Assembly (NCBI RefSeq): GCF_001984155.1
Contig: NZ_MTQO01000031.1
Location: forward strand, 62,001-126,000
DNA length: 64,000 bases
Direction: 5' to 3'
DNA from: Actinosynnema sp. ALI-1.44
GTDB lineage: Bacteria; Actinomycetota; Actinomycetes; Mycobacteriales; Pseudonocardiaceae
Of this stretch, positions 1 through 64,000 are shown one piece after another. The number at the start of each line of letters is the position of its first letter. The first letter of the stretch is position 1. The translations under genes were made by a program, and so were the position numbers. Under the pieces are notes generated by a model. It worked only from the letters and a program-made list of their open reading frames with translations. It did not search any database and had not been told where the DNA came from.

Positions 1-732
1 CGGCGGGATGAGGGCGTGGGTGACGCGCGAACGGCCGAGTACTTCGGCAAGTCGCTCGCCCAGGAGCGGGCCGGGCGGCGGCACGACCAGTGCCGCGCCC
101 GCGGGCAGCGACATGCACAGCTCCAGCACGGAGGCGTCGAAGCTCGGCGAGGAGAACTGCAGCACGCGGTCACCCGGCCGGACGCCGAACCGGTCGATCT
201 CCGCCGCGGAGAAGCTGGCCAGGCCGCGGTGGGTGACGACGACGCCTTTCGGACGGCCCGTCGAACCGGACGTGTAGATGACGTAGGCGGGGTGATCCAC
301 CCCGACGTCGACCCGCGGCGACCACGGCGGCATCTCGTCGATCGCCGGATCGCGCAGGTCGGCGCGGGTGAGCGTGAGCACGGGAGCGGCGTCGGCCAGC
401 ATCATCTCGACGCGTTCGGCCGGGTAGTCCGGGTCGACCGGCAGGAACGCGGCGCCAGCCTTCAGCACGGCCAGTTGAGCGACGACGATGTCGGCCGATC
501 GGGGCAGCAGCAGCGCGACGACGCGCTCCGGGCCCGCGCCGCGGTCGACGAGCAAGTGGGCGAGCCGGTTGGCCCGCTCGTCCAGCTCCGCGTATCTGAT
601 GACGGTGTCGTCGTACCGGATCGCCGGTAAGCCCGGCGTGCGCTCGACCTGCCGTTCGAACATTCCAGAAAATGTAAGCGGGGCCACTCGGACGTTTTTC
701 CCCGCACCAAGGACAGCATTGTTCGACAGCAT
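1..732 (-). CDS. Non-ribosomal peptide synthetase, N-terminal adenylation domain (3' part outside window)
   Basis: The minus-strand frame is open from an ATG at 732 to the left edge (244 codons, incomplete). It reads straight into an NRPS adenylation domain: the A2 core LKAGAAFLPVDPDYPAER, the A3 phosphate loop YTSGSTGRPKG and the A4 region SFDAS are all present. By alignment with GrsA from memory, the first specificity positions would be D235, A236 and L239, too few to name a substrate. Only about 25 residues precede the domain and there is no condensation domain, so this looks like a loading (initiation) module. An AAAGG Shine-Dalgarno lies about 11 nt before the ATG. The serine hydrolase gene ends 79 bp upstream on the same strand, so the two may be co-transcribed. 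The product is unknown because later modules are not visible. Confidence 0.88.
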   Translation of the reverse strand, partial: MLSNNAVLGAGKNVRVAPLTFSGMFERQVERTPGLPAIRYDDTVIRYAELDERANRLAHLLVDRGAGPERVVALLLPRSADIVVAQLAVLKAGAAFLPVDPDYPAERVEMMLADAAPVLTLTRADLRDPAIDEMPPWSPRVDVGVDHPAYVIYTSGSTGRPKGVVVTHRGLASFSAAEIDRFGVRPGDRVLQFSSPSFDASVLELCMSLPAGAALVVPPPGPLLGERLAEVLGRSRVTHALIPP

Positions 733-811
733 GACCAGGGCACCTTTCAGGTGTGTTAAATGATCACAGTCACCCGTTCGGGCAATGAACGGCGACGGTG
801 CCTGCGATCTA

Positions 812-2098
812 TTACCGGCGGGCCAGCGCGAGCCTGCCGTTGACGTGAATGCGGTCGATTTTCCCGGTCTCCGGAGATACCAGGCAGCGGCCCGCGTACA
901 GCTGCTGACCTGATTGGTTATCCCGTAGCGAGAATGTCAAACCTTCGTGAAAAGTGATCATGGCCTGTGGCTCGCCGTCGACCGCGAAGACCATGTCCGC
1001 GGAGATCGAATACTCGGTGTCGCCGTTGTGGAAACTGCCCGACCAGCCGTCCGGCGGTGGCAGGACGACGTCGGGCACGGCCGTCAACGAGCCGCTCGGG
1101 ATGGGCAACCCCCGGCGGCCCAACTCGGCCACGACGTCGTCCCACAACCCCGCACCCGCACTGGAATTGCAGGTCAGAGCGGCCACAGTGCCGCGATCCG
1201 GGTCGATCCTGAGCTGGCACCACGTGCCGTCGCCGGTGCCGTCGTGGCCCGCCCACGTGCCGAACAGCGCGAGGCCGAGACCCCACGCGTCGGCCAGGCC
1301 GAAGGCGTCGGCGACCGGCTGGCGCATCCGGCGGGCGTCCTCGTGCGACAGGATGCCACCGCCGTCGACCAGCATGCGGCCGAGCGCGACCAAGTCGGAA
1401 GCGCTCGCCGCGATGGCACCGGCGGGTGCCTCGGCGAGCGTGATGTTCTGCGTGACGGGTCTCGCACGTCCGGCGTGCCCGGTCGCGACGGGTCTCGCGG
1501 TGCGCGGACCGACCACGAACGCCGGTGCGATCCCCAGCGGGCGCAGCAGGATCGATTCCACGCACTCGAACCACGACATCCCCGTCACGGTCTCGGCCAG
1601 CCTGCCGAGCAGCACGAACCCGGCGTTCGAGTACGAGAAGTCCCCGCCGGGCGGCTGGATCAGGCCGGTGCGCTCGACCAGCCCGCGCATCGACGGCCCG
1701 CCCTCCGGGCCGGACTCCAGGCCACCGGTGTGGCTGAGCAGCTGCCGCGGTGTGACCGCCGCGATCGGCCTGCCCGCGGTCTCCGGCACGTACTCGCCGA
1801 CCGGGTCGTCCAGACCGAGGTCGCCGTCCGCGGCCAGGACCATGACCACCGCCGCGGTGAACGTCTTGCCGATGGACCCGACCGGGAAGGCCACGTCCGG
1901 TGTGACGGGACGGCCGCTGCCGTGCTCGGCCTCGCCGACGGCCACGGCGACCAGCTCTCCCTCGTGCAGCACCGTGAACTGCGCCCCCGGTACCCCGTGC
2001 GCTTCGGTCAGCGCACCCACCATGCCGGAAAGCCCGGCCGAATCAATGCGGCCGGTCACTCCCACTAAACCCCCGCCATCCTCCGATGCGGATAACAC
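812..2098 (-). CDS. Serine hydrolase of the beta-lactamase/PBP class C family; candidate trans-acting PBP-type thioesterase
   Basis: The 428-residue protein has the family's catalytic signature in order: SxxK (S-I-G-K, residue about 93), the YSN motif (Y-S-N-A-G) and a late HDGTG motif. After about residue 330 comes a small beta-rich C-terminal region, which recalls the lipocalin-like domain of SurE. There is no signal peptide, so the enzyme is probably cytoplasmic, unlike most beta-lactamases and D,D-peptidases. Its place just upstream of an NRPS gene on the same strand fits the SurE group, which cyclises and releases NRPS peptides in trans where the last module lacks a thioesterase domain. 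Family membership is clear; the SurE-like role is inference. A GAGAGGG Shine-Dalgarno supports the GTG at 2098; in-frame GTGs at 2065 and 2059 are alternatives. Confidence 0.82.
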   Translation of the reverse strand: MLSASEDGGGLVGVTGRIDSAGLSGMVGALTEAHGVPGAQFTVLHEGELVAVAVGEAEHGSGRPVTPDVAFPVGSIGKTFTAAVVMVLAADGDLGLDDPVGEYVPETAGRPIAAVTPRQLLSHTGGLESGPEGGPSMRGLVERTGLIQPPGGDFSYSNAGFVLLGRLAETVTGMSWFECVESILLRPLGIAPAFVVGPRTARPVATGHAGRARPVTQNITLAEAPAGAIAASASDLVALGRMLVDGGGILSHEDARRMRQPVADAFGLADAWGLGLALFGTWAGHDGTGDGTWCQLRIDPDRGTVAALTCNSSAGAGLWDDVVAELGRRGLPIPSGSLTAVPDVVLPPPDGWSGSFHNGDTEYSISADMVFAVDGEPQAMITFHEGLTFSLRDNQSGQQLYAGRCLVSPETGKIDRIHVNGRLALARR

Positions 2099-2568
2099 CG
2101 ATTTCCCTCTCGTTCACTCCCACGGACCGAACGGTTTCCCCGTTGCCGGAACGCGCCATTCCAGGCAAACCCGTTCGACGACTCCCAACGCATACCCACT
2201 GTGCCTCTGTCAACAACATCGGCTATACCGCCATTAGTGGTGTCATCGTTTTTGAAACTAGTGATTGAAAACGAAAACATCTATGGCGGTCAACGCTACG
2301 GAGTTGCCACGCGGCCAACCATGCCACGACTGGGTGCGTTTAGGACCGACGGACAGCGGGAATGGGCGTCATGATCGACACCGGGAGTCACCGCATCGCA
2401 CTGATCTACGGTTCGTTACCGATAACTTTCGCCTATACCGCCACAGTGCGTGACAATCGTCCGAACAGGCGCTTAATCCCATTTCGTGGAAAGGTGAACG
2501 AACGTGGTTTACTCGATCGACCCCTCGGGCATCCGGGACGGTCGGGGCGACACATCTAGACTGGTGGC
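2099..2568. promoter_or_regulatory. Divergent intergenic region with an 11-bp direct repeat
   Basis: This 470-bp non-coding stretch separates the minus-strand hydrolase/NRPS genes from the plus-strand TVP38 gene and is visibly AT-richer than its surroundings. The sequence CTATACCGCCA occurs at 2223-2233 and again at 2433-2443, exactly 210 bp apart in the same orientation, each followed within a few bases by AGTG. This is the natural place for the promoter of the putative NRPS operon. The repeat could be an operator for a cluster regulator, but no regulator is visible nearby and no clear -35/-10 pair stands out. Confidence 0.4.
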
Positions 2569-3288
2569 ATGCCGCGAGTTCGTACCGCGCTGGCCGTCGG
2601 TCTGCTCGCGGTGTTGATAGCCGCCGCGTTCGTGCTCCCCGTCCCGGGGCCGGGCGACGTGCGGTCGTGGGCGCTCGGCGCGGGCGCCGCCGCTCCCCTG
2701 TTGATGTTCGTGACGTACGTCGTCGCCACGATCGTGCCGATCCCGCGCACGGTGTTCTCGTTGGCCTCGGGCCTGTTGCTCGGCCCGCTCCTCGGCGTGC
2801 TCGTGGCGATGTCCGCGACCGCGCTCAGCTCGGTCCTCGGTTTCGGGCTCGCGCGGTGGGTCGGTCGCGGGTTGGTGGCCCGGCACTGGGACAAGGCCGC
2901 GGTCCGGGCAGTCGACGAGAAACTCACCGGCGGCGGGTGGCTCGCGGTGGCGTCGCTGCGGATGATCCCGGTCGTGCCGTTCACCCCGATGAACTACTGC
3001 TGCGGGGTCTCCTCCGTGCGGCTGCTGCCGTTCCTGGCAGGCACCGTGCTCGGCAGCCTGCCGGGCACGACCGCGGCCGTGCTCATCGGCGACACCCTCA
3101 CCGGGTTCGGCAACCCGACCGCGCTGATCGTCTCCGGCGCGTGCGCGTTGATCGGCGCGACCGGTCTGCTCCTGGTGATCCGCCGATCACCCCCCACCGC
3201 CCCGCCGCCGCTGTGCAACCAATGTGGCCTTCGGTGCGAAAAACGCTACGAAAGCCACATTGGTTGCACGAACGGCGCAGGGGCCTAG
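2569..3288 (+). CDS. TVP38/TMEM64 (SNARE-associated/DedA-like) family membrane protein
   Basis: The 239-residue protein has hydrophobic segments near residues 8-25, 40-60, 62-90, 150-175 and 185-205. It carries the family-typical stretch with VPIPRT, a following GLLLGP and a later RMIPVVPFTPMNY segment. Members of this family are integral membrane proteins thought to act in lipid or membrane homeostasis; the substrate here is unknown. The last 25 or so codons are odd: they run through a hairpin element (3213-3269) and encode an unrelated Cys-rich tail, and the stop lies 4 bp inside the convergent SRPBCC gene. The natural C-terminus probably lay near the RRSP segment and the original stop was lost, or the tail is simply tolerated. 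Confidence 0.85.
   Translation: MPRVRTALAVGLLAVLIAAAFVLPVPGPGDVRSWALGAGAAAPLLMFVTYVVATIVPIPRTVFSLASGLLLGPLLGVLVAMSATALSSVLGFGLARWVGRGLVARHWDKAAVRAVDEKLTGGGWLAVASLRMIPVVPFTPMNYCCGVSSVRLLPFLAGTVLGSLPGTTAAVLIGDTLTGFGNPTALIVSGACALIGATGLLLVIRRSPPTAPPPLCNQCGLRCEKRYESHIGCTNGAGA
3213..3269. terminator. Convergent-gene hairpin, copy 1 of a repeated palindromic element
   Basis: Two 21-nt arms (3213-3233 and 3249-3269) pair with a single mismatch around a 15-nt loop. The element sits between a plus-strand and a minus-strand gene that converge, so it can serve as a bidirectional terminator. A close copy lies at 56973-57025, also between convergent genes. Confidence 0.7.
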
Positions 3289-3716
3289 TCGACCAACCGG
3301 GCCAGCTTCTCCAACGACTTGTGCAGGTCGCCCTTGAGCGTTCTGCCCACCGCCGCCGAGATCGGGCCGAACATCCCCGGCCCGGTGAACTCCACATCCA
3401 ACTCGCCCGTCGCGCCGTCGCCGTCCGGCCGCAGCTTCAACTGCAGCGACGCCTTGACACCGGCCTTGCCCTCACCGGAGAGCGTGATGCCGTTGGGCGG
3501 GTCGTAGGAAGTGACAGACCAGGTGATGCGGTTGCGCAGGCCTTTCACCGACACCACCGATGTCAGCACTGTGCCCGTCTTGATCTCTTCGGGCACATCG
3601 CCTCGCCAGCCCTCGTGCAACGCGAGCCATTCACCGAACCGGGACAGGTCCGACGCGGTCACCCACGCCTTGGCCGGTTGGACTGGCATCGAGGCGGAAA
3701 CGCTCACCTTGGTCAC
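3285..3716 (-). CDS. SRPBCC / polyketide cyclase-like lipid-binding fold protein
   Basis: The 143-residue protein matches the START/SRPBCC superfamily pattern: an N-terminal strand (KVSVSASMPVQPAKAW), a segment of the type DLSRFGEWLALHEGW, a central strand rich in V/T and a long C-terminal helix beginning near RTLKGDLHKSLEKLARL. Proteins of this small actinobacterial group are usually annotated as polyketide cyclase/dehydrase, but most bind hydrophobic ligands and have no proven reaction. It converges with the TVP38 gene and overlaps its end by 4 bp. It lies 60 bp downstream of menC on the same strand and may be read from the same transcript. No catalytic role can be assigned. Confidence 0.75.
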   Translation of the reverse strand: MTKVSVSASMPVQPAKAWVTASDLSRFGEWLALHEGWRGDVPEEIKTGTVLTSVVSVKGLRNRITWSVTSYDPPNGITLSGEGKAGVKASLQLKLRPDGDGATGELDVEFTGPGMFGPISAAVGRTLKGDLHKSLEKLARLVD

Positions 3717-3776
3717 GGCTTCCTCCTTACGGTCGCAAGGACGGTACCGCCAATCGGCCGACTACGCCCGCCCCGA

Positions 3777-4733
3777 TCAGGCGATCATGAACCGGGCCGC
3801 CCGGTCGAGCCTGGCCAGCCACCACGCCACCCGTTGCGGATCGGTCTCCTCGAACCGGCCCGCCACGGGCGGCCCGGGGGCCCTGACATCGATGAACCCG
3901 TCGACCGGGATGAGCGAGTCGTCCACGACATCGCCTGCCAGCAACGACAACGTGCCCAGACCGCACGCGTGGTCCAGCGACGGCAGCGCCGCGGCCAGCG
4001 CGACCTGCGCGGCCAGACCGACGCTGGTCTCCAGTGCCGACGAGACCACGCAGGGCAGCCCGGCCGCCTCCGCGACGCGCAGCGCGCGCCGGACGCCGCC
4101 CAAGGGGGTGCACTTGATCACCGCGATGTCCGCGGCGCCCGCCACCGCGACTTTCAGGGGATCCTCGGCGCGGCGGATCGATTCGTCCGCCGCGATCGGG
4201 ACGTCCACCCGGCGTCGCACCGCGGCGAGCTCGTCGATGCCCGGGCACGGTTGTTCGACGTACTCCAAGCCGCCCGCGGCTTTGTCCAACGCGCGGATGT
4301 TCGCCACCGCGGTGTCCACGTCCCACACCGCGTTGGCGTCCACGCGGATCTTTCCGTTCGGGCCCAACGCATCCCGGACCGCCTCGACTCGTGCGACGTC
4401 CTCGGCGAGCGAGCCGGGGTGGTCGGCGACCTTGATTTTCGCCGTCCGGCAACCGGAACCCGCCGCGATCGCGTGCGCCTTCGCCGGGTCGACGGCGGGA
4501 ACGGTGCAGTTGACCGGGATCCGGTGGCGCACCGGCGCGGGCCAGCCCACCGTGCACTGTTCCACCGCCGTGGCCAGCCACGACGCGGCCTCGGCGTCGT
4601 CGTACTCGGTGAACGGGCAGAACTCGCCCCAGCCGGCCGGACCTTCGACCAACACCCCCTCGCGCACCGTGATACCGCGAAACCGGGTGCGCATCGGGAT
4701 CGAGTAGACCCGGGTCTGGGAGAAGGAAGTCAC
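3777..4733 (-). CDS. menC: o-Succinylbenzoate synthase (enolase superfamily)
   Basis: MenC converts SHCHC to o-succinylbenzoate in menaquinone synthesis. The 318-residue protein shows the enolase-superfamily catalytic set in order: KIKV (the KxK lysines), RVDAN, EQP, ADES and VIKCTPLGG (the second-side lysine). The short length and the N-terminal capping domain starting at TRVYSIPMR match actinobacterial MenC rather than muconate cycloisomerase. Its ATG overlaps the stop of the upstream glutathione peroxidase gene by 4 bp (ATGA), indicating translational coupling. No other men gene is in the window. Confidence 0.88.
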   Translation of the reverse strand: MTSFSQTRVYSIPMRTRFRGITVREGVLVEGPAGWGEFCPFTEYDDAEAASWLATAVEQCTVGWPAPVRHRIPVNCTVPAVDPAKAHAIAAGSGCRTAKIKVADHPGSLAEDVARVEAVRDALGPNGKIRVDANAVWDVDTAVANIRALDKAAGGLEYVEQPCPGIDELAAVRRRVDVPIAADESIRRAEDPLKVAVAGAADIAVIKCTPLGGVRRALRVAEAAGLPCVVSSALETSVGLAAQVALAAALPSLDHACGLGTLSLLAGDVVDDSLIPVDGFIDVRAPGPPVAGRFEETDPQRVAWWLARLDRAARFMIA

Positions 4734-5206
4734 CGGGGCAGCTGCGCCTCGATCGCCGAGCGGATCTTCGGGTCACCCGGCTCGACGGTCGGCCGGAACC
4801 GCGCCACCACGGCACCCCGGGGCGACAGCAGGAACTTCTCGAAGTTCCACTGGACGTCCCCGGCCTGGCCCTCCTCGTCGGCGTGCGCGGTCAACTCCGC
4901 GTACAGCGGGTGCTTGCCCGGCCCGTTGACCTCCAGTTTCTCGGTCATCGGGAAGGTCACGCCGTAGGTCGTCGAGCAGAACGTCCGGATCTCCTCCACG
5001 CTGCCCGGTTCCTGGCCACCGAACTGGTTGCACGGCACGCCGATCACGGTGAACCCACGCGGGCCGTACTCCTTCTGGAGTTGCTCCAGCGCGGTGTACT
5101 GCGGCGTCAGTCCGCACTGGGACGCCACGTTCACCACCAGTGCGGCCTTCCCACCGGTCAGCTCGTCCCACGTGGTGGCTGTGCCGTCCAGGGTTGTGAT
5201 CTTCAC
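4730..5206 (-). CDS. Glutathione peroxidase-family thiol peroxidase
   Basis: The 158-residue protein has the family's three landmarks: the NVASQCGLTPQY peroxidatic cysteine loop, the VIGVPCNQFGGQEPG segment and the WNFEKFL motif that supplies Trp and Asn to the catalytic tetrad. The catalytic residue is Cys rather than selenocysteine. Actinobacteria that use mycothiol lack glutathione, so the reductant is probably thioredoxin or mycothiol (inference). The GTG start follows AGGAGG, which begins right after the stop of the upstream TIM-barrel gene (12 bp gap). It is coupled to menC through a 4-bp overlap. Confidence 0.9.
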   Translation of the reverse strand: MKITTLDGTATTWDELTGGKAALVVNVASQCGLTPQYTALEQLQKEYGPRGFTVIGVPCNQFGGQEPGSVEEIRTFCSTTYGVTFPMTEKLEVNGPGKHPLYAELTAHADEEGQAGDVQWNFEKFLLSPRGAVVARFRPTVEPGDPKIRSAIEAQLPR

Positions 5207-5218
5207 GCGCTGCCTCCT

Positions 5219-6082
5219 CTAGAACCTGACCTTGGCAAGGTACTCCTGGCCACGCCGGGCTGTCAGCAGCGGATCACGCGGGGTGTCGTGCTCGACGACG
5301 TACTCACGGATCCCCGACTGGGCGTACCGGGCGAAGATCCGCGGGAAGTCGATGGTGCCGTGGCCGAGGTCCTCGAAGGACCCGTCGGCGGCCATGTCCT
5401 TGACGTGGTACACCGGGAACCGGCCAGGGTGGCGTTCGAAGTACGCCACCGGGTCGTATCCGGCCTTGACGATCCAGTACAGGTCCAGTTCGAAGTTGAC
5501 GAACCGGGCGTCGGTCCGCTCGAGCAGGATGTCGAACAGGACCTTCCCGTCCACTGTCGCGAAGTCCACGTCGTGGTTGTGGAACAGGAACTTCCGCCCC
5601 GCGCTGCGGCAGCGCGTACCCCATTCCTGGAACTTCGCCGCGACATGGGTGTATCCGGCCACTGTGCGCAACGAGCCGGGCAGCGACGGCACCACCACGT
5701 ACCGGACGCCCAGAATCCCGGCGATCTCCAGTTCCCGCTGGACATCGGCGTTCATCGCGTCCCAGCTGGTGTGCGTGAGGACCGCGCGCACACCGGCGGT
5801 GTCCATCATGTCCCGGAACTTCTCCGGCGCGTGCCCGTACAGGCCGCTCACGCCGACAGTCGCGTAGCCCATGGTTCCCAAGGCGTTGAGCGTCCCCTGT
5901 GGATCGGTGGCCATGAGTTTGCGGACTGTGTACAGCTGGATCCCGATGTGGTCGAGCGGAACCCGGGTTTGGTCTGAGGAGTGCGGCGGCGGGTCCGCCG
6001 CCGCACTCGTACCGTTCAGACCACTCGCGACCACGCCGGTTCCCAAGGCGACCTTGAGGAAGCCACGTCGTGAGGTAGTCAT
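5219..6082 (-). CDS. Secreted TIM-barrel sugar isomerase/epimerase-like protein (xylose isomerase-like fold)
   Basis: A twin-arginine signal (TTSRRGFLKVALG) is followed by a sugar phosphate isomerase/epimerase-type barrel of about 250 residues. Likely metal ligands lie in the segments FHNHDVDF, ELDLYW, VYHVKDM and VEHDTPRDP. TAT export suggests the barrel is folded and metallated before it crosses the membrane. Relatives next to ThuA-like genes act on 3-keto or otherwise oxidised sugars. The gene lies 20 bp downstream of the ThuA/dehydrogenase gene on the same strand, so the two are probably an operon with a joint role in extracellular sugar modification. The exact substrate cannot be read from the sequence. 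Confidence 0.8.
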   Translation of the reverse strand: MTTSRRGFLKVALGTGVVASGLNGTSAAADPPPHSSDQTRVPLDHIGIQLYTVRKLMATDPQGTLNALGTMGYATVGVSGLYGHAPEKFRDMMDTAGVRAVLTHTSWDAMNADVQRELEIAGILGVRYVVVPSLPGSLRTVAGYTHVAAKFQEWGTRCRSAGRKFLFHNHDVDFATVDGKVLFDILLERTDARFVNFELDLYWIVKAGYDPVAYFERHPGRFPVYHVKDMAADGSFEDLGHGTIDFPRIFARYAQSGIREYVVEHDTPRDPLLTARRGQEYLAKVRF

Positions 6083-6102
6083 CGCCGACCCCTAGTTGCC
6101 CA

Positions 6103-9100
6103 TTAGTTGACAGTGATGAGCACGGTGTTCGAACTGTGCGCGCCGGTGTTGTCCGTCGTGGTCAGTCGCGCTGTGTAGACGCCCTTGCGGGCGTACTGGT
6201 GCGTGACCGACGGACCACTACCGACGGCCGTGTTGTCACCGAAGTCCCACGAGTAACCGGTGACAGTCCGTCCGGCAGGCGGGTTCACCGCCGACGTGAG
6301 CGAGACGTTCAACGGCGCCGGTCCACTCCGGACAGATGGCGTGATCACGATCCCGGTCGCTGTACCCGGCTTCGCCATGCCTTCGCCGTTGAACTGCAAC
6401 CAGTCCAGCGACAGCAGGTCGGGCGATGTGGGCGTCCACGCGGGGTTCGTGAACACGGCGTACAGCTTGACCGTGCGCCCTGGGTTCTTCAGCGGCACTG
6501 TCGGTGAGATCAGGTTGTTGTAGTCACCCGTGTTCGGGATGGTCACCGAGCCGAGCAGTTGACCGGTCGGCGAGTCGGCGCGGAACTCGATCGTGCCGCC
6601 GAGACCGCCGGACGCGGCGCCGACCGTGACCGAATCGATCCTGGTCAGGTTCACCGGGTCGTACGCGACCCAGTCGCCGTGCTCGATCTCGCCGAGCCGC
6701 TTGCCCGCCGAGGCGTTGGCGTTGTTGATGACGGCCGGGCCACCCTGTGCGCCGCCGAAGCCTTCGTGGTGCTCGGCTTCCTTGCGCTTGGGTTCGAGCA
6801 CGAGGTGTGCCGAGCCCGTCAGCGGAGGCACACCGCGTGGCCCGCCGCCGTCGGTGTACTGCGCCGCCACCGCCACGTAGAGGTTCTGGCCCGGACCGTG
6901 GCTGGATCCCTGGTCGGTCTTGATCTCGCCGCGGCACCCGGTCACGTTGTCCATCGGGTGCAGGTGCGAGTCGTGCCCGAGCTGGGACTGGACGACGACC
7001 TTCGTGCAGTCGATCCGGCCGTCCTCCCGGTCGGTCACCCGGACCTCGAACGGAATCGTGTCACCCCAGTCGAAGGCACCGCCGTTGACCGGCGAGACGA
7101 CCGTCACCTCAGGCCTGGTGTTGCCCGCGGTGATCACCGTCGCCGCGATGCCGTCCAGGCCGTTGCGGCGGCTCTTGACCGACAGCCGCGCATCGTACTG
7201 TCCGGGGTTGGCGTACGTGTGTGTCGGGTTCGGCTCGGTGGAGTCGATCGTGCCGTTGCCGTCGAAGTCCCAGAAGTAGTCGATCGGTTCACCGTCGCCA
7301 CCGGCCGATCCCGCACTGGAGAACTTCACGGTCAGCGGGTACCTGCCGGAGTCCACATCGGTCTTGAGCTTCGCGGTCGGCCTGCGGCCGTTGGCCACGT
7401 AGTCGATCCGGTGGATGCCCGAGCCGTCGTTGGTCCCGCCCCGGCCGGTGCCGCTGCCGGAGCCGAAGTCGATCACGTACATCGAGCCGTCCGGGCCGAA
7501 GTGCGCGGAGAACGGCTGGATCCAGCTCATGGTCGGCAGCGCCTTGTTGATCGACTGCAGGTCCCCCGCCTGCACCGCGGGGAAACGCGGGTTGGCGAAC
7601 GCCTGGTCGGTGCGCTGGAACGAGATCGCCTTGAAGTAGCCGCGGGTCAGCTCGTAGCCGAACCACTTGCCGTCGAAGTACTCCGGGAACTTCGTCACCA
7701 GCGCGTTGCTCGCGTTGTACTGGTAGACCGGGCCGGACATCGGGCCACCGCCGCCGGTGCCGAGCTCGGGGAATTCGGCGGACGCGGAGTAGGCGTACCA
7801 GATCGTGGCCGGGTCGGCGGCAGGCAGGTCACGCAGGCCGCTGTTGTTCGGCGAGTCGTTGACCAGCTTGCCGCAGTCGAACTTCGGGCCGGACGTGCCG
7901 GTCGCGAAGTTGTAGTCGTTGAACGGGATGTTGTTGCCGACGCAGTACGGCCAGCCCTGGTTGGACGCCTTCGTGATCCGGCTGAACTCGACTGTCCCTT
8001 CCGGACCGCGGTGGGGGTTGGCCGACCGGGCGTCCGGGCCGTAGTCGGCGACCATCAGCGTGTCGGTGATCGGGTCGAGCGTGATCCGGAACGGGTTGCG
8101 CATGCCCATCACGTAGATCTCGGGCCTGGTCTTGGCGGTCCCCGGCGCGAACAGGTTGCCGGGCGGGATGGTGTACGTCCCGTTGGGCTGTGGGGTGATC
8201 CGCAGGATCTTGCCACGGAAGTCGTTGGTGTTGCCAGCCGTTGCCTGCGCGTCCAACGCGCGACGGCCCGGCCGCTCGTCGATCGGCGTGTAGCCGTCGG
8301 AGTTGAACGGGTCGGTGTTGTCGCCGGTCGCCACGTACAGGTTGCCGTGCTTGTCGAGCTGGATCGAGCCGCCCATGTGCGAGTTCGCCCGGAACTCGTC
8401 GCGGAAGGTCGGGATCTCCAGCAGCCGCTTCTCACTCGCCATGTCGACCTTGTCGCCGACCACGGTGAACCGGGACACGTTCTGGCGTTTCTCGACCTTG
8501 TCGGAGTACAGCAGGTAGACCCAGTTGTTCCGGGCGAAGTCGTTGTCCAGCGCGATGCCCAGCAACCCGTCGGACTGGCTGGTCATCTGCGGGGTGTAGG
8601 CGAAGTCCAGCGCGGTGGCGATCTTCAACGTGCGCTGGTCGAGGATCTTGAGCGCGCCCGTGCGCTGGATGAAGAACACGCGCCGGTCCGGCGCCACGGC
8701 CAGTTCGAACGGGTCCGCGAGGCCTTCCGTCACCAGGGGGACCTTCTGGAACATGGTGTCCTTGGTGGCCGAACAGTCCCCCGGTTCGGCACCGGCGGCC
8801 CATTCGATCCCGCCGAGCAGGTGCTTGAGGTACACCGGGTCGGCGAACCGGGGGATGCCGTGGCCGATCGTGGTGTACCAGGAGCGACCGCCGTCGTAGT
8901 TCTGGCACCAGGAGATCGGGTGGTCCACGCCCTGGTTCAGCCCGGTGATCCCGTCACGCAGCTTGACCTGCGCGAGGGTGTGCACCTTGCCGGTCGGGTT
9001 GACCTTCCAGTTGTACCACTCCTCCCCTTCCAGCTCCCACAGGTCGGGCAGGTGCTTCGTGGACGGGTGGGTGTGGTCGAGCACCTTGACCCGGCCCGGC

Positions 9101-9549
9101 TGGACCGGCGGGTGGAAGTCGAAGATCGCCCCGGCCAGTCCTTCGAACCACGTCCAGTCGCGTTCGCTCGCGGTGGCGGCGTGGACACCGGTGAAGCCGC
9201 CGCCCGCGCGGATGTAGCGCTGGAAAGCGGCGCGCTGGTCGGCGTTGAGCAGGTCGCCGGACTGCGGCGTCGAGTTGGTGTTGTTGAAGATGACGGTGGC
9301 GTACTTGGCGAGGTTGGTGTCGGTGAAGGCGGCCGAGTCCTCGGTCGCCTCCACCGCGAAGTTGTTCTCCGCACCGAGTTTCCTGATCGCCGCGACGCCC
9401 GCGGCGATCGAGTCGTGCCGGACGTTGGTCGTCTTGGAGAAGACCAGGACCGAGAACCGCGGCTCAGCCGCGGCCGCGGGCAGCCCGAAGGCGCCTGCCA
9501 GCAGCAGGACAGCACAGATCAACGCCCGTAGGCGTGCGGCGGGTTTCAT
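6103..9549 (-). CDS. Secreted ThuA domain + PQQ-type sugar dehydrogenase + PKD/carbohydrate-binding multidomain protein
   Basis: The 1148-residue protein starts with a Sec signal peptide (about 1-27). It then has a ThuA-like domain (about 29-255; note FTGVHAATASE and a HPST segment), a glucose/sorbosone dehydrogenase-type beta-propeller (about 265-700; FELAVAPDRRVFF, SHMGGSIQLDKHGNLYVATG, GMRNPFRITLDP), a PKD domain (about 740-815, YFWDFDGNGTID), an Ig-like stretch, a CBM6-like beta domain (about 915-1055) and a final PKD domain (YSWDFGDNTAV). Such proteins oxidise sugars or polyol side chains outside the cell; the cofactor is inferred from the family. The ATG follows AAGGA that overlaps the stop of the upstream gene 8 bp away, giving a three-gene operon with it and the TIM-barrel gene. 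Confidence 0.86.
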   Translation of the reverse strand: MKPAARLRALICAVLLLAGAFGLPAAAAEPRFSVLVFSKTTNVRHDSIAAGVAAIRKLGAENNFAVEATEDSAAFTDTNLAKYATVIFNNTNSTPQSGDLLNADQRAAFQRYIRAGGGFTGVHAATASERDWTWFEGLAGAIFDFHPPVQPGRVKVLDHTHPSTKHLPDLWELEGEEWYNWKVNPTGKVHTLAQVKLRDGITGLNQGVDHPISWCQNYDGGRSWYTTIGHGIPRFADPVYLKHLLGGIEWAAGAEPGDCSATKDTMFQKVPLVTEGLADPFELAVAPDRRVFFIQRTGALKILDQRTLKIATALDFAYTPQMTSQSDGLLGIALDNDFARNNWVYLLYSDKVEKRQNVSRFTVVGDKVDMASEKRLLEIPTFRDEFRANSHMGGSIQLDKHGNLYVATGDNTDPFNSDGYTPIDERPGRRALDAQATAGNTNDFRGKILRITPQPNGTYTIPPGNLFAPGTAKTRPEIYVMGMRNPFRITLDPITDTLMVADYGPDARSANPHRGPEGTVEFSRITKASNQGWPYCVGNNIPFNDYNFATGTSGPKFDCGKLVNDSPNNSGLRDLPAADPATIWYAYSASAEFPELGTGGGGPMSGPVYQYNASNALVTKFPEYFDGKWFGYELTRGYFKAISFQRTDQAFANPRFPAVQAGDLQSINKALPTMSWIQPFSAHFGPDGSMYVIDFGSGSGTGRGGTNDGSGIHRIDYVANGRRPTAKLKTDVDSGRYPLTVKFSSAGSAGGDGEPIDYFWDFDGNGTIDSTEPNPTHTYANPGQYDARLSVKSRRNGLDGIAATVITAGNTRPEVTVVSPVNGGAFDWGDTIPFEVRVTDREDGRIDCTKVVVQSQLGHDSHLHPMDNVTGCRGEIKTDQGSSHGPGQNLYVAVAAQYTDGGGPRGVPPLTGSAHLVLEPKRKEAEHHEGFGGAQGGPAVINNANASAGKRLGEIEHGDWVAYDPVNLTRIDSVTVGAASGGLGGTIEFRADSPTGQLLGSVTIPNTGDYNNLISPTVPLKNPGRTVKLYAVFTNPAWTPTSPDLLSLDWLQFNGEGMAKPGTATGIVITPSVRSGPAPLNVSLTSAVNPPAGRTVTGYSWDFGDNTAVGSGPSVTHQYARKGVYTARLTTTDNTGAHSSNTVLITVN

Positions 9550-9557
9550 GGCTGTCC

Positions 9558-10514
9558 TTACAGGTCCGCAGGCCCTGTGGCGTGCGCGGCGGCCTTGGCC
9601 GCACCACGACGGCCATCGACGTCGGCTGACCGCTCGTGCGTCGCTGCCGCGCCACGGCTGGCTGTCTCCGGTGCGAGGTCCTCGAACTGGCCGGACACCG
9701 TGCCACGGACGCGGTTGTTGGAACCCGTCGGCGCCGGGTCGTTGTCCGCGCCGGACAAGTTGCCCCGGACGATGTTGTTGCTGACGTGCACATCAGCCTT
9801 GTTGCCGGACACTGTCAGGTCGCCCGCCCAGTAACTGGCCTGCTCACAGCCGACGACCGGGCCGTTCGCGCCGATCTGCAACGCCTTCGAGTTGCCGGTG
9901 TAGGAGGCGTTGCCGTAGAACTCGCTGGCACAGGCGACCGCGCCGAGCTTGGCGCCGGTGACCGTGATGTCCTTGGCGACGACCGAGTTCACCAGGTCCA
10001 CGTAGGCCACGTTGGTCCCGGTGACGTTGCCGTTGAAGCTCACGGCCTCCGCGTAGACCTCCCCCACGCCTGCGGTGAAGTCACCGTCCACAGTGGCGCC
10101 GTTGAGATACGCGTAGGTGCCGCGGTCGGGGAACTTGTCGGACGACACCTTCACGGCGCCGACCTTGGTGCCCCCGGCGAGGTAGAACCCGAAGCCGTCG
10201 GTGGACGTCAGCGATCCCTTGAGCGTGGTTCCCTGTGCGTCCAGGAAACCGTCATCCAGGACGGTGACGTTGCCGTTGAACGTGCCCCCGGTGACGACCA
10301 GGCTCGCGCCCGCCTCTACGGTCACGGTCCCGGTCACAGTGACATCGGTTAACACGCAGGACTTGGTCGCGCCCACTCTCAGATCACCCGGAACGCTCAC
10401 CGCCCCGGCCTCCCCTTCGCAGTAAGTCGTCAAACCCGCGCTAGCAGGCAGCGCGACGGCGAACGAAGCCGAAGCCACGATGGCCGCGACAGCCCACACG
10501 GAACGAACCTTCAT
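9558..10514 (-). CDS. Secreted beta-rich repeat protein of unknown function
   Basis: The 318-residue product has a Sec signal peptide cleaved near ALPASAG. It is followed by many short repeats of the type V-x-V-T-x-G-T-F-x-G-N-V-T-V, which suggest a right-handed beta-helix or stacked beta-solenoid like the polymer-forming and parallel-beta-helix cell-surface proteins. Cysteines are few and well separated. The last 45 or so residues are low-complexity (Ala/Arg/Asp) and probably disordered. Its ATG has a strong GGAGG. The next gene starts 8 bp downstream, so it is probably co-expressed with the ThuA/dehydrogenase protein. No enzymatic motif was found. Confidence 0.7.
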   Translation of the reverse strand: MKVRSVWAVAAIVASASFAVALPASAGLTTYCEGEAGAVSVPGDLRVGATKSCVLTDVTVTGTVTVEAGASLVVTGGTFNGNVTVLDDGFLDAQGTTLKGSLTSTDGFGFYLAGGTKVGAVKVSSDKFPDRGTYAYLNGATVDGDFTAGVGEVYAEAVSFNGNVTGTNVAYVDLVNSVVAKDITVTGAKLGAVACASEFYGNASYTGNSKALQIGANGPVVGCEQASYWAGDLTVSGNKADVHVSNNIVRGNLSGADNDPAPTGSNNRVRGTVSGQFEDLAPETASRGAAATHERSADVDGRRGAAKAAAHATGPADL

Positions 10515-10550
10515 TGGTCCTCCAGGTGCGTAAAAGCTCAGTCGACTCGA

Positions 10551-11369
10551 TCAATCAGCACTGGTGGCGGCGCCCAGCAGATCGCGAATCCGGCCGGTCG
10601 CTCGCGCGAACCCGGGCTCGGACATGGTCTTGCCGTAGTCGCGCTCGAGCGGCAGGTCGACGGCGATCAGCTCGTCGATGGTGCCCGGACGCGCCGACAT
10701 GACCACCACCCGGTCCGCGAGGTAGACGGCCTCGGGAATCGAGTGGGTGACAAGGAGGATGGTCGTGCCTGTCTCACGCCAGATCCGGCGCAGTTCGATG
10801 TTCATGTGCTCGCGGGTGAGCGCGTCCAACGCACCGAACGGCTCGTCCATCAACAACACCGGCGGCCGGTGCAGCAACGCCCGGCACAGTGCCACACGCT
10901 GTTGCATACCACCGGAAAGTTCATGGGGATACGCGTCCTCGAAGCCGGTCAGGCCGGTCATCGCGATCAGCTCGTCGGCACGTTCCCGCGCCACGGCCGA
11001 TGGCATCCCCCGCATCTCGGCCTGCAGCAGGATGTTCTTGCGCGCGGAACGCCATTCGAGCAACGCGGCGCGCTGGAAGACGTAGCCGATGTCCCGCCGT
11101 GGCCCGTCGACCTTCTCGCCGAGCAGCGTGACCTGACCCTTCGACGGCTTCATCAGGCCGGACACCAGCTTGAGCAGAGTGGACTTGCCACAGCCGGACG
11201 GGCCGACGATGGCGACGAACTCGCCCGCGGCCACGCTCAGCGAGACGTCGTGCAGTGCGGTGACGTCCTTGCGCCTGGTGCGGAAGCGGACCGCCACGTC
11301 CTCGATCTCGACGCTGGTGTCCATGTGGGCCGGTGCCTCGGTTGCCGGGCTGCTGGCGGGCATCCTCAT
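10551..11369 (-). CDS. ABC transporter ATPase, nitrate/sulfonate/pyrimidine (NMT1-type) family
   Basis: The 272-residue ATPase has Walker A GPSGCGKST, the Q-loop, signature LSGGMQQR, Walker B VLLMDEPFGALD and the switch histidine in VTHSIPEA. The GALD and TREHM segments match the SsuB/TauB/NrtD/ThiZ group. The ATG at 11369 overlaps the TGA of the upstream binding-protein gene (ATGA), so translation is coupled; another ATG lies six bases on. Gene order is permease, binding protein, ATPase. It is probably controlled by the LacI-type operators upstream of the permease. Confidence 0.92.
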   Translation of the reverse strand: MRMPASSPATEAPAHMDTSVEIEDVAVRFRTRRKDVTALHDVSLSVAAGEFVAIVGPSGCGKSTLLKLVSGLMKPSKGQVTLLGEKVDGPRRDIGYVFQRAALLEWRSARKNILLQAEMRGMPSAVARERADELIAMTGLTGFEDAYPHELSGGMQQRVALCRALLHRPPVLLMDEPFGALDALTREHMNIELRRIWRETGTTILLVTHSIPEAVYLADRVVVMSARPGTIDELIAVDLPLERDYGKTMSEPGFARATGRIRDLLGAATSAD

Positions 11370-12388
11370 CCCTTCGGGGCGAAGCTGACGTCCCAGTACG
11401 CCGAGGGCTCCTGGGCCTTGGTGATCACGCCCGCCTCGGCGAAGACCTTGATCGTCCTGCGCCAGTCGGCCTCGTCGTTCACCCCTGGCGCCTTGCCCGT
11501 GGTCGTTTCCGTGTGGAGCAACTTGGTGGTCTCGCCGAACTGCTCCGCGAGTACCGTCTCGGACGGCAACTGCTGTGAAGCGCCCTTCATCGACTGCACG
11601 GCGGCGCTCGCGTTGGCCTGCGCGGCGGTCCACGACTCGCTCGTCGCCGCGACCATCCGCGTGACCAGGTCCTTCTTCTCGGACAGGTTCTTCTGCGAGG
11701 TGAGCAGGCCGTTGGCGAAGAAGTTCAGCCCGTGGTCGGCGAACTTCAGGTACGAGACCTTCTTGCGGCCCTTTTCCTGGATGGTCGGGCCCTGGTCGGT
11801 GGCGAAGCCGAGCAACGCGTCCGTCTGGCCGGACAGCACGGCGGCCATCTTGCCCGCGGCGTCCAGGTTCTGCAGCTTCACGTCCGAGTCGGCCAGCCCG
11901 TTGACCTTGAGGAACGCCGGGAAGGTCTTGCTCAGCGCGTCACCGGCGGTGCTCGCGATGGTCTTGCCCTTCAGGCCCGTCGGCGACGTGATGTTCTTGT
12001 CGCTGAAGAACTGCACCGCCGACGGTGTGGTCTGCAGGAACACGCCGACACTCTTGACCTGCATGCCCTGTCCGACACCGGCCAGCAGGGCGGGCGTGTC
12101 GGCCCAGCCGAAGTCGGTCTGGCCGGCCGCGGTGGCCTGGATGGTCTTCTGCGAGCCCTGGCCCGCCTGGATGGTCAGGTCGATCCCGTGCTTCTCGAAG
12201 ATCTTCTGCGCCTTGCCGTAGTAGAACGGCGCGTGCTCGCCGTACGGGTACCAGTTCAGCATGAGGGTGGCTTTGTCGAGCTGCTTGCCCTCGGCGTTGG
12301 TGGACTTCTGCTGCTCCGAACCGCCACAGGCGGCTGCCAGAGCGAGCACGGGCACTAAGGCGGCGGTGAGCAGGGTACGCAACCTCAT
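11366..12388 (-). CDS. ABC transporter substrate-binding lipoprotein, NMT1/THI5-like
   Basis: A lipobox signal (LALAAACGGS) anchors the protein to the membrane. The body carries the NMT1/ThiY pattern: LMLNWYPYGEHAPFYYGK, KHGIDLTIQ, the DFGWAD loop and the LKGKTIAST segment. This family binds thiamine-pyrimidine precursors, alkylsulfonates, nitrate or other small anions and heterocycles. The LacI regulator and enolase-superfamily gene across the promoter suggest an organic or sugar acid here, but that is inference. The start has GGGGAG 5 nt upstream. The gene is the middle one of the three-gene transporter operon. Confidence 0.9.
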   Translation of the reverse strand: MRLRTLLTAALVPVLALAAACGGSEQQKSTNAEGKQLDKATLMLNWYPYGEHAPFYYGKAQKIFEKHGIDLTIQAGQGSQKTIQATAAGQTDFGWADTPALLAGVGQGMQVKSVGVFLQTTPSAVQFFSDKNITSPTGLKGKTIASTAGDALSKTFPAFLKVNGLADSDVKLQNLDAAGKMAAVLSGQTDALLGFATDQGPTIQEKGRKKVSYLKFADHGLNFFANGLLTSQKNLSEKKDLVTRMVAATSESWTAAQANASAAVQSMKGASQQLPSETVLAEQFGETTKLLHTETTTGKAPGVNDEADWRRTIKVFAEAGVITKAQEPSAYWDVSFAPKG

Positions 12389-12402
12389 CGAAACTCCCCT
12401 TG

Positions 12403-13257
12403 TCACATGCTGGTGGTGGCGGCGTCGACGCGCCTGCTGGCGTGCCACGGGAGCACGAAGTACTCGAGCAGTTCGACGAGCGCGAACAGCACGATGCCGA
12501 GCAGCGAGATGACCACGAGCCCGGCGAACAGCACCGGCGTGTCGAAGTTCCCGTTCGCCTGCTGGATCACGTAACCGAGGCCCTCGTTCGCGCCGACGAA
12601 CTCGCCGACGACCGCACCGGTGACCGCGAGCGTCACGCCGATCTTCAAGCCGGAGAACAGGTGCGGCAGCGACGCGGGCATCCTGATCTTGTAGAACGTC
12701 TTCAGCGGACCCGCGCCCATGGTCGCCGACAGCTGCAGCATCTCGGGGTCGATCGACTTCAGCCCGGTGACCATCGAGATCACCACGGGGAAGAACGCCA
12801 TCAGCAGCGCGACGAGGATCTTGGGCTCGATGCCGAAACCGAGCCACACCACGAACAGCGGCGCCACCGCGATCTTCGGGATCACCTGCGCGAACAGCAG
12901 CAGCGGATACAGCGTGCGCTCGATCGTCGGCGAGTACACCATCATCACCGCGGCCAGCACGCCGACGACGATCGCGAGCACGAACCCGGCGAGCGTCTCC
13001 CACAACGTGACGAGTGTGTTCTGCCAGAAGTAGTCGAACTTGTCCCCGATGACCGCGAACGTGTCGCCCGGCGAGGCGACCAGGTACGGCTGGACCAGCC
13101 CGGTCGCGGTGATCACCCACCAGCCGGCGAACAGCAACGCCAGCAACGCGGCCGGGCGCCACGCGCGCCCCAGGACGCGAAGCGCCTGCTCGGCCACGCC
13201 CGGCCGGGCGCGCTCGGCCACCCCGACCGGCGCCTCCCGCGCGCTCTGTACCGCCAT
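12403..13257 (-). CDS. ABC transporter permease, NMT1-type (BPD inner-membrane component)
   Basis: The 284-residue protein has about six membrane segments. Its permease coupling loop sits near EMLQLSATMGAGPLKTFYKIRMPASLPHLFSGLKIG, a typical EAA-type helix (quoted here only as the region around residues 190-225). The ATG at 13257 follows GGGAGG and is preferred over an upstream start at 13308, which would lie in the operator region. It is the first gene of the transporter operon and is transcribed divergently from the LacI regulator. Confidence 0.9.
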   Translation of the reverse strand: MAVQSAREAPVGVAERARPGVAEQALRVLGRAWRPAALLALLFAGWWVITATGLVQPYLVASPGDTFAVIGDKFDYFWQNTLVTLWETLAGFVLAIVVGVLAAVMMVYSPTIERTLYPLLLFAQVIPKIAVAPLFVVWLGFGIEPKILVALLMAFFPVVISMVTGLKSIDPEMLQLSATMGAGPLKTFYKIRMPASLPHLFSGLKIGVTLAVTGAVVGEFVGANEGLGYVIQQANGNFDTPVLFAGLVVISLLGIVLFALVELLEYFVLPWHASRRVDAATTSM

Positions 13258-13292
13258 GCCTCGCCGCCTCCCGTCGCGGAACCCGCAAGATT

Positions 13293-13361
13293 GAAAGCGC
13301 TTACCCACAGCTAAAACCGCATGTCCGGCAGTTGCAGAAAGCGCTTTCAGAAAGCGCTTTC
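13293..13361. promoter_or_regulatory. Three LacI-family operators between the transporter operon and its regulator
   Basis: Two perfect palindromes GAAAGCGCTTTC occupy 13337-13348 and 13350-13361 (centres 13 bp apart). A third near-palindrome, GAAAGCGCTTAC, lies at 13293-13304, centred about 44 bp from the nearer one. The central CG with flanking AAGCGCTT is the classic LacI/GalR-family operator. The layout fits control of both divergent promoters, possibly with looping, by the adjacent LacI protein. Confidence 0.88.
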
Positions 13362-13411
13362 TGCGCTAGAGTAGACACGCCCGGCTCGGTGGGTCAAGAA
13401 GTGGAGACTCG

Positions 13412-14446
13412 ATGCCCGAACGGACGCACGTGACACTGCAGGACGTCGCCCGTGCCGCCGCAGTGTCCCCCGCGACCGCGTCCCGGGTGCTCAACGGCAG
13501 CGCGAACGTCCGTGCCGATCTCCGCGTTCGTGTGCAGGACGCGGCCGGAAGGCTCGCGTACGCGCCGAACGCGCACGCCCAGGCACTCGCCGGGGCGTCG
13601 CGGCGGACCGTCGGCGTGATCTGCCACGACGTCAGCGACCCGTACTTCGCCGTGATCGCAAGGGGAATCATGCGGGTGGCCGGGGACAACGGGCTGCTTG
13701 TCATGTTGGCGAGCACTTTCCGTGACGCCGATCGGGAGGTCGCGTACGTCTCGATGCTACGGGCCCAGCGCGCCCCGGCGATTCTGCTGATCGGTTCCGG
13801 TTTCGAGGACAAGGCGTGGGAACGCGCGCTGGCCGCGGAACTGGACCCGTACCTGCGGGGCGGCGGGCGGGTGGCGGTGGTGTCCCGGCACCGCAGCCTG
13901 CGTGTGGACAGTGTGCTGCCGGAGAACCGTTCGGGGGCGGCCGCTTTGGCGAAGGCGTTACTGGGAATGGGGCATCGGCGGTTCGCCGTTCTGGCCGGTC
14001 CGCGCGCGCTGACCACTGTGGCCGACCGGATCGCGGGCTTCCGCGACGCGCTGACCGGTGCCGGTGTTCACATGTCTGAAAAGGACATTGTCGAGTGCGG
14101 CTTCACCCGTGACGGCGGGTACGAGGGCATGATCAGGCTGATCGCCGGAGGGCTACGCGCGACCTGCGTGTTCGCGGTGACCGACGTGATGGCGATCGGC
14201 GCGTTGACCGCGTTGCGTGACAACGGCTTGTCGGTGCCAGGTGATGTCTCCGTCGCGGGGTTCGACGACATTCCCATCGTCCGGGACCTGACGCCACCGT
14301 TGACCACGGTGGCGTTGCCTTTGGAGCAGTTGGGGGAACGGGCGATGGAGCTGGCACTGCGGGAGAACGCGGGACGGCGCAGCCGCATCGTGCGGCTGGC
14401 GGGCGAAGTGGTGATCCGGGAGAGCACGGGAAGGGTGCGGCCATGA
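13412..14446 (+). CDS. LacI/GalR family transcriptional regulator
   Basis: The 344-residue protein begins with the LacI HTH and hinge (VTLQDVARAAAVSPATASRVLNG), followed by a periplasmic-binding-protein-like effector domain (GVICHDVSDPYFAVIARG to the conserved VAGFDDIPI segment). The hinge and HTH match the CG-centred operators just upstream, so it is very probably autoregulatory and controls the divergent transporter operon. Its stop overlaps the ATG of the enolase-superfamily gene (ATGA). The effector is unknown, presumably the transported substrate or a breakdown product. Confidence 0.93.
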   Translation: MPERTHVTLQDVARAAAVSPATASRVLNGSANVRADLRVRVQDAAGRLAYAPNAHAQALAGASRRTVGVICHDVSDPYFAVIARGIMRVAGDNGLLVMLASTFRDADREVAYVSMLRAQRAPAILLIGSGFEDKAWERALAAELDPYLRGGGRVAVVSRHRSLRVDSVLPENRSGAAALAKALLGMGHRRFAVLAGPRALTTVADRIAGFRDALTGAGVHMSEKDIVECGFTRDGGYEGMIRLIAGGLRATCVFAVTDVMAIGALTALRDNGLSVPGDVSVAGFDDIPIVRDLTPPLTTVALPLEQLGERAMELALRENAGRRSRIVRLAGEVVIRESTGRVRP

Positions 14447-15570
14447 CTGTGGCGGGACTGACCATCGACCGCGTCGAGACGTTCGCGGTGCCGTTGCCGA
14501 CCCTGCGGCCGTTCGGCGTGTCCGGCGGGTCCATCGCCGTGATGGGCAAACCGAGCGTGCGGATCCTGGTCAAGGTCAGCGCCGGTGAGTTCGCCGGGTG
14601 GGGCGAGGCGACACCGATCCCGGCGTGGACGTACGAGACGTGCGAGTCGATCGTGAGCACGATCGACGGTTACCTGGCGCCCGCGATCACCGGACGTCCG
14701 GCGTGGGATCTGGACGGGGTGGCCGCGGTGTTCGACTGGGCGATCAACCGCGGGTTCAGCATCGGGTCGCCCTTGGCGAAGTCCGCCGTCGACGTGGCGC
14801 TGCACGACCTGGTCGGCCGCGCGCTCGGGGTGTCGATCGGGCAGCTGTGGGGACAACGCCGCGCCGAGGCGATCCAGCTCGGCTGGGTCGTGTCCGGCCA
14901 GGGGCCCGCCGAGGTGGCCGCCGCCGTGGCCGAGGGGCAGGACCTGGGTTACCAGGCGTTCAAGGTGAAGATCGGACTGGGTCCGTCGGACATGCGGATC
15001 GTCGAGGCCGTCCGCGCGGCCGCGCCCGACGCGCCGTTGTGGGTCGACGCGAACCAGGCGTACTCCGTCGCGGAAGCTGTCCGGATCTCCCGTGAGCTGG
15101 CGTCGTTCGGGGTGACGGCGTTCGAGCAACCGTTGCCCGCCAACGACATCGCCGGGCTCCAGCGGCTGCGCGACCTGTCGGCGGTGCCCGTGGCGCTGGA
15201 CGAGAGCCTGCGGCACCCGACCGACATGGCCACGTTCGTCCGGCTCGGCGCGGTGGACATCGCGATCGCCAAGGTCCAGCGCAGCGGCGGGTTGTTGCTG
15301 TCGCGCAGGCTGCTGCAACTGGCCGAGGACAGCGGGCTGCGGCTGATGGGGTCGGGTCTGACCGACTCGGACATCGGCCTGGCCGCGTCGCTGCACCTGT
15401 TCGCCGCGTTCGGCATCACCTCACCGGTGGACCTCAACGGCCGCCAGTTCGTCGACTCGGTGTACGTCGGTGACACCGTGAAGGTCGTCGACGGCATGGC
15501 GTCCGTGCCGACGGGGCCGGGGCTGGGGATCGAGGTGGACGAGGAGAAGGTCAGGCGACTGGCCCTGTGA
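14443..15570 (+). CDS. Enolase-superfamily enzyme, muconate cycloisomerase/dipeptide epimerase subgroup
   Basis: The 375-residue protein carries the subgroup's catalytic residues: FKVKIG (KxK), WVDANQ, FEQPLP, ALDESL and IAIAKVQRSGG (the opposing lysine). Substrate-binding loop residues vary widely in this subgroup, so cycloisomerisation, racemisation, epimerisation or dehydration are all possible. Translation is coupled to the LacI regulator by a 4-bp overlap, so the enzyme probably acts on what the divergent ABC transporter imports. Its 3' end overlaps the convergent small membrane-protein gene by 20 bp. Confidence 0.85.
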   Translation: MTVAGLTIDRVETFAVPLPTLRPFGVSGGSIAVMGKPSVRILVKVSAGEFAGWGEATPIPAWTYETCESIVSTIDGYLAPAITGRPAWDLDGVAAVFDWAINRGFSIGSPLAKSAVDVALHDLVGRALGVSIGQLWGQRRAEAIQLGWVVSGQGPAEVAAAVAEGQDLGYQAFKVKIGLGPSDMRIVEAVRAAAPDAPLWVDANQAYSVAEAVRISRELASFGVTAFEQPLPANDIAGLQRLRDLSAVPVALDESLRHPTDMATFVRLGAVDIAIAKVQRSGGLLLSRRLLQLAEDSGLRLMGSGLTDSDIGLAASLHLFAAFGITSPVDLNGRQFVDSVYVGDTVKVVDGMASVPTGPGLGIEVDEEKVRRLAL

Positions 15571-15916
15571 CCTTCGGTGAGTCCGTCCGCGGGGCCTCTT
15601 CGGCGTCCCACGCCCGGAAGCCCGCGAGTTCGGCGTCCGCGACGGAGATGAACTCCAGCCCGCCGCGAACGCTGCCGTAGTGCGGCGAATCCGGTGTGTG
15701 GTAGCGCATCGACTTCTTCGACGCCCTGACCACCACCGGTTCCGGTGCGTCGCCGTCGATGTCGTCGTCGGCGTCGTCGTCGGGTTCGCCGACCGCTTCG
15801 GCCCCGGCCGTGGGGGCCGGTGCGGCCAGTCGGCCGCGCAGCGCCAGGAACGTGATTCCGGCACCGGCCAGGAACGAGACCAGGCACAGCAGGTAGACCT
15901 GCCCGGCAAGCCACAT
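15551..15916 (-). CDS. Small membrane-anchored protein of unknown function
   Basis: The 121-residue protein has one N-terminal transmembrane segment (about residues 2-28, WLAGQVYLLCLVSFLAGAG), an acidic linker rich in Asp and a C-terminal segment with SMRYHTPDSPHYG and FISVADAELAGFRAWD. The last part resembles short domains seen in many uncharacterised actinobacterial membrane proteins. The ATG at 15916 is chosen; a TTG at 15919 precedes it. Before the TnpB insertion next door, this gene probably followed the BON-domain gene with a TGATG overlap. Confidence 0.65.
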   Translation of the reverse strand: MWLAGQVYLLCLVSFLAGAGITFLALRGRLAAPAPTAGAEAVGEPDDDADDDIDGDAPEPVVVRASKKSMRYHTPDSPHYGSVRGGLEFISVADAELAGFRAWDAEEAPRTDSPKVTGPVA

Positions 15917-15940
15917 CAAGGTTTGTTCACCTGAACTTTC

Positions 15941-16770
15941 GAAGGAAGGCCCGGCCTGAGGCCAGGGAGGAATTCGGACTCTGTCAGGAGCGGCCCGGCG
16001 CAGCTCGGTCAGTCCGAGCGTGCGCAGACAAACCGACCCATCGCGGCCTTACGGAGATCCCGGTTCGCGTTCGTGTAACGTTGGTGTTGTGAGGGTGGCG
16101 CATCGGTGCCGGGCTTGCCCGAATGCCGAGCAGGTGGCGGTGTTGAACCGCACATTCGGATGTGTGCGCCTGGTACGGAACAGAACCCTCGCCGAACGCC
16201 ACCGCGCGTGAATCGAACAACCGACGCAAGGCCAAAACCAAAGTCGCTCGCGCACACCGCAAGGTTCGCACCGCCCGCCAGGACTTCCTGCACCGCACCA
16301 GCACCCGTCTCGTCCGCGATTACGACCTGATCGCGATCGAAGACCTCATGGTCAAGAACATGGTCCGCAACCGCCGATTGGCGCGAGTGATCTCCGACGC
16401 GAGTTGGGGTGAGTTCCGCCGCCAGCTCGAATACGAAGCCGAACGTGCGGGGCGCACACTCGTCGTGGTCGACCGTTGGTACCCCTCCAGCAAGACCTGC
16501 TCCGAGTGCGGGCACCGGCTCGCTGAACTCACCCTCTCGGTCCGGCACTGGACGTGCCCGGCCTGCCGCACCCACCACGACCGGGACATCAACGCGGCCA
16601 AGAACATCCTTGCGGCTGGTCGAGCCGTAGCCCGAAGTCACACTTCGGGTGAGGCCTGTGGAGCCGGTGTCAGACGACAAGGACTTGTCCTTTCGCAGTC
16701 GGCGACGAAACAGGAACCCCACCCCGCGAGGGGTGGAATCCACTCCCTTTAGGGAGGGGAGGGAAGTCAA
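15941..16770 (+). mobile_element. Decayed IS200/IS605-type element carrying a tnpB remnant
   Basis: A left-end hairpin (CC-C-GGCC-TGA-GGCC-A-GG type, 15950-15967), a tnpB remnant and two right-end hairpins (16719-16736 and 16743-16756) lead to a terminal TCAA at 16767-16770. This is the layout of tnpA-less IS605-group units. The left boundary is uncertain by a few bases. The right end supplies the stop codon of the neighbouring BON-domain gene, so the element sits inside that gene's original 3' end. Confidence 0.75.
16089..16752 (+). pseudogene. tnpB: tnpB pseudogene (RNA-guided nuclease remnant)
   Basis: The first 40 codons from GTG 16089 encode a recognisable TnpB N-terminus (VAVLNRTFGCVRLVRN) that ends in a premature TGA at 16211. 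The frame then shifts, and from about 16206 the C-terminal third continues: the RuvC-II glutamate (AIEDLMVKNM), the zinc-finger pairs (CSECGH and CPACRT) and the RuvC-III aspartate (HDRDINAAKNI). The central wedge/REC and RuvC-I region is missing, a deletion of roughly 200 residues compared with the intact copy at 21-22.5 kb. The product cannot be an active nuclease. Confidence 0.9.
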
Positions 16771-17384
16771 TCCTTGGTTGTCTTGTCGGCAATGGCCGCC
16801 TCACCGAACAAGCGCTTGAACAGCCCGACGACCGCCTTCCGGCGGTTGTCGTCCGGTATCGCGCCGATGACTGCCACCTTGCTGCGCGCCACCTCGACGG
16901 TCACTGTGTCGGGCAGTTGGGACAGCAGTGACACCACGGCCGCGGCCGCGGGCGTGGTCAGCGGGAAGTCCGTCCCCGAGACGGTTTTGGTCTGGTCGAC
17001 GAGCTTTCGCCCGTGCGTCTTCTCAGTCAGCGCGTGGACGAACCACTCGCGCCACGCCTGTTGGTGGGTGGAGCCGGTGACAGTGACGCCGGTCGGGGTG
17101 GCGGTGATCCGCATCGGCGGCAACTGCGGGTCCACAACGGATACAGCGCGGACGCCACCGGCCGCCTCGACGTCGTGCTTGACCGCGGCGGCCTGCTCGA
17201 CCGGCACGCCGCTGACCACGACGTCACGGCCGTCGATGACGAGGTCCGCAGCCGGAGCCGCCTTGCGCGCCTCGGCCCGCACCGCCTGCTCTATCCCGCC
17301 GCTCTGGATGGCGAGGCCTGCCACCGTGATCGCTGCGGGCACCAGGACGGCAGCGCGAAACCACCAGCGGGGGAACCTCGGCAT
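16767..17384 (-). CDS. BON-domain protein, membrane-anchored; 3' end altered by a TnpB element
   Basis: The 205-residue protein has an N-terminal signal or membrane anchor (WWFRAAVLVPAAITVAGLA) and then a BON domain (VVVSGVPVEQAAAVKHDV ... RAVSVVD), like the N-terminal region of mycobacterial ArfA. A second BON-like repeat follows around VTVEVARSKVAVIGAIP. BON domains are thought to contact membranes or periplasmic partners. The current stop (TGA, read from TCA at 16767-16769) lies inside the terminal TCAA of the adjacent IS element, so the natural C-terminus has been replaced. Rejoining the flanks gives a slightly longer tail ending in a TGA that overlaps the ATG of the 15551-15916 gene. Confidence 0.78.
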   Translation of the reverse strand: MPRFPRWWFRAAVLVPAAITVAGLAIQSGGIEQAVRAEARKAAPAADLVIDGRDVVVSGVPVEQAAAVKHDVEAAGGVRAVSVVDPQLPPMRITATPTGVTVTGSTHQQAWREWFVHALTEKTHGRKLVDQTKTVSGTDFPLTTPAAAAVVSLLSQLPDTVTVEVARSKVAVIGAIPDDNRRKAVVGLFKRLFGEAAIADKTTKD

Positions 17385-17625
17385 GGGGGTTTCCTATCGC
17401 GCCGTGACCGTCGCGTTCCGCAGAATCGCGGGCCACGGCGCGATGTTCACTCGATAGAGCGCGCCGTCACCAGGACGCGGGATCGGGCGCGACGATCGAC
17501 GCGGCGGAACTGGTCCGCATGACGTGGTCGATGTGGATGTGGCGCGCGGTGAACCGGCCGTTGGTGACGTTCGCCGAGATCGCGCCCGGCGCGAGCGAGT
17601 TCCCGACCGGCAGTCCGGCGTGCCG

Positions 17626-18096
17626 CTATTCTTCCCCGTCGTCCTCGGCCAGCGCGATGAGTTCGTCGGCGAAGTCCGGGTCGGCGACCGCCTGCCGCGC
17701 GACCAGGTCGACCAACTGGTCGAAGGTCAGGCTCGCGGCCAGTTCGGCGAACCGCTCCTCGTCGTCCTCGTCGTCCTGCTCGGTCACCGAAGTGAACGGG
17801 ATGCCGTCCTCCAAGGCGGCGAGCGTCACCGCGACAGCGTGCCCGCACAGCGTGGCTTCCGCCTCCGTGCAGTCGCATTCGCCGGTCAGCTCGCCGTTGA
17901 CGACACCGACCCAGACGTCGTACTCCTTGCGGCCGGAGTCCAGTACGGTCGCCACCACGCCGCCGTCGTCGGCGCCGAGTTCGAAGACCCGGCCCTGATC
18001 GAGGTGTTCCCGCCCGACCCGGGCGAGATCCGGCCCCACTAAAGAGGACACCGTGTCGGCGTCAAGTCTTACAGCCACCGGGTCATCCAACACCAC
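17626..18096 (-). CDS. SWIM zinc-finger protein
   Basis: The protein of about 156 residues contains the SWIM signature CxC...CxH (CDCTEAEATLCGHAVAV), a short zinc-binding module that contacts DNA or proteins. It is preceded by a strand-rich N-terminal half and followed by an acidic C-terminus ending in a short helical segment (FDQLVDLVARQAVADPDFADEL). In larger SWIM proteins the second half is a helicase, but here the protein is complete and small. GTG 18096 is chosen because GGGGG lies 8 nt upstream; a longer start at 18159 is possible. No operon partner is evident. Confidence 0.78.
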   Translation of the reverse strand: MVLDDPVAVRLDADTVSSLVGPDLARVGREHLDQGRVFELGADDGGVVATVLDSGRKEYDVWVGVVNGELTGECDCTEAEATLCGHAVAVTLAALEDGIPFTSVTEQDDEDDEERFAELAASLTFDQLVDLVARQAVADPDFADELIALAEDDGEE

Positions 18097-18199
18097 TTGG
18101 CAACCCCCTGTGAGCACGTTTTGCTCACAAGAGTCTGAACAGCGGTTTTCCTCGGCCACGGTGATCGTGTATGAGCTTGGTCAGCCCAGTCGGCCCAGC

Positions 18200-19225
18200 T
18201 CAGTACAGTGCGGCGGGTTTCGGCGACTTGACGACGAACTTGGTGTACGCCTTGAGGTATTCGTCACGCAGCTTGTCGTGGTCGATGAAGTAGTTCCACG
18301 GCAGGTCGTGCAGGTGGTCACGCATCGCCACCAGGTGCGCGCGGGCCCGTACCGGTTCCACCGCGAGGACGTACGCGGCAGCGAAGGCGTTGTGCGCCTC
18401 CAGCGCACGGGGGTGCGACCGCGGGATGGCGACCATCCACTTCTCCGAGGCCGCGTCGATCTCGGCACGGACCTTCGCGAAGTACGTGGTGGGCAGCATC
18501 GCCGCCTTGATCGTGTGCTTGGTGTTGACCAGTTCGTTCTGGTCGGCGAGCAGGACCTCGAAGTGCGCGATCGGGATCATCGCGGCGAGCGGGTCGCCCT
18601 GTGCCGCGGCGTCGGTGCTCAACCGCGCGAACGCGAGCATCTCCTCGTGTGACCCGCCCCATTTCTTCGCCAGGATCTGCAACCTGGTGTAGTACGCCGG
18701 GTACAGGGTCTGGCTGCGAGCGGCGATCTCGCGCCAGATCGCGTCCATCTCGTCCCGGTCGGCCTGCAGGCCGAGCGCGGCGCGTTGCATCTCCGCCCAC
18801 GGCACGGCGTCCTTCGCCAGGCCGTCAGCCGCCTGGTTGAGCGGACCGATCGCCTTGCGCAGCGTGGCGAAGAACATCCGGAACCGGTCCTGGCCGACCG
18901 AACTGGCCCAGCCGTGGCCGCGGATCGCCCACGCCTCCTCGACGAAGGTGGACCCGGCCAGCAGCCACGCGTCCGGGTCGTCGCTGGAGAACGCTTTCGC
19001 CTGCAAGGATTCCGCGCGGCCGACGAACGCCTCGGCGAGGACCCGCACCCGCAGGGCGCGGACCTCCGGTCTGCCGCGGCTCTCGGCGAGTGCCGAGAGC
19101 GCCGGGCCGACTTCGCCGTCCTGAGCCGATCGCACCGCGGCGTCCAGTACCGCGTCCTCGTAGGTGTGCCCTTGGATGACTTCGCGCTGCGGTAGCCCGG
19201 ACCTCTTGCGGCCGAATAACCCCAT
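18200..19225 (-). CDS. Hypothetical cytoplasmic alpha-helical protein
   Basis: The 341-residue protein starts MGLFGRKR at 19225 and has no signal peptide or membrane segment. It is predominantly helical with many Ala/Leu-rich stretches spaced like degenerate TPR/HEAT hairpins; examples are around VRALRVRVLAEAFVG, WAEMQRAALGLQADRDEMD and ALEAHNAFAAAYVLAVEP. A conserved-looking core reads YPAYYTRLQILAKKWGGSHEEM, which recalls a family of uncharacterised actinobacterial proteins (possibly DUF4034), but I cannot confirm that. It lies between the SWIM gene and mscR with no coupling. Confidence 0.65.
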   Translation of the reverse strand: MGLFGRKRSGLPQREVIQGHTYEDAVLDAAVRSAQDGEVGPALSALAESRGRPEVRALRVRVLAEAFVGRAESLQAKAFSSDDPDAWLLAGSTFVEEAWAIRGHGWASSVGQDRFRMFFATLRKAIGPLNQAADGLAKDAVPWAEMQRAALGLQADRDEMDAIWREIAARSQTLYPAYYTRLQILAKKWGGSHEEMLAFARLSTDAAAQGDPLAAMIPIAHFEVLLADQNELVNTKHTIKAAMLPTTYFAKVRAEIDAASEKWMVAIPRSHPRALEAHNAFAAAYVLAVEPVRARAHLVAMRDHLHDLPWNYFIDHDKLRDEYLKAYTKFVVKSPKPAALY

Positions 19226-19262
19226 TCGCCTCACTTTACGCGTAGCGCTGGGGTTTCTTCCA

Positions 19263-20351
19263 TCAGAAGACCACCACGGACCGCAGCACGTCGCCGCCGT
19301 GCATCTTGTGGAACGCGCCTTCGACGCCGTCGAGCGGGATCTCCTCGGTGACGAACGCGTCCAGGTCGAGCCTGCCCTGCTGGTAGAGGTCGACCAGCAT
19401 CGGGAAGTCACGGCTGGGCAGGCAGTCGCCGTACCAGCTCGACTTCAGCGAGCCGCCGCGGGAGAAGAAGTCGATCAGCGGCATCTCCAGCGCCATGTCC
19501 GGCGTCGGCACACCGACCAGGACGACGGTTCCGGCCAGGTCGCGGGCGTAGAAGGCCTGCTTCCACGTCTCCGGGCGGCCGACCGCGTCGATCACCACGT
19601 CGGCGCCGAAGCCGTCGGTGAGGTCCTGGATCGCGGTGACCACGTCGTCGACCTCGCGGGCGTTGACCGAGTGGGTCGCGCCGAAGCCTTGCGCCCACTG
19701 GAGTTTGCGGGGGTCGACGTCCACCGCGATGATCTTCGCCGCACCCGCGAGCCGGGCGCCTGCCACGGCACCGCTGCCGACGCCACCGCAGCCGATGACC
19801 GCGACGGAGTCGCCCCGCCCGACGTTGCCCGTGTTGATCGCCGCGCCGATTCCCGCCATCACGCCACAGCCGAGCAGGCCGACGGCGGCCGCGCGGGCCG
19901 AGGGATCCACTTTGGTGCACTGCCCCGAGTGCACGAGGGTCTTCTCGGCGAACGCGCCGATGCCCAGCGCCGGCGACAGTTCGGTACCGTCGGCCAGCGT
20001 CATCTTCTGCTTGGCGTTGTGGGTGTTGAAGCAGTACCACGGCCTGCCGCGCCGGCACGCCCGGCAGTCCCCGCAGACCGCGCGCCAGTTGAGCACCACG
20101 AAGTCGCCCGGCTCGAGATCGGTCACGCCGTCGCCGACGGACTCGACCACGCCGGCGGCCTCGTGCCCGAGCAGGAACGGGAACTCGTCGTTGATGCCGC
20201 CTTCGCGGTAGTGCAGGTCCGTATGGCACACACCGCAGGTCTGCACCTTCACCACGGCCTCACCGGGACCCGGGTCGGGCACGATGATCGTCGTCACCTC
20301 GACCGGTTCGCCCTTGGCTCGTGCGACGACCCCACGGACCTCTGCTGCCAC
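19263..20351 (-). CDS. mscR: S-(hydroxymethyl)mycothiol dehydrogenase (mycothiol-dependent formaldehyde dehydrogenase)
   Basis: The 362-residue protein belongs to the zinc-dependent medium-chain dehydrogenases. Catalytic zinc ligands lie in [10 protein letters not shown] and GHEAAGVVE; the structural zinc site is the [15 protein letters not shown] cluster; the NAD site is [10 protein letters not shown]. The segments [31 protein letters not shown] and [17 protein letters not shown] are typical of MscR, which detoxifies formaldehyde as its mycothiol adduct and can reduce nitrosomycothiol. GTG 20351, 5 nt after GGGAGG, fits the usual MscR length. Confidence 0.93.
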
Positions 20352-20489
20352 AGCTGACCTCCCGCCTCGTTGCGCGTGCAAGCACCGAGTAGACCTCGTC
20401 ACCACCCCGGATGTCGAGCCCTTCCCGGCGAGACTGCCACCTCTTGGCGTACTCCCCCGACAGCACGGGAACGCTTCACTCGATCGTGC

Positions 20490-21308
20490 TCAACGCCGCC
20501 GCTGGTCCCTGAACGCGGTGAGCGCCTCGGCGGTCTCGTCGTCGGCGGGGAAGAACGACTCGATCGCCAGTTCGGCGACGGTGACGTCGGCGGCCGTGCC
20601 GAAGGTCGAGATCGTGCTCAGGAAAGCCAGTTCGGTGCCCTTGTACTCGATGCGCAGGGGCACCACCACATCGTTGTCCTGGTGCACCTCCGGCTCGTCG
20701 CACGGGTAGGTCATGGCTTCCTTGTACAGCTCCCGCAACACCTCGTCCGCGGTCACCGCGATCTCACGGCGCAGCCGGGCGAGCAGGTGCGCACGCCACT
20801 CCCCCAGGTTGCGGATCCGTGCCGCCATCCCCTTCGGGTGCAGGCTCAGCCGCAGCGTGTTGACCGGCGGCCGCATCAGCTCCGGCGCCACGCCCGCGGT
20901 GAACAGCTGGGTCGCGGCGTTGCTGTCGACCAGGTTCCACCGCCGGTCCACCACACAGGCCGGGTACGGCTCGTGCCCGGTCAGGATGCGGCGGACGGCG
21001 GACCTGACCGCCACCATCTCCGGCGCGTCCAGCGACGTCTCGCCGTACACGGGCGCGTACCCGGCGGCCAGCAGCATCTGGTTGCGGTCACGCAGCGGCA
21101 CGTCCAGTTCCTCGGCCAGCCGCAGCACCATGTCCCGGCTCGGCGAGGACCGCCCGGTCTCCATGAAGCTCAGGTGCCGGGTGGAGATGTCCGCCTGGAT
21201 GGACAGCGCGAGCTGGCTGAGCCTGCGCTGCTCGCGCCACTGTCTGAGCAGCTCACCGACGGGTCGTTGCTTGACATCCTCCCCGGCCTGAAGGCCGGGG
21301 ATTCCCAC
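20490..21308 (-). CDS. XRE-family regulator with MmyB-like ligand-binding domain; 5' end rebuilt by a TnpB element
   Basis: An N-terminal HTH (VGELLRQWREQRRLSQLALS, then ISTRHLSFMETGRSSPSRDMVLRLAEEL) is followed by the MmyB-like domain that ends with the conserved block LAFLSTISTFGTAADVTVAELAIESFFPAD. Such regulators usually control a neighbouring oxidoreductase or metabolic gene. The IS right end (TCAA at 21274-21271) sits directly before codon Gln of QRPVGELL, so the present N-terminal residues come from the IS. GTG 21308, just after the tnpB stop, is the nearest usable start. The ancestral first codons appear on the far side of the element at about 22691-22661. Confidence 0.75.
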   Translation of the reverse strand: MGIPGLQAGEDVKQRPVGELLRQWREQRRLSQLALSIQADISTRHLSFMETGRSSPSRDMVLRLAEELDVPLRDRNQMLLAAGYAPVYGETSLDAPEMVAVRSAVRRILTGHEPYPACVVDRRWNLVDSNAATQLFTAGVAPELMRPPVNTLRLSLHPKGMAARIRNLGEWRAHLLARLRREIAVTADEVLRELYKEAMTYPCDEPEVHQDNDVVVPLRIEYKGTELAFLSTISTFGTAADVTVAELAIESFFPADDETAEALTAFRDQRRR

Positions 21309-21400
21309 GCGGCTATGCCGCGTCTGGAGTGGTTCCTGCTTCCTCACCCATTGCCTCCCCGGAGGGAGGTCTTACATGGGCTCCACGGGCGTTTAGCCTC
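21251..21400 (-). ncRNA. Predicted omega (guide) RNA of the intact TnpB
   Basis: In IS605-group elements the guide RNA spans the 3' end of tnpB, the right-end hairpin and a guide of about 16-20 nt read from flanking DNA. Here the hairpin is at 21300-21281, the scaffold ends with TCAA at 21271, and the guide would be the first bases of the flank (21270 downward, starting GCAACGACCC), inside the XRE gene. The 5' limit is an estimate. Confidence 0.5.
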
Positions 21401-22657
21401 TCCGCCTGCCCGGCGGCGAGAATGTTGCGTGCGGCGTTCGCGTCCCGATCGTGTGTGCCACCGCATCCGGGGCACACCCACGTGCGGATCTTCAGTGGCA
21501 TGTCGTGCATGACGTGTCCACAGTGCGAACACGTCTTGCTGGACGGCAGCCACCGCGACACCTTCATCACGGTGCGGCTGTGGCGTTCGGCCTTCTCCTC
21601 CAGCAGCCGGACGAACCGGCCCCATCCCGCGTCCGAGATGGCCCGCGCCAACCGGCGGTTGTGCACCATCCCGGCGATGTTCAAGTCCTCGACATGGACC
21701 GTTTGGTTCTCGCGGACCAGCGTGAGGGCCTGCTTGTGGTGATAGTCCCGCCGGGCACGGGCCACCTTGCCGTGCTGCACCGCGACCTTGCGCCGTGTCT
21801 TGGCCCGGTTCGCGCCGCCCTTGGTGCGGCGTGCCTTTTCCCGTTCCAGCCGGGCTAGTTTGCGTTGCTTGCGGGCGAGGTGTCTCGGGTTGGCCACATC
21901 CGTACGGCGCCCCGAGGTGTCGACCACCGTCGCCAGCCGGGTGATCCCGAGGTCCACCCCGGCTTCCCGCTCGACTGATGGCAACGGTGACGGTTCGACC
22001 CCGACCACGAACGACACGTAGTAATGCCCGTCCGGCTCCCGGATCACCGTAACCGACGACGGTTCGGACGGCAGGTCGCGAGACCAGCGCACCCGCACAT
22101 CCCCGACCTTGGCCAGGTACAGCGCCCCGTCCGGGCGTAGCGTGAACCCGTTGCGGGTGAGCCGGAACGACTGCCGGTTGTCCTTGCGGGACTTGAACCT
22201 CGGCCGCCCGACCTTCCGGCCCCGGCGACGACCTTTCACCGAGTCGACGAAGTTCGCGAACGCCCGGTGCGCGTCCCGCACCGACTGCACCAGCGCCACA
22301 CTGGCAACCTCGCCCAGCCAGGCGCGTACCTCGCGGGTCTTGGCTTCGGTGATCACCCGTCGCTGAACCTCGGTCGGCGACAGTTTCTCCCCGGCCCGCC
22401 AGGCGTCGTCCCGGCACCGGATCGCGTCGTTGAACACCACCCGCGCACAGCCGAACGTGCGAGCCAGCATCGACCGTTGCGCATCCGTGGGTTCGATGCG
22501 GTAGCGGTACCTGGCCTGCACCACCACACTCTATCGAACACCCGTTTGACAACATCGCGTGGGTACCCCTGTTCCCGCAGCTCACCGTACACCCCGGCCC
22601 GCTACGCGGGCCAGACATGATCGGATCGGCTATCCCCGGGCCTGAAGGCCGGGGCTT
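21271..22657 (-). mobile_element. IS200/IS605-type TnpB element (tnpB only)
   Basis: The element of about 1.39 kb holds one intact tnpB and no tnpA. Near-identical subterminal hairpins mark both ends: 22634-22654 at the left end and 21281-21300 (a 20-nt perfect palindrome) at the right end. The right end terminates in TCAA (21274-21271); the left limit is uncertain by a few bases. It interrupts the XRE regulator gene close to its 5' end. Confidence 0.82.
21313..22527 (-). CDS. tnpB: TnpB RNA-guided nuclease, apparently intact
   Basis: The 404-residue protein begins with the usual TnpB N-terminus (YRYRIEPTDAQRSMLARTFGC). It keeps every catalytic element: the RuvC-I aspartate (AGVDLGITRLA), the RuvC-II glutamate (VHVEDLNIAGM), the four-cysteine zinc finger (CSHCGH, CPGCGG) and the RuvC-III aspartate (HDRDANAARNIL). 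TnpB is the ancestor-like relative of Cas12 and cuts DNA matching a guide carried by an RNA from the element's right end. By analogy it would cut the empty donor site and so favour retention of the element. No transposase partner is encoded here, so movement would need TnpA in trans. Confidence 0.93.
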   Translation of the reverse strand: MVVQARYRYRIEPTDAQRSMLARTFGCARVVFNDAIRCRDDAWRAGEKLSPTEVQRRVITEAKTREVRAWLGEVASVALVQSVRDAHRAFANFVDSVKGRRRGRKVGRPRFKSRKDNRQSFRLTRNGFTLRPDGALYLAKVGDVRVRWSRDLPSEPSSVTVIREPDGHYYVSFVVGVEPSPLPSVEREAGVDLGITRLATVVDTSGRRTDVANPRHLARKQRKLARLEREKARRTKGGANRAKTRRKVAVQHGKVARARRDYHHKQALTLVRENQTVHVEDLNIAGMVHNRRLARAISDAGWGRFVRLLEEKAERHSRTVMKVSRWLPSSKTCSHCGHVMHDMPLKIRTWVCPGCGGTHDRDANAARNILAAGQAERLNARGAHVRPPSGEAMGEEAGTTPDAA

Positions 22658-22753
22658 GCACCGATTGAATCTCGGTCAACGTCACGGTCACGACGCTACG
22701 TGGCCGGGGGGATCTCGCGCGATTCTGTCGGAGGTAATGGCTAACCTCCCGGC

Positions 22754-23293
22754 GTGGACAGAGCGGAGTTGACCCAACGGATGACCGACGGCTACCAGCC
22801 GGAGTTCCTCTTCTTCTGGGGGCACACGCCCGCGCCTGGCCACCGGGTCGGCAGGTGGCTGCTGAGCCAGTGGTGGCCGGAGGACTTCACGGTCGACGGA
22901 GTCGTCTACCGCAGCGCCGAGCACTTCATGATGGCCGGGAAGGCACGCCTGTTCGGCGACGACGAGATGCTCGCGCGCATCCTGGCCGCCGAGACCCCGG
23001 CGGACGCGAAGAAGCTGGGCCGCGCGGTGCGTGGATTCGACCAGGACACGTGGGTCGCCCACCGGTACGACATCGTCGTGCGGGGCAGCACCGCCAAGTT
23101 CGGCCAGGACCCCGCGCACACCGAGTTCCTGGTGAACACCGGTGACAAGGTGCTCGTCGAGGCGGCGCCGAGGGACGTGATCTGGGGCATCGGACTGGGC
23201 AAGGACAACCCGAAAGCCCAGGACCCGAGCCAGTGGCGCGGGCAGAACCTGCTCGGCTTCGCGCTGATGGACGCACGGGCTGCGCTGGCCTGA
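22754..23293 (+). CDS. NADAR (YbiA-like, DUF1768) family protein
   Basis: The 179-residue protein fits the NADAR fold: LFFWGH near the N-terminus, LSQWWPEDFTVDGVVYRSAEHFMMAGKA in the middle, then RGFDQDTWVAHRYDIVVRG and a C-terminal WGIGLGKDNPKAQDPSQWRGQNLLG block. Family members hydrolyse N-glycosidic bonds; YbiA-type proteins act on riboflavin-pathway intermediates, and other NADAR proteins remove ADP-ribose from nucleic-acid bases. Length and motifs look complete. The GTG start at 22754 lacks a strong Shine-Dalgarno. It stands alone, with no DarT-like toxin nearby. Confidence 0.88.
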   Translation: MDRAELTQRMTDGYQPEFLFFWGHTPAPGHRVGRWLLSQWWPEDFTVDGVVYRSAEHFMMAGKARLFGDDEMLARILAAETPADAKKLGRAVRGFDQDTWVAHRYDIVVRGSTAKFGQDPAHTEFLVNTGDKVLVEAAPRDVIWGIGLGKDNPKAQDPSQWRGQNLLGFALMDARAALA

Positions 23294-23455
23294 TCATTCC
23301 CTTGGCGTGGAGTCATGGCGCTGGCACACCCGTCCCGCGACCTGAAACAGGTGCTGCCCGCGCTCGGCACGCTCGACCATCCGAAGCCGGGACCGTCCGC
23401 TTTCGCGCACGGCACGTGACGGAATCGATATCTCCCTGAGTGATGATGACCAGCT

Positions 23456-23995
23456 ATGCCCCTGCGGACTCTGCTGCTCGTCGCAACGCTGTTACTGGCC
23501 ACGGCCGTGCCCGCGTCGGCGCACGTGCGGCTGCTGGCCAGTTCTCCCGAACCCGGCCAGGCGCTGGACGAACCCCCGGCGAGCATCCGGCTGACGTTCG
23601 ACGAACTGCCCAAGGCCCCGCCGACGATCACCGTGACCGACCCGAACGGCACGCAGTGGTCGATGGGCAAGCCGACCTTGGACGGCAAGGTTGTCACCAT
23701 CCCGGCCGACGCGCCGTACGGTCCCCAGGGCAGGTACACGGTCAGCTACCGCGTCACGGGTCAGGACGGGCACCTGGTGACCGGTGACATCCCGTTCGAC
23801 ATCACCGCGTCATTCGGGCAACCCGTTGCCGCACAAGAAGAACAGCCGAAGCAAGGCACGGGGGACAACTCGTCCGATATGGACGCCAGCTTCAGCATGC
23901 TGTGGATCGTGGTGATCGGCGGGTTGATCGTCCTCCTGCTGCTCGTCGCCGCGGTAGTCGCGCAAAGCCGGAACGGGGATAAACGTTCCTTATGA
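23456..23995 (+). CDS. CopC-domain membrane protein
   Basis: A Sec signal peptide ends at SAHVRLL; the mature N-terminal His (AHVRLLASSPEPGQALDEPP) is the typical CopC copper ligand. The CopC beta-sandwich runs to about residue 122 (TVSYRVTGQDGHLVTGDIPFDI). It is followed by an acidic, Gln-rich linker and a C-terminal transmembrane helix (WIVVIGGLIVLLLLVAAVV), as in actinobacterial CopC homologues that lack the fused CopD domain. No CopD, chaperone or copper regulator is nearby, so the copper role rests on the domain alone. Confidence 0.9.
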   Translation: MPLRTLLLVATLLLATAVPASAHVRLLASSPEPGQALDEPPASIRLTFDELPKAPPTITVTDPNGTQWSMGKPTLDGKVVTIPADAPYGPQGRYTVSYRVTGQDGHLVTGDIPFDITASFGQPVAAQEEQPKQGTGDNSSDMDASFSMLWIVVIGGLIVLLLLVAAVVAQSRNGDKRSL

Positions 23996-24075
23996 CCGTC
24001 GTGGATATGGTCGTTCACGCATAGGTCCTTATGCTCGGAAGATCCCTGCACCCTGCACCCGCAAGGAGATCTCGA

Positions 24076-24615
24076 GTGTCCCTGCGAAAGTTAGCCGTCA
24101 CGATGGCCGTGGCGGTGTCCGTCACCGGAGCGTTGACGGCCACCGCCACGTCCGCGTCGGCCGAAGCCAATGTCCTTGCCAGGACGGTGTACTACAGCGC
24201 TTCCGCGTACTCCAGCCAGGCCGACCAGGCCGCGCAGATCTGGAACTCGCGGTCGCCGAACGTCCGGATGGTCCGTGGCGGAAACGCGACCATCCGGATC
24301 TCCGGCACCACCGGTGGCGGGTCGCGCGCATACCCGTGTGGGCTCGGCTGCGCGACGATCTACATCGACTCCAACGACATCCGCGCGGGTCACAACGCGC
24401 TGCGCATCGTGACCCACGAGATCGGGCATGGACTTGGGTTGCCCGACAACTACAACGGTGTGTGTTCGTACCTGATGTCCGGTGGTAGCGCCGGAACATC
24501 GTGCACCAACCCGTATCCGAACGCACAAGAGGCAGCTCGGGTGAACCAGCTGTTCGCAGGCCGTGCCGCCACCACGGTCGGCAGGTCGGACGTGTACGAC
24601 ACGGCCAACCGTTAG
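24076..24615 (+). CDS. Snapalysin-family secreted zinc metalloprotease (M7)
   Basis: After a Sec signal peptide (ending near SASAEA) the mature domain of about 135 residues has the M7 zinc site HEIGHGLGLPD (His, Glu, His, third ligand Asp) and the following CSYLMSGGSAGTSC block with its disulfide-forming cysteines. Snapalysins are small extracellular proteases of actinomycetes. GTG 24076 is chosen because AGGAG lies 7 nt upstream; a longer frame from 24031 has no such site. The gene has no LysR activator beside it, unlike many snapalysin genes. Its stop overlaps the end of the convergent monooxygenase gene by 4 bp. Confidence 0.92.
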   Translation: MSLRKLAVTMAVAVSVTGALTATATSASAEANVLARTVYYSASAYSSQADQAAQIWNSRSPNVRMVRGGNATIRISGTTGGGSRAYPCGLGCATIYIDSNDIRAGHNALRIVTHEIGHGLGLPDNYNGVCSYLMSGGSAGTSCTNPYPNAQEAARVNQLFAGRAATTVGRSDVYDTANR

Positions 24616-25664
24616 ACAGCAGCCAGTTCCGAAGAGTTGAGCAGCGCGTGTATCCCACGCGCGGCCGTTCGGCCAGCACGGTTCGCGCCGACCGTGCTGG
24701 CCGAAGGTCCATATCCCACCAGGTGCAGCCGTGGCTCGGCGACCACCCTGGTGCCGTCCATCACGATCCCGCCGCCCGGTGACCGCAGTCCCAGCGGCGC
24801 CAGGTGATCCAGCGCCGCGCGGAAGCCGGTCGCCCAGAGGATCACGTCGGCCGACAAGGTGCGCCCGTCACGCCACCGCACACCATCCGGCGTGACCTCG
24901 TGGAAAATCGGCTGCCACGGCAGGCTTTCCAACCGGGCGCGCTCGTCCGGCGGCGCCCACAGGCCGGTCACGCTCACCACGCTCAGCGGCGGCAGGCCTG
25001 CCCGGACGCGTTCGTCCACTTTGGCCACGGCAGCGCGGCCGACGTCCTCGGTGAACTCGTCGTCCCTGAACTCCGGCCTGCGGCGCGTGATCCACGTGAC
25101 GTCCGCGATCTCGGACAGCTCAAGCAGCAGTCCCACGGCCGACGAACCCGCGCCGACCACGATCACCTTCCTGCCGCGGAACTCCTCGACGTCCCGGAAG
25201 TCCGCGGTGTGCAGCTGACGGCCCCGGAACGACGCCATCCCCGGGTAGTACGGCCAGAACGGCCTTGTCCACGTGCCAGTGGCGTTCACGACCGCTCGTG
25301 CCGCCCATGTGTCGTCGCCTGCCGAGACCACGAGCCGGTCGTCCTGGCCGTAATCCACCGACGTGACTTCGACCGGCCGGAGCACGTGCAGGCCGTAGCG
25401 TTGTTCGTAGGCGGCGTAGTACTCGCTGACCACCTGGGACGCGGGCAGGTCCGCGTCCGCGTCGACCGGCGGGAAACCCGGCAGCGGGTAGATGCCGTTC
25501 ACCTTGCCCAGCCGCAGTGAGGGCCAGCGATGTCGCCACGCCCCTCCGGCCCCGTCGCCGGAGTCGAGCATGACGAAGTCGTCGATGCCGTAGTGGCTCA
25601 GGTGGTAGCCGGTCGACAGGCCCGCCTGTCCGGCTCCGATGACCACCACGTCGGTTTCCCGCAT
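24612..25664 (-). CDS. FAD-dependent NAD(P)H oxidoreductase / flavin-containing monooxygenase-like
   Basis: The 350-residue protein has an N-terminal FAD site (DVVVIGAGQAGLSTGYHL), a second dinucleotide site (KVIVVGAGSSAVGLLLEL) and the C-terminal ATGF-type motif (ILWATGFRAALDHL). This places it with the FMO-like single-component flavoproteins often annotated as monooxygenases or ArsO-like proteins. The substrate cannot be deduced. The true start is MRETDVV at 25664; an extended frame to 25784 runs through a transcription terminator and is not credible. The gene is monocistronic, with the terminator of the upstream DUF4360 gene in front. Confidence 0.88.
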   Translation of the reverse strand: MRETDVVVIGAGQAGLSTGYHLSHYGIDDFVMLDSGDGAGGAWRHRWPSLRLGKVNGIYPLPGFPPVDADADLPASQVVSEYYAAYEQRYGLHVLRPVEVTSVDYGQDDRLVVSAGDDTWAARAVVNATGTWTRPFWPYYPGMASFRGRQLHTADFRDVEEFRGRKVIVVGAGSSAVGLLLELSEIADVTWITRRRPEFRDDEFTEDVGRAAVAKVDERVRAGLPPLSVVSVTGLWAPPDERARLESLPWQPIFHEVTPDGVRWRDGRTLSADVILWATGFRAALDHLAPLGLRSPGGGIVMDGTRVVAEPRLHLVGYGPSASTVGANRAGRTAARGIHALLNSSELAAV

Positions 25665-25728
25665 GTCCACGGGAACACCGGCGGGTCGCCGCTTTGTTCC
25701 CGACCCCGATGAGCCGTGCGTCACTGGA

Positions 25729-25776
25729 CCGAACGTGGTTTTCCACAGACGAGGGCTCTGGAAAAACCACGTTCGG
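25729..25776 (-). terminator. Hairpin terminator downstream of the DUF4360 gene
   Basis: Arms 25729-25745 and 25759-25776 (CCGAACGTGGTTTT-CCA and its complement, one bulged base) form a long stem with a 13-nt loop. It lies 37 bp past the stop of the minus-strand DUF4360 gene and upstream of the monooxygenase gene, where a terminator is expected. Confidence 0.75.
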
Positions 25777-25812
25777 CTCACCACGCCGCCGCGAGATCGG
25801 TGTTAGTTCATA

Positions 25813-26454
25813 CTAACGAGGGCAGGTCTTCCAGTGGAAATGGTAGGTGGTATTAATGCTTCCGTCCGTCGAGTCCATCGCGATGAAACTCGTCGTCTTC
25901 TTCGGGTCCGAAGTCCCCGCATTCACACGCAACTCGGTGTTGATGTTGAAGTTGCGTTGCTCACCGCAGGGGTGATACACGAGTGCAGCGATATCCGTCT
26001 TGTCAGTGAACTGCCAGTCGTCACTCATCGCACCGTTGAGCGGGTGGTTCACGAACGACGTCGGCGACATTCCCTGGAAATAGTAGTTTGCCCGCTCGAG
26101 GCCGTTGGCCCCGCGCTCAAGGTGGGCGAAACCACGGTAGTCCGCCTGGGCCACCGCGTAGGTGAAGCCCTGCGGGACGTGCACCTTCAGGCTGATCTGG
26201 CAGTTCTTGCGGAAGTCGGTCGGCAGGGCACCGACGCCCACCTGCGCCATGAACTCGCTGTACGTCACCGTGAAGGCCTCGTTGTCCGCGGACACGGCCA
26301 CGGCCGCCGTTCCCGGACGGCATCCGGAGCCATTCACGGTCGCAACATCGATAATAATCCTGTCGGGCGGCGGTGTGGAAGGCCACCCGGCCGCTTGAAC
26401 TGGTTGTCCGACGATCGATAAAGCGACGCCGGCAGCGGCCAACATATGAAGCAT
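25813..26454 (-). CDS. Secreted DUF4360 family protein
   Basis: The 213-residue protein has a Sec signal peptide cleaved after VQAAG, then the DUF4360 pattern: an N-terminal strand IIIDVATVNGSGCRPGTA, the block AFTVTYSEFMAQVG, LPTDFRKNCQISLKVHVPQGFTYAVAQADYRGFA and a C-terminal pair of strands ending HFHWKTCPR. Four cysteines are spaced as in the family and probably form disulfides. The function of DUF4360 proteins is unknown; many are abundant secreted proteins of actinomycetes. GGAGG lies 7 nt before the ATG, and a hairpin terminator follows the gene. Confidence 0.85.
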   Translation of the reverse strand: MLHMLAAAGVALSIVGQPVQAAGWPSTPPPDRIIIDVATVNGSGCRPGTAAVAVSADNEAFTVTYSEFMAQVGVGALPTDFRKNCQISLKVHVPQGFTYAVAQADYRGFAHLERGANGLERANYYFQGMSPTSFVNHPLNGAMSDDWQFTDKTDIAALVYHPCGEQRNFNINTELRVNAGTSDPKKTTSFIAMDSTDGSINTTYHFHWKTCPR

Positions 26455-26639
26455 CAGATACCTCCAAATGCGTCACACGCGACTCGCGAGCGGTGACCCA
26501 CCGTATCGCGGTTGTCACAGCTCAAAACCCGCTGAACGGAGTAAGGCATCACCTGTCAGCCAGTAGAAACTGGGAAAGGATGATAGGACGGCCGGAGGTA
26601 GGGAAAAGTCCTACCACCAACACGCGGATTGCCGGGGAA

Positions 26640-27290
26640 TTATCGACGCCTTCCGATCCGCACGGTGTCGCGCCCTTCCCGCTTGGCGACAAGCAGCGCG
26701 GCGTCCGCTTCCAGAACCAGATCCGCCAATACCGGCTCCATTCCGCGGGCCGGGACGTAAAGCGCGACACCGATCGAGACGCTCAGCCCGGTCAGGGTCG
26801 TGCGTGCGCCCCGGTCGACGTCCGGGACGCTGATCTGGAGCGCTCGCACCCCGTCCAGCACGCGGGCCGCGACCGACGACGCCCGGTCCCGGTTGGTCGT
26901 CGGTAGCAAGACGAGGAACTCGTCACCGCCGTGCCCGCCGTAGCGGCCCACGACGTCGGTCTCCCGGCACGAGCGGCGCAGCACCTCCGCCACCGCGTGC
27001 AGGACCATGTCCCCCGCCACGTGGCCGTAGCGGTCGTTGATCGCCTTGAAGTGGTCGAGGTCCAGCAGCAACAACGCCAACGGCTGGCGCTGCTCGTGCG
27101 CGTGCCGCAGGGTTTCCGGCGCGTACGTGTCCCAGCCCCAGCGGTCCAGCAGACCGGTGAGCCGGTCCACCGCCCAGAACCCGATCGGCTGGCCACACGT
27201 GCCGCATCGTTCGTGTACGGCGACTTCGTCCGCCCGGTTGGGCAACGCGATGAACGGAGCGGACTCCCAAGCACTCGACGCAGTGGTCAT
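26640..27290 (-). CDS. Diguanylate cyclase-like GGDEF protein
   Basis: The 216-residue protein has a short N-terminal segment with a CGTC motif and then one GGDEF domain: RLTGLLDRWGWDT, LLLLDLDHFKAINDRYGH (metal-binding Asp) and the active-site motif within YGGHGGDEFLVLLP. The catalytic GGDEF is intact, so c-di-GMP synthesis is plausible; no RxxD inhibitory site stands out and no sensory domain is attached. Its ATG at 27290 overlaps the stop of the DUF917 pseudogene by 4 bp (ATGA), so it may depend on translation through a broken gene. A start at 27419 would overlap that gene further and is rejected. Confidence 0.85.
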   Translation of the reverse strand: MTTASSAWESAPFIALPNRADEVAVHERCGTCGQPIGFWAVDRLTGLLDRWGWDTYAPETLRHAHEQRQPLALLLLDLDHFKAINDRYGHVAGDMVLHAVAEVLRRSCRETDVVGRYGGHGGDEFLVLLPTTNRDRASSVAARVLDGVRALQISVPDVDRGARTTLTGLSVSIGVALYVPARGMEPVLADLVLEADAALLVAKREGRDTVRIGRRR

Positions 27291-28134
27291 TTGTTGTCCC
27301 CCCAGGACTTCGACCGCACAGAATTCGGCCAAGAAGAGTTCGCCGTCACAGGCCGGTAGTCGTGGTCGTAACCGAACGCCCGCGGCCCGGTCAGCCGCAG
27401 CCCTTCCTCGGTCGCCCATCGGCTGTCACACGGGACGCCGAGGACGGCGACCCGGTTCCCGTAACGCATCCCCTCGGTGGTGACCGGTTCCCCGGTCTCG
27501 TTGTCCAGCACGCAGATCAGGTCCGGTGTGCTGGTCACGACCTCGCCGTCGCGACCGGCTCCGGCGAGAGCCGCACGGCCCTGCCGAGCCGGTGCGCCAA
27601 CGTCAACGTCCCGGCGACGAGACCTTCGCGCAGTTGCTTTCCCGACAGCACAGTGTCGGCGGTGAAGACCGAGCACCCGGCTTCGACGCACACCGAACGG
27701 GCGAGCCGCTCGGCCCACCGGTTGTCGACGGTGTCGAGGACCATCGTGTTCCCCTTGTCGTCCACGATCACCATCGGCGTGCAACTGACACCCATCAGCG
27801 ACGGCAACACCATGTGTGCCTCCGGGAACGCGCGTCCCATCGCGTCGCCGTCGACCAGCGGCAGGCCGGTCTCGGCGGCGGCCGCGATCGGGATGACCGA
27901 GTTCAGGCCGCCGATCTCGATCGGCGCGAGGTGCGTGGCCCGCTTGCCCAGCACCCGTTCCAGCGCGCGCAACGCGGCCGTCGCCTCGCGCCCGGACGGG
28001 AGCTTCTCGGTGCCGACGGTCGGCGCGCCCATCATCGAGATCGGCACGACGACCGCGTCGTGCGGCACGTTCTCGATGTCCACAACGGACACCGGACCGT
28101 TGCGCTCGATCGCCACCTCGGCCAGCGGCCTCAC
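27287..28134 (-). pseudogene. DUF917 protein, truncated and frameshifted
   Basis: From GTG 28134, which overlaps the HyuA-like stop (GTGA), the frame encodes the central DUF917 region (VVVPISMMGAPTV, IEIGGLNSVIPIAAAAETG, GDAMGRAFPE) but stops at 27535. The C-terminal part (DGEVVTSTPDLICVLDNETG to GPRAFGYDHDYRPV) continues in another frame to 27287. Compared with the intact paralogue at 29564-30655, about 34 N-terminal residues with the Gly-rich GGGG motif are missing. About 50 residues at the frame junction (near 27550) are missing too. Two independent lesions make this a decaying copy. Its stop is still coupled to the GGDEF gene. Confidence 0.85.
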
Positions 28135-29567
28135 CGGGCGTCCTGCCTGGCGGAAACGGCCACCTTGGCTTTCCCGGCCATCCAGCCGACCCGGGGCGGG
28201 CCACCGGCGCGCACGCGCATCACCACGGTCGGTTCGGACAGGTAGGCCAGTGGTTTCTCCTCGGTCCACACCAGCCCGACCTTCGCCGGGTCGGCGCCCG
28301 CGCGCATCGCCGAAGCCCGCGCGGCCTCGCGTACAGCGGTTCGGATCTCCTCGAGCCGGGGGCTGTTCAACGGCACGATCCGGCGCGCCTCACCGACAAC
28401 GGGCGCCGCCGCCGCGCCGACGGCCGCGGCCGCCTCAGCGTCCGCGGGGGACTCGACACGAACGGTCCCGGCCAGTGCCGTGCCGACGATCCTCGGCGAC
28501 AGGGAGTTCACGAACGCCCGCGTACCCGGGCCGACGAGCAGCAGCGGCAGATCACCCGGCGCGTCCTTGGCCCGGTCGATCGCCTCCTCGACCGAGGCGT
28601 GGATCGGCACCAGCGCGGGAACGCTCAACCCGGTCGGCACCCCGGCGACCTCGGTGTGCCCCACGGTCATCCGCGGGCGGGAGTCGGTCAACGCGCACAC
28701 CGCGCGGACGTTCCCGTCCGCTTTGGTCAGTCCGACGAGCGCGTCCCGCTCGCCCGACAGCACCGCGGCGCCGACGACGGAAGTGGCGTCCGTCGCGCCC
28801 AGCAACGACAACGGGTGTGTCACGGCGTTGTCGAGCGTGGCGATCGTCCCGTCGCTGCGGGCGAGGAACACCTCGGCCCGGCTCAGACCGCGCTCGTTGA
28901 CCACGGCAAGCAGCTTCGCGGCCTCCTCGGCGACCGGCGCGGTCAGCGCGGCCTGCAGTATCGTCGCGTTCTCCCGTTCGACGAGGCCGAGCCCGCCGTA
29001 CTCGTGCGACAGCAGGATCGCCCCGCTCGCGCCCATCTCCTCCCGGATCACCTCGGCCGCCGCGAGTTCGTGCCGTGGCGTGACCGAGGAGAACACGCCG
29101 GTGATCGCGACCGCGCCGACGGTGCCGGAGATCCGCCGCGCGAACGCCAGCATTCCCTCGATGTCAAGGGGTTCGTAGTCGCTGCCGTCCAGCATCGCGC
29201 CGCCGGACAGGCACGTCGAGGCGACCACGACGCGCTCGCGCATCTCCGGTGGCCACAACGCCAGCGGCGGCACGGACGTGGTCGCCGCGCCGAGCCGGAC
29301 CGCCGCCACCTTCGCCAGCCGCCCCGGCCAGCCACGCCAGTAGCCCGTCGCCGCGGCCAACGCGCGCAGGTCCGTGACCGCGAACATCACGTGGTCGATC
29401 TTGCTCGCCGGGATCCCGTGCGGCCGCGCCGCCTCGAGCACGGCGTCAAGGATGCCGCCGACCGTCTCGGTTTCGCGTTCGACGGCGACGACCACGCGGC
29501 CATCGTGGTCGAGCACGGCCGCCGCCGACCTGGCGCCCGGCAGAGCCACTCCCAAGCGGTAACTCAT
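28131..29567 (-). CDS. HyuA-like hydantoinase/oxoprolinase-fold protein with degenerate phosphate-binding motifs
   Basis: The 478-residue protein follows the HyuA/oxoprolinase A architecture, recognisable from VAITGVFSSVTPRHELAAAEVIREE, SHEYGGLGLVERENATILQAAL and LARSDGTIATLDNAVTHP. Normally an N-terminal DVGGTNTD and a second DVGGTTTDVG motif bind ATP phosphates. Here the first position reads YRLGVALPGARSAAAVLD and the second reads DALVGLTKADGNVRAV, so both are lost. The protein is therefore unlikely to be an ATP-dependent hydrolase as it stands; it could be a scaffold, a repurposed enzyme or an early pseudogene without stops. Its ATG overlaps the stop of the intact DUF917 gene (ATGA), in the operon divergent from pucR. 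Confidence 0.8.
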   Translation of the reverse strand: MSYRLGVALPGARSAAAVLDHDGRVVVAVERETETVGGILDAVLEAARPHGIPASKIDHVMFAVTDLRALAAATGYWRGWPGRLAKVAAVRLGAATTSVPPLALWPPEMRERVVVASTCLSGGAMLDGSDYEPLDIEGMLAFARRISGTVGAVAITGVFSSVTPRHELAAAEVIREEMGASGAILLSHEYGGLGLVERENATILQAALTAPVAEEAAKLLAVVNERGLSRAEVFLARSDGTIATLDNAVTHPLSLLGATDATSVVGAAVLSGERDALVGLTKADGNVRAVCALTDSRPRMTVGHTEVAGVPTGLSVPALVPIHASVEEAIDRAKDAPGDLPLLLVGPGTRAFVNSLSPRIVGTALAGTVRVESPADAEAAAAVGAAAAPVVGEARRIVPLNSPRLEEIRTAVREAARASAMRAGADPAKVGLVWTEEKPLAYLSEPTVVMRVRAGGPPRVGWMAGKAKVAVSARQDAR

Positions 29568-30655
29568 GGCGCCGCCAACGGGTGGTAGTCGAGGTCGAGC
29601 CCGAACGCGCGAGGACCGACGAGTCGCAGACCGGCGGGCTGCAGCCACACCTCGGGACACGGCAACGCCAGCACGACCACGCGTTGGCCGTAGCCCAGCG
29701 AATCCGTGCTGACCACGTCGCCGCTGTAGACGTCGAACAGGGTGATGATGTCGGGGGTGGTCGCGCGGACCTCGCCGTCCTCCAGGATCGCCAGGTACTC
29801 GTGACCGGCCTCGACCCGCAGGCACCGGCCGTCGTCGCTGTTGATCCCGTCGAGCAGGGCCGTCGACCGCAGGTTCGCCGCGAACTTCGATGCCGCACTG
29901 GCCCGCTGCGGCGTGACCGTGCCGACCTTGCCCTCCATCAGGCAGACCCCGCCGAACTCGGCCGCCAGCCGCCGCACCGCCGTCACCACAGGCGATCCCG
30001 CGCACTCGGCGAGGACCCGGCCGATCTTGAGCGCCCGGCTGATCGAGCCGGTGACCACGCTGCCGCGCGCCTGGTCGACCGTCATCACGTATTCGGCGCT
30101 GACCCCGGTGTCGCCGAAGGCCGTGACCGCGCTGCGGGCCAGCCGGTCCAGCCATTCGCCCGTGTCCGCCTGGACCAGCACGACGTGGTCGTGGTCGTCG
30201 GCCAGCACCGACGGGCCGGGGTGCACGCCCGCGACCTGCATCGCGACCTGCTCGACGCCGGGGAAGGCGCGGCCCATGCCGTCCGCGTCGGCCAACGGCA
30301 GGCGCGCGTTCGCCGCGAGTGCCACGGACGCGGGGCCGTTGCTCCCGCCGATCTCGGTGCACATCATCGCTACGACTTCGGCACCGAAGTGCTGTTCCAC
30401 CTGACGGCGGATCGCGATGCTCTCCCGGCCTGTGCCGATCCGCTCAACCCAGACGGCGGGGGAACCGAGGTACGCGCAGGGCATGACCAAGCCGTCCGGG
30501 GGAAGATCGGCCAGATCGACGACTTCGACGGGACCCTGCGTGCCCACCGCCACCTGCGTCATCGGTACGGTCGCCGCTGCGTAGCCGCCCCCACCGGCCG
30601 CGAGCACGTCACAGCCCCGGGCGAAGTCGGCCAGGCAACCCCCGTTAAGTCGCAC
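29564..30655 (-). CDS. DUF917 family protein (intact copy)
   Basis: The protein of about 363 residues has the complete DUF917 layout: N-terminal Gly-rich motif (DVLAAGGGG), VMPCAYLGSPAVWVERIG, EIGGSNGPASVALAANARLPLADADGMGRAFP, LMEGKVGTV and the C-terminal ILEDGEVRATTPDIITLFD and VGPRAFGLDLDYHPL. DUF917 proteins are encoded with hydantoinase/oxoprolinase-like proteins and regulators, as here. GTG 30655 is preferred; it lacks a Shine-Dalgarno but has TACCAT about 8 nt upstream, so the mRNA may be leaderless. An extended start at 30730 would cross that promoter. The substrate is unknown. Confidence 0.82.
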   Translation of the reverse strand: MRLNGGCLADFARGCDVLAAGGGGYAAATVPMTQVAVGTQGPVEVVDLADLPPDGLVMPCAYLGSPAVWVERIGTGRESIAIRRQVEQHFGAEVVAMMCTEIGGSNGPASVALAANARLPLADADGMGRAFPGVEQVAMQVAGVHPGPSVLADDHDHVVLVQADTGEWLDRLARSAVTAFGDTGVSAEYVMTVDQARGSVVTGSISRALKIGRVLAECAGSPVVTAVRRLAAEFGGVCLMEGKVGTVTPQRASAASKFAANLRSTALLDGINSDDGRCLRVEAGHEYLAILEDGEVRATTPDIITLFDVYSGDVVSTDSLGYGQRVVVLALPCPEVWLQPAGLRLVGPRAFGLDLDYHPLAAP

Positions 30656-30765
30656 GAGTGAATGGTAGTAAGACAACCACTCTGAGTATTTGTCCTTGCA
30701 CAATAGAATCCACGCCCCCGCTATCCCCACCGCACAGTCAGCACAGCACCAGCACCGGAGGAGTC

Positions 30766-32271
30766 GTGAGTCACGTTCCGCTCCGCGACCTGCTCGCCGG
30801 GCCAGACCTGAACGCGCTCACGGTGCTGACCGCGTCGCCGCAACGCGCGGTGAGCTCGGTGCGTGTCATCGACAAGCTCACTGATCTGCGGTCGGTGCCC
30901 CGCGACAGCTTCGTCGTGGTGCTCGCGTCGGCGTCGGCGCAGGCACGGGGGCACTTGTTCGACATCGCGATGCGGGACGCGACGGCCAGCGGGGCCGGTG
31001 CGATCGTGCTGAACGGGATCGAGGCCACCGCGGTGGAATCCACAGCGGTCAGGATTGCCAACCGCAACGCGGTGTCGTTGCTCCTCGCGCCGACGAGCCT
31101 CGATCCGACACGGCTGGTCGTCGCCGTGTCGGAAGCGCTCGCGGGGGACGCGACAGCCGCGCTCGCCCGCATCGACGCCGCCCGCAGGCTGATCGCGTCG
31201 GCCGAGATGCGCACGCACGACCGCAAAGCAGCGATCCTGCTGGCAGCGTCGGACGCGTTGGGCATGCCCGTCGCGGCACGCCAACCGGCGCACGGCGAAC
31301 CGGCGGCGCCGGTCCTGGTCGACGGCTCGGTGGACACGTTCGTCGCCGCCGAGGTGGCAGCGGAGACCCGCGGTTCCTGGGTGGTGGCGGCCCGCGCGGT
31401 GACCACGCTGACAGCGGACGCGTACGCCCGCGTGATCGCCGACGAGCGCCGTACCGAACTGGCACCGCTGGCCGACCGCGGCAGGCTGCTCGGGGAACTG
31501 CTGCTGGCCCCGGACTCCGAGCGTGTGCAGCTTGTCTCCCACGCCAGGACAGTCGGCCTGCCGGTGGACGGCTGGCACCAGGTGCTGCGGTTCGAGCTGT
31601 CGTCGTCGCTGGACGCGGGCTCGGCGATCAGCGCGGACCAGGTCGACGCGATCAGCGCGGCGATGCTGCACGCGGTGCGAGCGGAAATAGACGCGAAATG
31701 GCACAGCACCCGGATCGGCGGCCAGCCGCTGCTGGTGCACAGCGTCGACGCCGACCCAGGACCGGCAGCGGCCCGAACAGCACTGGCAGCGGCGACGACG
31801 GCGCTGCACGCGGCCCGCAAACGCTTCCCCGGCATAGTGGTCCGCTGCGGAATCGGAGCGGTGCACAGGCAGGCGGAAGGACTGCGGACCTCGGCGACGG
31901 ACGCGAAAGCGGCACTGGCCGTGACCCGGCAGGCGAAACCCCAGCGCGACGTCGTGGCGATCGACGCACTGGGACTGAACCGGATGCTGGTGGAGTGGTA
32001 CGCGTCGGACAACACAAGGGCCTCAGTCGACGACCTGCTGGCGCCGCTGGTCGACCTCGGGCCCGCGGCGGCCGAAGAAGCGATCAGAACACTGCAGGCC
32101 TACCTCGACCACCTGAACTCCCCAGCCAGAGCGGCCGAAGTGCTGCGCGTGCACAGGCAGACCGTCCACTACCGGCTCAACAAGATCACCCGCCAGCTCG
32201 GGGTCGATCTCGCCGACCCCGAGCAGCGTCTGGCGCTCCAACTGGCGTGCCGCGCCTGGCTGATGCGCTGA
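30766..32271 (+). CDS. PucR-family transcriptional regulator
   Basis: The 501-residue protein begins with the PucR N-terminal domain (VPLRDLLAGPDLNALTVLTA to the VVVLASASAQ segment). It has a central GGDEF-like/CdaR region and ends with the PucR HTH (TLQAYLDHLNSPARAAEVLRVHRQTVHYRLNKITRQLG). Members activate purine, hydantoin or related nitrogen-ring catabolism. It is transcribed divergently from the DUF917/HyuA-like operon, about 110 bp away, and probably controls it. The GTG at 30766 follows GGAGGAGTC. Confidence 0.9.
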   Translation: MSHVPLRDLLAGPDLNALTVLTASPQRAVSSVRVIDKLTDLRSVPRDSFVVVLASASAQARGHLFDIAMRDATASGAGAIVLNGIEATAVESTAVRIANRNAVSLLLAPTSLDPTRLVVAVSEALAGDATAALARIDAARRLIASAEMRTHDRKAAILLAASDALGMPVAARQPAHGEPAAPVLVDGSVDTFVAAEVAAETRGSWVVAARAVTTLTADAYARVIADERRTELAPLADRGRLLGELLLAPDSERVQLVSHARTVGLPVDGWHQVLRFELSSSLDAGSAISADQVDAISAAMLHAVRAEIDAKWHSTRIGGQPLLVHSVDADPGPAAARTALAAATTALHAARKRFPGIVVRCGIGAVHRQAEGLRTSATDAKAALAVTRQAKPQRDVVAIDALGLNRMLVEWYASDNTRASVDDLLAPLVDLGPAAAEEAIRTLQAYLDHLNSPARAAEVLRVHRQTVHYRLNKITRQLGVDLADPEQRLALQLACRAWLMR

Positions 32272-32398
32272 CAGGCATGTGTGTCCGCGTCCTGACGCAC
32301 GTACCCCACTGCATGGCGCGCAGGTGCCGATGCCGACCCCCACGGCGGCACCGACCCCCCTGTCATCACCACAGGGGAAACGGTAACCACGACGGCTT

Positions 32399-32823
32399 TC
32401 ACGTCCCTTTCAGCCGCCTGACCGATTCGGCGACCCGCCGCTCACCAGGCGCGTGCCCGAGCCCCCTGAACAGGGACAATGCCTGTTCAGCGGCTGTCCA
32501 AGCGTCGTCTGCCGCGCATTGACGATAAGTGATTTCCGCCGGTGCGGCCAGCGCCTTTGGCCTCGAACAACCGCATTCCCAGCTAACGAGCGACCTCGTT
32601 GGCCTCGATCACGCGGCTGTCCTGCCGCTGGCCGATCCCAGGCTGATCAGCGACTCGATCGGCACCGTTCGGGCGGCAGTGGTCCGGCTGATCTGCAGCG
32701 CCTCCGCGAAGCTGTCCCGCGCGGAGTCCGTACCGCCAGTAGGGACCTCAGCCGCGGCGACCCGATCGGTATGACCGGACCGTCGGCCATCACTTCGAGC
32801 GACCCGAGCATTCGAAACCTCAC
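32399..32823 (-). pseudogene. SARP/AfsR-type regulator remnant 2 (heavily deleted)
   Basis: After GTG 32823 the first 30 or so codons (VRFRMLGSLEVMADGPVIPI) match the SARP winged-helix start of remnant 1. The frame then jumps directly to TPR-like sequence (ARDSFAEALQISRTTAARTV), meets a TAG where ARRLGMRLFEAKALA is expected, and ends with a typical AfsR tail (DDAWTAAEQALSLFRGLGH to VRRLKGT, stop at 32399). The BTAD, NB-ARC and most of the TPR domains are gone. A 9-bp-arm hairpin at 32466-32490 lies in the remnant and is partly coding. From here to pucR (32272-32398) I see no gene. Confidence 0.82.
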
Positions 32824-32840
32824 CCTGCTCCCCACCGTGC

Positions 32841-34757
32841 TCAACCGGTGGACGCCTCAGCGGCCGCGGCACGTTCCAGCAGCTCCAACGCCTTGTCACG
32901 GCCAGGCTTGGCCCCGAGTCCCTGGTTCATGGTCAGCGCCTTTTCGGCCGTCGCACGAGCTCGCTCACCATCCCCGACTTCCAGCCGTATCTCTGCCAAC
33001 GTGTTCAACGTGTTCGCCTCATGCAACCGCATCCCCCGTTCTCTCGCCAGTTCGATCGCCCGCAGCGCGAGGTCCACGTTCCGGGTGAGCAGTGCGATCC
33101 CGGCGAGGGCCTCAACCTCGACTTCCGTTATCCGCAAGTCGTGCGCGAGGCCGTGACCTCGTCGATAGTGATCCAGTGCCAGGCCACGCCGACCGGCCGA
33201 CAGGTGGATCAAGCCGATCACGACATGGCACTCGGCCGCGTACCGCTGGTCACGACGATGCCGTGAGCGCTGAAGTCCATACCGGGTATCACTCCCAGCA
33301 AACCAAAGGCGCGCTGCTCCTCCTTGCTCAGCGTGGCGAATGACGCGTCGAAGGCCGCGCGCACCGCCAACCCGGTGTCGCCTGGTGTCTTCAGTTTGGC
33401 CAATCGGTCACCTGTGCGCAGCTCCTCGGTGTACCGGCTGACCCGGAGCGTGGGTCGACTGACCAGGTTCGCGGCTGCTATCCGAAGGGCGAGCGGAAGT
33501 CCCGCGCAGAGATCGGTGAGCTCACTGAAAGCATGTTCATCCGCGGTGAACCGGCTCTGTCCGGCGATCCGGGCAACCAAATCCCTGGAGTGCCGCGACG
33601 GCAACGGTCGCAACGCGAGCCGTTGCCCGCCGTACAGGACGGACAAGTCGGCCAGTTCGGAACGGCTCGACACCAACACGGAACTGCCGGGTCTGCCGGG
33701 GAGCAGTGGCGCCACCTGGTCGACGCTGCCCGCGTCGTCCAACACCACCAGCACTTTGCGGCCGGACAACCTGGAACGCAACAACGCCACGCGTTCTTCG
33801 ATTCCATGGGGGAGTTCCGACGCCGGAACCCCGGCTGTCCGAAGTAGCTCGGCGAGCAGCTCAGCACCAGACCGAGGTTTCGCGCTCGCACCGTTGAGTC
33901 GAAGAAACCATTGCCCGTCCGGGAATTCATCGACCAACCGATGTGCGGCCCGTATCACCAACGCCGACTTGCCCATGCCTGGTGGGCCGCTGACGGTCAC
34001 GACCGGAACGCTCTTGTCGGCGCACGACAAACTCAAGAGGCGGTTGAGCTCCTCATCGCGGTTGATGAAATCCCCGATGTCGACAGGCAACTGGCACTCG
34101 ACACGCCACCCGTCGTCATCACCGGCCAGCACGACTTGGTGCGCCTGCCGCAATGCCCTACCCGGCTCGACGCCCAACTCGACGTCCAGCCGCTGCCGAA
34201 CAGTCGAGTACGCTTCCAATGCTTCCGCCTGGCGACCACACCGGAACAATCCCAACACCAGCAGAGACCACATGCGTTCCCGTAACGGATGGGCCAACGC
34301 CAACGCCTGGAAATCCGGCAGCGCGGATTCCTGCAGTCCAGTCTGGAGTTCCAACTCGAACCGCCGCTCGATCACCTGCAGACGATGCTCCGCGAAAGGT
34401 TCGACCATTCTCCGCAAATAGTCGGAAGACACGTCGACCAGCGGCTTGTCACGCCACAACGCCAACGCCTCGTCGAGAACGTCTGCTTCCGAGCCGGTAC
34501 CCGTCCGCCCCGGCCTCAATCGCAGCCGCGTTGCCGATGATGGCACGCAGCCGGGCCACCAGCGTGTAGACGGCGGGGCGCGGATTCGCCGGGAGGTCAT
34601 CGCCCCACACAGCCTCGACCAACTCGTCGAACCCGACGACGTTGTTGGCCTTCAACACCAGCGCCGCGAGCAGACACCGCAGCCGACCAGACCCTATGCG
34701 TACCGGAGAACCGTCGTCCGACAGCACTTCGAGCGGCCCAAGAATCCGAAATCTCAC
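32841..34757 (-). pseudogene. SARP/AfsR-type regulator remnant 1 (SARP-NB-ARC-TPR, two lesions)
   Basis: GTG 34757, 5 nt after GGGGAG, starts a SARP winged helix (VRFRILGPLEVLS to YTLVARLRAIIG). Near 34500 the frame breaks, and the BTAD domain continues in another frame (EADVLDEALALWRDKPLVDVSS, then VRQRLDVELGVEPGRALR). It is followed by an NB-ARC ATPase with Walker A GPPGMGKSA and Walker B VLVVLDDAG. At 33218 the NB-ARC frame ends prematurely (ATGTCGTGA), and only the final TPRs remain in a third frame (32841-33221). A full AfsR-like protein would be several hundred residues longer. Remnant 2 lies immediately downstream and is a paralogue. Confidence 0.85.
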
Positions 34758-34848
34758 CTTGCTCCCCACAAGGTCGACATCGCAACCAACGGCACACACT
34801 ACTCGCGTTGATCACATATCGAAATCGACCTCGTGACAACAAGATGCC

Positions 34849-34891
34849 CAGCCACGCCAGGACCAGAGCGGGGGTTGCCCCGGCGTGGCTG
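34849..34891 (-). terminator. Hairpin between the LAL gene and the SARP remnants
   Basis: CAGCCACGCC (34849-34858) pairs perfectly with GGCGTGGCTG (34882-34891). It is one of two hairpins in the 380-bp gene-free stretch 34800-35182. The rest of that stretch carries no gene I can support. Confidence 0.5.
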
Positions 34892-35024
34892 AGGCACGCA
34901 CCCAGAACCGTCGGCGTCGGCGGATGCCCCTCCGCGACACCTCCACCCCGTCCGAGGCGTGCAGTCGAACCGTAGCGACCTGGGCTTTCATGTGGCTTTC
35001 AGTGGTCCACGCCTGCCAAAGGCG

Positions 35025-35070
35025 CTCAGTCACGCCGAAACAGCTGAGGGTCCGTTCCGGCGTGACTGAG
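35025..35070 (-). terminator. Hairpin terminator after the LAL regulator gene
   Basis: CTCAGTCACGCCG (35025-35037) pairs perfectly with CGGCGTGACTGAG (35058-35070) around a 20-nt loop. It lies about 110 bp past the LAL stop on the minus strand, so it is a good candidate for ending the LanM/LAL transcript. Confidence 0.6.
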
Positions 35071-35182
35071 CTCGGTGCCCGAGGGTGGCGGTGCTCGAGT
35101 GGCTCATCCTCGGCGCCGCCTCCCCCCTCTCGGCCACGCCGGAAACATATCCAGTTGGCCTTTCAACGGGCTGTCAGCAGTG

Positions 35183-38107
35183 CTACTGGCTTTCCTCGTA
35201 CGCGGAGGCGGCGAAGTCGCTCAGCTCCATCCGGTCGGCGACCTCGGCCTTCATGATCAGGCTCGCTACGTGCTTCTCGACCGTTCTCGGTGAGATGTGC
35301 AGGCGGTTGGCGATGGCTTTGTTCGTCAGGCGCTCACGCAGCAACTGCAGCACTTCGTGCTCGCGGACTGTGACGCCTCTCGCGCGCAGGTCGTCCGGGA
35401 CCTGATCCATGCCGGTTCGGCGCTGCTTCACCGACGCGCCCGCGTGCCGCAGCAGTGAACGGCACGCGCTGGCGACCGCGGGCACCGACAACTGGTGGAA
35501 GTACTCCTCGGCTCGGCGAACCCAGGCGATGGGATCACCCCAGCCGTCGGCGATCGCGGCTTCGGCGACCAGCCGCATGCCGAGGTGCCGTGCCATCCCG
35601 TAGATCGCGGAATCCTCCTGCGCCGAGTCGGCCGCGGCGTTCGCCTCCTCGGCGCGACCGTCCCGCCCGAGCAACACGGCCTCGGCGAGCCGCACGAACT
35701 GGCGGTTCCAGCGCATCGTGCTCTGTACCGTGTCGGTCGCTTCGTGGTACTCCGTCCAGCCCGCGTCGCCGTCGAGCACGGCGAGGAACAGATGCAGCCC
35801 GTGTCTGCCGGCGAGCTGGAACAGCGAAGGCACGTCTGTCGTCGAAGAGATCATCCGGAGGAGCTCCTCGCGGGCCAACCCGCGGTTCTCCTCGAGCAGC
35901 GCGCAGAACGTCCTGGCGAAGCCGAGTGTCAGCGGCAACTCCTGGGCGTTCACGTCCTCCCATTCCGCGAACTCGGCGAGCGCCCGCTCCATCTCGGTAC
36001 GCTTGCCCTGATGAGCCGCGAGGGTGGCTTGAACCATCAACATGTAACGGATCTGCGGCCGCAGCCGAAGCCTGAGCACGTCCTGCTTGCCCTGCGCGAG
36101 CAGTTGCGCGGTCTTGCCGAAGTCACCCCGCAGCACCGCGTCGGTGGCCAGGTTGCCCTGAATCTGGTAACCGACAGCGACGGCACCGACTCGCTGGGCC
36201 TCCTCGATCGTGTTCTCCATCCCGGCGACGTCGCCGTTCGCGAGCCAGTCGTTGCCTGCGAGGCGGGCGAGCGCGTACACGCGCGGAATCGGCAGCCGTT
36301 GTTCCTCGGCCAGTTCACGCGCGCGTTGCAGACACCGGCTGGACTCCTCCAGGCTTCGTTCCCGCGCCACGTCCGCCACGACTTGCCACGCGTCGCACAG
36401 CACGGTCGGCAGATTCGCGCGTTCGGCCGCGGCGATCGCCCTGCGCGCAAGCGCCTCAGCCCGTTCGCCGCGGTTGCGGCCACCGCCCTGCCAGGTGAGC
36501 TTGGCCGCCATCGCGTCGATCGGCGCGGCTTCCTCCTCTGCCGCATCCGTTCCCAGGAGGGCCCTGGCTTCAGTGACCTGGTTCATCCCCTCAGCGGAGA
36601 GACCTGCGACGAAGTAGACCTGCGCGAGCCGCGTGTGCAGGCTAGCTCTGGCAGCCGCGCCGAGGTCCGCGCCACGGACCTGGTCGAGCGAGTCGACCAG
36701 TGCCCGAGCACGGTCGATCTCCCCCGCCTCGGCCAAGGCGTAGAGCAGGGTCTGCAGGATCTCCGCCTTGCCCTCCGCGGTGCCTTCACCTTGCAGCAGC
36801 GCGTTGGCTCGGTCGAGCAGTTTGACCGATGAACCGGACGCGCCGTCGGTCAGCGCTCTGCGGCCCGCTTCCGCGAACAACCGGGCGGCACTGTTGACGT
36901 CACCGGCATCCGCCTGCAGTGTCGCCACGAGCTGACACCACTCGCCCGGCAGGCCCGGGTGCAGCACTTGGACGGCTTCCGCCGCGCGCCGTGAGTACTC
37001 CGCGCGATCGGTCGGCGTCAGAGCGGCCCGGAGAGCCTCGGCGGTCAGCGGGTGCCGGAAGGCGTACCAGTCCGGCGCCGCGTCGTCCGGCGCGACCAGT
37101 TGCGCGGCGACCGCTGCTCTCAAGTGCGACAGCATGCTGCGCTGGTCCAGTGCTGTCACGTGCCCGACCACGGACAGCGGGAACCGGTCGCCGAGAACTG
37201 CTGCGACGGACAGCAGCGTGCTGCCCTGTTGCCCGAGTTGTTCCGCCCGGTCGATGACACCTCGCAGCACCGCCTCAGGGACGTCGGCACGCATCTCACC
37301 GATTACCCGCCACCCACCGCCAGCGCGTACCAGCACACCGTCGGCGACCAGTTGGTGGAGCATCTCCTCGATGATGAACGGGATGCCCGCGCTGTCCTCG
37401 GTGAGCCTGCTGCTCACCTCGATCGGCAGCTCACCGGGTGTGGTCTCCAGACAAGACGCGGCGAGCCGGTTGACGTCGTCATCCGCCAGCCGGTTGAGCG
37501 TGAGTATCGACGCCGAGTGACGCTGGCTGGCCGTCCTGGCCAGGTCGAGCGCCGCACACGGTTCGTCCCTTATGGTCGCGATCAGCAGAATCGGCAGATC
37601 CGTCACGTTGTCGGTCAAGTACTCGACGATGGCGAGGGTCTCGGAGTCCGCGTGCTGCAAGTCTTCCAGCACCACAAGACATCCGTCTGACCGACCGGCG
37701 ACTGTGATCAGTCGCAGAACCGCTTCACCAAGCACCACAAGGGAGTCGCCGCCGGTGGCCTCGCCCGGCTGTTGCAGATCGGGGATCAACCTGCCGAGAA
37801 TCGGGCGATACGGACCGAGTGCCGGATCATCCGGAGGGTGTCCGCTGCGGAACAACCCGAGCAGGGCCTCGGTCAACGGCCGGAACGGCACGATTGGGCC
37901 GATTGTCGTGCCCCGACCTCGTAATACACGGACACCTGAAGCGAATGCGATCCCGGCCGCCTCCGCCGCGAGCCTGGATTTGCCGATGCCCGGCTCGCCG
38001 ATGAGGAAGACCGCGCCGCCACGCGAGGATCTGGCGGCGTCGATCGCCCTCGTCAACTCGGCCACCTCACGGTCTCGGCCGATCACGAGCGGGGAGCGGG
38101 ACACCAT
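35183..38107 (-). CDS. LuxR-family LAL-type transcriptional regulator
   Basis: The 974-residue protein has an N-terminal AAA-type ATPase (Walker A FLIGEPGIGKSRLAAEA; Walker B-like CLVVLEDLQHADS), a long TPR-like helical middle (about residues 380-890) and a C-terminal LuxR HTH (VREHEVLQLLRERLTNKAIANRLHISPRTVEKHV). This is the LAL architecture used by many pathway-specific activators of actinomycete secondary metabolism. It follows the LanM gene and the small peptide gene on the same strand with a 66-bp gap to the peptide stop. It is the obvious candidate regulator of that locus. The ATPase looks intact. Confidence 0.92.
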   Translation of the reverse strand: MVSRSPLVIGRDREVAELTRAIDAARSSRGGAVFLIGEPGIGKSRLAAEAAGIAFASGVRVLRGRGTTIGPIVPFRPLTEALLGLFRSGHPPDDPALGPYRPILGRLIPDLQQPGEATGGDSLVVLGEAVLRLITVAGRSDGCLVVLEDLQHADSETLAIVEYLTDNVTDLPILLIATIRDEPCAALDLARTASQRHSASILTLNRLADDDVNRLAASCLETTPGELPIEVSSRLTEDSAGIPFIIEEMLHQLVADGVLVRAGGGWRVIGEMRADVPEAVLRGVIDRAEQLGQQGSTLLSVAAVLGDRFPLSVVGHVTALDQRSMLSHLRAAVAAQLVAPDDAAPDWYAFRHPLTAEALRAALTPTDRAEYSRRAAEAVQVLHPGLPGEWCQLVATLQADAGDVNSAARLFAEAGRRALTDGASGSSVKLLDRANALLQGEGTAEGKAEILQTLLYALAEAGEIDRARALVDSLDQVRGADLGAAARASLHTRLAQVYFVAGLSAEGMNQVTEARALLGTDAAEEEAAPIDAMAAKLTWQGGGRNRGERAEALARRAIAAAERANLPTVLCDAWQVVADVARERSLEESSRCLQRARELAEEQRLPIPRVYALARLAGNDWLANGDVAGMENTIEEAQRVGAVAVGYQIQGNLATDAVLRGDFGKTAQLLAQGKQDVLRLRLRPQIRYMLMVQATLAAHQGKRTEMERALAEFAEWEDVNAQELPLTLGFARTFCALLEENRGLAREELLRMISSTTDVPSLFQLAGRHGLHLFLAVLDGDAGWTEYHEATDTVQSTMRWNRQFVRLAEAVLLGRDGRAEEANAAADSAQEDSAIYGMARHLGMRLVAEAAIADGWGDPIAWVRRAEEYFHQLSVPAVASACRSLLRHAGASVKQRRTGMDQVPDDLRARGVTVREHEVLQLLRERLTNKAIANRLHISPRTVEKHVASLIMKAEVADRMELSDFAASAYEESQ

Positions 38108-38173
38108 GGCCGGACAGTACCCAGGATCCCCCGTTCGGTTGAAGCCCGAACTGTCGGAGATCTCACCGCCGGG

Positions 38174-38362
38174 CTAGCTCTCCGCCGTTAGTGTGAAGGT
38201 ATGCGCCTCGATCCTGGAGACAGCACTCCGCCCGGGGAACAGATCCATGCGGTAGCCAGCGAGCGCGTTCACCCGGGCGGCGATGTCCCGCCGTGACGAG
38301 CTCATGATCTGGCCGGCGGGGTGGTTGGCTCCGACGAGCGATTCGGCGGTCAGGCTGCTCAT
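38174..38362 (-). CDS. 62-residue Ser/Thr-rich peptide; candidate precursor of the adjacent LanM
   Basis: The frame has a good ribosome-binding site (AGGAAG about 9 nt before the ATG) and lies 73 bp after lanM and 66 bp before the LAL gene, all on one strand. The peptide begins MSSLTAESLVG, has a helical-looking middle (SRRDIAARVNALAGYRMDLF) and a C-terminal segment of six Ser/Thr within 17 residues (SAVSRIEAHTFTLTAES). There is not a single cysteine, so no lanthionine could form within this peptide. If it is the LanM substrate, the product would be dehydrated but not thioether-bridged, or bridged to another partner. The segment LTAES occurs at both ends. I recognise no family; role and core position are inference. 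Confidence 0.55.
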   Translation of the reverse strand: MSSLTAESLVGANHPAGQIMSSSRRDIAARVNALAGYRMDLFPGRSAVSRIEAHTFTLTAES

Positions 38363-38435
38363 TACTGTGCTTCTTCCTGTGAGCGGGGCATCTCAAGGAG
38401 TGGGGTTGATCACTTGAGGGGTTGGACGGGGAGAA

Positions 38436-41336
38436 TCAGTACTGCTGCCCTGGGGTGGGTTCGAGCAGGAGCACCGAGGGGACCCGGCTGGCGAATCCCA
38501 GGCGGAGCAGGCCGTAGCCGATACCGGCGAGGCCGTTGAGCAGGCCGGCGGACACGACGCCGTGAGGCGTGCCACAGCGGACGCCTCCCCTGTCGATCGC
38601 GCCGAGCAGGAGACCCGCGTGGCGGGTGGCGGCCGCGGAGGCCTCGTAGTTGCCGCGCTGGCCCAGCACCATGAGGGCCTCGGTCACGCCGAGCTCTCCG
38701 TGGCACAGGCTCATGTCGCGCAGCGGCTGGTGTTCGGCCAGCGTGTTGGCCCAGTCCTCGGGGGCGTCGCGGTGGGCCATGGTGAAGCCCGCCAGGCCGC
38801 CGCACCAGCTCAGGTCCGTGCCGTCGGGCACTTCGGCGTCCAGGATCGCCCGGCCGACCTCGTAGTAGTGGTCGCCCGCGCCCGTCGCCGCGAAGCGCTG
38901 CAGTGCCCAGCCGATCCCGGTGTGCCCGTGGGCGAAGCCCGCGGTGGGCAGGTCGAGGCAGGTGCACGGCACCGTGTGCGCCTGCTCCACGAGCCTGTCC
39001 GCGAAGTCCCACGCCAGACGGCCTGCCGAGGGCAGCCCTGTCTCGCTGTGGACCGCCAGCATGGCCGCCAGGCCACCGGCGCTGCCCGCCGCGAAGCAGG
39101 CCAGCTCGTCGTCGGTCGCCGCCCTGGTCAGGTCGACCACCGCGGGCAGCCAGCTGCGGATCTCCGGGTCGTCGAGCAGGTTGCCCAGCCGCGCGATCGC
39201 GTAGCTGATGCCTCCCAGGCCGTGCGGGCCGCCGCAGCCGATCGTCACGCCGAGCTCCGGCTCGGTGATCAGCTGGTCGATGAGACGGGGCACTGGGCGG
39301 ACCGCGTCCCTGGCCAGTTCCGCGTAGCGCTGCACGCCGGTCAGGTCGGCGAGCTGCGCGAGGAACAGGGCCACTCCGCAATACCCGTGGGCGAGGCCGG
39401 CGCCCATCGGGAGAACCGCCCAGTGCTTGTCGATGATCGGCTCAAGGCCGAGCCAGTTCGCACGGCCGTCCCCGTGCATCGCCCTGGCACCGATCTCGTC
39501 CGCGATCCCGCACGCCGCCGACAGCAGCCGCTGCGGGTCGGGGATCGCCGACGTGCCCGCCCGGGGACGGGTCTCGCCTGTGCGGTGGGCCACCGGCTGC
39601 GCCCTGGTCGCCAGCGCTGCCGCGATCAGCCATTCCTGGTCGTAGCGGTCCACCTCGTCCATTGCGGCGATCTTCAGCACGACCGTCGCCAGCCCCGGGC
39701 CTTCCAGCAGGTCCGGCAGGCATTCGCCGTCCGCTGCCCACAGGTCGCGGGAACCGGGCTTGCTGGTGAACATCGGCAGGTCGCCTGCCCAGAGGTCGTT
39801 CAGCTCGCTCGGGATCAGCCGCTGCCGGGCCAGGTCGCAGGCCGAGTCGACGGTCAGTGCGTCGAACACACGCTCCCGCTGCACGGCGTCGCGCAGCACA
39901 TCCGGGTGGGTCGACTCGTCGAGCAGGGTCGCGTAGATCTGGCTCGGCCTGGCCACGACCCGGATCTCGTCGTTGGTGCACGCGGTCAGCAGGCCGATCA
40001 GCTCCGAGCGGTGCCGCACGATCGCGTCGTAGCCCTCGCGGAACCCGCCGAGCATCGCGGCACGGTACTCGGACGGCTCCACGTCGACCGCGCCGAGCCG
40101 CGGCCGGTTGGTCGCGCCACGGAACTCGCCACGACGACGCACGAGGCGCATCGCGTCGGTACCGACGCCGTCCCACGCGACCACGTCGCTCGGGGACTGG
40201 ACGCCCTTGTCGCCGCCGAGGGCGGACACGTCGACCGCGCCGTGCTCTCCGAGGAGCATCTGCGGCAGCAGCGCCATCCGGTGCACCGAGGAGGCGAGCA
40301 CGCGCGCCGCCGGGTCCGGCCCGGTCGCGGTCGGCTGCTCGAGCATGGGGTGGAACAGGGTCTCGACGTCCACGAGCACCGGCTGGTCGCCGCAGGCGAT
40401 CAGGTTCTCGTAGTGGATGTCGGCGCCGTCGACCGCGTACAGCAGCGCCAACAGCGCGCCCTGCCTGCGGTAGAACCGGTCGACCTCGGCGACCTGGGCG
40501 CACGGCCGGTGCTCGACGAACTCGAGCCAGCCGTAGCCGGTGCGCGTCACCGCGTCGACGCTGCGCAGGCCGAGGCCGAGAACCTTGGAGTTGAGCCAGC
40601 CGACCAGCCCGCTGTAGTGCCGGTGCAGGTCCAGCGACCGCGGCTTGTAGACGACCTTGCCGCCGCCCGCGAAGTGCAGGATCGCGACGCTGCGGCCGCG
40701 CTGGTGGGTGTCGCCGATGCCGGTGCGGATCTCCACCAGGTCGCCGGGGTCGGCCCCGCCGAACAGCCGCGCCACGATCAGGTCGCGGTCGGCGATGAAC
40801 CGCTCGATCAGCTCGACCTGCGCGTCCGCGATGAACTGGCACGCCTGGCCGAGCAGCCTGGCCAGTACCGGGTACTCGGCGAACAGCGTGGTCAGCCGCT
40901 CCGGGCTGGCCTGGGCGGAGATGAAGTCGGCGAAGCGCTCCTGCGCGGTGTCACCGGCGAGCCTGCCGGACACGCGTTCGACGTTGAGCTCCAGCACCAG
41001 GGTGCGAGCGGCCAGACCGGCGAGGCGCCTGCCCAGCTGCCGGTCGAAGGCAGCCGCGACGGCCGGCGCGTCGATCTTCCCCTCGGCGGCCGCCGTGGCC
41101 ACACGCTCACGGGCGATCCGCACCAGGGGCCGGAACACCCAGGCGAACGCGTCGGGCCAGTCGCACGGCACAGCCCCCTCGGCGCTGACCGGGCCACTGC
41201 CCACCGCCTCGTCGATCAGTTCGGCCCAGCGCGGGCGGCCCTGGACCGTCCACCGGCGTTCGGCGGCGGTCAGCGCGCCGGTCCACCATGGTCCGGAGTT
41301 GATCCCGTTGTCGCGGTGCGAAATCGCTTGGCTCAC
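38436..41336 (-). CDS. Class II lanthipeptide synthetase LanM
   Basis: The protein of about 966 residues has the two LanM domains. The N-terminal dehydratase contains VVYKPRSLDLH, the GADIHYENLIACG segment and VLVDVETLFHP, with the catalytic and nucleotide-binding residues expected of LanM kinases/lyases. The C-terminal LanC-like cyclase keeps the zinc ligands in SWCGGLAG and LCHGELG. Dehydration of Ser/Thr and cyclisation should both be possible. GTG 41336 (MSQAISHRDNG) is chosen; several upstream in-frame GTGs reach 41408 and none has a clear Shine-Dalgarno. No transporter, LanP protease or immunity gene is nearby, so the locus is minimal: synthetase, small peptide, regulator. Confidence 0.93.
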   Translation of the reverse strand: MSQAISHRDNGINSGPWWTGALTAAERRWTVQGRPRWAELIDEAVGSGPVSAEGAVPCDWPDAFAWVFRPLVRIARERVATAAAEGKIDAPAVAAAFDRQLGRRLAGLAARTLVLELNVERVSGRLAGDTAQERFADFISAQASPERLTTLFAEYPVLARLLGQACQFIADAQVELIERFIADRDLIVARLFGGADPGDLVEIRTGIGDTHQRGRSVAILHFAGGGKVVYKPRSLDLHRHYSGLVGWLNSKVLGLGLRSVDAVTRTGYGWLEFVEHRPCAQVAEVDRFYRRQGALLALLYAVDGADIHYENLIACGDQPVLVDVETLFHPMLEQPTATGPDPAARVLASSVHRMALLPQMLLGEHGAVDVSALGGDKGVQSPSDVVAWDGVGTDAMRLVRRRGEFRGATNRPRLGAVDVEPSEYRAAMLGGFREGYDAIVRHRSELIGLLTACTNDEIRVVARPSQIYATLLDESTHPDVLRDAVQRERVFDALTVDSACDLARQRLIPSELNDLWAGDLPMFTSKPGSRDLWAADGECLPDLLEGPGLATVVLKIAAMDEVDRYDQEWLIAAALATRAQPVAHRTGETRPRAGTSAIPDPQRLLSAACGIADEIGARAMHGDGRANWLGLEPIIDKHWAVLPMGAGLAHGYCGVALFLAQLADLTGVQRYAELARDAVRPVPRLIDQLITEPELGVTIGCGGPHGLGGISYAIARLGNLLDDPEIRSWLPAVVDLTRAATDDELACFAAGSAGGLAAMLAVHSETGLPSAGRLAWDFADRLVEQAHTVPCTCLDLPTAGFAHGHTGIGWALQRFAATGAGDHYYEVGRAILDAEVPDGTDLSWCGGLAGFTMAHRDAPEDWANTLAEHQPLRDMSLCHGELGVTEALMVLGQRGNYEASAAATRHAGLLLGAIDRGGVRCGTPHGVVSAGLLNGLAGIGYGLLRLGFASRVPSVLLLEPTPGQQY

Positions 41337-41503
41337 GAGTAAAGAGGCTGGCAGCGGGCGCACCCGCGAACATGGGTAACGACTCCCCACATTCGCGTCC
41401 GGCACCACCCGTATTGGGTAGTGGCGGGTCGCCGTCGAACTGCCGTTCCATCGACGGTACCGGCCTGTGCAGCACGGGTGCGACCGCTGTCACCCATCCG
41501 GAA

Positions 41504-41535
41504 CCTGACAGCAGGTGTCAGGCATGGGTGTCAGG
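41504..41535 (+). promoter_or_regulatory. TGTCAGG dyad and half-site before the winged-helix gene
   Basis: CCTGACA (41504-41510) and TGTCAGG (41516-41522) form a 7-bp dyad with a 5-bp spacer, and a third TGTCAGG lies at 41529-41535, just 9 bp before the GTG at 41544. It may be an operator for this gene or for the divergent lanM, whose start is about 170 bp away. Confidence 0.4.
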
Positions 41536-41543
41536 ATGACGCC

Positions 41544-42656
41544 GTGAGCACTAGGACACCGACGGTCGATCGTGCGCGCGTGCTGGCCTACCGGATCGCA
41601 CGGCAAGGGCTGCACCGCTCCGCCACGCAGGTGGACGACCTGGACGTGGTCGCGCTCGGCGTGCAGGACACACCGCCGGGTTCGGCCCGTCTGGCGTTGG
41701 GTGTCCGCACCGAGGCCGAGGTGGACGACCACACCCTGGTGCGGGCGTGGACGGTGCGGGCGTCGCCGTTCCTGCACCGCGCCGGGGACCTGCCGAAGCT
41801 GGCCGCCGCGTTGTGGCCGCACAGCGAGCGTGACGCCCTGGGCAAGGTCGCGTGGCAGCGGTCGGTGATGCGGAAGAGCGGTATCACCGCCACCGAAGCG
41901 ATCCGGTACACCGCCGAAGCGATGCGCGAATGCGTCACCACTCCTACGGTCAAGGGGGTCGTGAGCACAGCGGTGTCCAAGTTGGTGCCGAAGGCGCTGG
42001 TTTCGTACTGCCGGGGTTGTCAGGCGGAGCACGTGTTCGAGTCGCTGTTCCGGCTGGCCGCGCTGCCCGGCGGGCTCCGGCTCGATCTGACGCGGTCGCC
42101 GCCGTTGCTCGTGCCGATCGAGAACTGGCCGGGGATCCCGGCGGCGCAGTCCGGTGCGGACGACCTGGTCAAGCGGTACCTGACGTTCGTCGGACCGGCG
42201 AGCACGGCGGATGTCGCGGCGTGGCTGACCACCACCCAGACCGAGGTCAAGGCGATCTGGCCGACCGCGGGACTGGTCGAAGTGGACGTCGACGGCCGCG
42301 CCGCGTGGATCCCCGAGTCCGAGGTGGACCTGCTGCTGGACCCACCGGAGCCGCCCCGCGTCCTGCTGCTGCCGACGTCGGACCCGTTCATGCAGGAACG
42401 CAACAAGACATTCCTTGTGCCGGACAAGGCGCACCACAAGGCGATGTGGCCGGTGATCGGCCAGCCGGGCGCGGTGCTCGTCGACGGTGACGTCACCGGG
42501 CTGTGGCGGGCGAAGGCGACCGGGCGCAAGAAGCTGGAGATCCGGATCACCGGGTTCGCGCCGGTCGAACCGGGCGCACGGGCGGCGCTCGACGATCAGG
42601 CGCGGTTGATCGGCGCGCTGCGGGGCATCGCCGAGACGAACGTCATCGTGTCGTGA
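41544..42656 (+). CDS. Winged-helix DNA-binding domain protein of the AlkZ/HTH_42 family
   Basis: The 370-residue protein matches the HTH_42 (PF06224) architecture of AlkZ/YcaQ-like DNA glycosylases: an N-terminal segment VLAYRIARQGLHRS, a motif VVALGVQDTPPGSARLAL, a central helical part, a winged-helix block near LVKRYLTFVGPASTADVAAWL and a C-terminal beta part ending LLLPTSDPFMQERNK. AlkZ-type enzymes unhook DNA alkylation damage and are often self-resistance proteins in antibiotic clusters. The catalytic Q-x-Q/Q-x-D motif is not obvious here (the nearest is G-V-Q-D-T), so activity is uncertain. GTG 41544 is chosen with an AGGAT upstream. It overlaps the convergent TPR gene by 14 bp. Confidence 0.75.
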   Translation: MSTRTPTVDRARVLAYRIARQGLHRSATQVDDLDVVALGVQDTPPGSARLALGVRTEAEVDDHTLVRAWTVRASPFLHRAGDLPKLAAALWPHSERDALGKVAWQRSVMRKSGITATEAIRYTAEAMRECVTTPTVKGVVSTAVSKLVPKALVSYCRGCQAEHVFESLFRLAALPGGLRLDLTRSPPLLVPIENWPGIPAAQSGADDLVKRYLTFVGPASTADVAAWLTTTQTEVKAIWPTAGLVEVDVDGRAAWIPESEVDLLLDPPEPPRVLLLPTSDPFMQERNKTFLVPDKAHHKAMWPVIGQPGAVLVDGDVTGLWRAKATGRKKLEIRITGFAPVEPGARAALDDQARLIGALRGIAETNVIVS

Positions 42657-43584
42657 GCCGGGCCAGGTCCTCGACGGCCTGGCGCACCTCGGGGTGGTTG
42701 CGGCCGAGGATCTTGGTCTTGATGTCCAGTGCTCGCTGGGTGAGCCTGCCCGCGGCGGCGATGTTGCCCTTCGCGGCCATCAGCATGCCGAAGTCCGCGC
42801 ACGCGACGGCCAGGTCGTAGTGGTTGGGCGGCAGCACCCGCTCGAAGGTGGATATCGCCTTGCGGAAAAGCTTCTCGGCCATGTCCAGGTTGCCCTGCCT
42901 GGCGAGGACCGCGGCCAGCATGGCGCGTTCGTTGGCGGTCGAGGCGTGGTTCGGGCCGAGCGCGTTCTCCCGCAGCGACAGGGCACGCCGCGCATACGAC
43001 TCGCCGGTGTCGAACCGGCTGAGCATCAGGTCGAGCTCGGCCAGGTGGTGCCAGACCACGGCGGAGGTCGCCTTCTCGCTGCCGACCAGCTCCAGCGCCT
43101 GCCGGTAGAGCGCCTCGGCCTCGACGAACCTGCTGGAGAACAGGTAGACGGCACCGAGCCCGCACATCAGCTCGGCCAGTTCCTCCGGGTGCGGCCACGT
43201 GCCGTTCTCGGCGAGGTCGAGCGCGGACCGGTAGAGCACCTCGGAGCTGCCGAACCGGTTGCGGACCCGTTCGACCATCGCCAGGCACCCGAGCGCCTTG
43301 ACCCGCAGCCGGACCAGCGTCTCGTCGCGGCGGGAGTACTCCTCGGTGATCACGATCGCGCGGCGTGCGTACCGCTCGGCCTTGGTGTACTGGGAAAGCC
43401 GCTCGTGCAGCAGGCTCAGCTCGATGCACGCACCCGCGATCGCCGGGTGGTTGGGGCCACCGGCGTGTTCGACGACGGCGAGCGCGGTCTCGGCGACCAC
43501 GACCGCTTCCTCGGCCCTTCCCTCGTCGTAGAACCGGCGGGCCAGCCCGAGGCGCCTGCGCGCCTCAGCTATCGGGTCGACCAT
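42643..43584 (-). CDS. Tetratricopeptide repeat protein
   Basis: The 313-residue protein consists almost wholly of TPR hairpins, about seven of them, of the type GPNHPAIAGACIELSLLHERLSQY. The repeats resemble those of kinesin-light-chain-like and FxSxx/NB-ARC regulators. There is no DNA-binding, NTPase or membrane segment, so it is probably a protein-interaction adaptor. A small TPR protein follows on the same strand upstream (43686-43928). Its partner is unknown. Confidence 0.82.
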   Translation of the reverse strand: MVDPIAEARRRLGLARRFYDEGRAEEAVVVAETALAVVEHAGGPNHPAIAGACIELSLLHERLSQYTKAERYARRAIVITEEYSRRDETLVRLRVKALGCLAMVERVRNRFGSSEVLYRSALDLAENGTWPHPEELAELMCGLGAVYLFSSRFVEAEALYRQALELVGSEKATSAVVWHHLAELDLMLSRFDTGESYARRALSLRENALGPNHASTANERAMLAAVLARQGNLDMAEKLFRKAISTFERVLPPNHYDLAVACADFGMLMAAKGNIAAAGRLTQRALDIKTKILGRNHPEVRQAVEDLARLTTR

Positions 43585-43685
43585 CGCCCGCGCCGCACAT
43601 CGTGTCTTCTCCTACCGCTGACATCAACGGACATCATGATGGCAGGGCCGATGCGGGGAAATCACCCGGTTCGCTCCCCCGGCCG

Positions 43686-43928
43686 TCAGCCGGTGGGCAG
43701 GATGGCCAGGTTGCGCCTGGTCAGTGCGGCCTGGGCGGATTCGTCGGGCAGTCGGCGGCGGATTTCCAGCGACCGGCGGTAGAGGCGTTCCGCTTCCTCG
43801 GTGTGGCCGCGCACGGCCATCAGCACGCCGAGGTCGTTGAACACGGCGGCGACGTCGTGGCTGAGCAGCAGCGCCTCGTCGGCGACCTGCTGGTTGACGG
43901 GCTGGGTGGTGACGACTGAGTTGTCCAC
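43686..43928 (-). CDS. Small TPR protein (80 residues)
   Basis: The frame encodes one and a half TPR hairpins (AAVFNDLGVLMAVRGHTEEAERLYRRSLEIRRRL) preceded by about 20 residues and followed by a short tail. It ends 101 bp before the start of the longer TPR gene and shares its repeat type. It may be an independent small adaptor or a duplicated fragment. The start at 43928 is a best guess. Confidence 0.55.
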   Translation of the reverse strand: MDNSVVTTQPVNQQVADEALLLSHDVAAVFNDLGVLMAVRGHTEEAERLYRRSLEIRRRLPDESAQAALTRRNLAILPTG

Positions 43929-44020
43929 CCGGTCATGGTGGCTTCCCGGTCACCCCGAGTAGTAGGTACCCACCACCCAGAGCGACCGGGAAGCCTTCCC
44001 GGACGTCTCAGCCCAGTAAG

Positions 44021-45061
44021 TCAGCCCAGTACGGCGTCCGCGATCCGGCCGCGCAGCGCACGGCCGCTCGCGCCGAACGCCTCGAGCCACTGGGCGCGTT
44101 TGTAGAGCCGGTGCAGGATGTGCTCCCACGTCATGCCGACGCCGCCGTGGACCTGGATGACGCGCTCGCAGGCGTTGACCGCGGCTTCCGCAGCGGCGGT
44201 CTTGGCCGCCGCGACGGCGACCGCGGCCTGGTCGTCGCCCTCGGCCAGCGCCCACGCCGCCCAGTAGGTCAGCGACCTGGCCAGCTCCAGCGACGCGTAC
44301 GAGTCCACCAGCTGGTGTGAAACGCCCTGGTAGGTGCCGATCACGCGGCCGAACTGCTCGCGTGTGGACGCGTGCGCGATGCCGTCCTCCAACGCGCGGC
44401 GCCCGACACCGAGCGCCTCGGCGGCGGCGAGCACGAACGCCCGGCTCTCCATTTCGGCGAGCACCGAGCCGTCGCCCAACGCCCGCGACGGCGCCGAGTC
44501 GAACTCCACTTCGTACAGCCGACGCGACCGGTCCGATGTGGACACGGGGGTCACGGTCGCGTCGGCGGTCCGCACGAGCCGCAGCTGCGGGCCCGCCACG
44601 GTGACCACGAGCTCGTCGGTCCATGCCGCGTCGGGCACGAGGATCTTGCGGCCGGTCACGCGCCCGTCCGCGTCGGCCGTCGTCGCGAGACCGGTGTCCG
44701 CGATGCCTTGCGGACGGCCGGACTCCGCCCACGCCAGCGACAGTTTCAGGTCACCGGACGCGACCGCCGCGCGCAGTTCCTCGTCGCCGCGGACGGCCGG
44801 GAGCGCCAGCGCGACCGTGCTGAACAGCGGCGCGGGCAACAGGGCCGCGCCGGTTTCCTCGAACAGGACGACCTGGTCGAGCAGGGTCAGCTCGTCGTCG
44901 GTCCAGCCGAGGTCGGCCAGCGGCTGCCAGCTCTCGGGCTGCCAGCCCGGCTCGCCGTCGATGATCGCGGGCAGCCCGGTCAGCGGGTGCCGCTCGGCGA
45001 GGTACTCCCGCGCCGCCGTGCGCAGCATGTCCTGTTCGGACGAGAAGGCGAAGTCCATCAA
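44021..45061 (-). CDS. Acyl-CoA dehydrogenase, short subunit-like
   Basis: The 346-residue protein follows the acyl-CoA dehydrogenase fold: an N-terminal helical segment from DFAFSSEQDMLRTAAREYLAERH, a middle beta region, and C-terminal helices with RRALEDGIAHASTREQFGRVIGTYQGVSHQLVD and VIQVHGGVGMTWEHILHRLYKRAQ. Proteins of this length and divergence are often the second subunit of heteromeric (alpha2beta2) acyl-CoA dehydrogenases in actinobacterial steroid or branched-chain degradation. Its ATG overlaps the stop of the other acyl-CoA dehydrogenase gene by 4 bp (45058-45061), supporting a complex. The substrate is unknown. Confidence 0.88.
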   Translation of the reverse strand: MMDFAFSSEQDMLRTAAREYLAERHPLTGLPAIIDGEPGWQPESWQPLADLGWTDDELTLLDQVVLFEETGAALLPAPLFSTVALALPAVRGDEELRAAVASGDLKLSLAWAESGRPQGIADTGLATTADADGRVTGRKILVPDAAWTDELVVTVAGPQLRLVRTADATVTPVSTSDRSRRLYEVEFDSAPSRALGDGSVLAEMESRAFVLAAAEALGVGRRALEDGIAHASTREQFGRVIGTYQGVSHQLVDSYASLELARSLTYWAAWALAEGDDQAAVAVAAAKTAAAEAAVNACERVIQVHGGVGMTWEHILHRLYKRAQWLEAFGASGRALRGRIADAVLG

Positions 45062-46230
45062 CGGCTCCTAGGAAGACCAAGCACGCGTTCGGCGACGATG
45101 TTGCGCAGGATCTCGGAAGTTCCCGCCTCGATGGTGTTGCCGCGGCTGCGCAGCTGCCGGTACTGCCAGTACCCGTCCCGCACGCCGCCCTTGTCGTCCA
45201 GCATCCCCGACAGGCCCTGCAGGCCGCGGGCGAGCTTGGTCAGCCGCTGGTTGGCCTCGCTCCAGACGAGCTTCACCACCGAGCTCTCCGGGCCGGGCTG
45301 CCCCTTGGCCAGCAGGGTCGTCAGGGTGCGGTAGTTGGTGAACGCCAACGCCTGCAGCTCGATCCACTCGCGGGCGATCGCGTCGCGCACCACCGGGTCG
45401 TCGGCGGGGACGCTGCCGTCGGACGCGGGCTGCCTGGCCAGTTCGACCAGGCTCGTGAAGTGCTGGCGCAGTTGGCCGACCAGCGCGAACGCCAGCGTGC
45501 CGCGCTCGTGCAGCAGTGTGGTCATCGCGACTTTCCAGCCGTCGCCCGGGTTGCCGAGGATGGACTCTTTCGGCACGCGCACGTCGGTGAAGAAGATCTC
45601 GTTGAACTCCGGGTCACCGGTGATCTGGCGCAACGGCCGGACTTCCACACCCGGCGCGTGCATGTCGACGAGGAGGTAGGACAGGCCCTCGTGCTTCTTC
45701 GCGGCCTGATCGGTGCGCACGACGAGGATGCACCAGTCCGCGATGTGCGCCCACGACGACCACACCTTCTGGCCGTTGACCACCCAGTGGTCGCCGTCGA
45801 GGACCGCGGTGGTCCGCGCGGCCGCGAGGTCGGAACCGCTGCCCGGCTCGGAGAAGCCCTGGCACCAGATCTCCTCGCCCGACAGCAGCTTCGGCAGGTA
45901 CCGCTGCTTCTGCTCGGTCGTGCCCCACGCCATGATCGTCGGCCCGGCCATGTTCAGCCCGATGACGCCGATGTGCTCCGGTGCCTGGGCGCGGGCCATC
46001 TCCTCGAAGTAGATGGCCTGGTAGCCGGGCGAAAGACCGGCGCCGCCGTACTCCTTCGGCCAGGTCAGCCCGACGTACCCGGCGTCGTGCAGCTTGCGGC
46101 TCCACGCGCGCATGTGGTCGACCTCCGGCCGCCCGGACCCGGACTTCCCGGCCGGGTCGAAGTTCTGGGCGTACCAGTCGCGTAGCTTCGCACGGAACGC
46201 CGCCTCGGCCGCGCTGTCACGGAAGTCCAT
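45058..46230 (-). CDS. Acyl-CoA dehydrogenase, large subunit-like
   Basis: The 390-residue protein shows standard acyl-CoA dehydrogenase signatures: WPKEYGGAGLSPGYQAIYFEEMAR, the FAD-binding GFSEPGSGSDLAAARTTA block, HWVVNGQKVWSSWAH and the C-terminal NTIEAGTSEILRNIVAERVLG. The start MDFRDSAAE at 46230 is preferred over an upstream codon at 46245. It is the first gene of a coupled pair and faces a QsdR/TetR-type regulator gene across about 80 bp, so that regulator probably controls it. Confidence 0.92.
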   Translation of the reverse strand: MDFRDSAAEAAFRAKLRDWYAQNFDPAGKSGSGRPEVDHMRAWSRKLHDAGYVGLTWPKEYGGAGLSPGYQAIYFEEMARAQAPEHIGVIGLNMAGPTIMAWGTTEQKQRYLPKLLSGEEIWCQGFSEPGSGSDLAAARTTAVLDGDHWVVNGQKVWSSWAHIADWCILVVRTDQAAKKHEGLSYLLVDMHAPGVEVRPLRQITGDPEFNEIFFTDVRVPKESILGNPGDGWKVAMTTLLHERGTLAFALVGQLRQHFTSLVELARQPASDGSVPADDPVVRDAIAREWIELQALAFTNYRTLTTLLAKGQPGPESSVVKLVWSEANQRLTKLARGLQGLSGMLDDKGGVRDGYWQYRQLRSRGNTIEAGTSEILRNIVAERVLGLPRSR

Positions 46231-46311
46231 GAGACATGCTTGCATTCTGACTCAAAACCGGTCAACCGCGGAACATGTCTCGGCGGCAAGACGCCGGGTA
46301 TGGTGTCGCCC

Positions 46312-46926
46312 ATGTCGGCGACAGCACCGGGCACCCCGCTCACCCGCGCGTTACGCGGACCGTCACCGACGCCCCGCACCGCCCCGATCGACGCCTTCCG
46401 GCTGGCCAGGAAGTGGTTCCTGGCCGGCCGCCGGGTCGACATGCGGCAACTGGCCGGTGAGCTCGGTGTCAGCCGGGCGACGCTCTACCGCTGGTGCGGC
46501 AGCCGTGAACTGCTGATCGGCGAGGTGATCTGGTCGATCAACGAACGCCTGCTGCACGAGACGCGGGCGAAGGCGCGGGGCACCGGCCGTACGCTGATCA
46601 CCCGCGTGCTGGACCGGTCACTCGCCCGCATCCGTGCTTTCGACGCGCTGCGGCAGTTCGTGGCCGAGGACGCGGAGTACGCGCTGCGGATCATCACGTC
46701 CAAGCAAAGCGTCGTGCAGGCGAGGCTGATCGAGTGGACCGCGGCATTCCTGCGCGACGAGGTCGATCTGCGCGACGACATCGACCTGGCCGACCTGGCG
46801 TACGTGATCGTGCGGGTGTGCGAGTCGTTCGTGTGGAGCGACATGATCACCGGCGCGCCGCCCGCCACGGACAAGGCCGTGAAGATCGTGGACCTGCTCA
46901 TCGCGGCAGCCGAAGGTCAACGGTAG
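46312..46926 (+). CDS. TetR-type regulator, QsdR-like
   Basis: The 204-residue protein has an HTH near residues 35-60 (GRRVDMRQLAGELGVSRATLYRWCGSRELLIGEV) and a helical C-terminal domain of the QsdR type (LRQFVAEDAEYALRIITSKQ, VVQARLIEWTAAFLRDEV). QsdR-like regulators control lactonase and fatty-acid degradation genes. It is divergent from the two acyl-CoA dehydrogenase genes, its probable targets. ATG 46312 is used; ATG 46300 is equally possible. The stop overlaps the convergent phosphatase gene by 10 bp. Confidence 0.85.
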   Translation: MSATAPGTPLTRALRGPSPTPRTAPIDAFRLARKWFLAGRRVDMRQLAGELGVSRATLYRWCGSRELLIGEVIWSINERLLHETRAKARGTGRTLITRVLDRSLARIRAFDALRQFVAEDAEYALRIITSKQSVVQARLIEWTAAFLRDEVDLRDDIDLADLAYVIVRVCESFVWSDMITGAPPATDKAVKIVDLLIAAAEGQR

Positions 46927-47534
46927 GTGAGCAGTTCGCGGTGCTCGCCCTCGAAATGGGCGTGGTCGTTGTAGGTGACCAGGCTCGTCCCGGAACGGCC
47001 GTGCACGAGCTTGGTGATGCCGCAGTTGACCGCGACCCGGTTGACCGCCACGAACCCGCTCGCGTCCAGGCCCCACATGCGCGCGCAGACGGCCGCGATC
47101 ACGCCACCCGACGTGAACACGACGGCGGTTTTCCCGCCGTCGAGCCCCTTTAGCAGATCCTCGACCGCGCCGGTGACGGTTTCGCTGAAGTCACGCAGCC
47201 CGTCCCACCCGCGCAACGCCGTGTCTAGCGCTTCCTGGAAGCCACGCGGGTCCACCGGGTCGCCTTGGGTGGCACGGACGAGGCCGAGGTGGTCGAACTC
47301 GTTCCACCGCTCGTCCGTGCGCAGCTCGCCCTCGTAGCCCGCCGCGGTCGCGGTGTCCCGCTGGCGCCGCAGCGTCCCGCTCCACACCTGATCAGCCTGT
47401 ACGCCGCGGCGCCGCAGCTCGGCACCGGCGTGCTTGCCCTGGAGGCGTCCGACGGGCGACAGGACGTCGTAGTCCTCGGCGCCGAAGGACGCCTGGCCGT
47501 GCCGAACGAGGTACACCAGTGGCATCAGCGACAC
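46917..47534 (-). CDS. Histidine phosphatase superfamily protein
   Basis: The 205-residue protein carries the phosphoglycerate-mutase-like active site: LVRHGQASF with the nucleophilic His, a second RHG-pattern Arg, a central acid region and a late His in VVFTSGGVIAAVCARM. It belongs to the broad branch of small phosphatases whose substrates range from sugar phosphates to phosphoproteins. It converges with the QsdR gene with a 10-bp overlap and has no obvious operon partner. Confidence 0.88.
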   Translation of the reverse strand: MSLMPLVYLVRHGQASFGAEDYDVLSPVGRLQGKHAGAELRRRGVQADQVWSGTLRRQRDTATAAGYEGELRTDERWNEFDHLGLVRATQGDPVDPRGFQEALDTALRGWDGLRDFSETVTGAVEDLLKGLDGGKTAVVFTSGGVIAAVCARMWGLDASGFVAVNRVAVNCGITKLVHGRSGTSLVTYNDHAHFEGEHRELLTYR

Positions 47535-47689
47535 CTGTCCCTTCCCATTTGCCAGTTATGATCCATTCGGCCCAATGGCGCTCCACCGAACGGATGGTCA
47601 TTATGGTCGTTGTGAACCTGCCGGTGCAGCATGGAGTGCTGATAGTCTCTTTCGAGTCTGCACAGGGGTTGAAAGCGTCGCACTAGTCG

Positions 47690-48637
47690 GTGTCATACAT
47701 GGCGGGGAACACTGCTCGGGGTCAAATCGAAAATGTTCAGGCGGACAATCAGTTCGCCGAAGCGCTGCGCTCGGCCATTCGGTCCAGCGGGCTGAGCCTC
47801 GACCGAATACAGGCTCGGTTACGAGCACGTGGCACTCCGGTCAGCATTGCGGCGCTGAGCTATTGGCAGTCCGGTAAGCGGCAGCCGGAGCGCAACGACT
47901 CGCTGACCGCGCTCGGCGAACTGGAAAACATCCTGAAGCTGCCGCCCGGTTCGCTGCTCGCGCTGCTGCCGCCGCCGAGACCGCGCGGCAAGCAGGCGGC
48001 GGGCGTCCGGCCGGTGACCGAGACCGTCCAGTTCGAGCGCGAGATCCTGATCGGACTGCTCGACGCGCTCGGCACCCCGAACGCGCTCGACCAGGAACAG
48101 CAACTGACCCTGGTCGGGCTGCACGACAAATGCCAACTCGGCGAGGACGGCGGCCAGCAGCTGATCACCACCCGCGCGGTGTTCGAGGCGCGCACCGACG
48201 GCCAGGACCGCTGGCTGCTGATCTACAAGTCCGACGATCCCGGCGCGGGCACACCCGCGCTGACCACGGTGCGCAACTGCCATCTCGGCCGTCAGCAGGT
48301 GGACGAAGCGAATGGCCTGATGGTCGCCGAGCTGATGTTCGACCAGCCGATCAGGCGCGGCGACACTTACCTGATCGAGTACGAACTCCGGAATGCCGGA
48401 CCGCCATATCCGAAGTGCAACAGGACACACTGGCGAGAGTTCCGAAGGCCGATTCGCGAGTACCTGCTCGAGATCCACTTCAATTCCTCGGGCGCGCCGG
48501 GCAGGTGTCAGCAGTTCGCCCGCCCCGCTGGTCAGAAACACCCGCGGATGCGAAACCTCGCGATGGACGCCTGCCAGAGCGTGCACGCGGTCGCGATGGA
48601 TTTCGGTCCCGGACTTTTCGGAATCGAGTGGGAATAG
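47690..48637 (+). CDS. XRE-type protein with an uncharacterised C-terminal domain
   Basis: The 315-residue protein has an N-terminal helix-turn-helix-like region (SSGLSLDRIQARLRARGTPVSIAALSYWQSGKRQPER; a typical two-helix pattern followed by the SGKR-type segment) and a linker rich in Pro/Arg (PPPRPRGKQ). The C-terminal domain of about 190 residues (TETVQFEREILIGLLDAL to FGIEWE) is rich in beta strands. I do not recognise that domain. The upstream 155 bp are AT-richer and hold its promoter. GTG 47690 or ATG 47699 can serve as start. Confidence 0.72.
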   Translation: MSYMAGNTARGQIENVQADNQFAEALRSAIRSSGLSLDRIQARLRARGTPVSIAALSYWQSGKRQPERNDSLTALGELENILKLPPGSLLALLPPPRPRGKQAAGVRPVTETVQFEREILIGLLDALGTPNALDQEQQLTLVGLHDKCQLGEDGGQQLITTRAVFEARTDGQDRWLLIYKSDDPGAGTPALTTVRNCHLGRQQVDEANGLMVAELMFDQPIRRGDTYLIEYELRNAGPPYPKCNRTHWREFRRPIREYLLEIHFNSSGAPGRCQQFARPAGQKHPRMRNLAMDACQSVHAVAMDFGPGLFGIEWE

Positions 48638-48664
48638 CACCCGGCGCGGGAGAGTCCACACGGG

Positions 48665-50287
48665 TCACGCCATTTCGGACAACTTCCCGCGCAGCAGCTT
48701 GCCCGTGGGGTTGCGGGGCAGGGACTCGAGGAAGCGGACGTCGCGCGGCACCTTGTAGCGGGCCAGGTTCGCCTTCACGTGCGCCTTGACACCTTCCTCG
48801 TCGAGTTCGATCCCGTCCCGCCGGACGACGAACGCCTGCAGCCGCTGGCCGAACTCGGGGTCGGTCACGCCGATCACCGCCGCCTCGACCACGCCGGGGT
48901 GCTCCGCCAGGAGGTTCTCCACCTCGACCGGGTAGACGTTCTCCCCGCCGGACACGATCATGTCGTCGTCGCGGCCGTCGATGAACAGCCTGCCTGCCGA
49001 GTCGAAGTGGCCGACGTCCCCACTGGACAGCAGCCCGTCGATGATCTCCTTGTTCCTGCCGTCGGTGTAGCCGGCGAAGGCCAGGTCGCTGCCGACGAAG
49101 ATCCGGCCGATCACGTCCGGTTCGGTGATGCGGTTGCCGTGGTCGTCGTACAGGTTGACCCGGCATCCACACGGGACCTTGCCGACCGTGCCCGGCGCGG
49201 CACGCCAGTCCTCCGGTGTCGCGACCGTGGCGACGGCGACTTCCGTCGAACCGTAGAGGTTGTAGATGACGTCACCGAACGCCTTCGTGGCCCGGTTGCC
49301 GAGTTCGGGCGACAACGCCGAACCCGCCGAGAACACGATCCGCAGCGACGACGTGTCGTACGAGCCGACCACGTCCTCGCCGAGGTCCAGGATCCGCTGC
49401 AGCATGACCGGCACGACCACCAGTTCGGTCGCCTTGTTGTCCTGGATCATCCGCAGCGTCGTCTCGGGGTCGAACTTGCGGCGCACCACGACGGTGCACC
49501 CGAGCGCGAACGACATGATGAACTGCGACAGCGCGGTGCCGTGGAACAGCGGGGCGGCGATCACGGTGCATTCGTTGACGCGCATCGGGATGCGGTCGAG
49601 CAGTTGAGCCGCCGACAGGCCGGATTTGACCTGGCGCGGCGCTCCCTTCGGCGTGCCGGTCGTGCCGCTGGTCAGCAGGACGAACCCGCCGGGCTTGCTC
49701 GGGTTCGGCAGCGGGCGGTCGTCGGTGTTGACGATCAGGTCCTCGAGGGTGGTCCCCGAGTCCGATTTCGCAGCGGGCGAGTCGGTCCACGCGAGGAAGC
49801 GCGGGATCGACGGGTCGACCGCTTCGAGCAGCGGCGCGAACTCCTCGTCGTACACCAGCGCCGACACGTTCTCCCGCTTGACCACGTCGGCGAACTGCGG
49901 TTTGGCGAATCCGGTGTTCAGCAGCAGCAGTCGGCTGCCGAGCTTGCCGGACGCGACCATCGAGTCGATCAGGCCGCGGTGGTCGCGGCACAGCACGCCG
50001 ATCACCGAGCCCTCGCCGAGACCGCGCTGCGACCACGCACGGGCGAGCGCGTTGGACCGGCTTTCCAGCTGCGAGTACGTCAACGGGCCCAGTTCGTCGA
50101 CGATGCCGACCTTGCGCGGGTCCCGCCGGGCGGACATCCGGACCGGGCCCGCGATCGGCCCGATCTGCTTGACGGTGCGCAACGACCGGATCCCCTCGTC
50201 CAGTCTCGGGAACGGGACCAGGCCCGCCCGGCTCAGGATCATCACAGCCTGCACCGTCTCGGGTATCCGTGTCACGACGTTCCGCAC
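48665..50287 (-). CDS. Acyl-CoA synthetase / fatty-acid-CoA ligase (FadD-like)
   Basis: The 540-residue enzyme has the adenylate-forming motifs LLTSGTTGTPKGAPR, YNLYGSTEVAVATVATPED, the RDDDMIVSGGENVYPVEVEN hinge region and the C-terminal lysine in NPTGKLLRGKL. It activates a carboxylic acid as its CoA thioester; the chain-length or aromatic preference cannot be read. GTG 50287 is preferred because GGAGG lies 4 nt upstream; a frame to 50362 overlaps the divergent polymerase gene. Confidence 0.92.
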   Translation of the reverse strand: MRNVVTRIPETVQAVMILSRAGLVPFPRLDEGIRSLRTVKQIGPIAGPVRMSARRDPRKVGIVDELGPLTYSQLESRSNALARAWSQRGLGEGSVIGVLCRDHRGLIDSMVASGKLGSRLLLLNTGFAKPQFADVVKRENVSALVYDEEFAPLLEAVDPSIPRFLAWTDSPAAKSDSGTTLEDLIVNTDDRPLPNPSKPGGFVLLTSGTTGTPKGAPRQVKSGLSAAQLLDRIPMRVNECTVIAAPLFHGTALSQFIMSFALGCTVVVRRKFDPETTLRMIQDNKATELVVVPVMLQRILDLGEDVVGSYDTSSLRIVFSAGSALSPELGNRATKAFGDVIYNLYGSTEVAVATVATPEDWRAAPGTVGKVPCGCRVNLYDDHGNRITEPDVIGRIFVGSDLAFAGYTDGRNKEIIDGLLSSGDVGHFDSAGRLFIDGRDDDMIVSGGENVYPVEVENLLAEHPGVVEAAVIGVTDPEFGQRLQAFVVRRDGIELDEEGVKAHVKANLARYKVPRDVRFLESLPRNPTGKLLRGKLSEMA

Positions 50288-50369
50288 GGCGCCTCCACTG
50301 TGAGGGTCGTAAGCTACTGGCGAGTTAACTTGGACGGTAACTGTCAGACCCCCGGTGCACAATCACCTC

Positions 50370-52028
50370 ATGCTGGTGTTCGTATCGCCTGGCCGTGATG
50401 GTGCCGGTACAGCGCGTGTTGTGAACACCACCACATCCGAAACGGTGGCTGACCACAAGCCATCCGATCTGGTTTCCTGGATGGCGGCATTCGAGGAAAG
50501 TGAGCATCCGCGCTGGGTGCTGCCCTCGGTCGACGAGCTGTACCCGGCCATGGTTCGCCAGGGGATCCGGCTCGACCGGTGCCACGACCTGACGTTGTCC
50601 GAAGGGCTGCTGCTTGCTCACGAGGGGCGCCACGGAACGCACCGCAACCCGGCCGCGGCGTGGGCCCGGCTGCACGGGCGCCCCGAGCCGGAGGACAAAC
50701 CGCCGCCCGCGCGGGACGCCCAGCCCGTGCTGTTCGAGCTCGACGAACGGTTCTACCCGATCGACCAGCTCACCGAGGTGTACGCCGACCAGCAGCGCCG
50801 GATCGCGGCCAACGCGCACCCCGACCGGCTGCGCCTGCTGACCGCGTCGGAGTCCGCCGGGGCGCTCGCGGCGGTCGAGATGAGCGCGCACGGGTTGCCG
50901 TGGAACGAGCGGGTGCACCTCGAGCTGCTGGAATCGATGCTCGGGCCGCGGACCGCACCAGGCGTGCGGCCGGCGAAGCTGGCCGAGCTGGCCGAGCGGA
51001 TCGTGGCGGCGTTCGGCGGCCGGTCGCTCAATCCCGACAGCCCGCCGAGCGTGGTCAAGGCCTTCGCCAGAGCGGGCATCGAAATCCCCAGCACCCGCGC
51101 GTGGGTGCTCAGGGAGGTCGATCACCCGGCCGTCGAACCGCTGCTGGAGTACAAGGAACTGGCCAGGATGTGGACCGCGCACGGCTGGAGCTGGCTGGAG
51201 TCCTGGGTGCGCGACGGCCGGTTCCGCCCCGAGTACGTGGTCGGCGGTGTGGTGTCCGGCAGGTGGGCCACGCGCGGCGGCGCGGCGCTCCAACTGCCGA
51301 AGGCGTTGCGCACGGCCGTCCGCGCGTTGCCTGGCTGGTCGCTGGTGGTGGCCGACGCGGCGCAGCTCGAACCCCGCGTGCTCGCGGCGCTGTCGGACGA
51401 CCGCGATCTGGCCGAGGTCGCCGGGGAGGTCGACCTCTACGCGGGCCTGGCCGAGGCGTCGTTCGACGGTGACCGGGGCAAGGCCAAGATCGCCATGCTG
51501 TCGGCGATGTACGGCGGCACGTCCGGCGGCGCCGGTCCACTGCTCGCGGTCCTGCGCAAACGCTTTCCCCAGGCGGTCGGGCACGTCGAACAGGCAGCGC
51601 AGGCGGGCGAGCAGGGCCGGATGGTCCGCTCCCGGCTCGGCCGCACCTCACCGTCGCCCTCGGAGCGCTGGAGCACGTTGATGGAGCGCACCGACGGCAC
51701 CGAGGAGGAGATGCGCAAGTCACGCCAGGCGGCCAGGGACTGGGGCCGGTTCACGCGCAACTTCGTCGTCCAGGCCAGTGCGGCGGACTGGGCGCTGGTG
51801 CTGCTCGTGGTGCTGCGGCGCAGGCTCGCGGCACAGGCCCCGAAGGCCGAGATCGTCTTCTACCAGCACGACGAGTTCATGGTGCACTGTCCGGCCGAGA
51901 CGGCCGAACTGGTCACCGAGCAGCTGCTGGCCTCGGCGAGCGAGGCCAGCAGGCTGGTGTTCGGCGACACCCCGGTGCGGTTCCCGCTCCAGATCGCCAC
52001 GGTGGACAGCTACGCGGACGCCAAGTAG
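50370..52028 (+). CDS. Bifunctional 3'-5' exonuclease/DNA polymerase I-like protein (actinobacterial)
   Basis: The protein of about 552 residues has a degenerate N-terminal exonuclease-like part and a family A polymerase domain: motif A VVADAAQLEPRVLAAL (aspartate kept), motif B KAKIAMLSAMYGG (Lys and Tyr kept) and motif C YQHDEFMVH (HDE kept). This family is common in actinobacteria beside polA and may act in repair. ATG 50370 is chosen because CACAAT, a -10-like hexamer, lies 6 nt upstream and no Shine-Dalgarno exists, implying a leaderless mRNA; GTG 50355 is the other candidate. The stop overlaps the convergent HAD gene by 19 bp. Confidence 0.9.
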   Translation: MLVFVSPGRDGAGTARVVNTTTSETVADHKPSDLVSWMAAFEESEHPRWVLPSVDELYPAMVRQGIRLDRCHDLTLSEGLLLAHEGRHGTHRNPAAAWARLHGRPEPEDKPPPARDAQPVLFELDERFYPIDQLTEVYADQQRRIAANAHPDRLRLLTASESAGALAAVEMSAHGLPWNERVHLELLESMLGPRTAPGVRPAKLAELAERIVAAFGGRSLNPDSPPSVVKAFARAGIEIPSTRAWVLREVDHPAVEPLLEYKELARMWTAHGWSWLESWVRDGRFRPEYVVGGVVSGRWATRGGAALQLPKALRTAVRALPGWSLVVADAAQLEPRVLAALSDDRDLAEVAGEVDLYAGLAEASFDGDRGKAKIAMLSAMYGGTSGGAGPLLAVLRKRFPQAVGHVEQAAQAGEQGRMVRSRLGRTSPSPSERWSTLMERTDGTEEEMRKSRQAARDWGRFTRNFVVQASAADWALVLLVVLRRRLAAQAPKAEIVFYQHDEFMVHCPAETAELVTEQLLASASEASRLVFGDTPVRFPLQIATVDSYADAK

Positions 52029-52648
52029 GGCAACAGGTCCGCAACACTCGCCAGCAGGTGGGTGTGCCGGACCGCGCCGAGGGTCGCCGCGTTCTGCCCG
52101 CCGGTCAGCACGCCGACGACCATCCTCGCGCCCGCGTTCGTGCCCGCTTCGAGGTCGCGCGTGGTGTCACCGGCGACGAGAACCCGGGACACGTCGACGA
52201 CCCCGGTCGCCTCCATCGCCCGGAAGATCATGTACGGCGCCGGGCGGCCTGCCGGAACGTCGTCGGTGCACACCACGGCGTCCACTTTGTCCTCCCACTT
52301 GAGCGTGGTCAGGATGGACGTGGTGACGTGCCGGTCGAAACCGGTCGTCAGCGCGACTTTCACGCCGCTGGCGCGCAGCTTGTCGATGGTCTCCGGCACG
52401 CCGGGCAACGCGACCGGCGGCTTGAGCTCGTACGCCTCGGCCAGCCTGCGCCGGAAGTCCTGGAAGGTGTCCTGAACCACCTGCCCGGTCTTGCCCAGCA
52501 GCGCGGCGATCGCCTCGGTCTTGTCCGCGCCCATCCACGGCACCACGTCCTTTTCGGACACCCCGGTGGCGTCGGCGAGCGCGCGGTACACCGCGCCGTG
52601 CTCGTCCACAGTGGTTCCGGCGATGTCGAAAACGGCCAGTTCGATCAC
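52010..52648 (-). CDS. Phosphonatase-like HAD hydrolase (TIGR03351 type)
   Basis: The 212-residue protein starts with the HAD nucleophile loop FDIAGTTVDE, like the DxAGTT of phosphonoacetaldehyde hydrolase. It then has a cap domain containing WMGADKTEAI, where MGxxK aligns with the PhnX Schiff-base lysine (K43 here). Later HAD motifs are the TTGFDR threonine, the lysine/arginine region near VPAGRPAPYM and the final acidic VLVAGDTTRDLEAG. This supports cleavage of phosphonoacetaldehyde to acetaldehyde and phosphate. GTG 52648 overlaps the stop of the GntR gene (GTGA), and transporter genes for phosphonate lie nearby. Confidence 0.85.
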   Translation of the reverse strand: MIELAVFDIAGTTVDEHGAVYRALADATGVSEKDVVPWMGADKTEAIAALLGKTGQVVQDTFQDFRRRLAEAYELKPPVALPGVPETIDKLRASGVKVALTTGFDRHVTTSILTTLKWEDKVDAVVCTDDVPAGRPAPYMIFRAMEATGVVDVSRVLVAGDTTRDLEAGTNAGARMVVGVLTGGQNAATLGAVRHTHLLASVADLLPYLASA

Positions 52649-53394
52649 GATGCCCTCTCGGCTATGCGGGACAGCGCGGGAAGCGCGCTTTGGGAGTTCT
52701 CGATGGAGAAGCTGACGACATCCGGCCGGTACCGGTCGTCGGAGTGCTCGAACGGCTCGCCGGTGACGCTGGTGGCCGTGCGGCGTTCGCGCAGCAGCGG
52801 TGAACCGGCCGGGACGTCGAGCAGGTCGTGGTCGGTCTCGTCGGCGGCGACCGCGTCGATCACGTGGCTGCCGTGCGTGGTGTCCACGCCGTTGGCTTCC
52901 AGGTGCGCGTAGATCGACCCCGAGTCGCAGTCGAAGTCGAACAGCAACCGGCCGACCCGCTCGACGAACGTGCTGCGCTCGATCATGGTCGGCCGCGAGT
53001 CGATCAGGCGCAGGCGCAGCAGTTGCACCACCGGCGTGCCCTCGGCGAGGTGCAGCGCGGCCGCGACTTCCGGGGTGGACGGTCTGCGCGCGATCTCCAG
53101 CGTCCGCTGGCCCGGCGTGCGGCCGAGACCCGTGACCCAGCGGGAGAACGACATGAAGGTCTCGAACGGCTGGTTCATCGTCTGCCGCAGCACCACCGGG
53201 GGCTTGCCCCGGCCGCCGCCGATGAGCCCTTCCGCGCGCAGCGTGCCCAGCGCCTGCCGGACCGGGCCACGGGAGGCGTCCCACTGCGCGCACAACTGCG
53301 ATTCGGAGGGAACGGCGGCGCCGACGGCCAGATCACCGGAGAGCACCCGGCGGCGTATGTCAGCGGCGATGCGTTCGTGCAGCGACTCGTCCAC
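52645..53394 (-). CDS. GntR-family regulator with UTRA domain, phosphonate-locus type
   Basis: The 249-residue protein has a GntR winged helix (LHERIAADIRRRVLSGDLAVG ... SESQLCAQWDASRGPVRQALGTLRAEG) and a UTRA effector domain (VVQLLRLRLIDSRPTMIERSTFV to RTATSVTGEPFEHSDDRYRPD). This is the layout of phosphonate-use regulators such as PhnF and PhnR. Its GTG start has TATAGT 8 nt upstream (53408-53403), so the mRNA is probably leaderless. It is divergent from the FAD oxidoreductase/phnDCE operon and coupled to the phosphonatase-like gene. Confidence 0.9.
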   Translation of the reverse strand: MDESLHERIAADIRRRVLSGDLAVGAAVPSESQLCAQWDASRGPVRQALGTLRAEGLIGGGRGKPPVVLRQTMNQPFETFMSFSRWVTGLGRTPGQRTLEIARRPSTPEVAAALHLAEGTPVVQLLRLRLIDSRPTMIERSTFVERVGRLLFDFDCDSGSIYAHLEANGVDTTHGSHVIDAVAADETDHDLLDVPAGSPLLRERRTATSVTGEPFEHSDDRYRPDVVSFSIENSQSALPALSRIAERAS

Positions 53395-53510
53395 GGGACT
53401 TGACTATACAGGCAGCTACCAGCGAGTTCCCCCAAATGAACTGGAAATGAACAGTTCCGAGCTGGTTTGACTTTGAGGGGCCCGGTTTCAGACTCTCTTG
53501 TCATGACAAG
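53395..53510. promoter_or_regulatory. Divergent promoter region of the phosphonate locus
   Basis: A TATAGT -10 element for the GntR gene is at 53408-53403 (minus strand). On the plus strand TTGACT at about 53466-53471 may be the -35 of the oxidoreductase gene, with GACTCT at 53491-53496 as a weak -10 six nt before its ATG. A 14-bp perfect palindrome CTTGTCATGACAAG (53497-53510) covers that start codon and could be a GntR operator. Confidence 0.5.
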
Positions 53511-54603
53511 TTTGGGCACGGCCGACGTGGTGATCGTCGGAGCGGGCATCGTCGGGCTCGCCCACGCCGTCGAGGCCGTCGAGCGCGGCATGTCGGTCGT
53601 CGTCGTGGAGCGGGACGAGTGGGCCACGGGCGCGTCCGTGCGCAACTTCGGGCACGGCTGTTTCACCGCGCAGGACGGGATCGCGTACCGCTATGCCCAG
53701 AAAGCCCGCGAGACCTGGCTGAAGGTGGCCCGGCTCGCCGGGCTGGCGGTGGCCGAGAGCGGCAGCGTGGTCGTGGCCCGCGCCGAGGACGAAATGGCTG
53801 TCCTCAAGGAGTTCACCGACGTCCGACCGGCCGTCACGCTGACCGCCGACGAAGTGGCGCGGCGCGTGCCCACCGGGCCGGACGTCGTCGGCGGCGCGTT
53901 GCTGCCGCAGGACATCCGGGTGGACCAGCGCACCAGCGCGGGCCTGATCGCCCAGTGGCTGGCCGGTCAGGGCGTGGTGTTCCACTGGCGCACCACGGCG
54001 CACCTGATCTCCCCCGGTGAGGTCGTCACCAGCCGGGGCAGCCTCAGGGCGCCGCGGATCGTGGTGGCGGTCGGCCACGACGTGGACCGCCACTTCCCCG
54101 ACCTGGCTGAGGAATTCGACGTGCGCCGGTGCGCGCTCCGGATGCTCCGCGTGGCCAACCCGTCCACAAGGGACATCGAACCGGCCGTCCTGAGCGGGCA
54201 CTCGCTGTTGCGTTACGACGCGTTCGCCCTCTGCCCCACCCTGCCCCAGGTCCGCGCGCGGATCGAGCGGGAACACCCCGACCTCGTCCGGATCGGGCTG
54301 AACCTGATGTACACCCAACGACCGGACGGGTCGCTGACCATCGGTGATACCCACGCGTACCACCACACGCTCGACCCGTTCGAGGACAACGAACTCGACA
54401 GGCACGTGCTGTCCGAGACAGCGCGGTTCCTGGGTGTCCCGGGCCTCACGGTCCGCGAACACTGGCGCGGCGTCTACGCGTCCGCGCCCCAGCCGTACCT
54501 GGTGGCCAGCCCGGCCGACGGGGTCCGGGTCGCAGCTGTGACCTCCGGGATCGGCATGACCACCGCGTTCGGGCTCGCCCCGGACGTCATCGACACGTTT
54601 TAG
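53503..54603 (+). CDS. FAD-dependent oxidoreductase, TIGR03364-type (phosphonate locus)
   Basis: The 366-residue DAO-fold protein begins with a dinucleotide motif (DVVIVGAGIVGLAHAVEAVERG) followed by VERDEWATGASVRNFGHG, and ends with GIGMTTAFGLAPDVIDTF. TIGR03364 flavoproteins occur with phosphonate transporters, and related enzymes oxidise aminoethylphosphonate or its N-methyl form to phosphonoacetaldehyde. Beside the phosphonatase-like gene and PhnDCE this gives a short pathway that needs no PhnW transaminase (inference). The ATG at 53503 lies inside a 14-bp palindrome. It is the first gene of the plus-strand operon; phnD starts 22 bp downstream. Confidence 0.85.
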   Translation: MTSLGTADVVIVGAGIVGLAHAVEAVERGMSVVVVERDEWATGASVRNFGHGCFTAQDGIAYRYAQKARETWLKVARLAGLAVAESGSVVVARAEDEMAVLKEFTDVRPAVTLTADEVARRVPTGPDVVGGALLPQDIRVDQRTSAGLIAQWLAGQGVVFHWRTTAHLISPGEVVTSRGSLRAPRIVVAVGHDVDRHFPDLAEEFDVRRCALRMLRVANPSTRDIEPAVLSGHSLLRYDAFALCPTLPQVRARIEREHPDLVRIGLNLMYTQRPDGSLTIGDTHAYHHTLDPFEDNELDRHVLSETARFLGVPGLTVREHWRGVYASAPQPYLVASPADGVRVAAVTSGIGMTTAFGLAPDVIDTF

Positions 54604-54625
54604 CAGAACAGGGAGCTGGAACCCC

Positions 54626-55504
54626 ATGCGCGCACTGCTCAGTGTGATCGCGTTGCTGTGCCTGACTGTCACCGCGTGTGGCAGCGAGCGATCCGCGTCC
54701 GGCGGACCGTGCCCGGACGGCCGGATCCGGTTCGGGATCGAACCGTACGAGGACCCCGCCAAGCTCAAGCCCGCCTACGAGGTCCTCGCCAACGCCTTGC
54801 AGAACAAGCTGACCTGCAAGGTCGAGCTGCAGGTGGTCGAGGACTACTCGGCCGAGGTGCTCGCGATGCGCAACGGCAAGCTGGACATCGCCCAGTTCGG
54901 CCCGCTCGGCTTCGTGTTCGCCAGCCAGAAGGCCAACGCGCAGGCGGTCGCGTCCTTCGCCGACGCCAAGGGCAAGCTCACCACGTACACCGCCGGGATC
55001 TGGGTCCCGGCTGACTCGCCGGTCAAGTCCCTCAACGACCTGTCCGGCAAGACGGTCGCCCTGTCCAGCCCCGGCTCGACATCCGGTGACGCGTTGCCCC
55101 GGTTCGCCTTCAAGGACATCAAGGACATCAAGGTCGACTACGCGGGTGGTCACCCGGAGGCGTTGCTGGCGTTGAAGAACGGCAAGGTGGCCGCCGCGGA
55201 GATCAACAGCCAGCAACTGGCCAGCGCCAAGGCGGCGGGCACGTTCGACCCGTCGAAGTTCCGCCAGGTCTGGACGTCCGCGCCGATCCCGAACGACCCG
55301 ATCACCCTCCGCGGCGACCTCGACCCCAAGCTGGCCGACGCGATCCGCAAGGGACTGTTGGAGCTGGGCCCGGCCGACGTGGCCAAGGTGGGCGAGTTCC
55401 TCGACGTCACCCCGCCCGGCCCGCTGGTCGCGGTGACCAAGGAGACCTACCAGCCGTTGTTCGACCTGGCCGCCGGGCTCGGCCTGACCGAGAACGACGT
55501 GTGA
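54626..55504 (+). CDS. phnD: Phosphonate ABC transporter substrate-binding lipoprotein
   Basis: A lipobox signal (LTVTACGSE) and a PhnD/phosphate-phosphonate binding-protein body (IRFGIEPYEDPAKLKPAYEVLANAL, RNGKLDIAQFGPLGFV, GKTVALSSPGSTSGDALPRF) identify it. Like other PhnD proteins it has the SSPGSTSG loop that holds the phosphonate group. It lies between the FAD oxidoreductase gene (22 bp away) and phnC (3 bp away) in one operon. 292 residues is normal. Confidence 0.93.
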   Translation: MRALLSVIALLCLTVTACGSERSASGGPCPDGRIRFGIEPYEDPAKLKPAYEVLANALQNKLTCKVELQVVEDYSAEVLAMRNGKLDIAQFGPLGFVFASQKANAQAVASFADAKGKLTTYTAGIWVPADSPVKSLNDLSGKTVALSSPGSTSGDALPRFAFKDIKDIKVDYAGGHPEALLALKNGKVAAAEINSQQLASAKAAGTFDPSKFRQVWTSAPIPNDPITLRGDLDPKLADAIRKGLLELGPADVAKVGEFLDVTPPGPLVAVTKETYQPLFDLAAGLGLTENDV

Positions 55505-55507
55505 CCG

Positions 55508-56191
55508 GTGGGCATCCAGATCACGGGACTGCGGAAGTCCTTCGCGGGCAAGCAGGTGCTCGCTGGTGTCGACCTGACCGTGGCGCCCGGCGAGTTCGTC
55601 GCGGTGCTCGGCGCCAACGGGTCCGGCAAGTCGACCGTGCTGCGGTGCGCGGTCGGCCTGCAACGGCCGGACTCCGGCACGGTCGACATCGACGGCGGTG
55701 CGGCCATGGTGTTCCAGCAGATCCACCTGGTCGGCCGCCGCAGCGCGCTGGACAACGTGTGCTCGGGAGCGCTCGGCCGACTGAAACTGAGGCAGTCGCT
55801 GGTGTTCTCCCGCGACATCCGGCGCGAGGCGATGGACTGCCTCGACCGGGTCGGCCTCGCCGACCGCGCGGGCGACCGCGCCGGACGGCTGTCGGGCGGG
55901 CAGCAACAACGGGTGGCGATCGCCCGCGCGCTGTGCCAGCGCGCCAAGGTGATCCTCGCCGACGAGCCGGTCTCCGCGTTGGACCCGAGCGCCGCCGAGC
56001 AGGTCGTCTCGTTGCTCGCGTCGCTGGCCGAGGAAGGCCTCGCGGTACTCGCCGTACTGCACCAACCCGAACTGGCCCAACGGTTCGCGCACCGGATCGT
56101 CGGGCTGAACCAGGGCAAGGTGGCCTTCGAGACCACTGCCGCTGCCATGGACACCCAAGCGGTCAACTCGCTGTACGAGGGCGCCCGATGA
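55508..56191 (+). CDS. phnC: Phosphonate ABC transporter ATPase
   Basis: The 227-residue ATPase has Walker A LGANGSGKSTV, signature RLSGGQQQRVAIARAL, Walker B VILADEPVSALD and the switch histidine in VLHQPELAQ. The region from IHLVGRRSALDNVCSGALGR is characteristic of PhnC. It starts 3 bp after phnD, and its stop overlaps the phnE start (ATGA). Confidence 0.93.
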   Translation: MGIQITGLRKSFAGKQVLAGVDLTVAPGEFVAVLGANGSGKSTVLRCAVGLQRPDSGTVDIDGGAAMVFQQIHLVGRRSALDNVCSGALGRLKLRQSLVFSRDIRREAMDCLDRVGLADRAGDRAGRLSGGQQQRVAIARALCQRAKVILADEPVSALDPSAAEQVVSLLASLAEEGLAVLAVLHQPELAQRFAHRIVGLNQGKVAFETTAAAMDTQAVNSLYEGAR

Positions 56192-56967
56192 ACCCACCGA
56201 CCCGCAAGGCGCCGTCCCCGGTCGCCTTCATCGTCATCGCCGTCCTCGTCGGCGTGCACGTGCTCGCCTGGCAGGGCACCGGATTCTCCCCCGGCGCGCT
56301 CGTCGAGGGCTGGCGCGGGATGGCCGACTTCCTCGACCAGGCGTTCCCGCCCGACCTCGGCGTGCTCGGCGACAGCCTCGACGCCGCGGTCATCACCCTC
56401 TACATCGGACTGCTCGGGACCACGTTCTCGATCCCGTTCGCCCTGCTGCTCGGGGTGCTGGCGTCGAGGGTGACCACGCCGAACTCGTGGACCTACCAGA
56501 TCGCCCGGTCGATCCTGTCGGTGCTGCGCTCGGTTCCCGACGTCGTGTTCGCGTTGATCTTCGTCACGGCAGTGGGCCTCGGTCCGTTCGCGGGCGTGCT
56601 CGCGTTGGTGTTCCACAACACCGGTGTGATGGGCAAGCTCTGGGCCGAGGCGATGGAGGAAACCGACCCGGGGCCGCGGGAGGCCCTGCGGGTGGCAGGC
56701 GCGTCGGGCGCGCAGACCGCCGTGAACGCCGTGCTGCCCGCGGTCCTGCCGCAGATGGTCGGGCTGCTGCTGTACCGGTTCGACGTGAACGTGCGCTCGT
56801 CGCTGGTGCTGGGTCTGGTCGGCGCGGGCGGGATCGGGTTCCTGATCAACCAGTCCATCAAGCTGTTCCGGTTCGACCAGATGGTCACGCACATCATCGT
56901 GGTGGTCATCGTCGTCGTGCTCGTCGACCAGTTCTCGGCGTACGTCCGCCGGAAACTAGCCACCTAG
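56188..56967 (+). CDS. phnE: Phosphonate ABC transporter permease
   Basis: The 259-residue protein has about six membrane segments and the PhnE coupling-loop region: PGPREALRVAGASGAQTAVNAVLPAVLPQ. The stretches ALIFVTAVGLGPFAGVLAL and FRFDVNVRSSLVLGLVGAGGIGFLI are typical of the family (YRFDVNVR in the actual sequence). Its ATG overlaps phnC. It is the last gene of the operon and is followed by a repeated hairpin at 56973-57025. Confidence 0.93.
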   Translation: MNPPTRKAPSPVAFIVIAVLVGVHVLAWQGTGFSPGALVEGWRGMADFLDQAFPPDLGVLGDSLDAAVITLYIGLLGTTFSIPFALLLGVLASRVTTPNSWTYQIARSILSVLRSVPDVVFALIFVTAVGLGPFAGVLALVFHNTGVMGKLWAEAMEETDPGPREALRVAGASGAQTAVNAVLPAVLPQMVGLLLYRFDVNVRSSLVLGLVGAGGIGFLINQSIKLFRFDQMVTHIIVVVIVVVLVDQFSAYVRRKLAT

Positions 56968-56972
56968 CGCGT

Positions 56973-57025
56973 GCAACCAATGTGGCCTTCGTTGCGTTTT
57001 TGGCTACGAAGGCCACATTGGTTGC
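56973..57025. terminator. Convergent-gene hairpin, copy 2 of the repeated palindromic element
   Basis: Two perfectly complementary 19-nt arms (56973-56991 and 57007-57025) flank a 15-nt loop. The arms and the loop ends (TGCG...GCTA) match copy 1 at 3213-3269; only the loop centre is AAAAA there and TTTTT here. It lies just after phnE and before the convergent CHAT gene end. Confidence 0.78.
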
Positions 57026-57037
57026 CAACACGGAGCG

Positions 57038-59653
57038 TTAGCCTGAGCTGCCGAGGCAGACGAACGGACGGCGGAACGGCTCGACGGCGATCGCGTCGGC
57101 CAGCGCCACAGCGGGTCGCGCGCCCGCGGCCAGGCGGCGGTGGTAGTCGTCCATCGCCGCCGCGGCCGCCTGGTCGCCGACCCTGCTCAGCGGGGCGACG
57201 ACAGTCTTGGACCCGTTCGCCAGCAACGCGCTGGCGAACCCCAACGCTTCGTCCCCCGGCCTGATCCGGTTGAGCGCCAGTTCACACGCGGCGAGCACGA
57301 CGTGCCGCGGCGGCTGGTTCAACCCGGCGATCTCGTGGGCGAACAGCGCGCCGTCGGCGAGTTCGAGCCTGGAGAACAACGCGTTCTCCGGCTCGTGCGC
57401 GCCGTGCGCCGCGATGTGCGCCAGGCCCGCGCCGTCGAGCGCTTCCAGCACAGCGGTCACCGTCGCGTCGTGCCCGGCGATCAGTCGTGCTGTGCCATGG
57501 TGGGCGCCGAGTTTGCCGATCTCACCGACAGCGGCGGGCAGGCCGAGCGACCGGACCAGGACGGTGTGGCCGTCCGGGCGCGTCCCGATGCGTTCGGCCG
57601 CCAGCCACGCCGTCGCGGACGGCGCCACGACCACCGGCCGTCCGTGCATGGATGGCAACGATCCCCAAGGGACACCGTAGAGCGCACCGGTGGGCACGAT
57701 CACGACATCCCGGCCGCCGATCAGCTGCCCCAACGGCCGCACGATCTGGCTGTCGACCTGGTCGGCCTGTTTGCGCGCCGAGGCAGACACCACCTGCACC
57801 ATCGGCACGGGCAGGTGGTCGGGCGCCAACGCGTTGAGGTCGACGTTCAGCATGCGCGCCCGCTTGCCCGCCTCGGCGGCCGATCCGAGGCGCGCGACGC
57901 GGACGTCGCCGTCCACCAGCACGACGGCGAGCAGTGAGTCCTGGGAGGCGACGAAACTGACCAGCGCCCGTTCGCCGAGGGCCCGCGCGACCTCGGCCAC
58001 CTGCACCACCGGCCGCGCCTTGCTCCGTTGCCCGGCGTGCCAGCCGAGTCGTTTGGCTTCCCGCAGCCGTTCCGCGCGGCGCGCCTGCAAGGCATGCGTC
58101 GGCAGGCCGTCGTGCTTGGCCTGGTGCACCGACTGGGTCAGGGTGCGGACCTCGGCGATGCACTCGACCAGCTCCGGGTTGTCCAGCCCGGACATGGGTT
58201 CGTACCGGTACGTCTGGGCGCGCGTGCGCTCCAGCCAGCCGAAGACCCTGCGTGGTTTCGCGTCACGCAGGACCAACCGGATCGCCAGGTCGGCCAACTC
58301 CTGGCCGTGCAGCGCGGTCCCGGACAGCAGTTCCAGCCCACCCATCCGGTCACGGACCTGGTCCAGTTCGGCCAGCCCCGCCCTGACCTGGCGCAGCGCC
58401 CGGCCTGGTTCCCCTTGGGCGACGGCCAGTTCGGCCCGGCACAGCCGCCGCAGCATCCGGTAGTCGATCGGGGTCAACCGGCCGGGGCGCGCGACCTGTT
58501 CCATCAGCTCGGCCGCCCTGGCGGTGTGGTGACGGCGGATCTCCAGGCGGACCGCCAACATCCGCGCGGTGGCGGCCTGGTCGGTCAGCTTCGGCACCGG
58601 GAGGCTGTCGGCGAACCGGACCACCCTGTCGGGCAACGAGCCGGGGACGGTTCCGGATCGCAGGGCCAGCAAGGTGTCCACACGCAGGCTGATGAGGTTG
58701 GCGTTCGCCACGCAGGTCTCGCAGCCGAACTGCTGCATCCGCTGGTGCGCGGAGCGCGCCATGGTCCGCGCCAGGTCCAGGTCGTCGGTCAGCAGTGCCG
58801 CTGTCGCCCGGTACAGCTCGGCGTCGGCCAGGTCCCGTGAGGCGCTGTCCTGTTCGCGCATCGCGGGCAGCGCCTCGTCGAGGTGGTTGCCCGCCTCGTC
58901 GGCCAGGCCCGCGGTCAGCAGAGCGTGTGCCTGCCCCATCCGCAGCAACGCGACACTGGCCTCATCGAGATCACGGTACGCGCGGTCGCATTGCTCGTAG
59001 CGGCGCAATGCTGCCGGGACGTCGCCACCGCGTAGCTCCAAGGTGCCGAGCATGCGTTCGAGATCGGCGGCGCGTGCGGGCAGGTCGTACTCGACAGCCA
59101 GGGTGATTCCCCTGGTCAGGGCTTCACGGGCGCGGCGCAGCAGACCAAGCCGGGTGCAGACCAGGCCGACGGAAGCCAGTGTCTTGACGAACGGCTCGAT
59201 GAACCGCCGCGGGTCGTCCGTGTCGGTGAGGCACCGTTCCTGCTGGCTCACCGAGGAGTCCAGCGACTTGAGGCTCTCCTCGTTGCGCCCGGCGCCCAAC
59301 AGCAGTACGGCGTAGTTGTTGTCGACGTTCGCGGTCAGCTCCGCCCGATCCAACGGGTCGGCCACGGTCGCGATCAGTGACCGGACGTCATCCAGCCGGG
59401 ACAGCCCGACCGCGAGTCCATCGGTCTCGGCCACGAGCGCGGCGAGGCTGCAGGCCAACCTGATCTTGACCCCGAGCCACTCCTCTTTCACCGCCGGGTC
59501 GGCCGGTGCGGCCGTGTCGAGCAGTTCGGTGCCCTGCTGGGCCAGCTGGATGGCTTGTCCTTGCTTGCCGACGCAGTAGGCGTCCACTGCCGCGCGGTGG
59601 AGCTCACGTGCCCGCACAATCACTTGTGCGGCGGTCGGCGGCGGCTTCGTCAC
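57038..59653 (-). CDS. TPR-CHAT protein (caspase-like peptidase domain)
   Basis: The protein of about 871 residues has an N-terminal helical region of TPR-like hairpins (roughly residues 15-560; examples VDAYCVGKQGQAIQLAQQGTELL and ALRRYEQCDRAYRDL) and a C-terminal CHAT domain. The CHAT catalytic dyad is present: the histidine in GLAHIAAHGAHEPEN and the cysteine in HVVLAACELALNRI. CHAT proteins are caspase-related peptidases, in bacteria often parts of conflict or cell-suicide systems. GTG 59653 is chosen; CATAGT lies 9 nt upstream (59668-59663) and no Shine-Dalgarno exists, suggesting a leaderless mRNA. A longer start at 59731 would cross a terminator. The small peptide gene upstream is its only neighbour on this strand. 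Confidence 0.87.
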   Translation of the reverse strand: MTKPPPTAAQVIVRARELHRAAVDAYCVGKQGQAIQLAQQGTELLDTAAPADPAVKEEWLGVKIRLACSLAALVAETDGLAVGLSRLDDVRSLIATVADPLDRAELTANVDNNYAVLLLGAGRNEESLKSLDSSVSQQERCLTDTDDPRRFIEPFVKTLASVGLVCTRLGLLRRAREALTRGITLAVEYDLPARAADLERMLGTLELRGGDVPAALRRYEQCDRAYRDLDEASVALLRMGQAHALLTAGLADEAGNHLDEALPAMREQDSASRDLADAELYRATAALLTDDLDLARTMARSAHQRMQQFGCETCVANANLISLRVDTLLALRSGTVPGSLPDRVVRFADSLPVPKLTDQAATARMLAVRLEIRRHHTARAAELMEQVARPGRLTPIDYRMLRRLCRAELAVAQGEPGRALRQVRAGLAELDQVRDRMGGLELLSGTALHGQELADLAIRLVLRDAKPRRVFGWLERTRAQTYRYEPMSGLDNPELVECIAEVRTLTQSVHQAKHDGLPTHALQARRAERLREAKRLGWHAGQRSKARPVVQVAEVARALGERALVSFVASQDSLLAVVLVDGDVRVARLGSAAEAGKRARMLNVDLNALAPDHLPVPMVQVVSASARKQADQVDSQIVRPLGQLIGGRDVVIVPTGALYGVPWGSLPSMHGRPVVVAPSATAWLAAERIGTRPDGHTVLVRSLGLPAAVGEIGKLGAHHGTARLIAGHDATVTAVLEALDGAGLAHIAAHGAHEPENALFSRLELADGALFAHEIAGLNQPPRHVVLAACELALNRIRPGDEALGFASALLANGSKTVVAPLSRVGDQAAAAAMDDYHRRLAAGARPAVALADAIAVEPFRRPFVCLGSSG

Positions 59654-59693
59654 AGGCACACCACTATGACAACACAGAACGTAGCGTAATGAA

Positions 59694-59725
59694 GCCCGCC
59701 GGTCTGGGGTGCCAGTCCGGCGGGC
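59694..59725 (-). terminator. Hairpin between the small peptide gene and the CHAT gene
   Basis: GCCCGCCGG (59694-59702) pairs with CCGGCGGGC (59717-59725) over a 14-nt loop, 18 bp after the small peptide stop. It probably separates the peptide transcript from the CHAT gene's own promoter. Confidence 0.65.
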
Positions 59726-59743
59726 CATCACGCTGGGTGAGGC

Positions 59744-59959
59744 CTACTCACCCGTCTTGTGGATGCACCCGCCCGAGCACGCCGGGGTGTGGACGTGGCC
59801 GTCCCCTTCGGTGTGGACCGGGTGCTCGTTTTCCTTTGGCTGCTCGACGGGCGCCGGGTTCGTGGTCGCCGTGGTCGTAGTCGCCGTGGTCGTGGTGCCA
59901 GCGGCGCCGATGGCCTCGTCCTCGCCCGGGAAAACGTTTTCCTTGGTGCTGGTGGTCAT
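59744..59959 (-). CDS. 71-residue peptide with Thr-rich linker and His/Cys tail
   Basis: GGGGAGG lies 9 nt before the ATG, an excellent ribosome-binding site, so this is a real small gene. The product starts with an acidic head (MTTSTKENVFPGEDEAIG), continues through a Thr/Ala linker of about 15 residues and ends with a tail rich in His and Cys: HPVHTEGDGHVH, then PACSGGCIHKTGE. Six His and two Cys in 30 residues suggest metal binding; the head-linker-tail layout also recalls leader-core peptides. I know no family for it. It is encoded just upstream of the CHAT gene on the same strand, with a terminator between. Confidence 0.7.
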   Translation of the reverse strand: MTTSTKENVFPGEDEAIGAAGTTTTATTTTATTNPAPVEQPKENEHPVHTEGDGHVHTPACSGGCIHKTGE

Positions 59960-60540
59960 CTTGATCTACCTCCCCTGTCGATCTGGCGGTTACGCCATAT
60001 GTGGACGCGAGCGGTCGAAACTGACCCCTGTTCTCGCTGTGCGTCCCCTGTTCGTCGGTCCCTCCACCGCGAACGGCCTAATAGTGTCACAACGGAGCAA
60101 TGATCGGTAAGAAAATCTTCACTGGGCGTAGCTTGTTGTGAATGTCTCTTCGATGTATCCAGCGGCGCAACGGTTCCCCGGACGCGAGAAAGGACCGTCC
60201 AATTGGACGGTCCTTTGCATCCGAATGACGGCGCTATGACACATAGGCGGAGCCGACCCGGGCCTCATCGACGAGCAAACCCTGACGACCGGCCGTCTCC
60301 ACCTCGAGAAAATGTCACCGCTGTCCCCAGTGGACACAAGCTTACCTCCGACCTTTTGCCCCACTGGACACACAAACCACGCATTGCGGGTTCAGAGACG
60401 CTGATACGTCCGATCTCTTCTCTTGACGATGGGAGGCGGATGCAGTAGACCCTACGTATGTAACCGTTTTCGCCAAGTTACATCGAGGCGGTTGCCGAAC
60501 ACCGGAGACCTTCGCCAGCGCGAGCCGAGGGAGACCGACC
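59960..60540. other. Gene-free region with promoter of the small peptide gene and a perfect palindrome
   Basis: This 581-bp stretch holds no gene I can support. The 150 bp next to the peptide gene must carry its promoter. At 60189-60216 there is a 28-bp perfect palindrome, AAAGGACCGTCC-AATT-GGACGGTCCTTT, which would form a 12-bp stem with a 4-nt loop and a T-run, a plausible terminator or protein-binding site. CCAGTGG at about 60319 and CCACTGG at about 60362 form a weaker dyad. Confidence 0.55.
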
Positions 60541-61956
60541 GTGAGCAGCAGGCACACGAGACGAGATGTCCTGCGGGGCGTCGGCCTCGCCGCCGGCGGA
60601 CTGCTCACCGGAACCGGTGTCCCGACGCGAGCGGCCGCCGGGGTCGACGCTGCCGGGGCCAAGCCGCCAGACCAGTGGAGACTGGTACCGCACATCCTCG
60701 GCAGGATCCGTCCGCCCACGTTTCCCGCACGGGTGTTCCCGATCACCTCGTACGGCGCCGTGGGCGACGGCCGGACCATGAACACGGCCGCCATCAACAA
60801 CGCCATCGAGGAGTGCGGCCGAAGCGGTGGCGGGCGGGTACTCGTCCCGCCCGGCGTGTTCCGCACCGGCGGCATCCGGATGCGCAGCGGGGTCGACCTG
60901 CACGTCGCCGAAGGCGCCACCCTGAAGTTCAGCAACGACCCCAAGGATTTCCTCCCCCTCGTGCTGGTCCGCTGGGAAGGCACGCTCTGCTACAACTACC
61001 AGGCGTTCATCTACGCCTTTCGCCAGCAGGACATGGCGATCACCGGATCCGGCACCATCGACGGCGACGCCCCCAACGGGCCGTGGCCGGGCTGGGGCGC
61101 GGGTTCGACACCGGAACTGCGCAAGATGGGAGAGGACGGCGTGCCCGTCGAGCAGCGGATCATGGGTGAGGGAAAGCGCATGCGCCCCAACATGATCCAG
61201 TTCGTCGACTGCCGCAATCTGCTGGTGCGGGACGTACACCTGCGCAACCCCGCGATGTGGACACTGCATCCGGTGTTCTGCTCGAACGTGACGGTCCGCA
61301 ACGTCCACATCTACAGCACGAACTCGCAGGGCGACGGCGTCGACCTCGACTCGACGAGCCACGCCCACGTGGTCGGCTCGCGCTTCAACACCAACGATGA
61401 CTGTGTCGTCCTCAAATCTGGTCGGGATGCCGACGGGCGGCGGATCGGCATCCCGACCTCCTTCGTGGTGGTCGAACGCTGCAAGTTCTCCGGGCGGTGG
61501 GGCGGGATCACCGTCGGCTCGGAGTCCTCCGGCGGTGTGCACGACGTGTTCTGCCGCGACTGCGAGGTCAACGCGCCGGACTTCCCCGGCCACTACCCGG
61601 TCAAGCACGCGTTGTACATCAAGACGAACTCCGACCGCGGTGGCGTGGTCGACGGTGTCCACTTGCGAAACATCAAGGGCCGCGCCGTGGAACGCGAAGT
61701 CCTGTACGCCAGCATGTACTACAACGGCGGCGGGTCCGCCAACCACTACCCCACCCTCAGGAACCTGACGGTCGACAAGATGACCGTCGCGGGCGGCCGG
61801 AAGGCCATCCACCTCGACGGCCTGCCGGAAAGCCACATCCGCGACGTGACGATCACCGACAGCGAGTTCACCGGGATCGCGGAGCGGAACACCATTCGCA
61901 ACGCCGACGACGTCGTGTTGCGCGGAGTGCGTGTCAACGGCGAGCCGGTCGGTTAG
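60541..61956 (+). CDS. Secreted GH28 (polygalacturonase)-like parallel beta-helix enzyme
   Basis: A twin-arginine signal (RRDVLRGVGLAAGG) precedes a right-handed beta-helix of the GH28/pectin-active type: ITSYGAVGDGRTMNTAAINNAIEEC, GRVLVPPGVFRTGGI, and the catalytic region with GDGVDLDS and NTNDDCVVLKSG (the two-Asp pair). Two usual GH28 positions differ: the His of the HGG/GHG motif is Trp here (GRWGGITVGSE), and the Arg of RIK is Tyr (LYIKTNSDRGG). The enzyme may therefore act on a substrate other than polygalacturonate. No other pectin genes are nearby. Confidence 0.86.
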   Translation: MSSRHTRRDVLRGVGLAAGGLLTGTGVPTRAAAGVDAAGAKPPDQWRLVPHILGRIRPPTFPARVFPITSYGAVGDGRTMNTAAINNAIEECGRSGGGRVLVPPGVFRTGGIRMRSGVDLHVAEGATLKFSNDPKDFLPLVLVRWEGTLCYNYQAFIYAFRQQDMAITGSGTIDGDAPNGPWPGWGAGSTPELRKMGEDGVPVEQRIMGEGKRMRPNMIQFVDCRNLLVRDVHLRNPAMWTLHPVFCSNVTVRNVHIYSTNSQGDGVDLDSTSHAHVVGSRFNTNDDCVVLKSGRDADGRRIGIPTSFVVVERCKFSGRWGGITVGSESSGGVHDVFCRDCEVNAPDFPGHYPVKHALYIKTNSDRGGVVDGVHLRNIKGRAVEREVLYASMYYNGGGSANHYPTLRNLTVDKMTVAGGRKAIHLDGLPESHIRDVTITDSEFTGIAERNTIRNADDVVLRGVRVNGEPVG

Positions 61957-62021
61957 GCAATACCTGGTGTACAAGCGAACCGGGACGAAGTCGTACTTCG
62001 ACTACGTGAGTCCTGGGTGGA

Positions 62022-62213
62022 CTACGTCCGCCGGCGGCGGGCGCCCCAGACGACGAGCACCACGCCACCGGCGACGCAAACCAGGCCGATGCTGGTCCAC
62101 AGCCGTTCGCCGGTCATGAAGCTACCGGTGATGTAACCGAGTCCTTGGCCGGTCCACACGCCGCCCACCAGGATCAGCAGGGCGCCGAGGACGATCGGGA
62201 GCCATGTGCGCAT
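62022..62213 (-). CDS. Small integral membrane protein (63 residues)
   Basis: The frame from ATG 62213 encodes two transmembrane helices (LPIVLGALLILVGGVWTGQG and TSIGLVCVAGGVVLVVWG) joined by a short loop with TGERLW, and ends in RRRR, a positive-inside tail. It resembles the small two-helix proteins often found in actinobacteria and has no known function. A start at 62255 would add 14 residues with no clear ribosome-binding site. It lies 60 bp downstream of the metallophosphoesterase gene stop on the same strand. Confidence 0.72.
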   Translation of the reverse strand: MRTWLPIVLGALLILVGGVWTGQGLGYITGSFMTGERLWTSIGLVCVAGGVVLVVWGARRRRT

Positions 62214-62273
62214 ACCCCATCGTCCCATCCCGCCCAGGACGGCATCCCAGGACAACCATCTCAGCGCAGCATC

Positions 62274-64000
62274 TCAGCGCAGCATGAATTCCCGGCGCGC
62301 GAGCGGGCGGTCGACGATCCGGAAGTCGCCGAGCCAGCCGTAGAAGCTCTTGCCGATCCTGCGGTCGTAGTTGGACGCGCCGACCAGCCAGGCGTCGCCG
62401 ACCGCGGGCAGCCCGACCGCGGGGGTGGACGGGTTGCGCAGCAGCTTCGAACCGTCCACGTACAGGGTGGTGGCGCGGCCGTCGTTGACCACCGCTACGT
62501 GCCACCACTTGTCGGCGGGCAGCTCGTGCCCCCAGTTGGTGGAGATCCCGTTCTGGTTGAGCGGGAAGACCGCCCACTGCAGCTGGCGCCCGCCCGAGAG
62601 GGCGAGCGACGCCACCGCTTCCTTGGTGTCGTCGCCCGTTTTGCCCGCGTCGGCGCCGGAGCCGAGCCGGGACAGCAGCGCGCACCAGGCGTTCGAGTCG
62701 TTGAAGTCCTTCGGCAGCTTGAAGAAGGTCTCGATGGTGTATCCACGGTGGAACGTCGCCTTGGTCAGCGGCGCCCCGGCCGTGGTCCTGAAGTACGCGT
62801 CCTTGAGGAAGACGCTGCCATGTCCCGGCTGCCCCTGGTGGTGCTCGGTGGTCCACTGTGGTGTGTTCTGGGCGACGAGGTGGTTGCCGTTGCCCGACAG
62901 GTCGCGCGTGTCCCGGCTGTCGAAACGCCAGTACGCCAGCGTACCGGGGATCACGACCTCGCGGACCGGACGCGGTCCCGGCGCCGGGATCGGGTCGAAC
63001 CCGGCGAACCGCTTGGCGAAGTCGATCTCCAGCGTGAAGTAGTCGTCCGGGCCGGAGCGTGTGATCTCCTGCTGCGCCAGCGCGCTCAGTGAACGCTGAC
63101 CTTGAAGCCACGGCGAGAACGTCTCGACGTCGATCACGCCGCGCGCGAGGTCGAAGTGGTACAGCCGGATCATCGCACTGCCGCCGTAGTAGCGGTCCTG
63201 GTAGTTGGTGATGTGCGCGTGCACCTCGTTTCCCGCGGTGTTGCGCAGGACGGTACGTCCCGGCGGCCAGTAGTGCCCGTTGAGCGCCAGGAAGATCTGG
63301 TCGTTGTCCTTGACGAGGTCGTTCCACAGCTGCTGGCCGAAATCGGACAGAACGGCCTTGCCGTCGCCGCTGTCGGCGTGCACGAACTCGTGCGTGGTGA
63401 GGATGACCGGGCTGCGCGGGTGTTTGCGCATCACCTCACGGGCCCAGGCGACGCTGCCTGCCGACGGCCGCCAGTCCATGGCCAGTACGACCCACTCCTT
63501 TCCGGCCGCCCGGAACACGTGGTACGAGTTGTAGCCGTCCCGAGTCGCACCGCGGAACGAGGGGCTGTGGCGGAACCGCTGCGGGCCGAACTCGCTCAGG
63601 TAGGGGCTCGGGCCGCGTTGGTCGTCCTTGGACGCGTCGATGTCGTGGTTGCCCGCCAGCACGCTGTACGGGAACCGGTCGAGAATCCGGAAAGTGCGAC
63701 TGATCGACGTGAACTCGCTGCGCAGGCCGTTCTCGGTCATGTCACCGAGATGGGCGGCGAAAACCGTGTTGTGCTCGCGCGCTGTGTCCACAATGTAACG
63801 AAGTGAAGCCTCGAGGGGCGCCGAGTCACCGCGGTCGCGGTCGTAGAGGTACTGCGTGTCCGGGATGACCGCCACGGTGAACCGCGGGCTGTCCGCGTCC
63901 GGCCTGGGGAAACCCTGGGCGGTGGGTTCGGCGGACGCGACACCGGGCAGAGCCGCGGCGGCAGCGGGCAGCAGACCCGCGTTGAGCAGGAAAAGACGTC
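62274..64000 (-). CDS. Secreted metallophosphoesterase with C-terminal LamG-like domain (5' end outside window)
   Basis: The frame is open to the right edge and shows, at its upstream end, a twin-arginine-like signal region (R-LFLLNAGLLPAAAA) cut by the window. The calcineurin-type domain has metal motifs PDTQY, HLGDMTENG, AGNHD, THEFVH and NGHYWP, so a two-metal phosphoesterase is likely. From about residue 360 of the visible part a concanavalin/LamG-type domain follows (FHRGYTIETFFKLP, WWHVAVVNDGRATTLYVDG, WLGDFRIVDRPL). The substrate is unknown; it could be a phosphodiester in polymers or phospholipids. The start codon lies a few codons past 64000. Confidence 0.87.
   Translation of the reverse strand, partial: RLFLLNAGLLPAAAAALPGVASAEPTAQGFPRPDADSPRFTVAVIPDTQYLYDRDRGDSAPLEASLRYIVDTAREHNTVFAAHLGDMTENGLRSEFTSISRTFRILDRFPYSVLAGNHDIDASKDDQRGPSPYLSEFGPQRFRHSPSFRGATRDGYNSYHVFRAAGKEWVVLAMDWRPSAGSVAWAREVMRKHPRSPVILTTHEFVHADSGDGKAVLSDFGQQLWNDLVKDNDQIFLALNGHYWPPGRTVLRNTAGNEVHAHITNYQDRYYGGSAMIRLYHFDLARGVIDVETFSPWLQGQRSLSALAQQEITRSGPDDYFTLEIDFAKRFAGFDPIPAPGPRPVREVVIPGTLAYWRFDSRDTRDLSGNGNHLVAQNTPQWTTEHHQGQPGHGSVFLKDAYFRTTAGAPLTKATFHRGYTIETFFKLPKDFNDSNAWCALLSRLGSGADAGKTGDDTKEAVASLALSGGRQLQWAVFPLNQNGISTNWGHELPADKWWHVAVVNDGRATTLYVDGSKLLRNPSTPAVGLPAVGDAWLVGASNYDRRIGKSFYGWLGDFRIVDRPLARREFMLR

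Follow-up and report, generated by a model that had tools for sequence, protein, structure and literature searches.

A recurring LanM–peptide–LAL gene module in actinomycetes with mostly cysteine-free precursors, and its possible role in peptide signalling

Class II lanthipeptide synthetases such as CylM and LicM2 have a characteristic order of domains, dehydratase and zinc-site residues, and a small precursor gene beside lanM. The locus described here shares all of these features, but most precursor cores of its family lack Cys, and a LAL regulator is the constant partner. LanM enzymes with Cys-less precursors have been described before. The relevant excerpt of Walker et al. (2020; PMC7268733) refers, after Zhang et al. 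(2015), to LanM-associated precursors without Cys in clusters that encode both LanM and LanKC, and also to Cys-less cyanotin precursors. The present locus is alike in pairing LanM with precursors devoid of Cys, and is set apart from the LanM+LanKC clusters, as the excerpt describes them, by the LAL. According to the same excerpt, ORFs were dropped if their estimated core contained no Cys, which removes a precursor family of this kind by design in at least one large mining pipeline. No pointer to a LanM–peptide–LAL system was found in the open-licence literature among the titles and abstract openings of the matches listed, which is weak evidence of absence.

The window, that is, the whole stretch of 64,000 nucleotides that was analyzed, contains the locus with the following features:

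35183..38107, minus strand: LAL/STAND regulator of 974 aa with AAA ATPase, helical sensor and LuxR-type HTH (Pfam, AlphaFold2, Foldseek)
35210..35395, minus strand: conserved C-terminal LuxR-type HTH of the LAL (GerE, aa 913-966; 95% mean identity in the genus)
35438..36943, minus strand: TPR-like sensor of the LAL (aa 389-890), hypervariable in the genus (AlphaFold2 helices, per-helix identity)
38174..38362, minus strand: precursor peptide gene, 62 aa, no Cys (same place in 8/8 genomes of the genus; family HMM E 2.9e-15, which is not independent, the HMM having been built on candidates drawn from the very gaps it was used to search, the window peptide's set included)
38177..38254, minus strand: putative core (aa 37-62), hypervariable and Ser/Thr-bearing (22% mean pairwise identity in the genus, against 92% for LanM)
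38255..38362, minus strand: putative leader part (aa 1-36) with the motifs HPAGQI and ARVNALAG (alignment of 20 diverse peptides)
38436..41336, minus strand: lanM, class II lanthipeptide-synthetase homologue of 966 aa with a GTG start at 41336 (TIGR03897, DUF4135, LANC_like)
41369..41393, no strand assigned: dyad operator candidate AATGTGGGG-N7-ACCCATGTT, 32 bp from the lanM start codon

The window LanM scores 727 bits against the NCBIfam profile TIGR03897 (cut-off 304), which places it among the class II lanthipeptide synthetases, and matches the Pfam families DUF4135 (415 bits) and LANC_like (87 bits). Residues were mapped by aligning a profile of 13 relatives with CylM and LicM2, and were counted over 86 family members in CylM numbering; the roles of the CylM residues follow an excerpt of the CylM paper (PMC4550811). 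The zinc ligands C875, C911 and H912 are kept in 86/86 family LanMs. The same holds for the equivalents of D252, H254, D347, H349, N352, D364, E366 and R506, of which we take E366 to be a functional position of the dehydratase. Position K274 is Lys in 65/86 members, the window LanM among them, and Arg in 21/86, while position T512 is Thr in 74/86 and Ser in 12/86. The window LanM therefore has the kinase and elimination residues and the three zinc ligands, so that the initial annotation, which had described a LanM with intact dehydratase and zinc-cyclase residues, is borne out with the proviso that its catalytic Thr (T512) is a Ser. The His of the GFxHG motif is present in the window genus and is replaced by Arg in 63/86 family LanMs. 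Orthologues of the enzyme occur in 8/8 genomes of the genus, the seven others being 88-97% identical to it, and a paralogue with 50-53% identity is found at five loci in 4/8 of these genomes, with the same layout and Cys-containing peptides.

LanM, small peptide and LAL form a recurring three-gene module in actinomycetes. In 85/86 related loci, lanM is followed by a small peptide gene and a LAL gene; at the exception, L105, the contig ends 23 bp after lanM. The LAL count is the union of two pattern searches, and several rows of the second are partial. The 86 loci comprise the best 80 of 199 confirmed relatives, the window and five more loci of its genus, so less similar LanMs are unsampled. 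They span 13 actinomycete genera by our own labels, plus one MAG; the record titles of L032 (Rhodococcus), L062 and L098 (Streptomyces) and L088 (Nocardia) were set aside in favour of likeness of LanM and peptide. Throughout, genus means GTDB genus, since the other locus of the genome carrying L031 and L023 shares an identical peptide with L061 of Actinocrispum wychmicini. By an identical peptide, the genus member G007 looks like Actinocrispum.

Clustering of the ORFs around 80 loci by blastp returned LanM at 80/80 and LAL at 79/80 loci, both across genera. The remaining 23 of the 25 largest clusters are narrower, with 22 confined to no more than two genera and one, found at 8 loci, reaching five; no third gene spanning more than five genera was present among these 25 clusters within about 8 kb of the 80 loci. 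The 93 precursors identified are distributed over 85 loci, some in tandem, with those of L055, L080 and L107 assigned by hand. Within the family of the window genome, at least 84/297 genomes have a peptide match and 113/297 a LanM match (E up to 1e-100); 82/86 of the peptide matches are found immediately downstream of a LanM match and 4/86 are not adjacent to one. A class-wide search matched at least 2/394 genomes. These whole-genome counts are lower bounds, as 15-20 candidates per genome were scored and known members were missed, namely the window genome's own second locus in the 394-genome search and G002 in the 297-genome search. As a control, four divergent LanM loci of the genus were searched with flanks of 1.5 kb; 0/4 held the family peptide, with a profile that gave the known positive L016, one of six tested, an E value of only 0.76.

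The small gene that the initial annotation had picked out, encoding a Cys-less peptide of 62 residues, is present at 38174-38362 with GGAAGAAG upstream. It looks like the cognate precursor gene of LanM. The peptide matches no Pfam family and comes near no NCBIfam cut-off, and 0 of 7 precursor-family members scanned reach a cut-off in either collection. An ORF of 61-64 aa with a ribosome-binding site occupies the same position in all 8 orthologous loci of the genus; counterparts are 29-53% identical to the window peptide and are recovered in 6/8 genomes by direct match and in 8/8 by position and layout, so the peptide passes the check for its presence in orthologous loci. A chance ORF was rejected on account of these counterparts and the family HMM match. 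In the alignment of 20 diverse precursors, G17, R30 and G36 do not vary, and P15, A33 and L34 are conserved at 90% or more; all six positions fall in P-x-G and AR-x-x-AL-x-G motifs, and a leader motif of the type xGx[I/M]...ARxxALxG is common to the 93 family precursors. We infer a boundary between leader and core of the window peptide after aa 36, the core being defined as all residues after the first ALAG-like motif.

The window core includes one His as well as Asp, Glu and Arg, and has no Cys able to form a lanthionine, as a lanthipeptide product would have. The core is Cys-less in 7/8 orthologues of the genus and in 74/93 family precursors, and at 68/85 loci all precursors lack a core Cys. 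Presence and absence of Cys changed at least nine times on the LanM tree (FastTree). Ser and Thr together make up 24.2% of the core and 12.5% of the leader over the 93 precursors, and each core has Ser or Thr. The prevalence of Cys-less cores, the Ser or Thr in every one of them and the repeated changes in Cys make Ser/Thr rather than Cys look like the constrained feature. Many cores end in TTVS- or STWPTIE-like sequences; some in Kribbella end in CSTWPTIES and others in GSTWPTIES.

The gene after the peptide encodes, as had been annotated, a LAL regulator (35183-38107). It has an N-terminal AAA ATPase, a helical sensor and a C-terminal LuxR-type HTH, the architecture of LAL/STAND proteins, with Pfam domains AAA_16 and GerE. 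The AlphaFold2 model (mean pLDDT 88.3, pTM 0.67) shows, besides the C-terminal HTH, a part resembling an ATPase and a long superhelix of helices. In a Foldseek search with this model, the STAND-TPR structure 6mfv was the top hit (TM 0.30/0.41); Apaf-1 and CED-4 structures came next, and MalT domain III (1hz4) was found at rank 39. The sequence TACTGT at 38114..38119 (minus strand), 6 nt before the LAL ATG, is kept in 8/8 loci of the genus and may serve as the -10 element for LAL mRNA that would be leaderless. A scan of the locus for consensus promoters and terminators found nothing.

Divergence within the genus is concentrated in the peptide core and the LAL sensor. Mean pairwise identities over the 8 orthologues are 92% for LanM, 42% for the leader and 22% for the core, and within the LAL 85% for the AAA region, 63% for the TPR region (aa ~450-850) and 95% for the HTH. 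Between the window and L029, dS is 0.18 for lanM and 0.16-0.44 for six genes on the lanM side (four of them named by eye), and in the LAL reaches 0.92, 1.12 and 1.21 for the AAA, middle and TPR regions and 0.35 for the HTH. Because synonymous divergence is also raised over the baseline of the six flanking genes, fast amino-acid evolution of the LAL alone was rejected, and the polymorphism in the genus is more than relaxed constraint. No signal of positive selection is seen, as dN/dS of the TPR region is 0.11-0.28 in the 11 pairs computed. The flanks of L032 and L033 are 84-99% identical on the lanM side (mostly above 90%) and 88-95% on the LAL side, with 66-79% from the lanM 3' end to the LAL HTH. 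This pair has a clean flank on the LAL side. That of the window is not clean: about 2 kb lack an alignment with L029, and the SARP-like gene at 33218-34600 shows a dS of 1.3-1.6 to its counterparts at L033, L034, L035 and L051, with no counterpart found in the 20-kb stretches of L029, L032 and L031. The ratio of TPR to lanM dS has a median of 3.43 in the window genus (range 2.21-12.38, 28 pairs) and medians of 0.89-1.25 in six other genera (range 0.49-1.77, 430 pairs), without overlap; the divergence valley is seen in the window genus only.

Core and TPR similarities are correlated in the genus (exact Mantel r 0.61, p 0.0042; given LanM, p 0.0036). The core does not follow LanM (p 0.33) or the HTH (p 0.21) and is borderline with the LAL AAA region (p 0.044), which also lies inside the divergent segment; the leader gives p 0.097 with the TPR region. 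Partial core–TPR correlations are found in Kribbella (p 0.0035) and Saccharothrix (p 0.0005), are absent in Lentzea (p 0.43) and fall short of significance in Amycolatopsis (p 0.15, n=6). The LanM tree pairs the window with L029 (100/100), a pair that the TPR data reject (p-AU 1.15e-06). In the TPR tree the window stands weakly beside L032 (62/57), and a group of window, L032 and L033 is neither supported nor rejected (p-AU 0.080); L029, L051 and L035 form one clade (100/100), and their cores share 30-41%. The window core is 71% identical to that of L032 and 8% to that of L029. In one genus, the locus thus has the makeup of a pherotype locus, with peptide and sensor divergent between conserved flanks and a grouping that conflicts with LanM. 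From species to species, the core and the LAL sensor co-vary much as a signal and its dedicated receptor would. Because the peptide and LAL genes are adjacent, linkage and recombination could also produce such co-variation without contact. The pairing of the Cys-less peptide with LanM in the initial annotation is supported, but that annotation overlooked both the LAL as part of the unit and the co-variation of peptide and sensor.

A dyad related to the operator candidate, AATnTGGGG-N7-CCCCATnTT, is found upstream of lanM in 76/85 loci (one of the 86 is too short) as compared with 1.6% of shuffles, in which two-base blocks were moved; the consensus was picked after the alignments had been seen. 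The window genome has a site with the exact pattern. Allowing up to one mismatch, the 8 genomes of the genus contain 9 sites (control 1), 8/9 of them upstream of lanM, and the dyad is present once only in seven of the eight. The ninth site, in G001, lies near GTPase-like and integrase-like ORFs (read by eye); apart from it, the strict operator has no target beyond lanM in these 8 genomes. Sites with exactly two mismatches number 28, against 25 in the control. At four paralogue loci of the genus the dyad score was not reached, and two of these show a slightly different HTH. The dyad pattern fits autoregulation by the LAL, with the dyad as candidate operator.

The absence of a transporter or protease, claimed in the initial annotation, stands for the neighbourhood scanned: among 10 ORFs (21-32 and 47-51 kb), six have a Pfam family, and neither these six nor the AlkZ, TPR and SARP-like neighbours are transporters or proteases. 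The scanned ORFs near the locus thus include no exporter, importer or protease linked to it. A C39 peptidase search of the window genome gave one match, just over the cut-off and covering 51/133 positions. A defence system was rejected, the PADLOC matches being weak and partial.

From these comparisons of sequences, we give an even chance to the reading that the locus is a three-gene autoregulatory module of peptide signal and STAND receptor, whose signal would be dehydrated and usually unbridged. LanM would recognize the conserved leader (HPAGQI...ARVNALAG in the window), and would phosphorylate core Ser/Thr residues and then eliminate the phosphate to give a Dha/Dhb peptide. Lanthionine formation would be confined to those family members, a minority, that have a core Cys, and an unbridged dehydrated peptide is the simplest outcome predicted for the rest. 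A bridge-free product leaves the retained zinc site of LanM unexplained. An unlinked protease would remove the leader, and the modified peptide may then be bound by the TPR superhelix of the neighbouring STAND/LAL protein, a cytoplasmic receptor of which it is the proposed ligand. The HTH of the LAL would act at the dyad upstream of lanM, closing a feedback loop, and in the window genus peptide core and TPR sensor would have diversified jointly into specificity groups. The fuller proposal, that LanM makes ring-free and possibly thiol-conjugated dehydrated pheromones that are read by the STAND/LAL protein, with pherotypes swapped between species of the Kibdelosporangium group, is tentative and falls somewhat short of an even chance.

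LAL proteins are common activators of biosynthetic operons, and the locus may simply make a RiPP of the usual secreted kind, such as an antimicrobial, with the LAL as pathway-specific activator and the divergent segment as a horizontal replacement that involves no ligand–receptor relation. The position of the dyad directly upstream of lanM, and the fact that the AAA region lies in the divergent segment besides the sensor, suit this explanation as well. Such a pathway is nevertheless unlikely, if credible: no third gene is common to most genera around the 80 loci (25 largest clusters), divergence peaks in the core and TPR regions while the HTH is 95% identical, and the similarity groups of core and TPR agree with each other and conflict with LanM. 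We consider it highly improbable that this LanM really acts on a LanA with Cys encoded at another place in the genome, with the 62-aa ORF incidental. A second LanM–peptide–LAL locus of the window genome does encode a related Cys-containing peptide, but this peptide is weak evidence for another substrate because it adjoins its own LanM. An ORF of the window peptide's kind is also found at 8/8 orthologous loci and, more widely, as a family of 93 precursors, and the family profile finds just two peptides above noise in the window genome.

The chemistry of the product allows two further alternatives. The zinc domain may attach mycothiol or another small thiol to Dha/Dhb, or the module may sense thiols, both of which are compatible with signalling. 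The zinc ligands are kept in 86/86 LanMs though 68/85 loci lack any core Cys, which leaves room for addition of mycothiol or another thiol, and the excerpt of the CylM paper (PMC4550811) mentions that glutathione bound to human LanCL1 has its thiol at the zinc. The zinc site could equally be structural, or be kept since Cys comes and goes, and the His of GFxHG is Arg in 63/86 members; thiol conjugation appears rather improbable. Closure of the core through Lys, His or another side chain, which had been put forward at the outset, could draw on the one His and the Asp, Glu and Arg of the window core. It has very little to recommend it across the family, where Lys and His amount to 0.6% and 0.7% of core residues and 56/93 cores have none of Cys, Lys and His; as a general mechanism, Lys/His cyclization was rejected for the rarity of both residues in the 93 cores.

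If the signalling module is real, it would add a new class of signalling by peptides and show that lanthipeptide synthetases have a non-lanthionine use, a conserved LanM function that does not need lanthionine rings. The question of the ligands of actinomycete LAL proteins would become directly testable, with a candidate for each of ligand, receptor and operator inside a stretch of about 6.2 kb; natural peptide/LAL variants for swap experiments are available in the window genus.

Several known systems resemble this arrangement in part. MalT and other LAL regulators have the same STAND ATPase, TPR-like sensor and C-terminal LuxR HTH; MalT binds maltotriose, whereas a peptide ligand is proposed for the window LAL. 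RRNPP receptors are TPR-type proteins without an AAA domain. The window receptor differs from them as a STAND/LAL protein with an AAA domain, a predicted LanM-modified peptide and an actinomycete host, and its AAA_16 and GerE architecture led us to reject membership of the RRNPP family, to which it could be similar at most in how it works. The adjacency of propeptide and receptor genes, described for RRNPP systems of Firmicutes in an excerpt of PMC10075063, is observed here for propeptide and LAL, together with a TPR-like fold; the peptide as its signal is our proposal. In the ComQXPA pherotypes of Bacillus, as excerpts of PMC4008528 and PMC4408185 describe them, modifying enzyme, peptide and receptor are likewise encoded together and define communication groups. 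In the present module, by contrast, the modifying enzyme is conserved and lies outside the variable segment, a cytoplasmic LAL takes the place of the histidine kinase, and a comparable specificity of peptide and receptor is proposed.

The open reading frame that adjoins the LAL regulator gene is the following:

33218-34600, (-) strand: SARP/BTAD and NB-ARC-like open reading frame

This gene is divergent in four relatives, with a synonymous divergence (dS) of 1.3-1.6, and was not found in the 20-kb stretches of the related loci L029, L032 and L031. The name attached to L032 (JOAA01000003.1), Rhodococcus rhodnii NRRL B-16535, looks wrong, because the same locus is found in a genome that is classified in the genus of the window. 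The locus on the L047 contig, assigned to a Melainabacteria MAG, is of the actinomycete type, and this contig may be misbinned.

Another LanM-peptide-LAL triad is located in the window's own genome (L024, 9344-12109; G000:C32:61344-64109). Its peptide is longer and terminates in PTLPVCSRRDPVVL, and therefore contains Cys; the region upstream of this triad yielded no copy of the operator-candidate dyad that precedes lanM in the window family. Separately, a perfect dyad, AATATGGGG-N7-CCCCATATT, occurs with no lanM nearby in another genome of the genus (L182, G001:C24:64966-64990), where two open reading frames in the vicinity, read by eye, are GTPase-like and integrase-like. In two Amycolatopsis loci (L089 and L091), lanM is followed by three tandem Cys-less precursors and then by the LAL gene.

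The N-terminus of LanM (41217-41333, (-) strand) is strongly conserved, with the first 40 residues nearly invariant across the genus and a mean identity of 97% over the first 50, which is at the upper end for this enzyme. The His of the GFxHG motif (H803 of the window LanM, GFAHG) is replaced by Arg in 63 of the 86 family LanMs. The window's genus has His at this position, and this residue is likewise present in the class II lanthipeptide synthetases CylM and LicM2.
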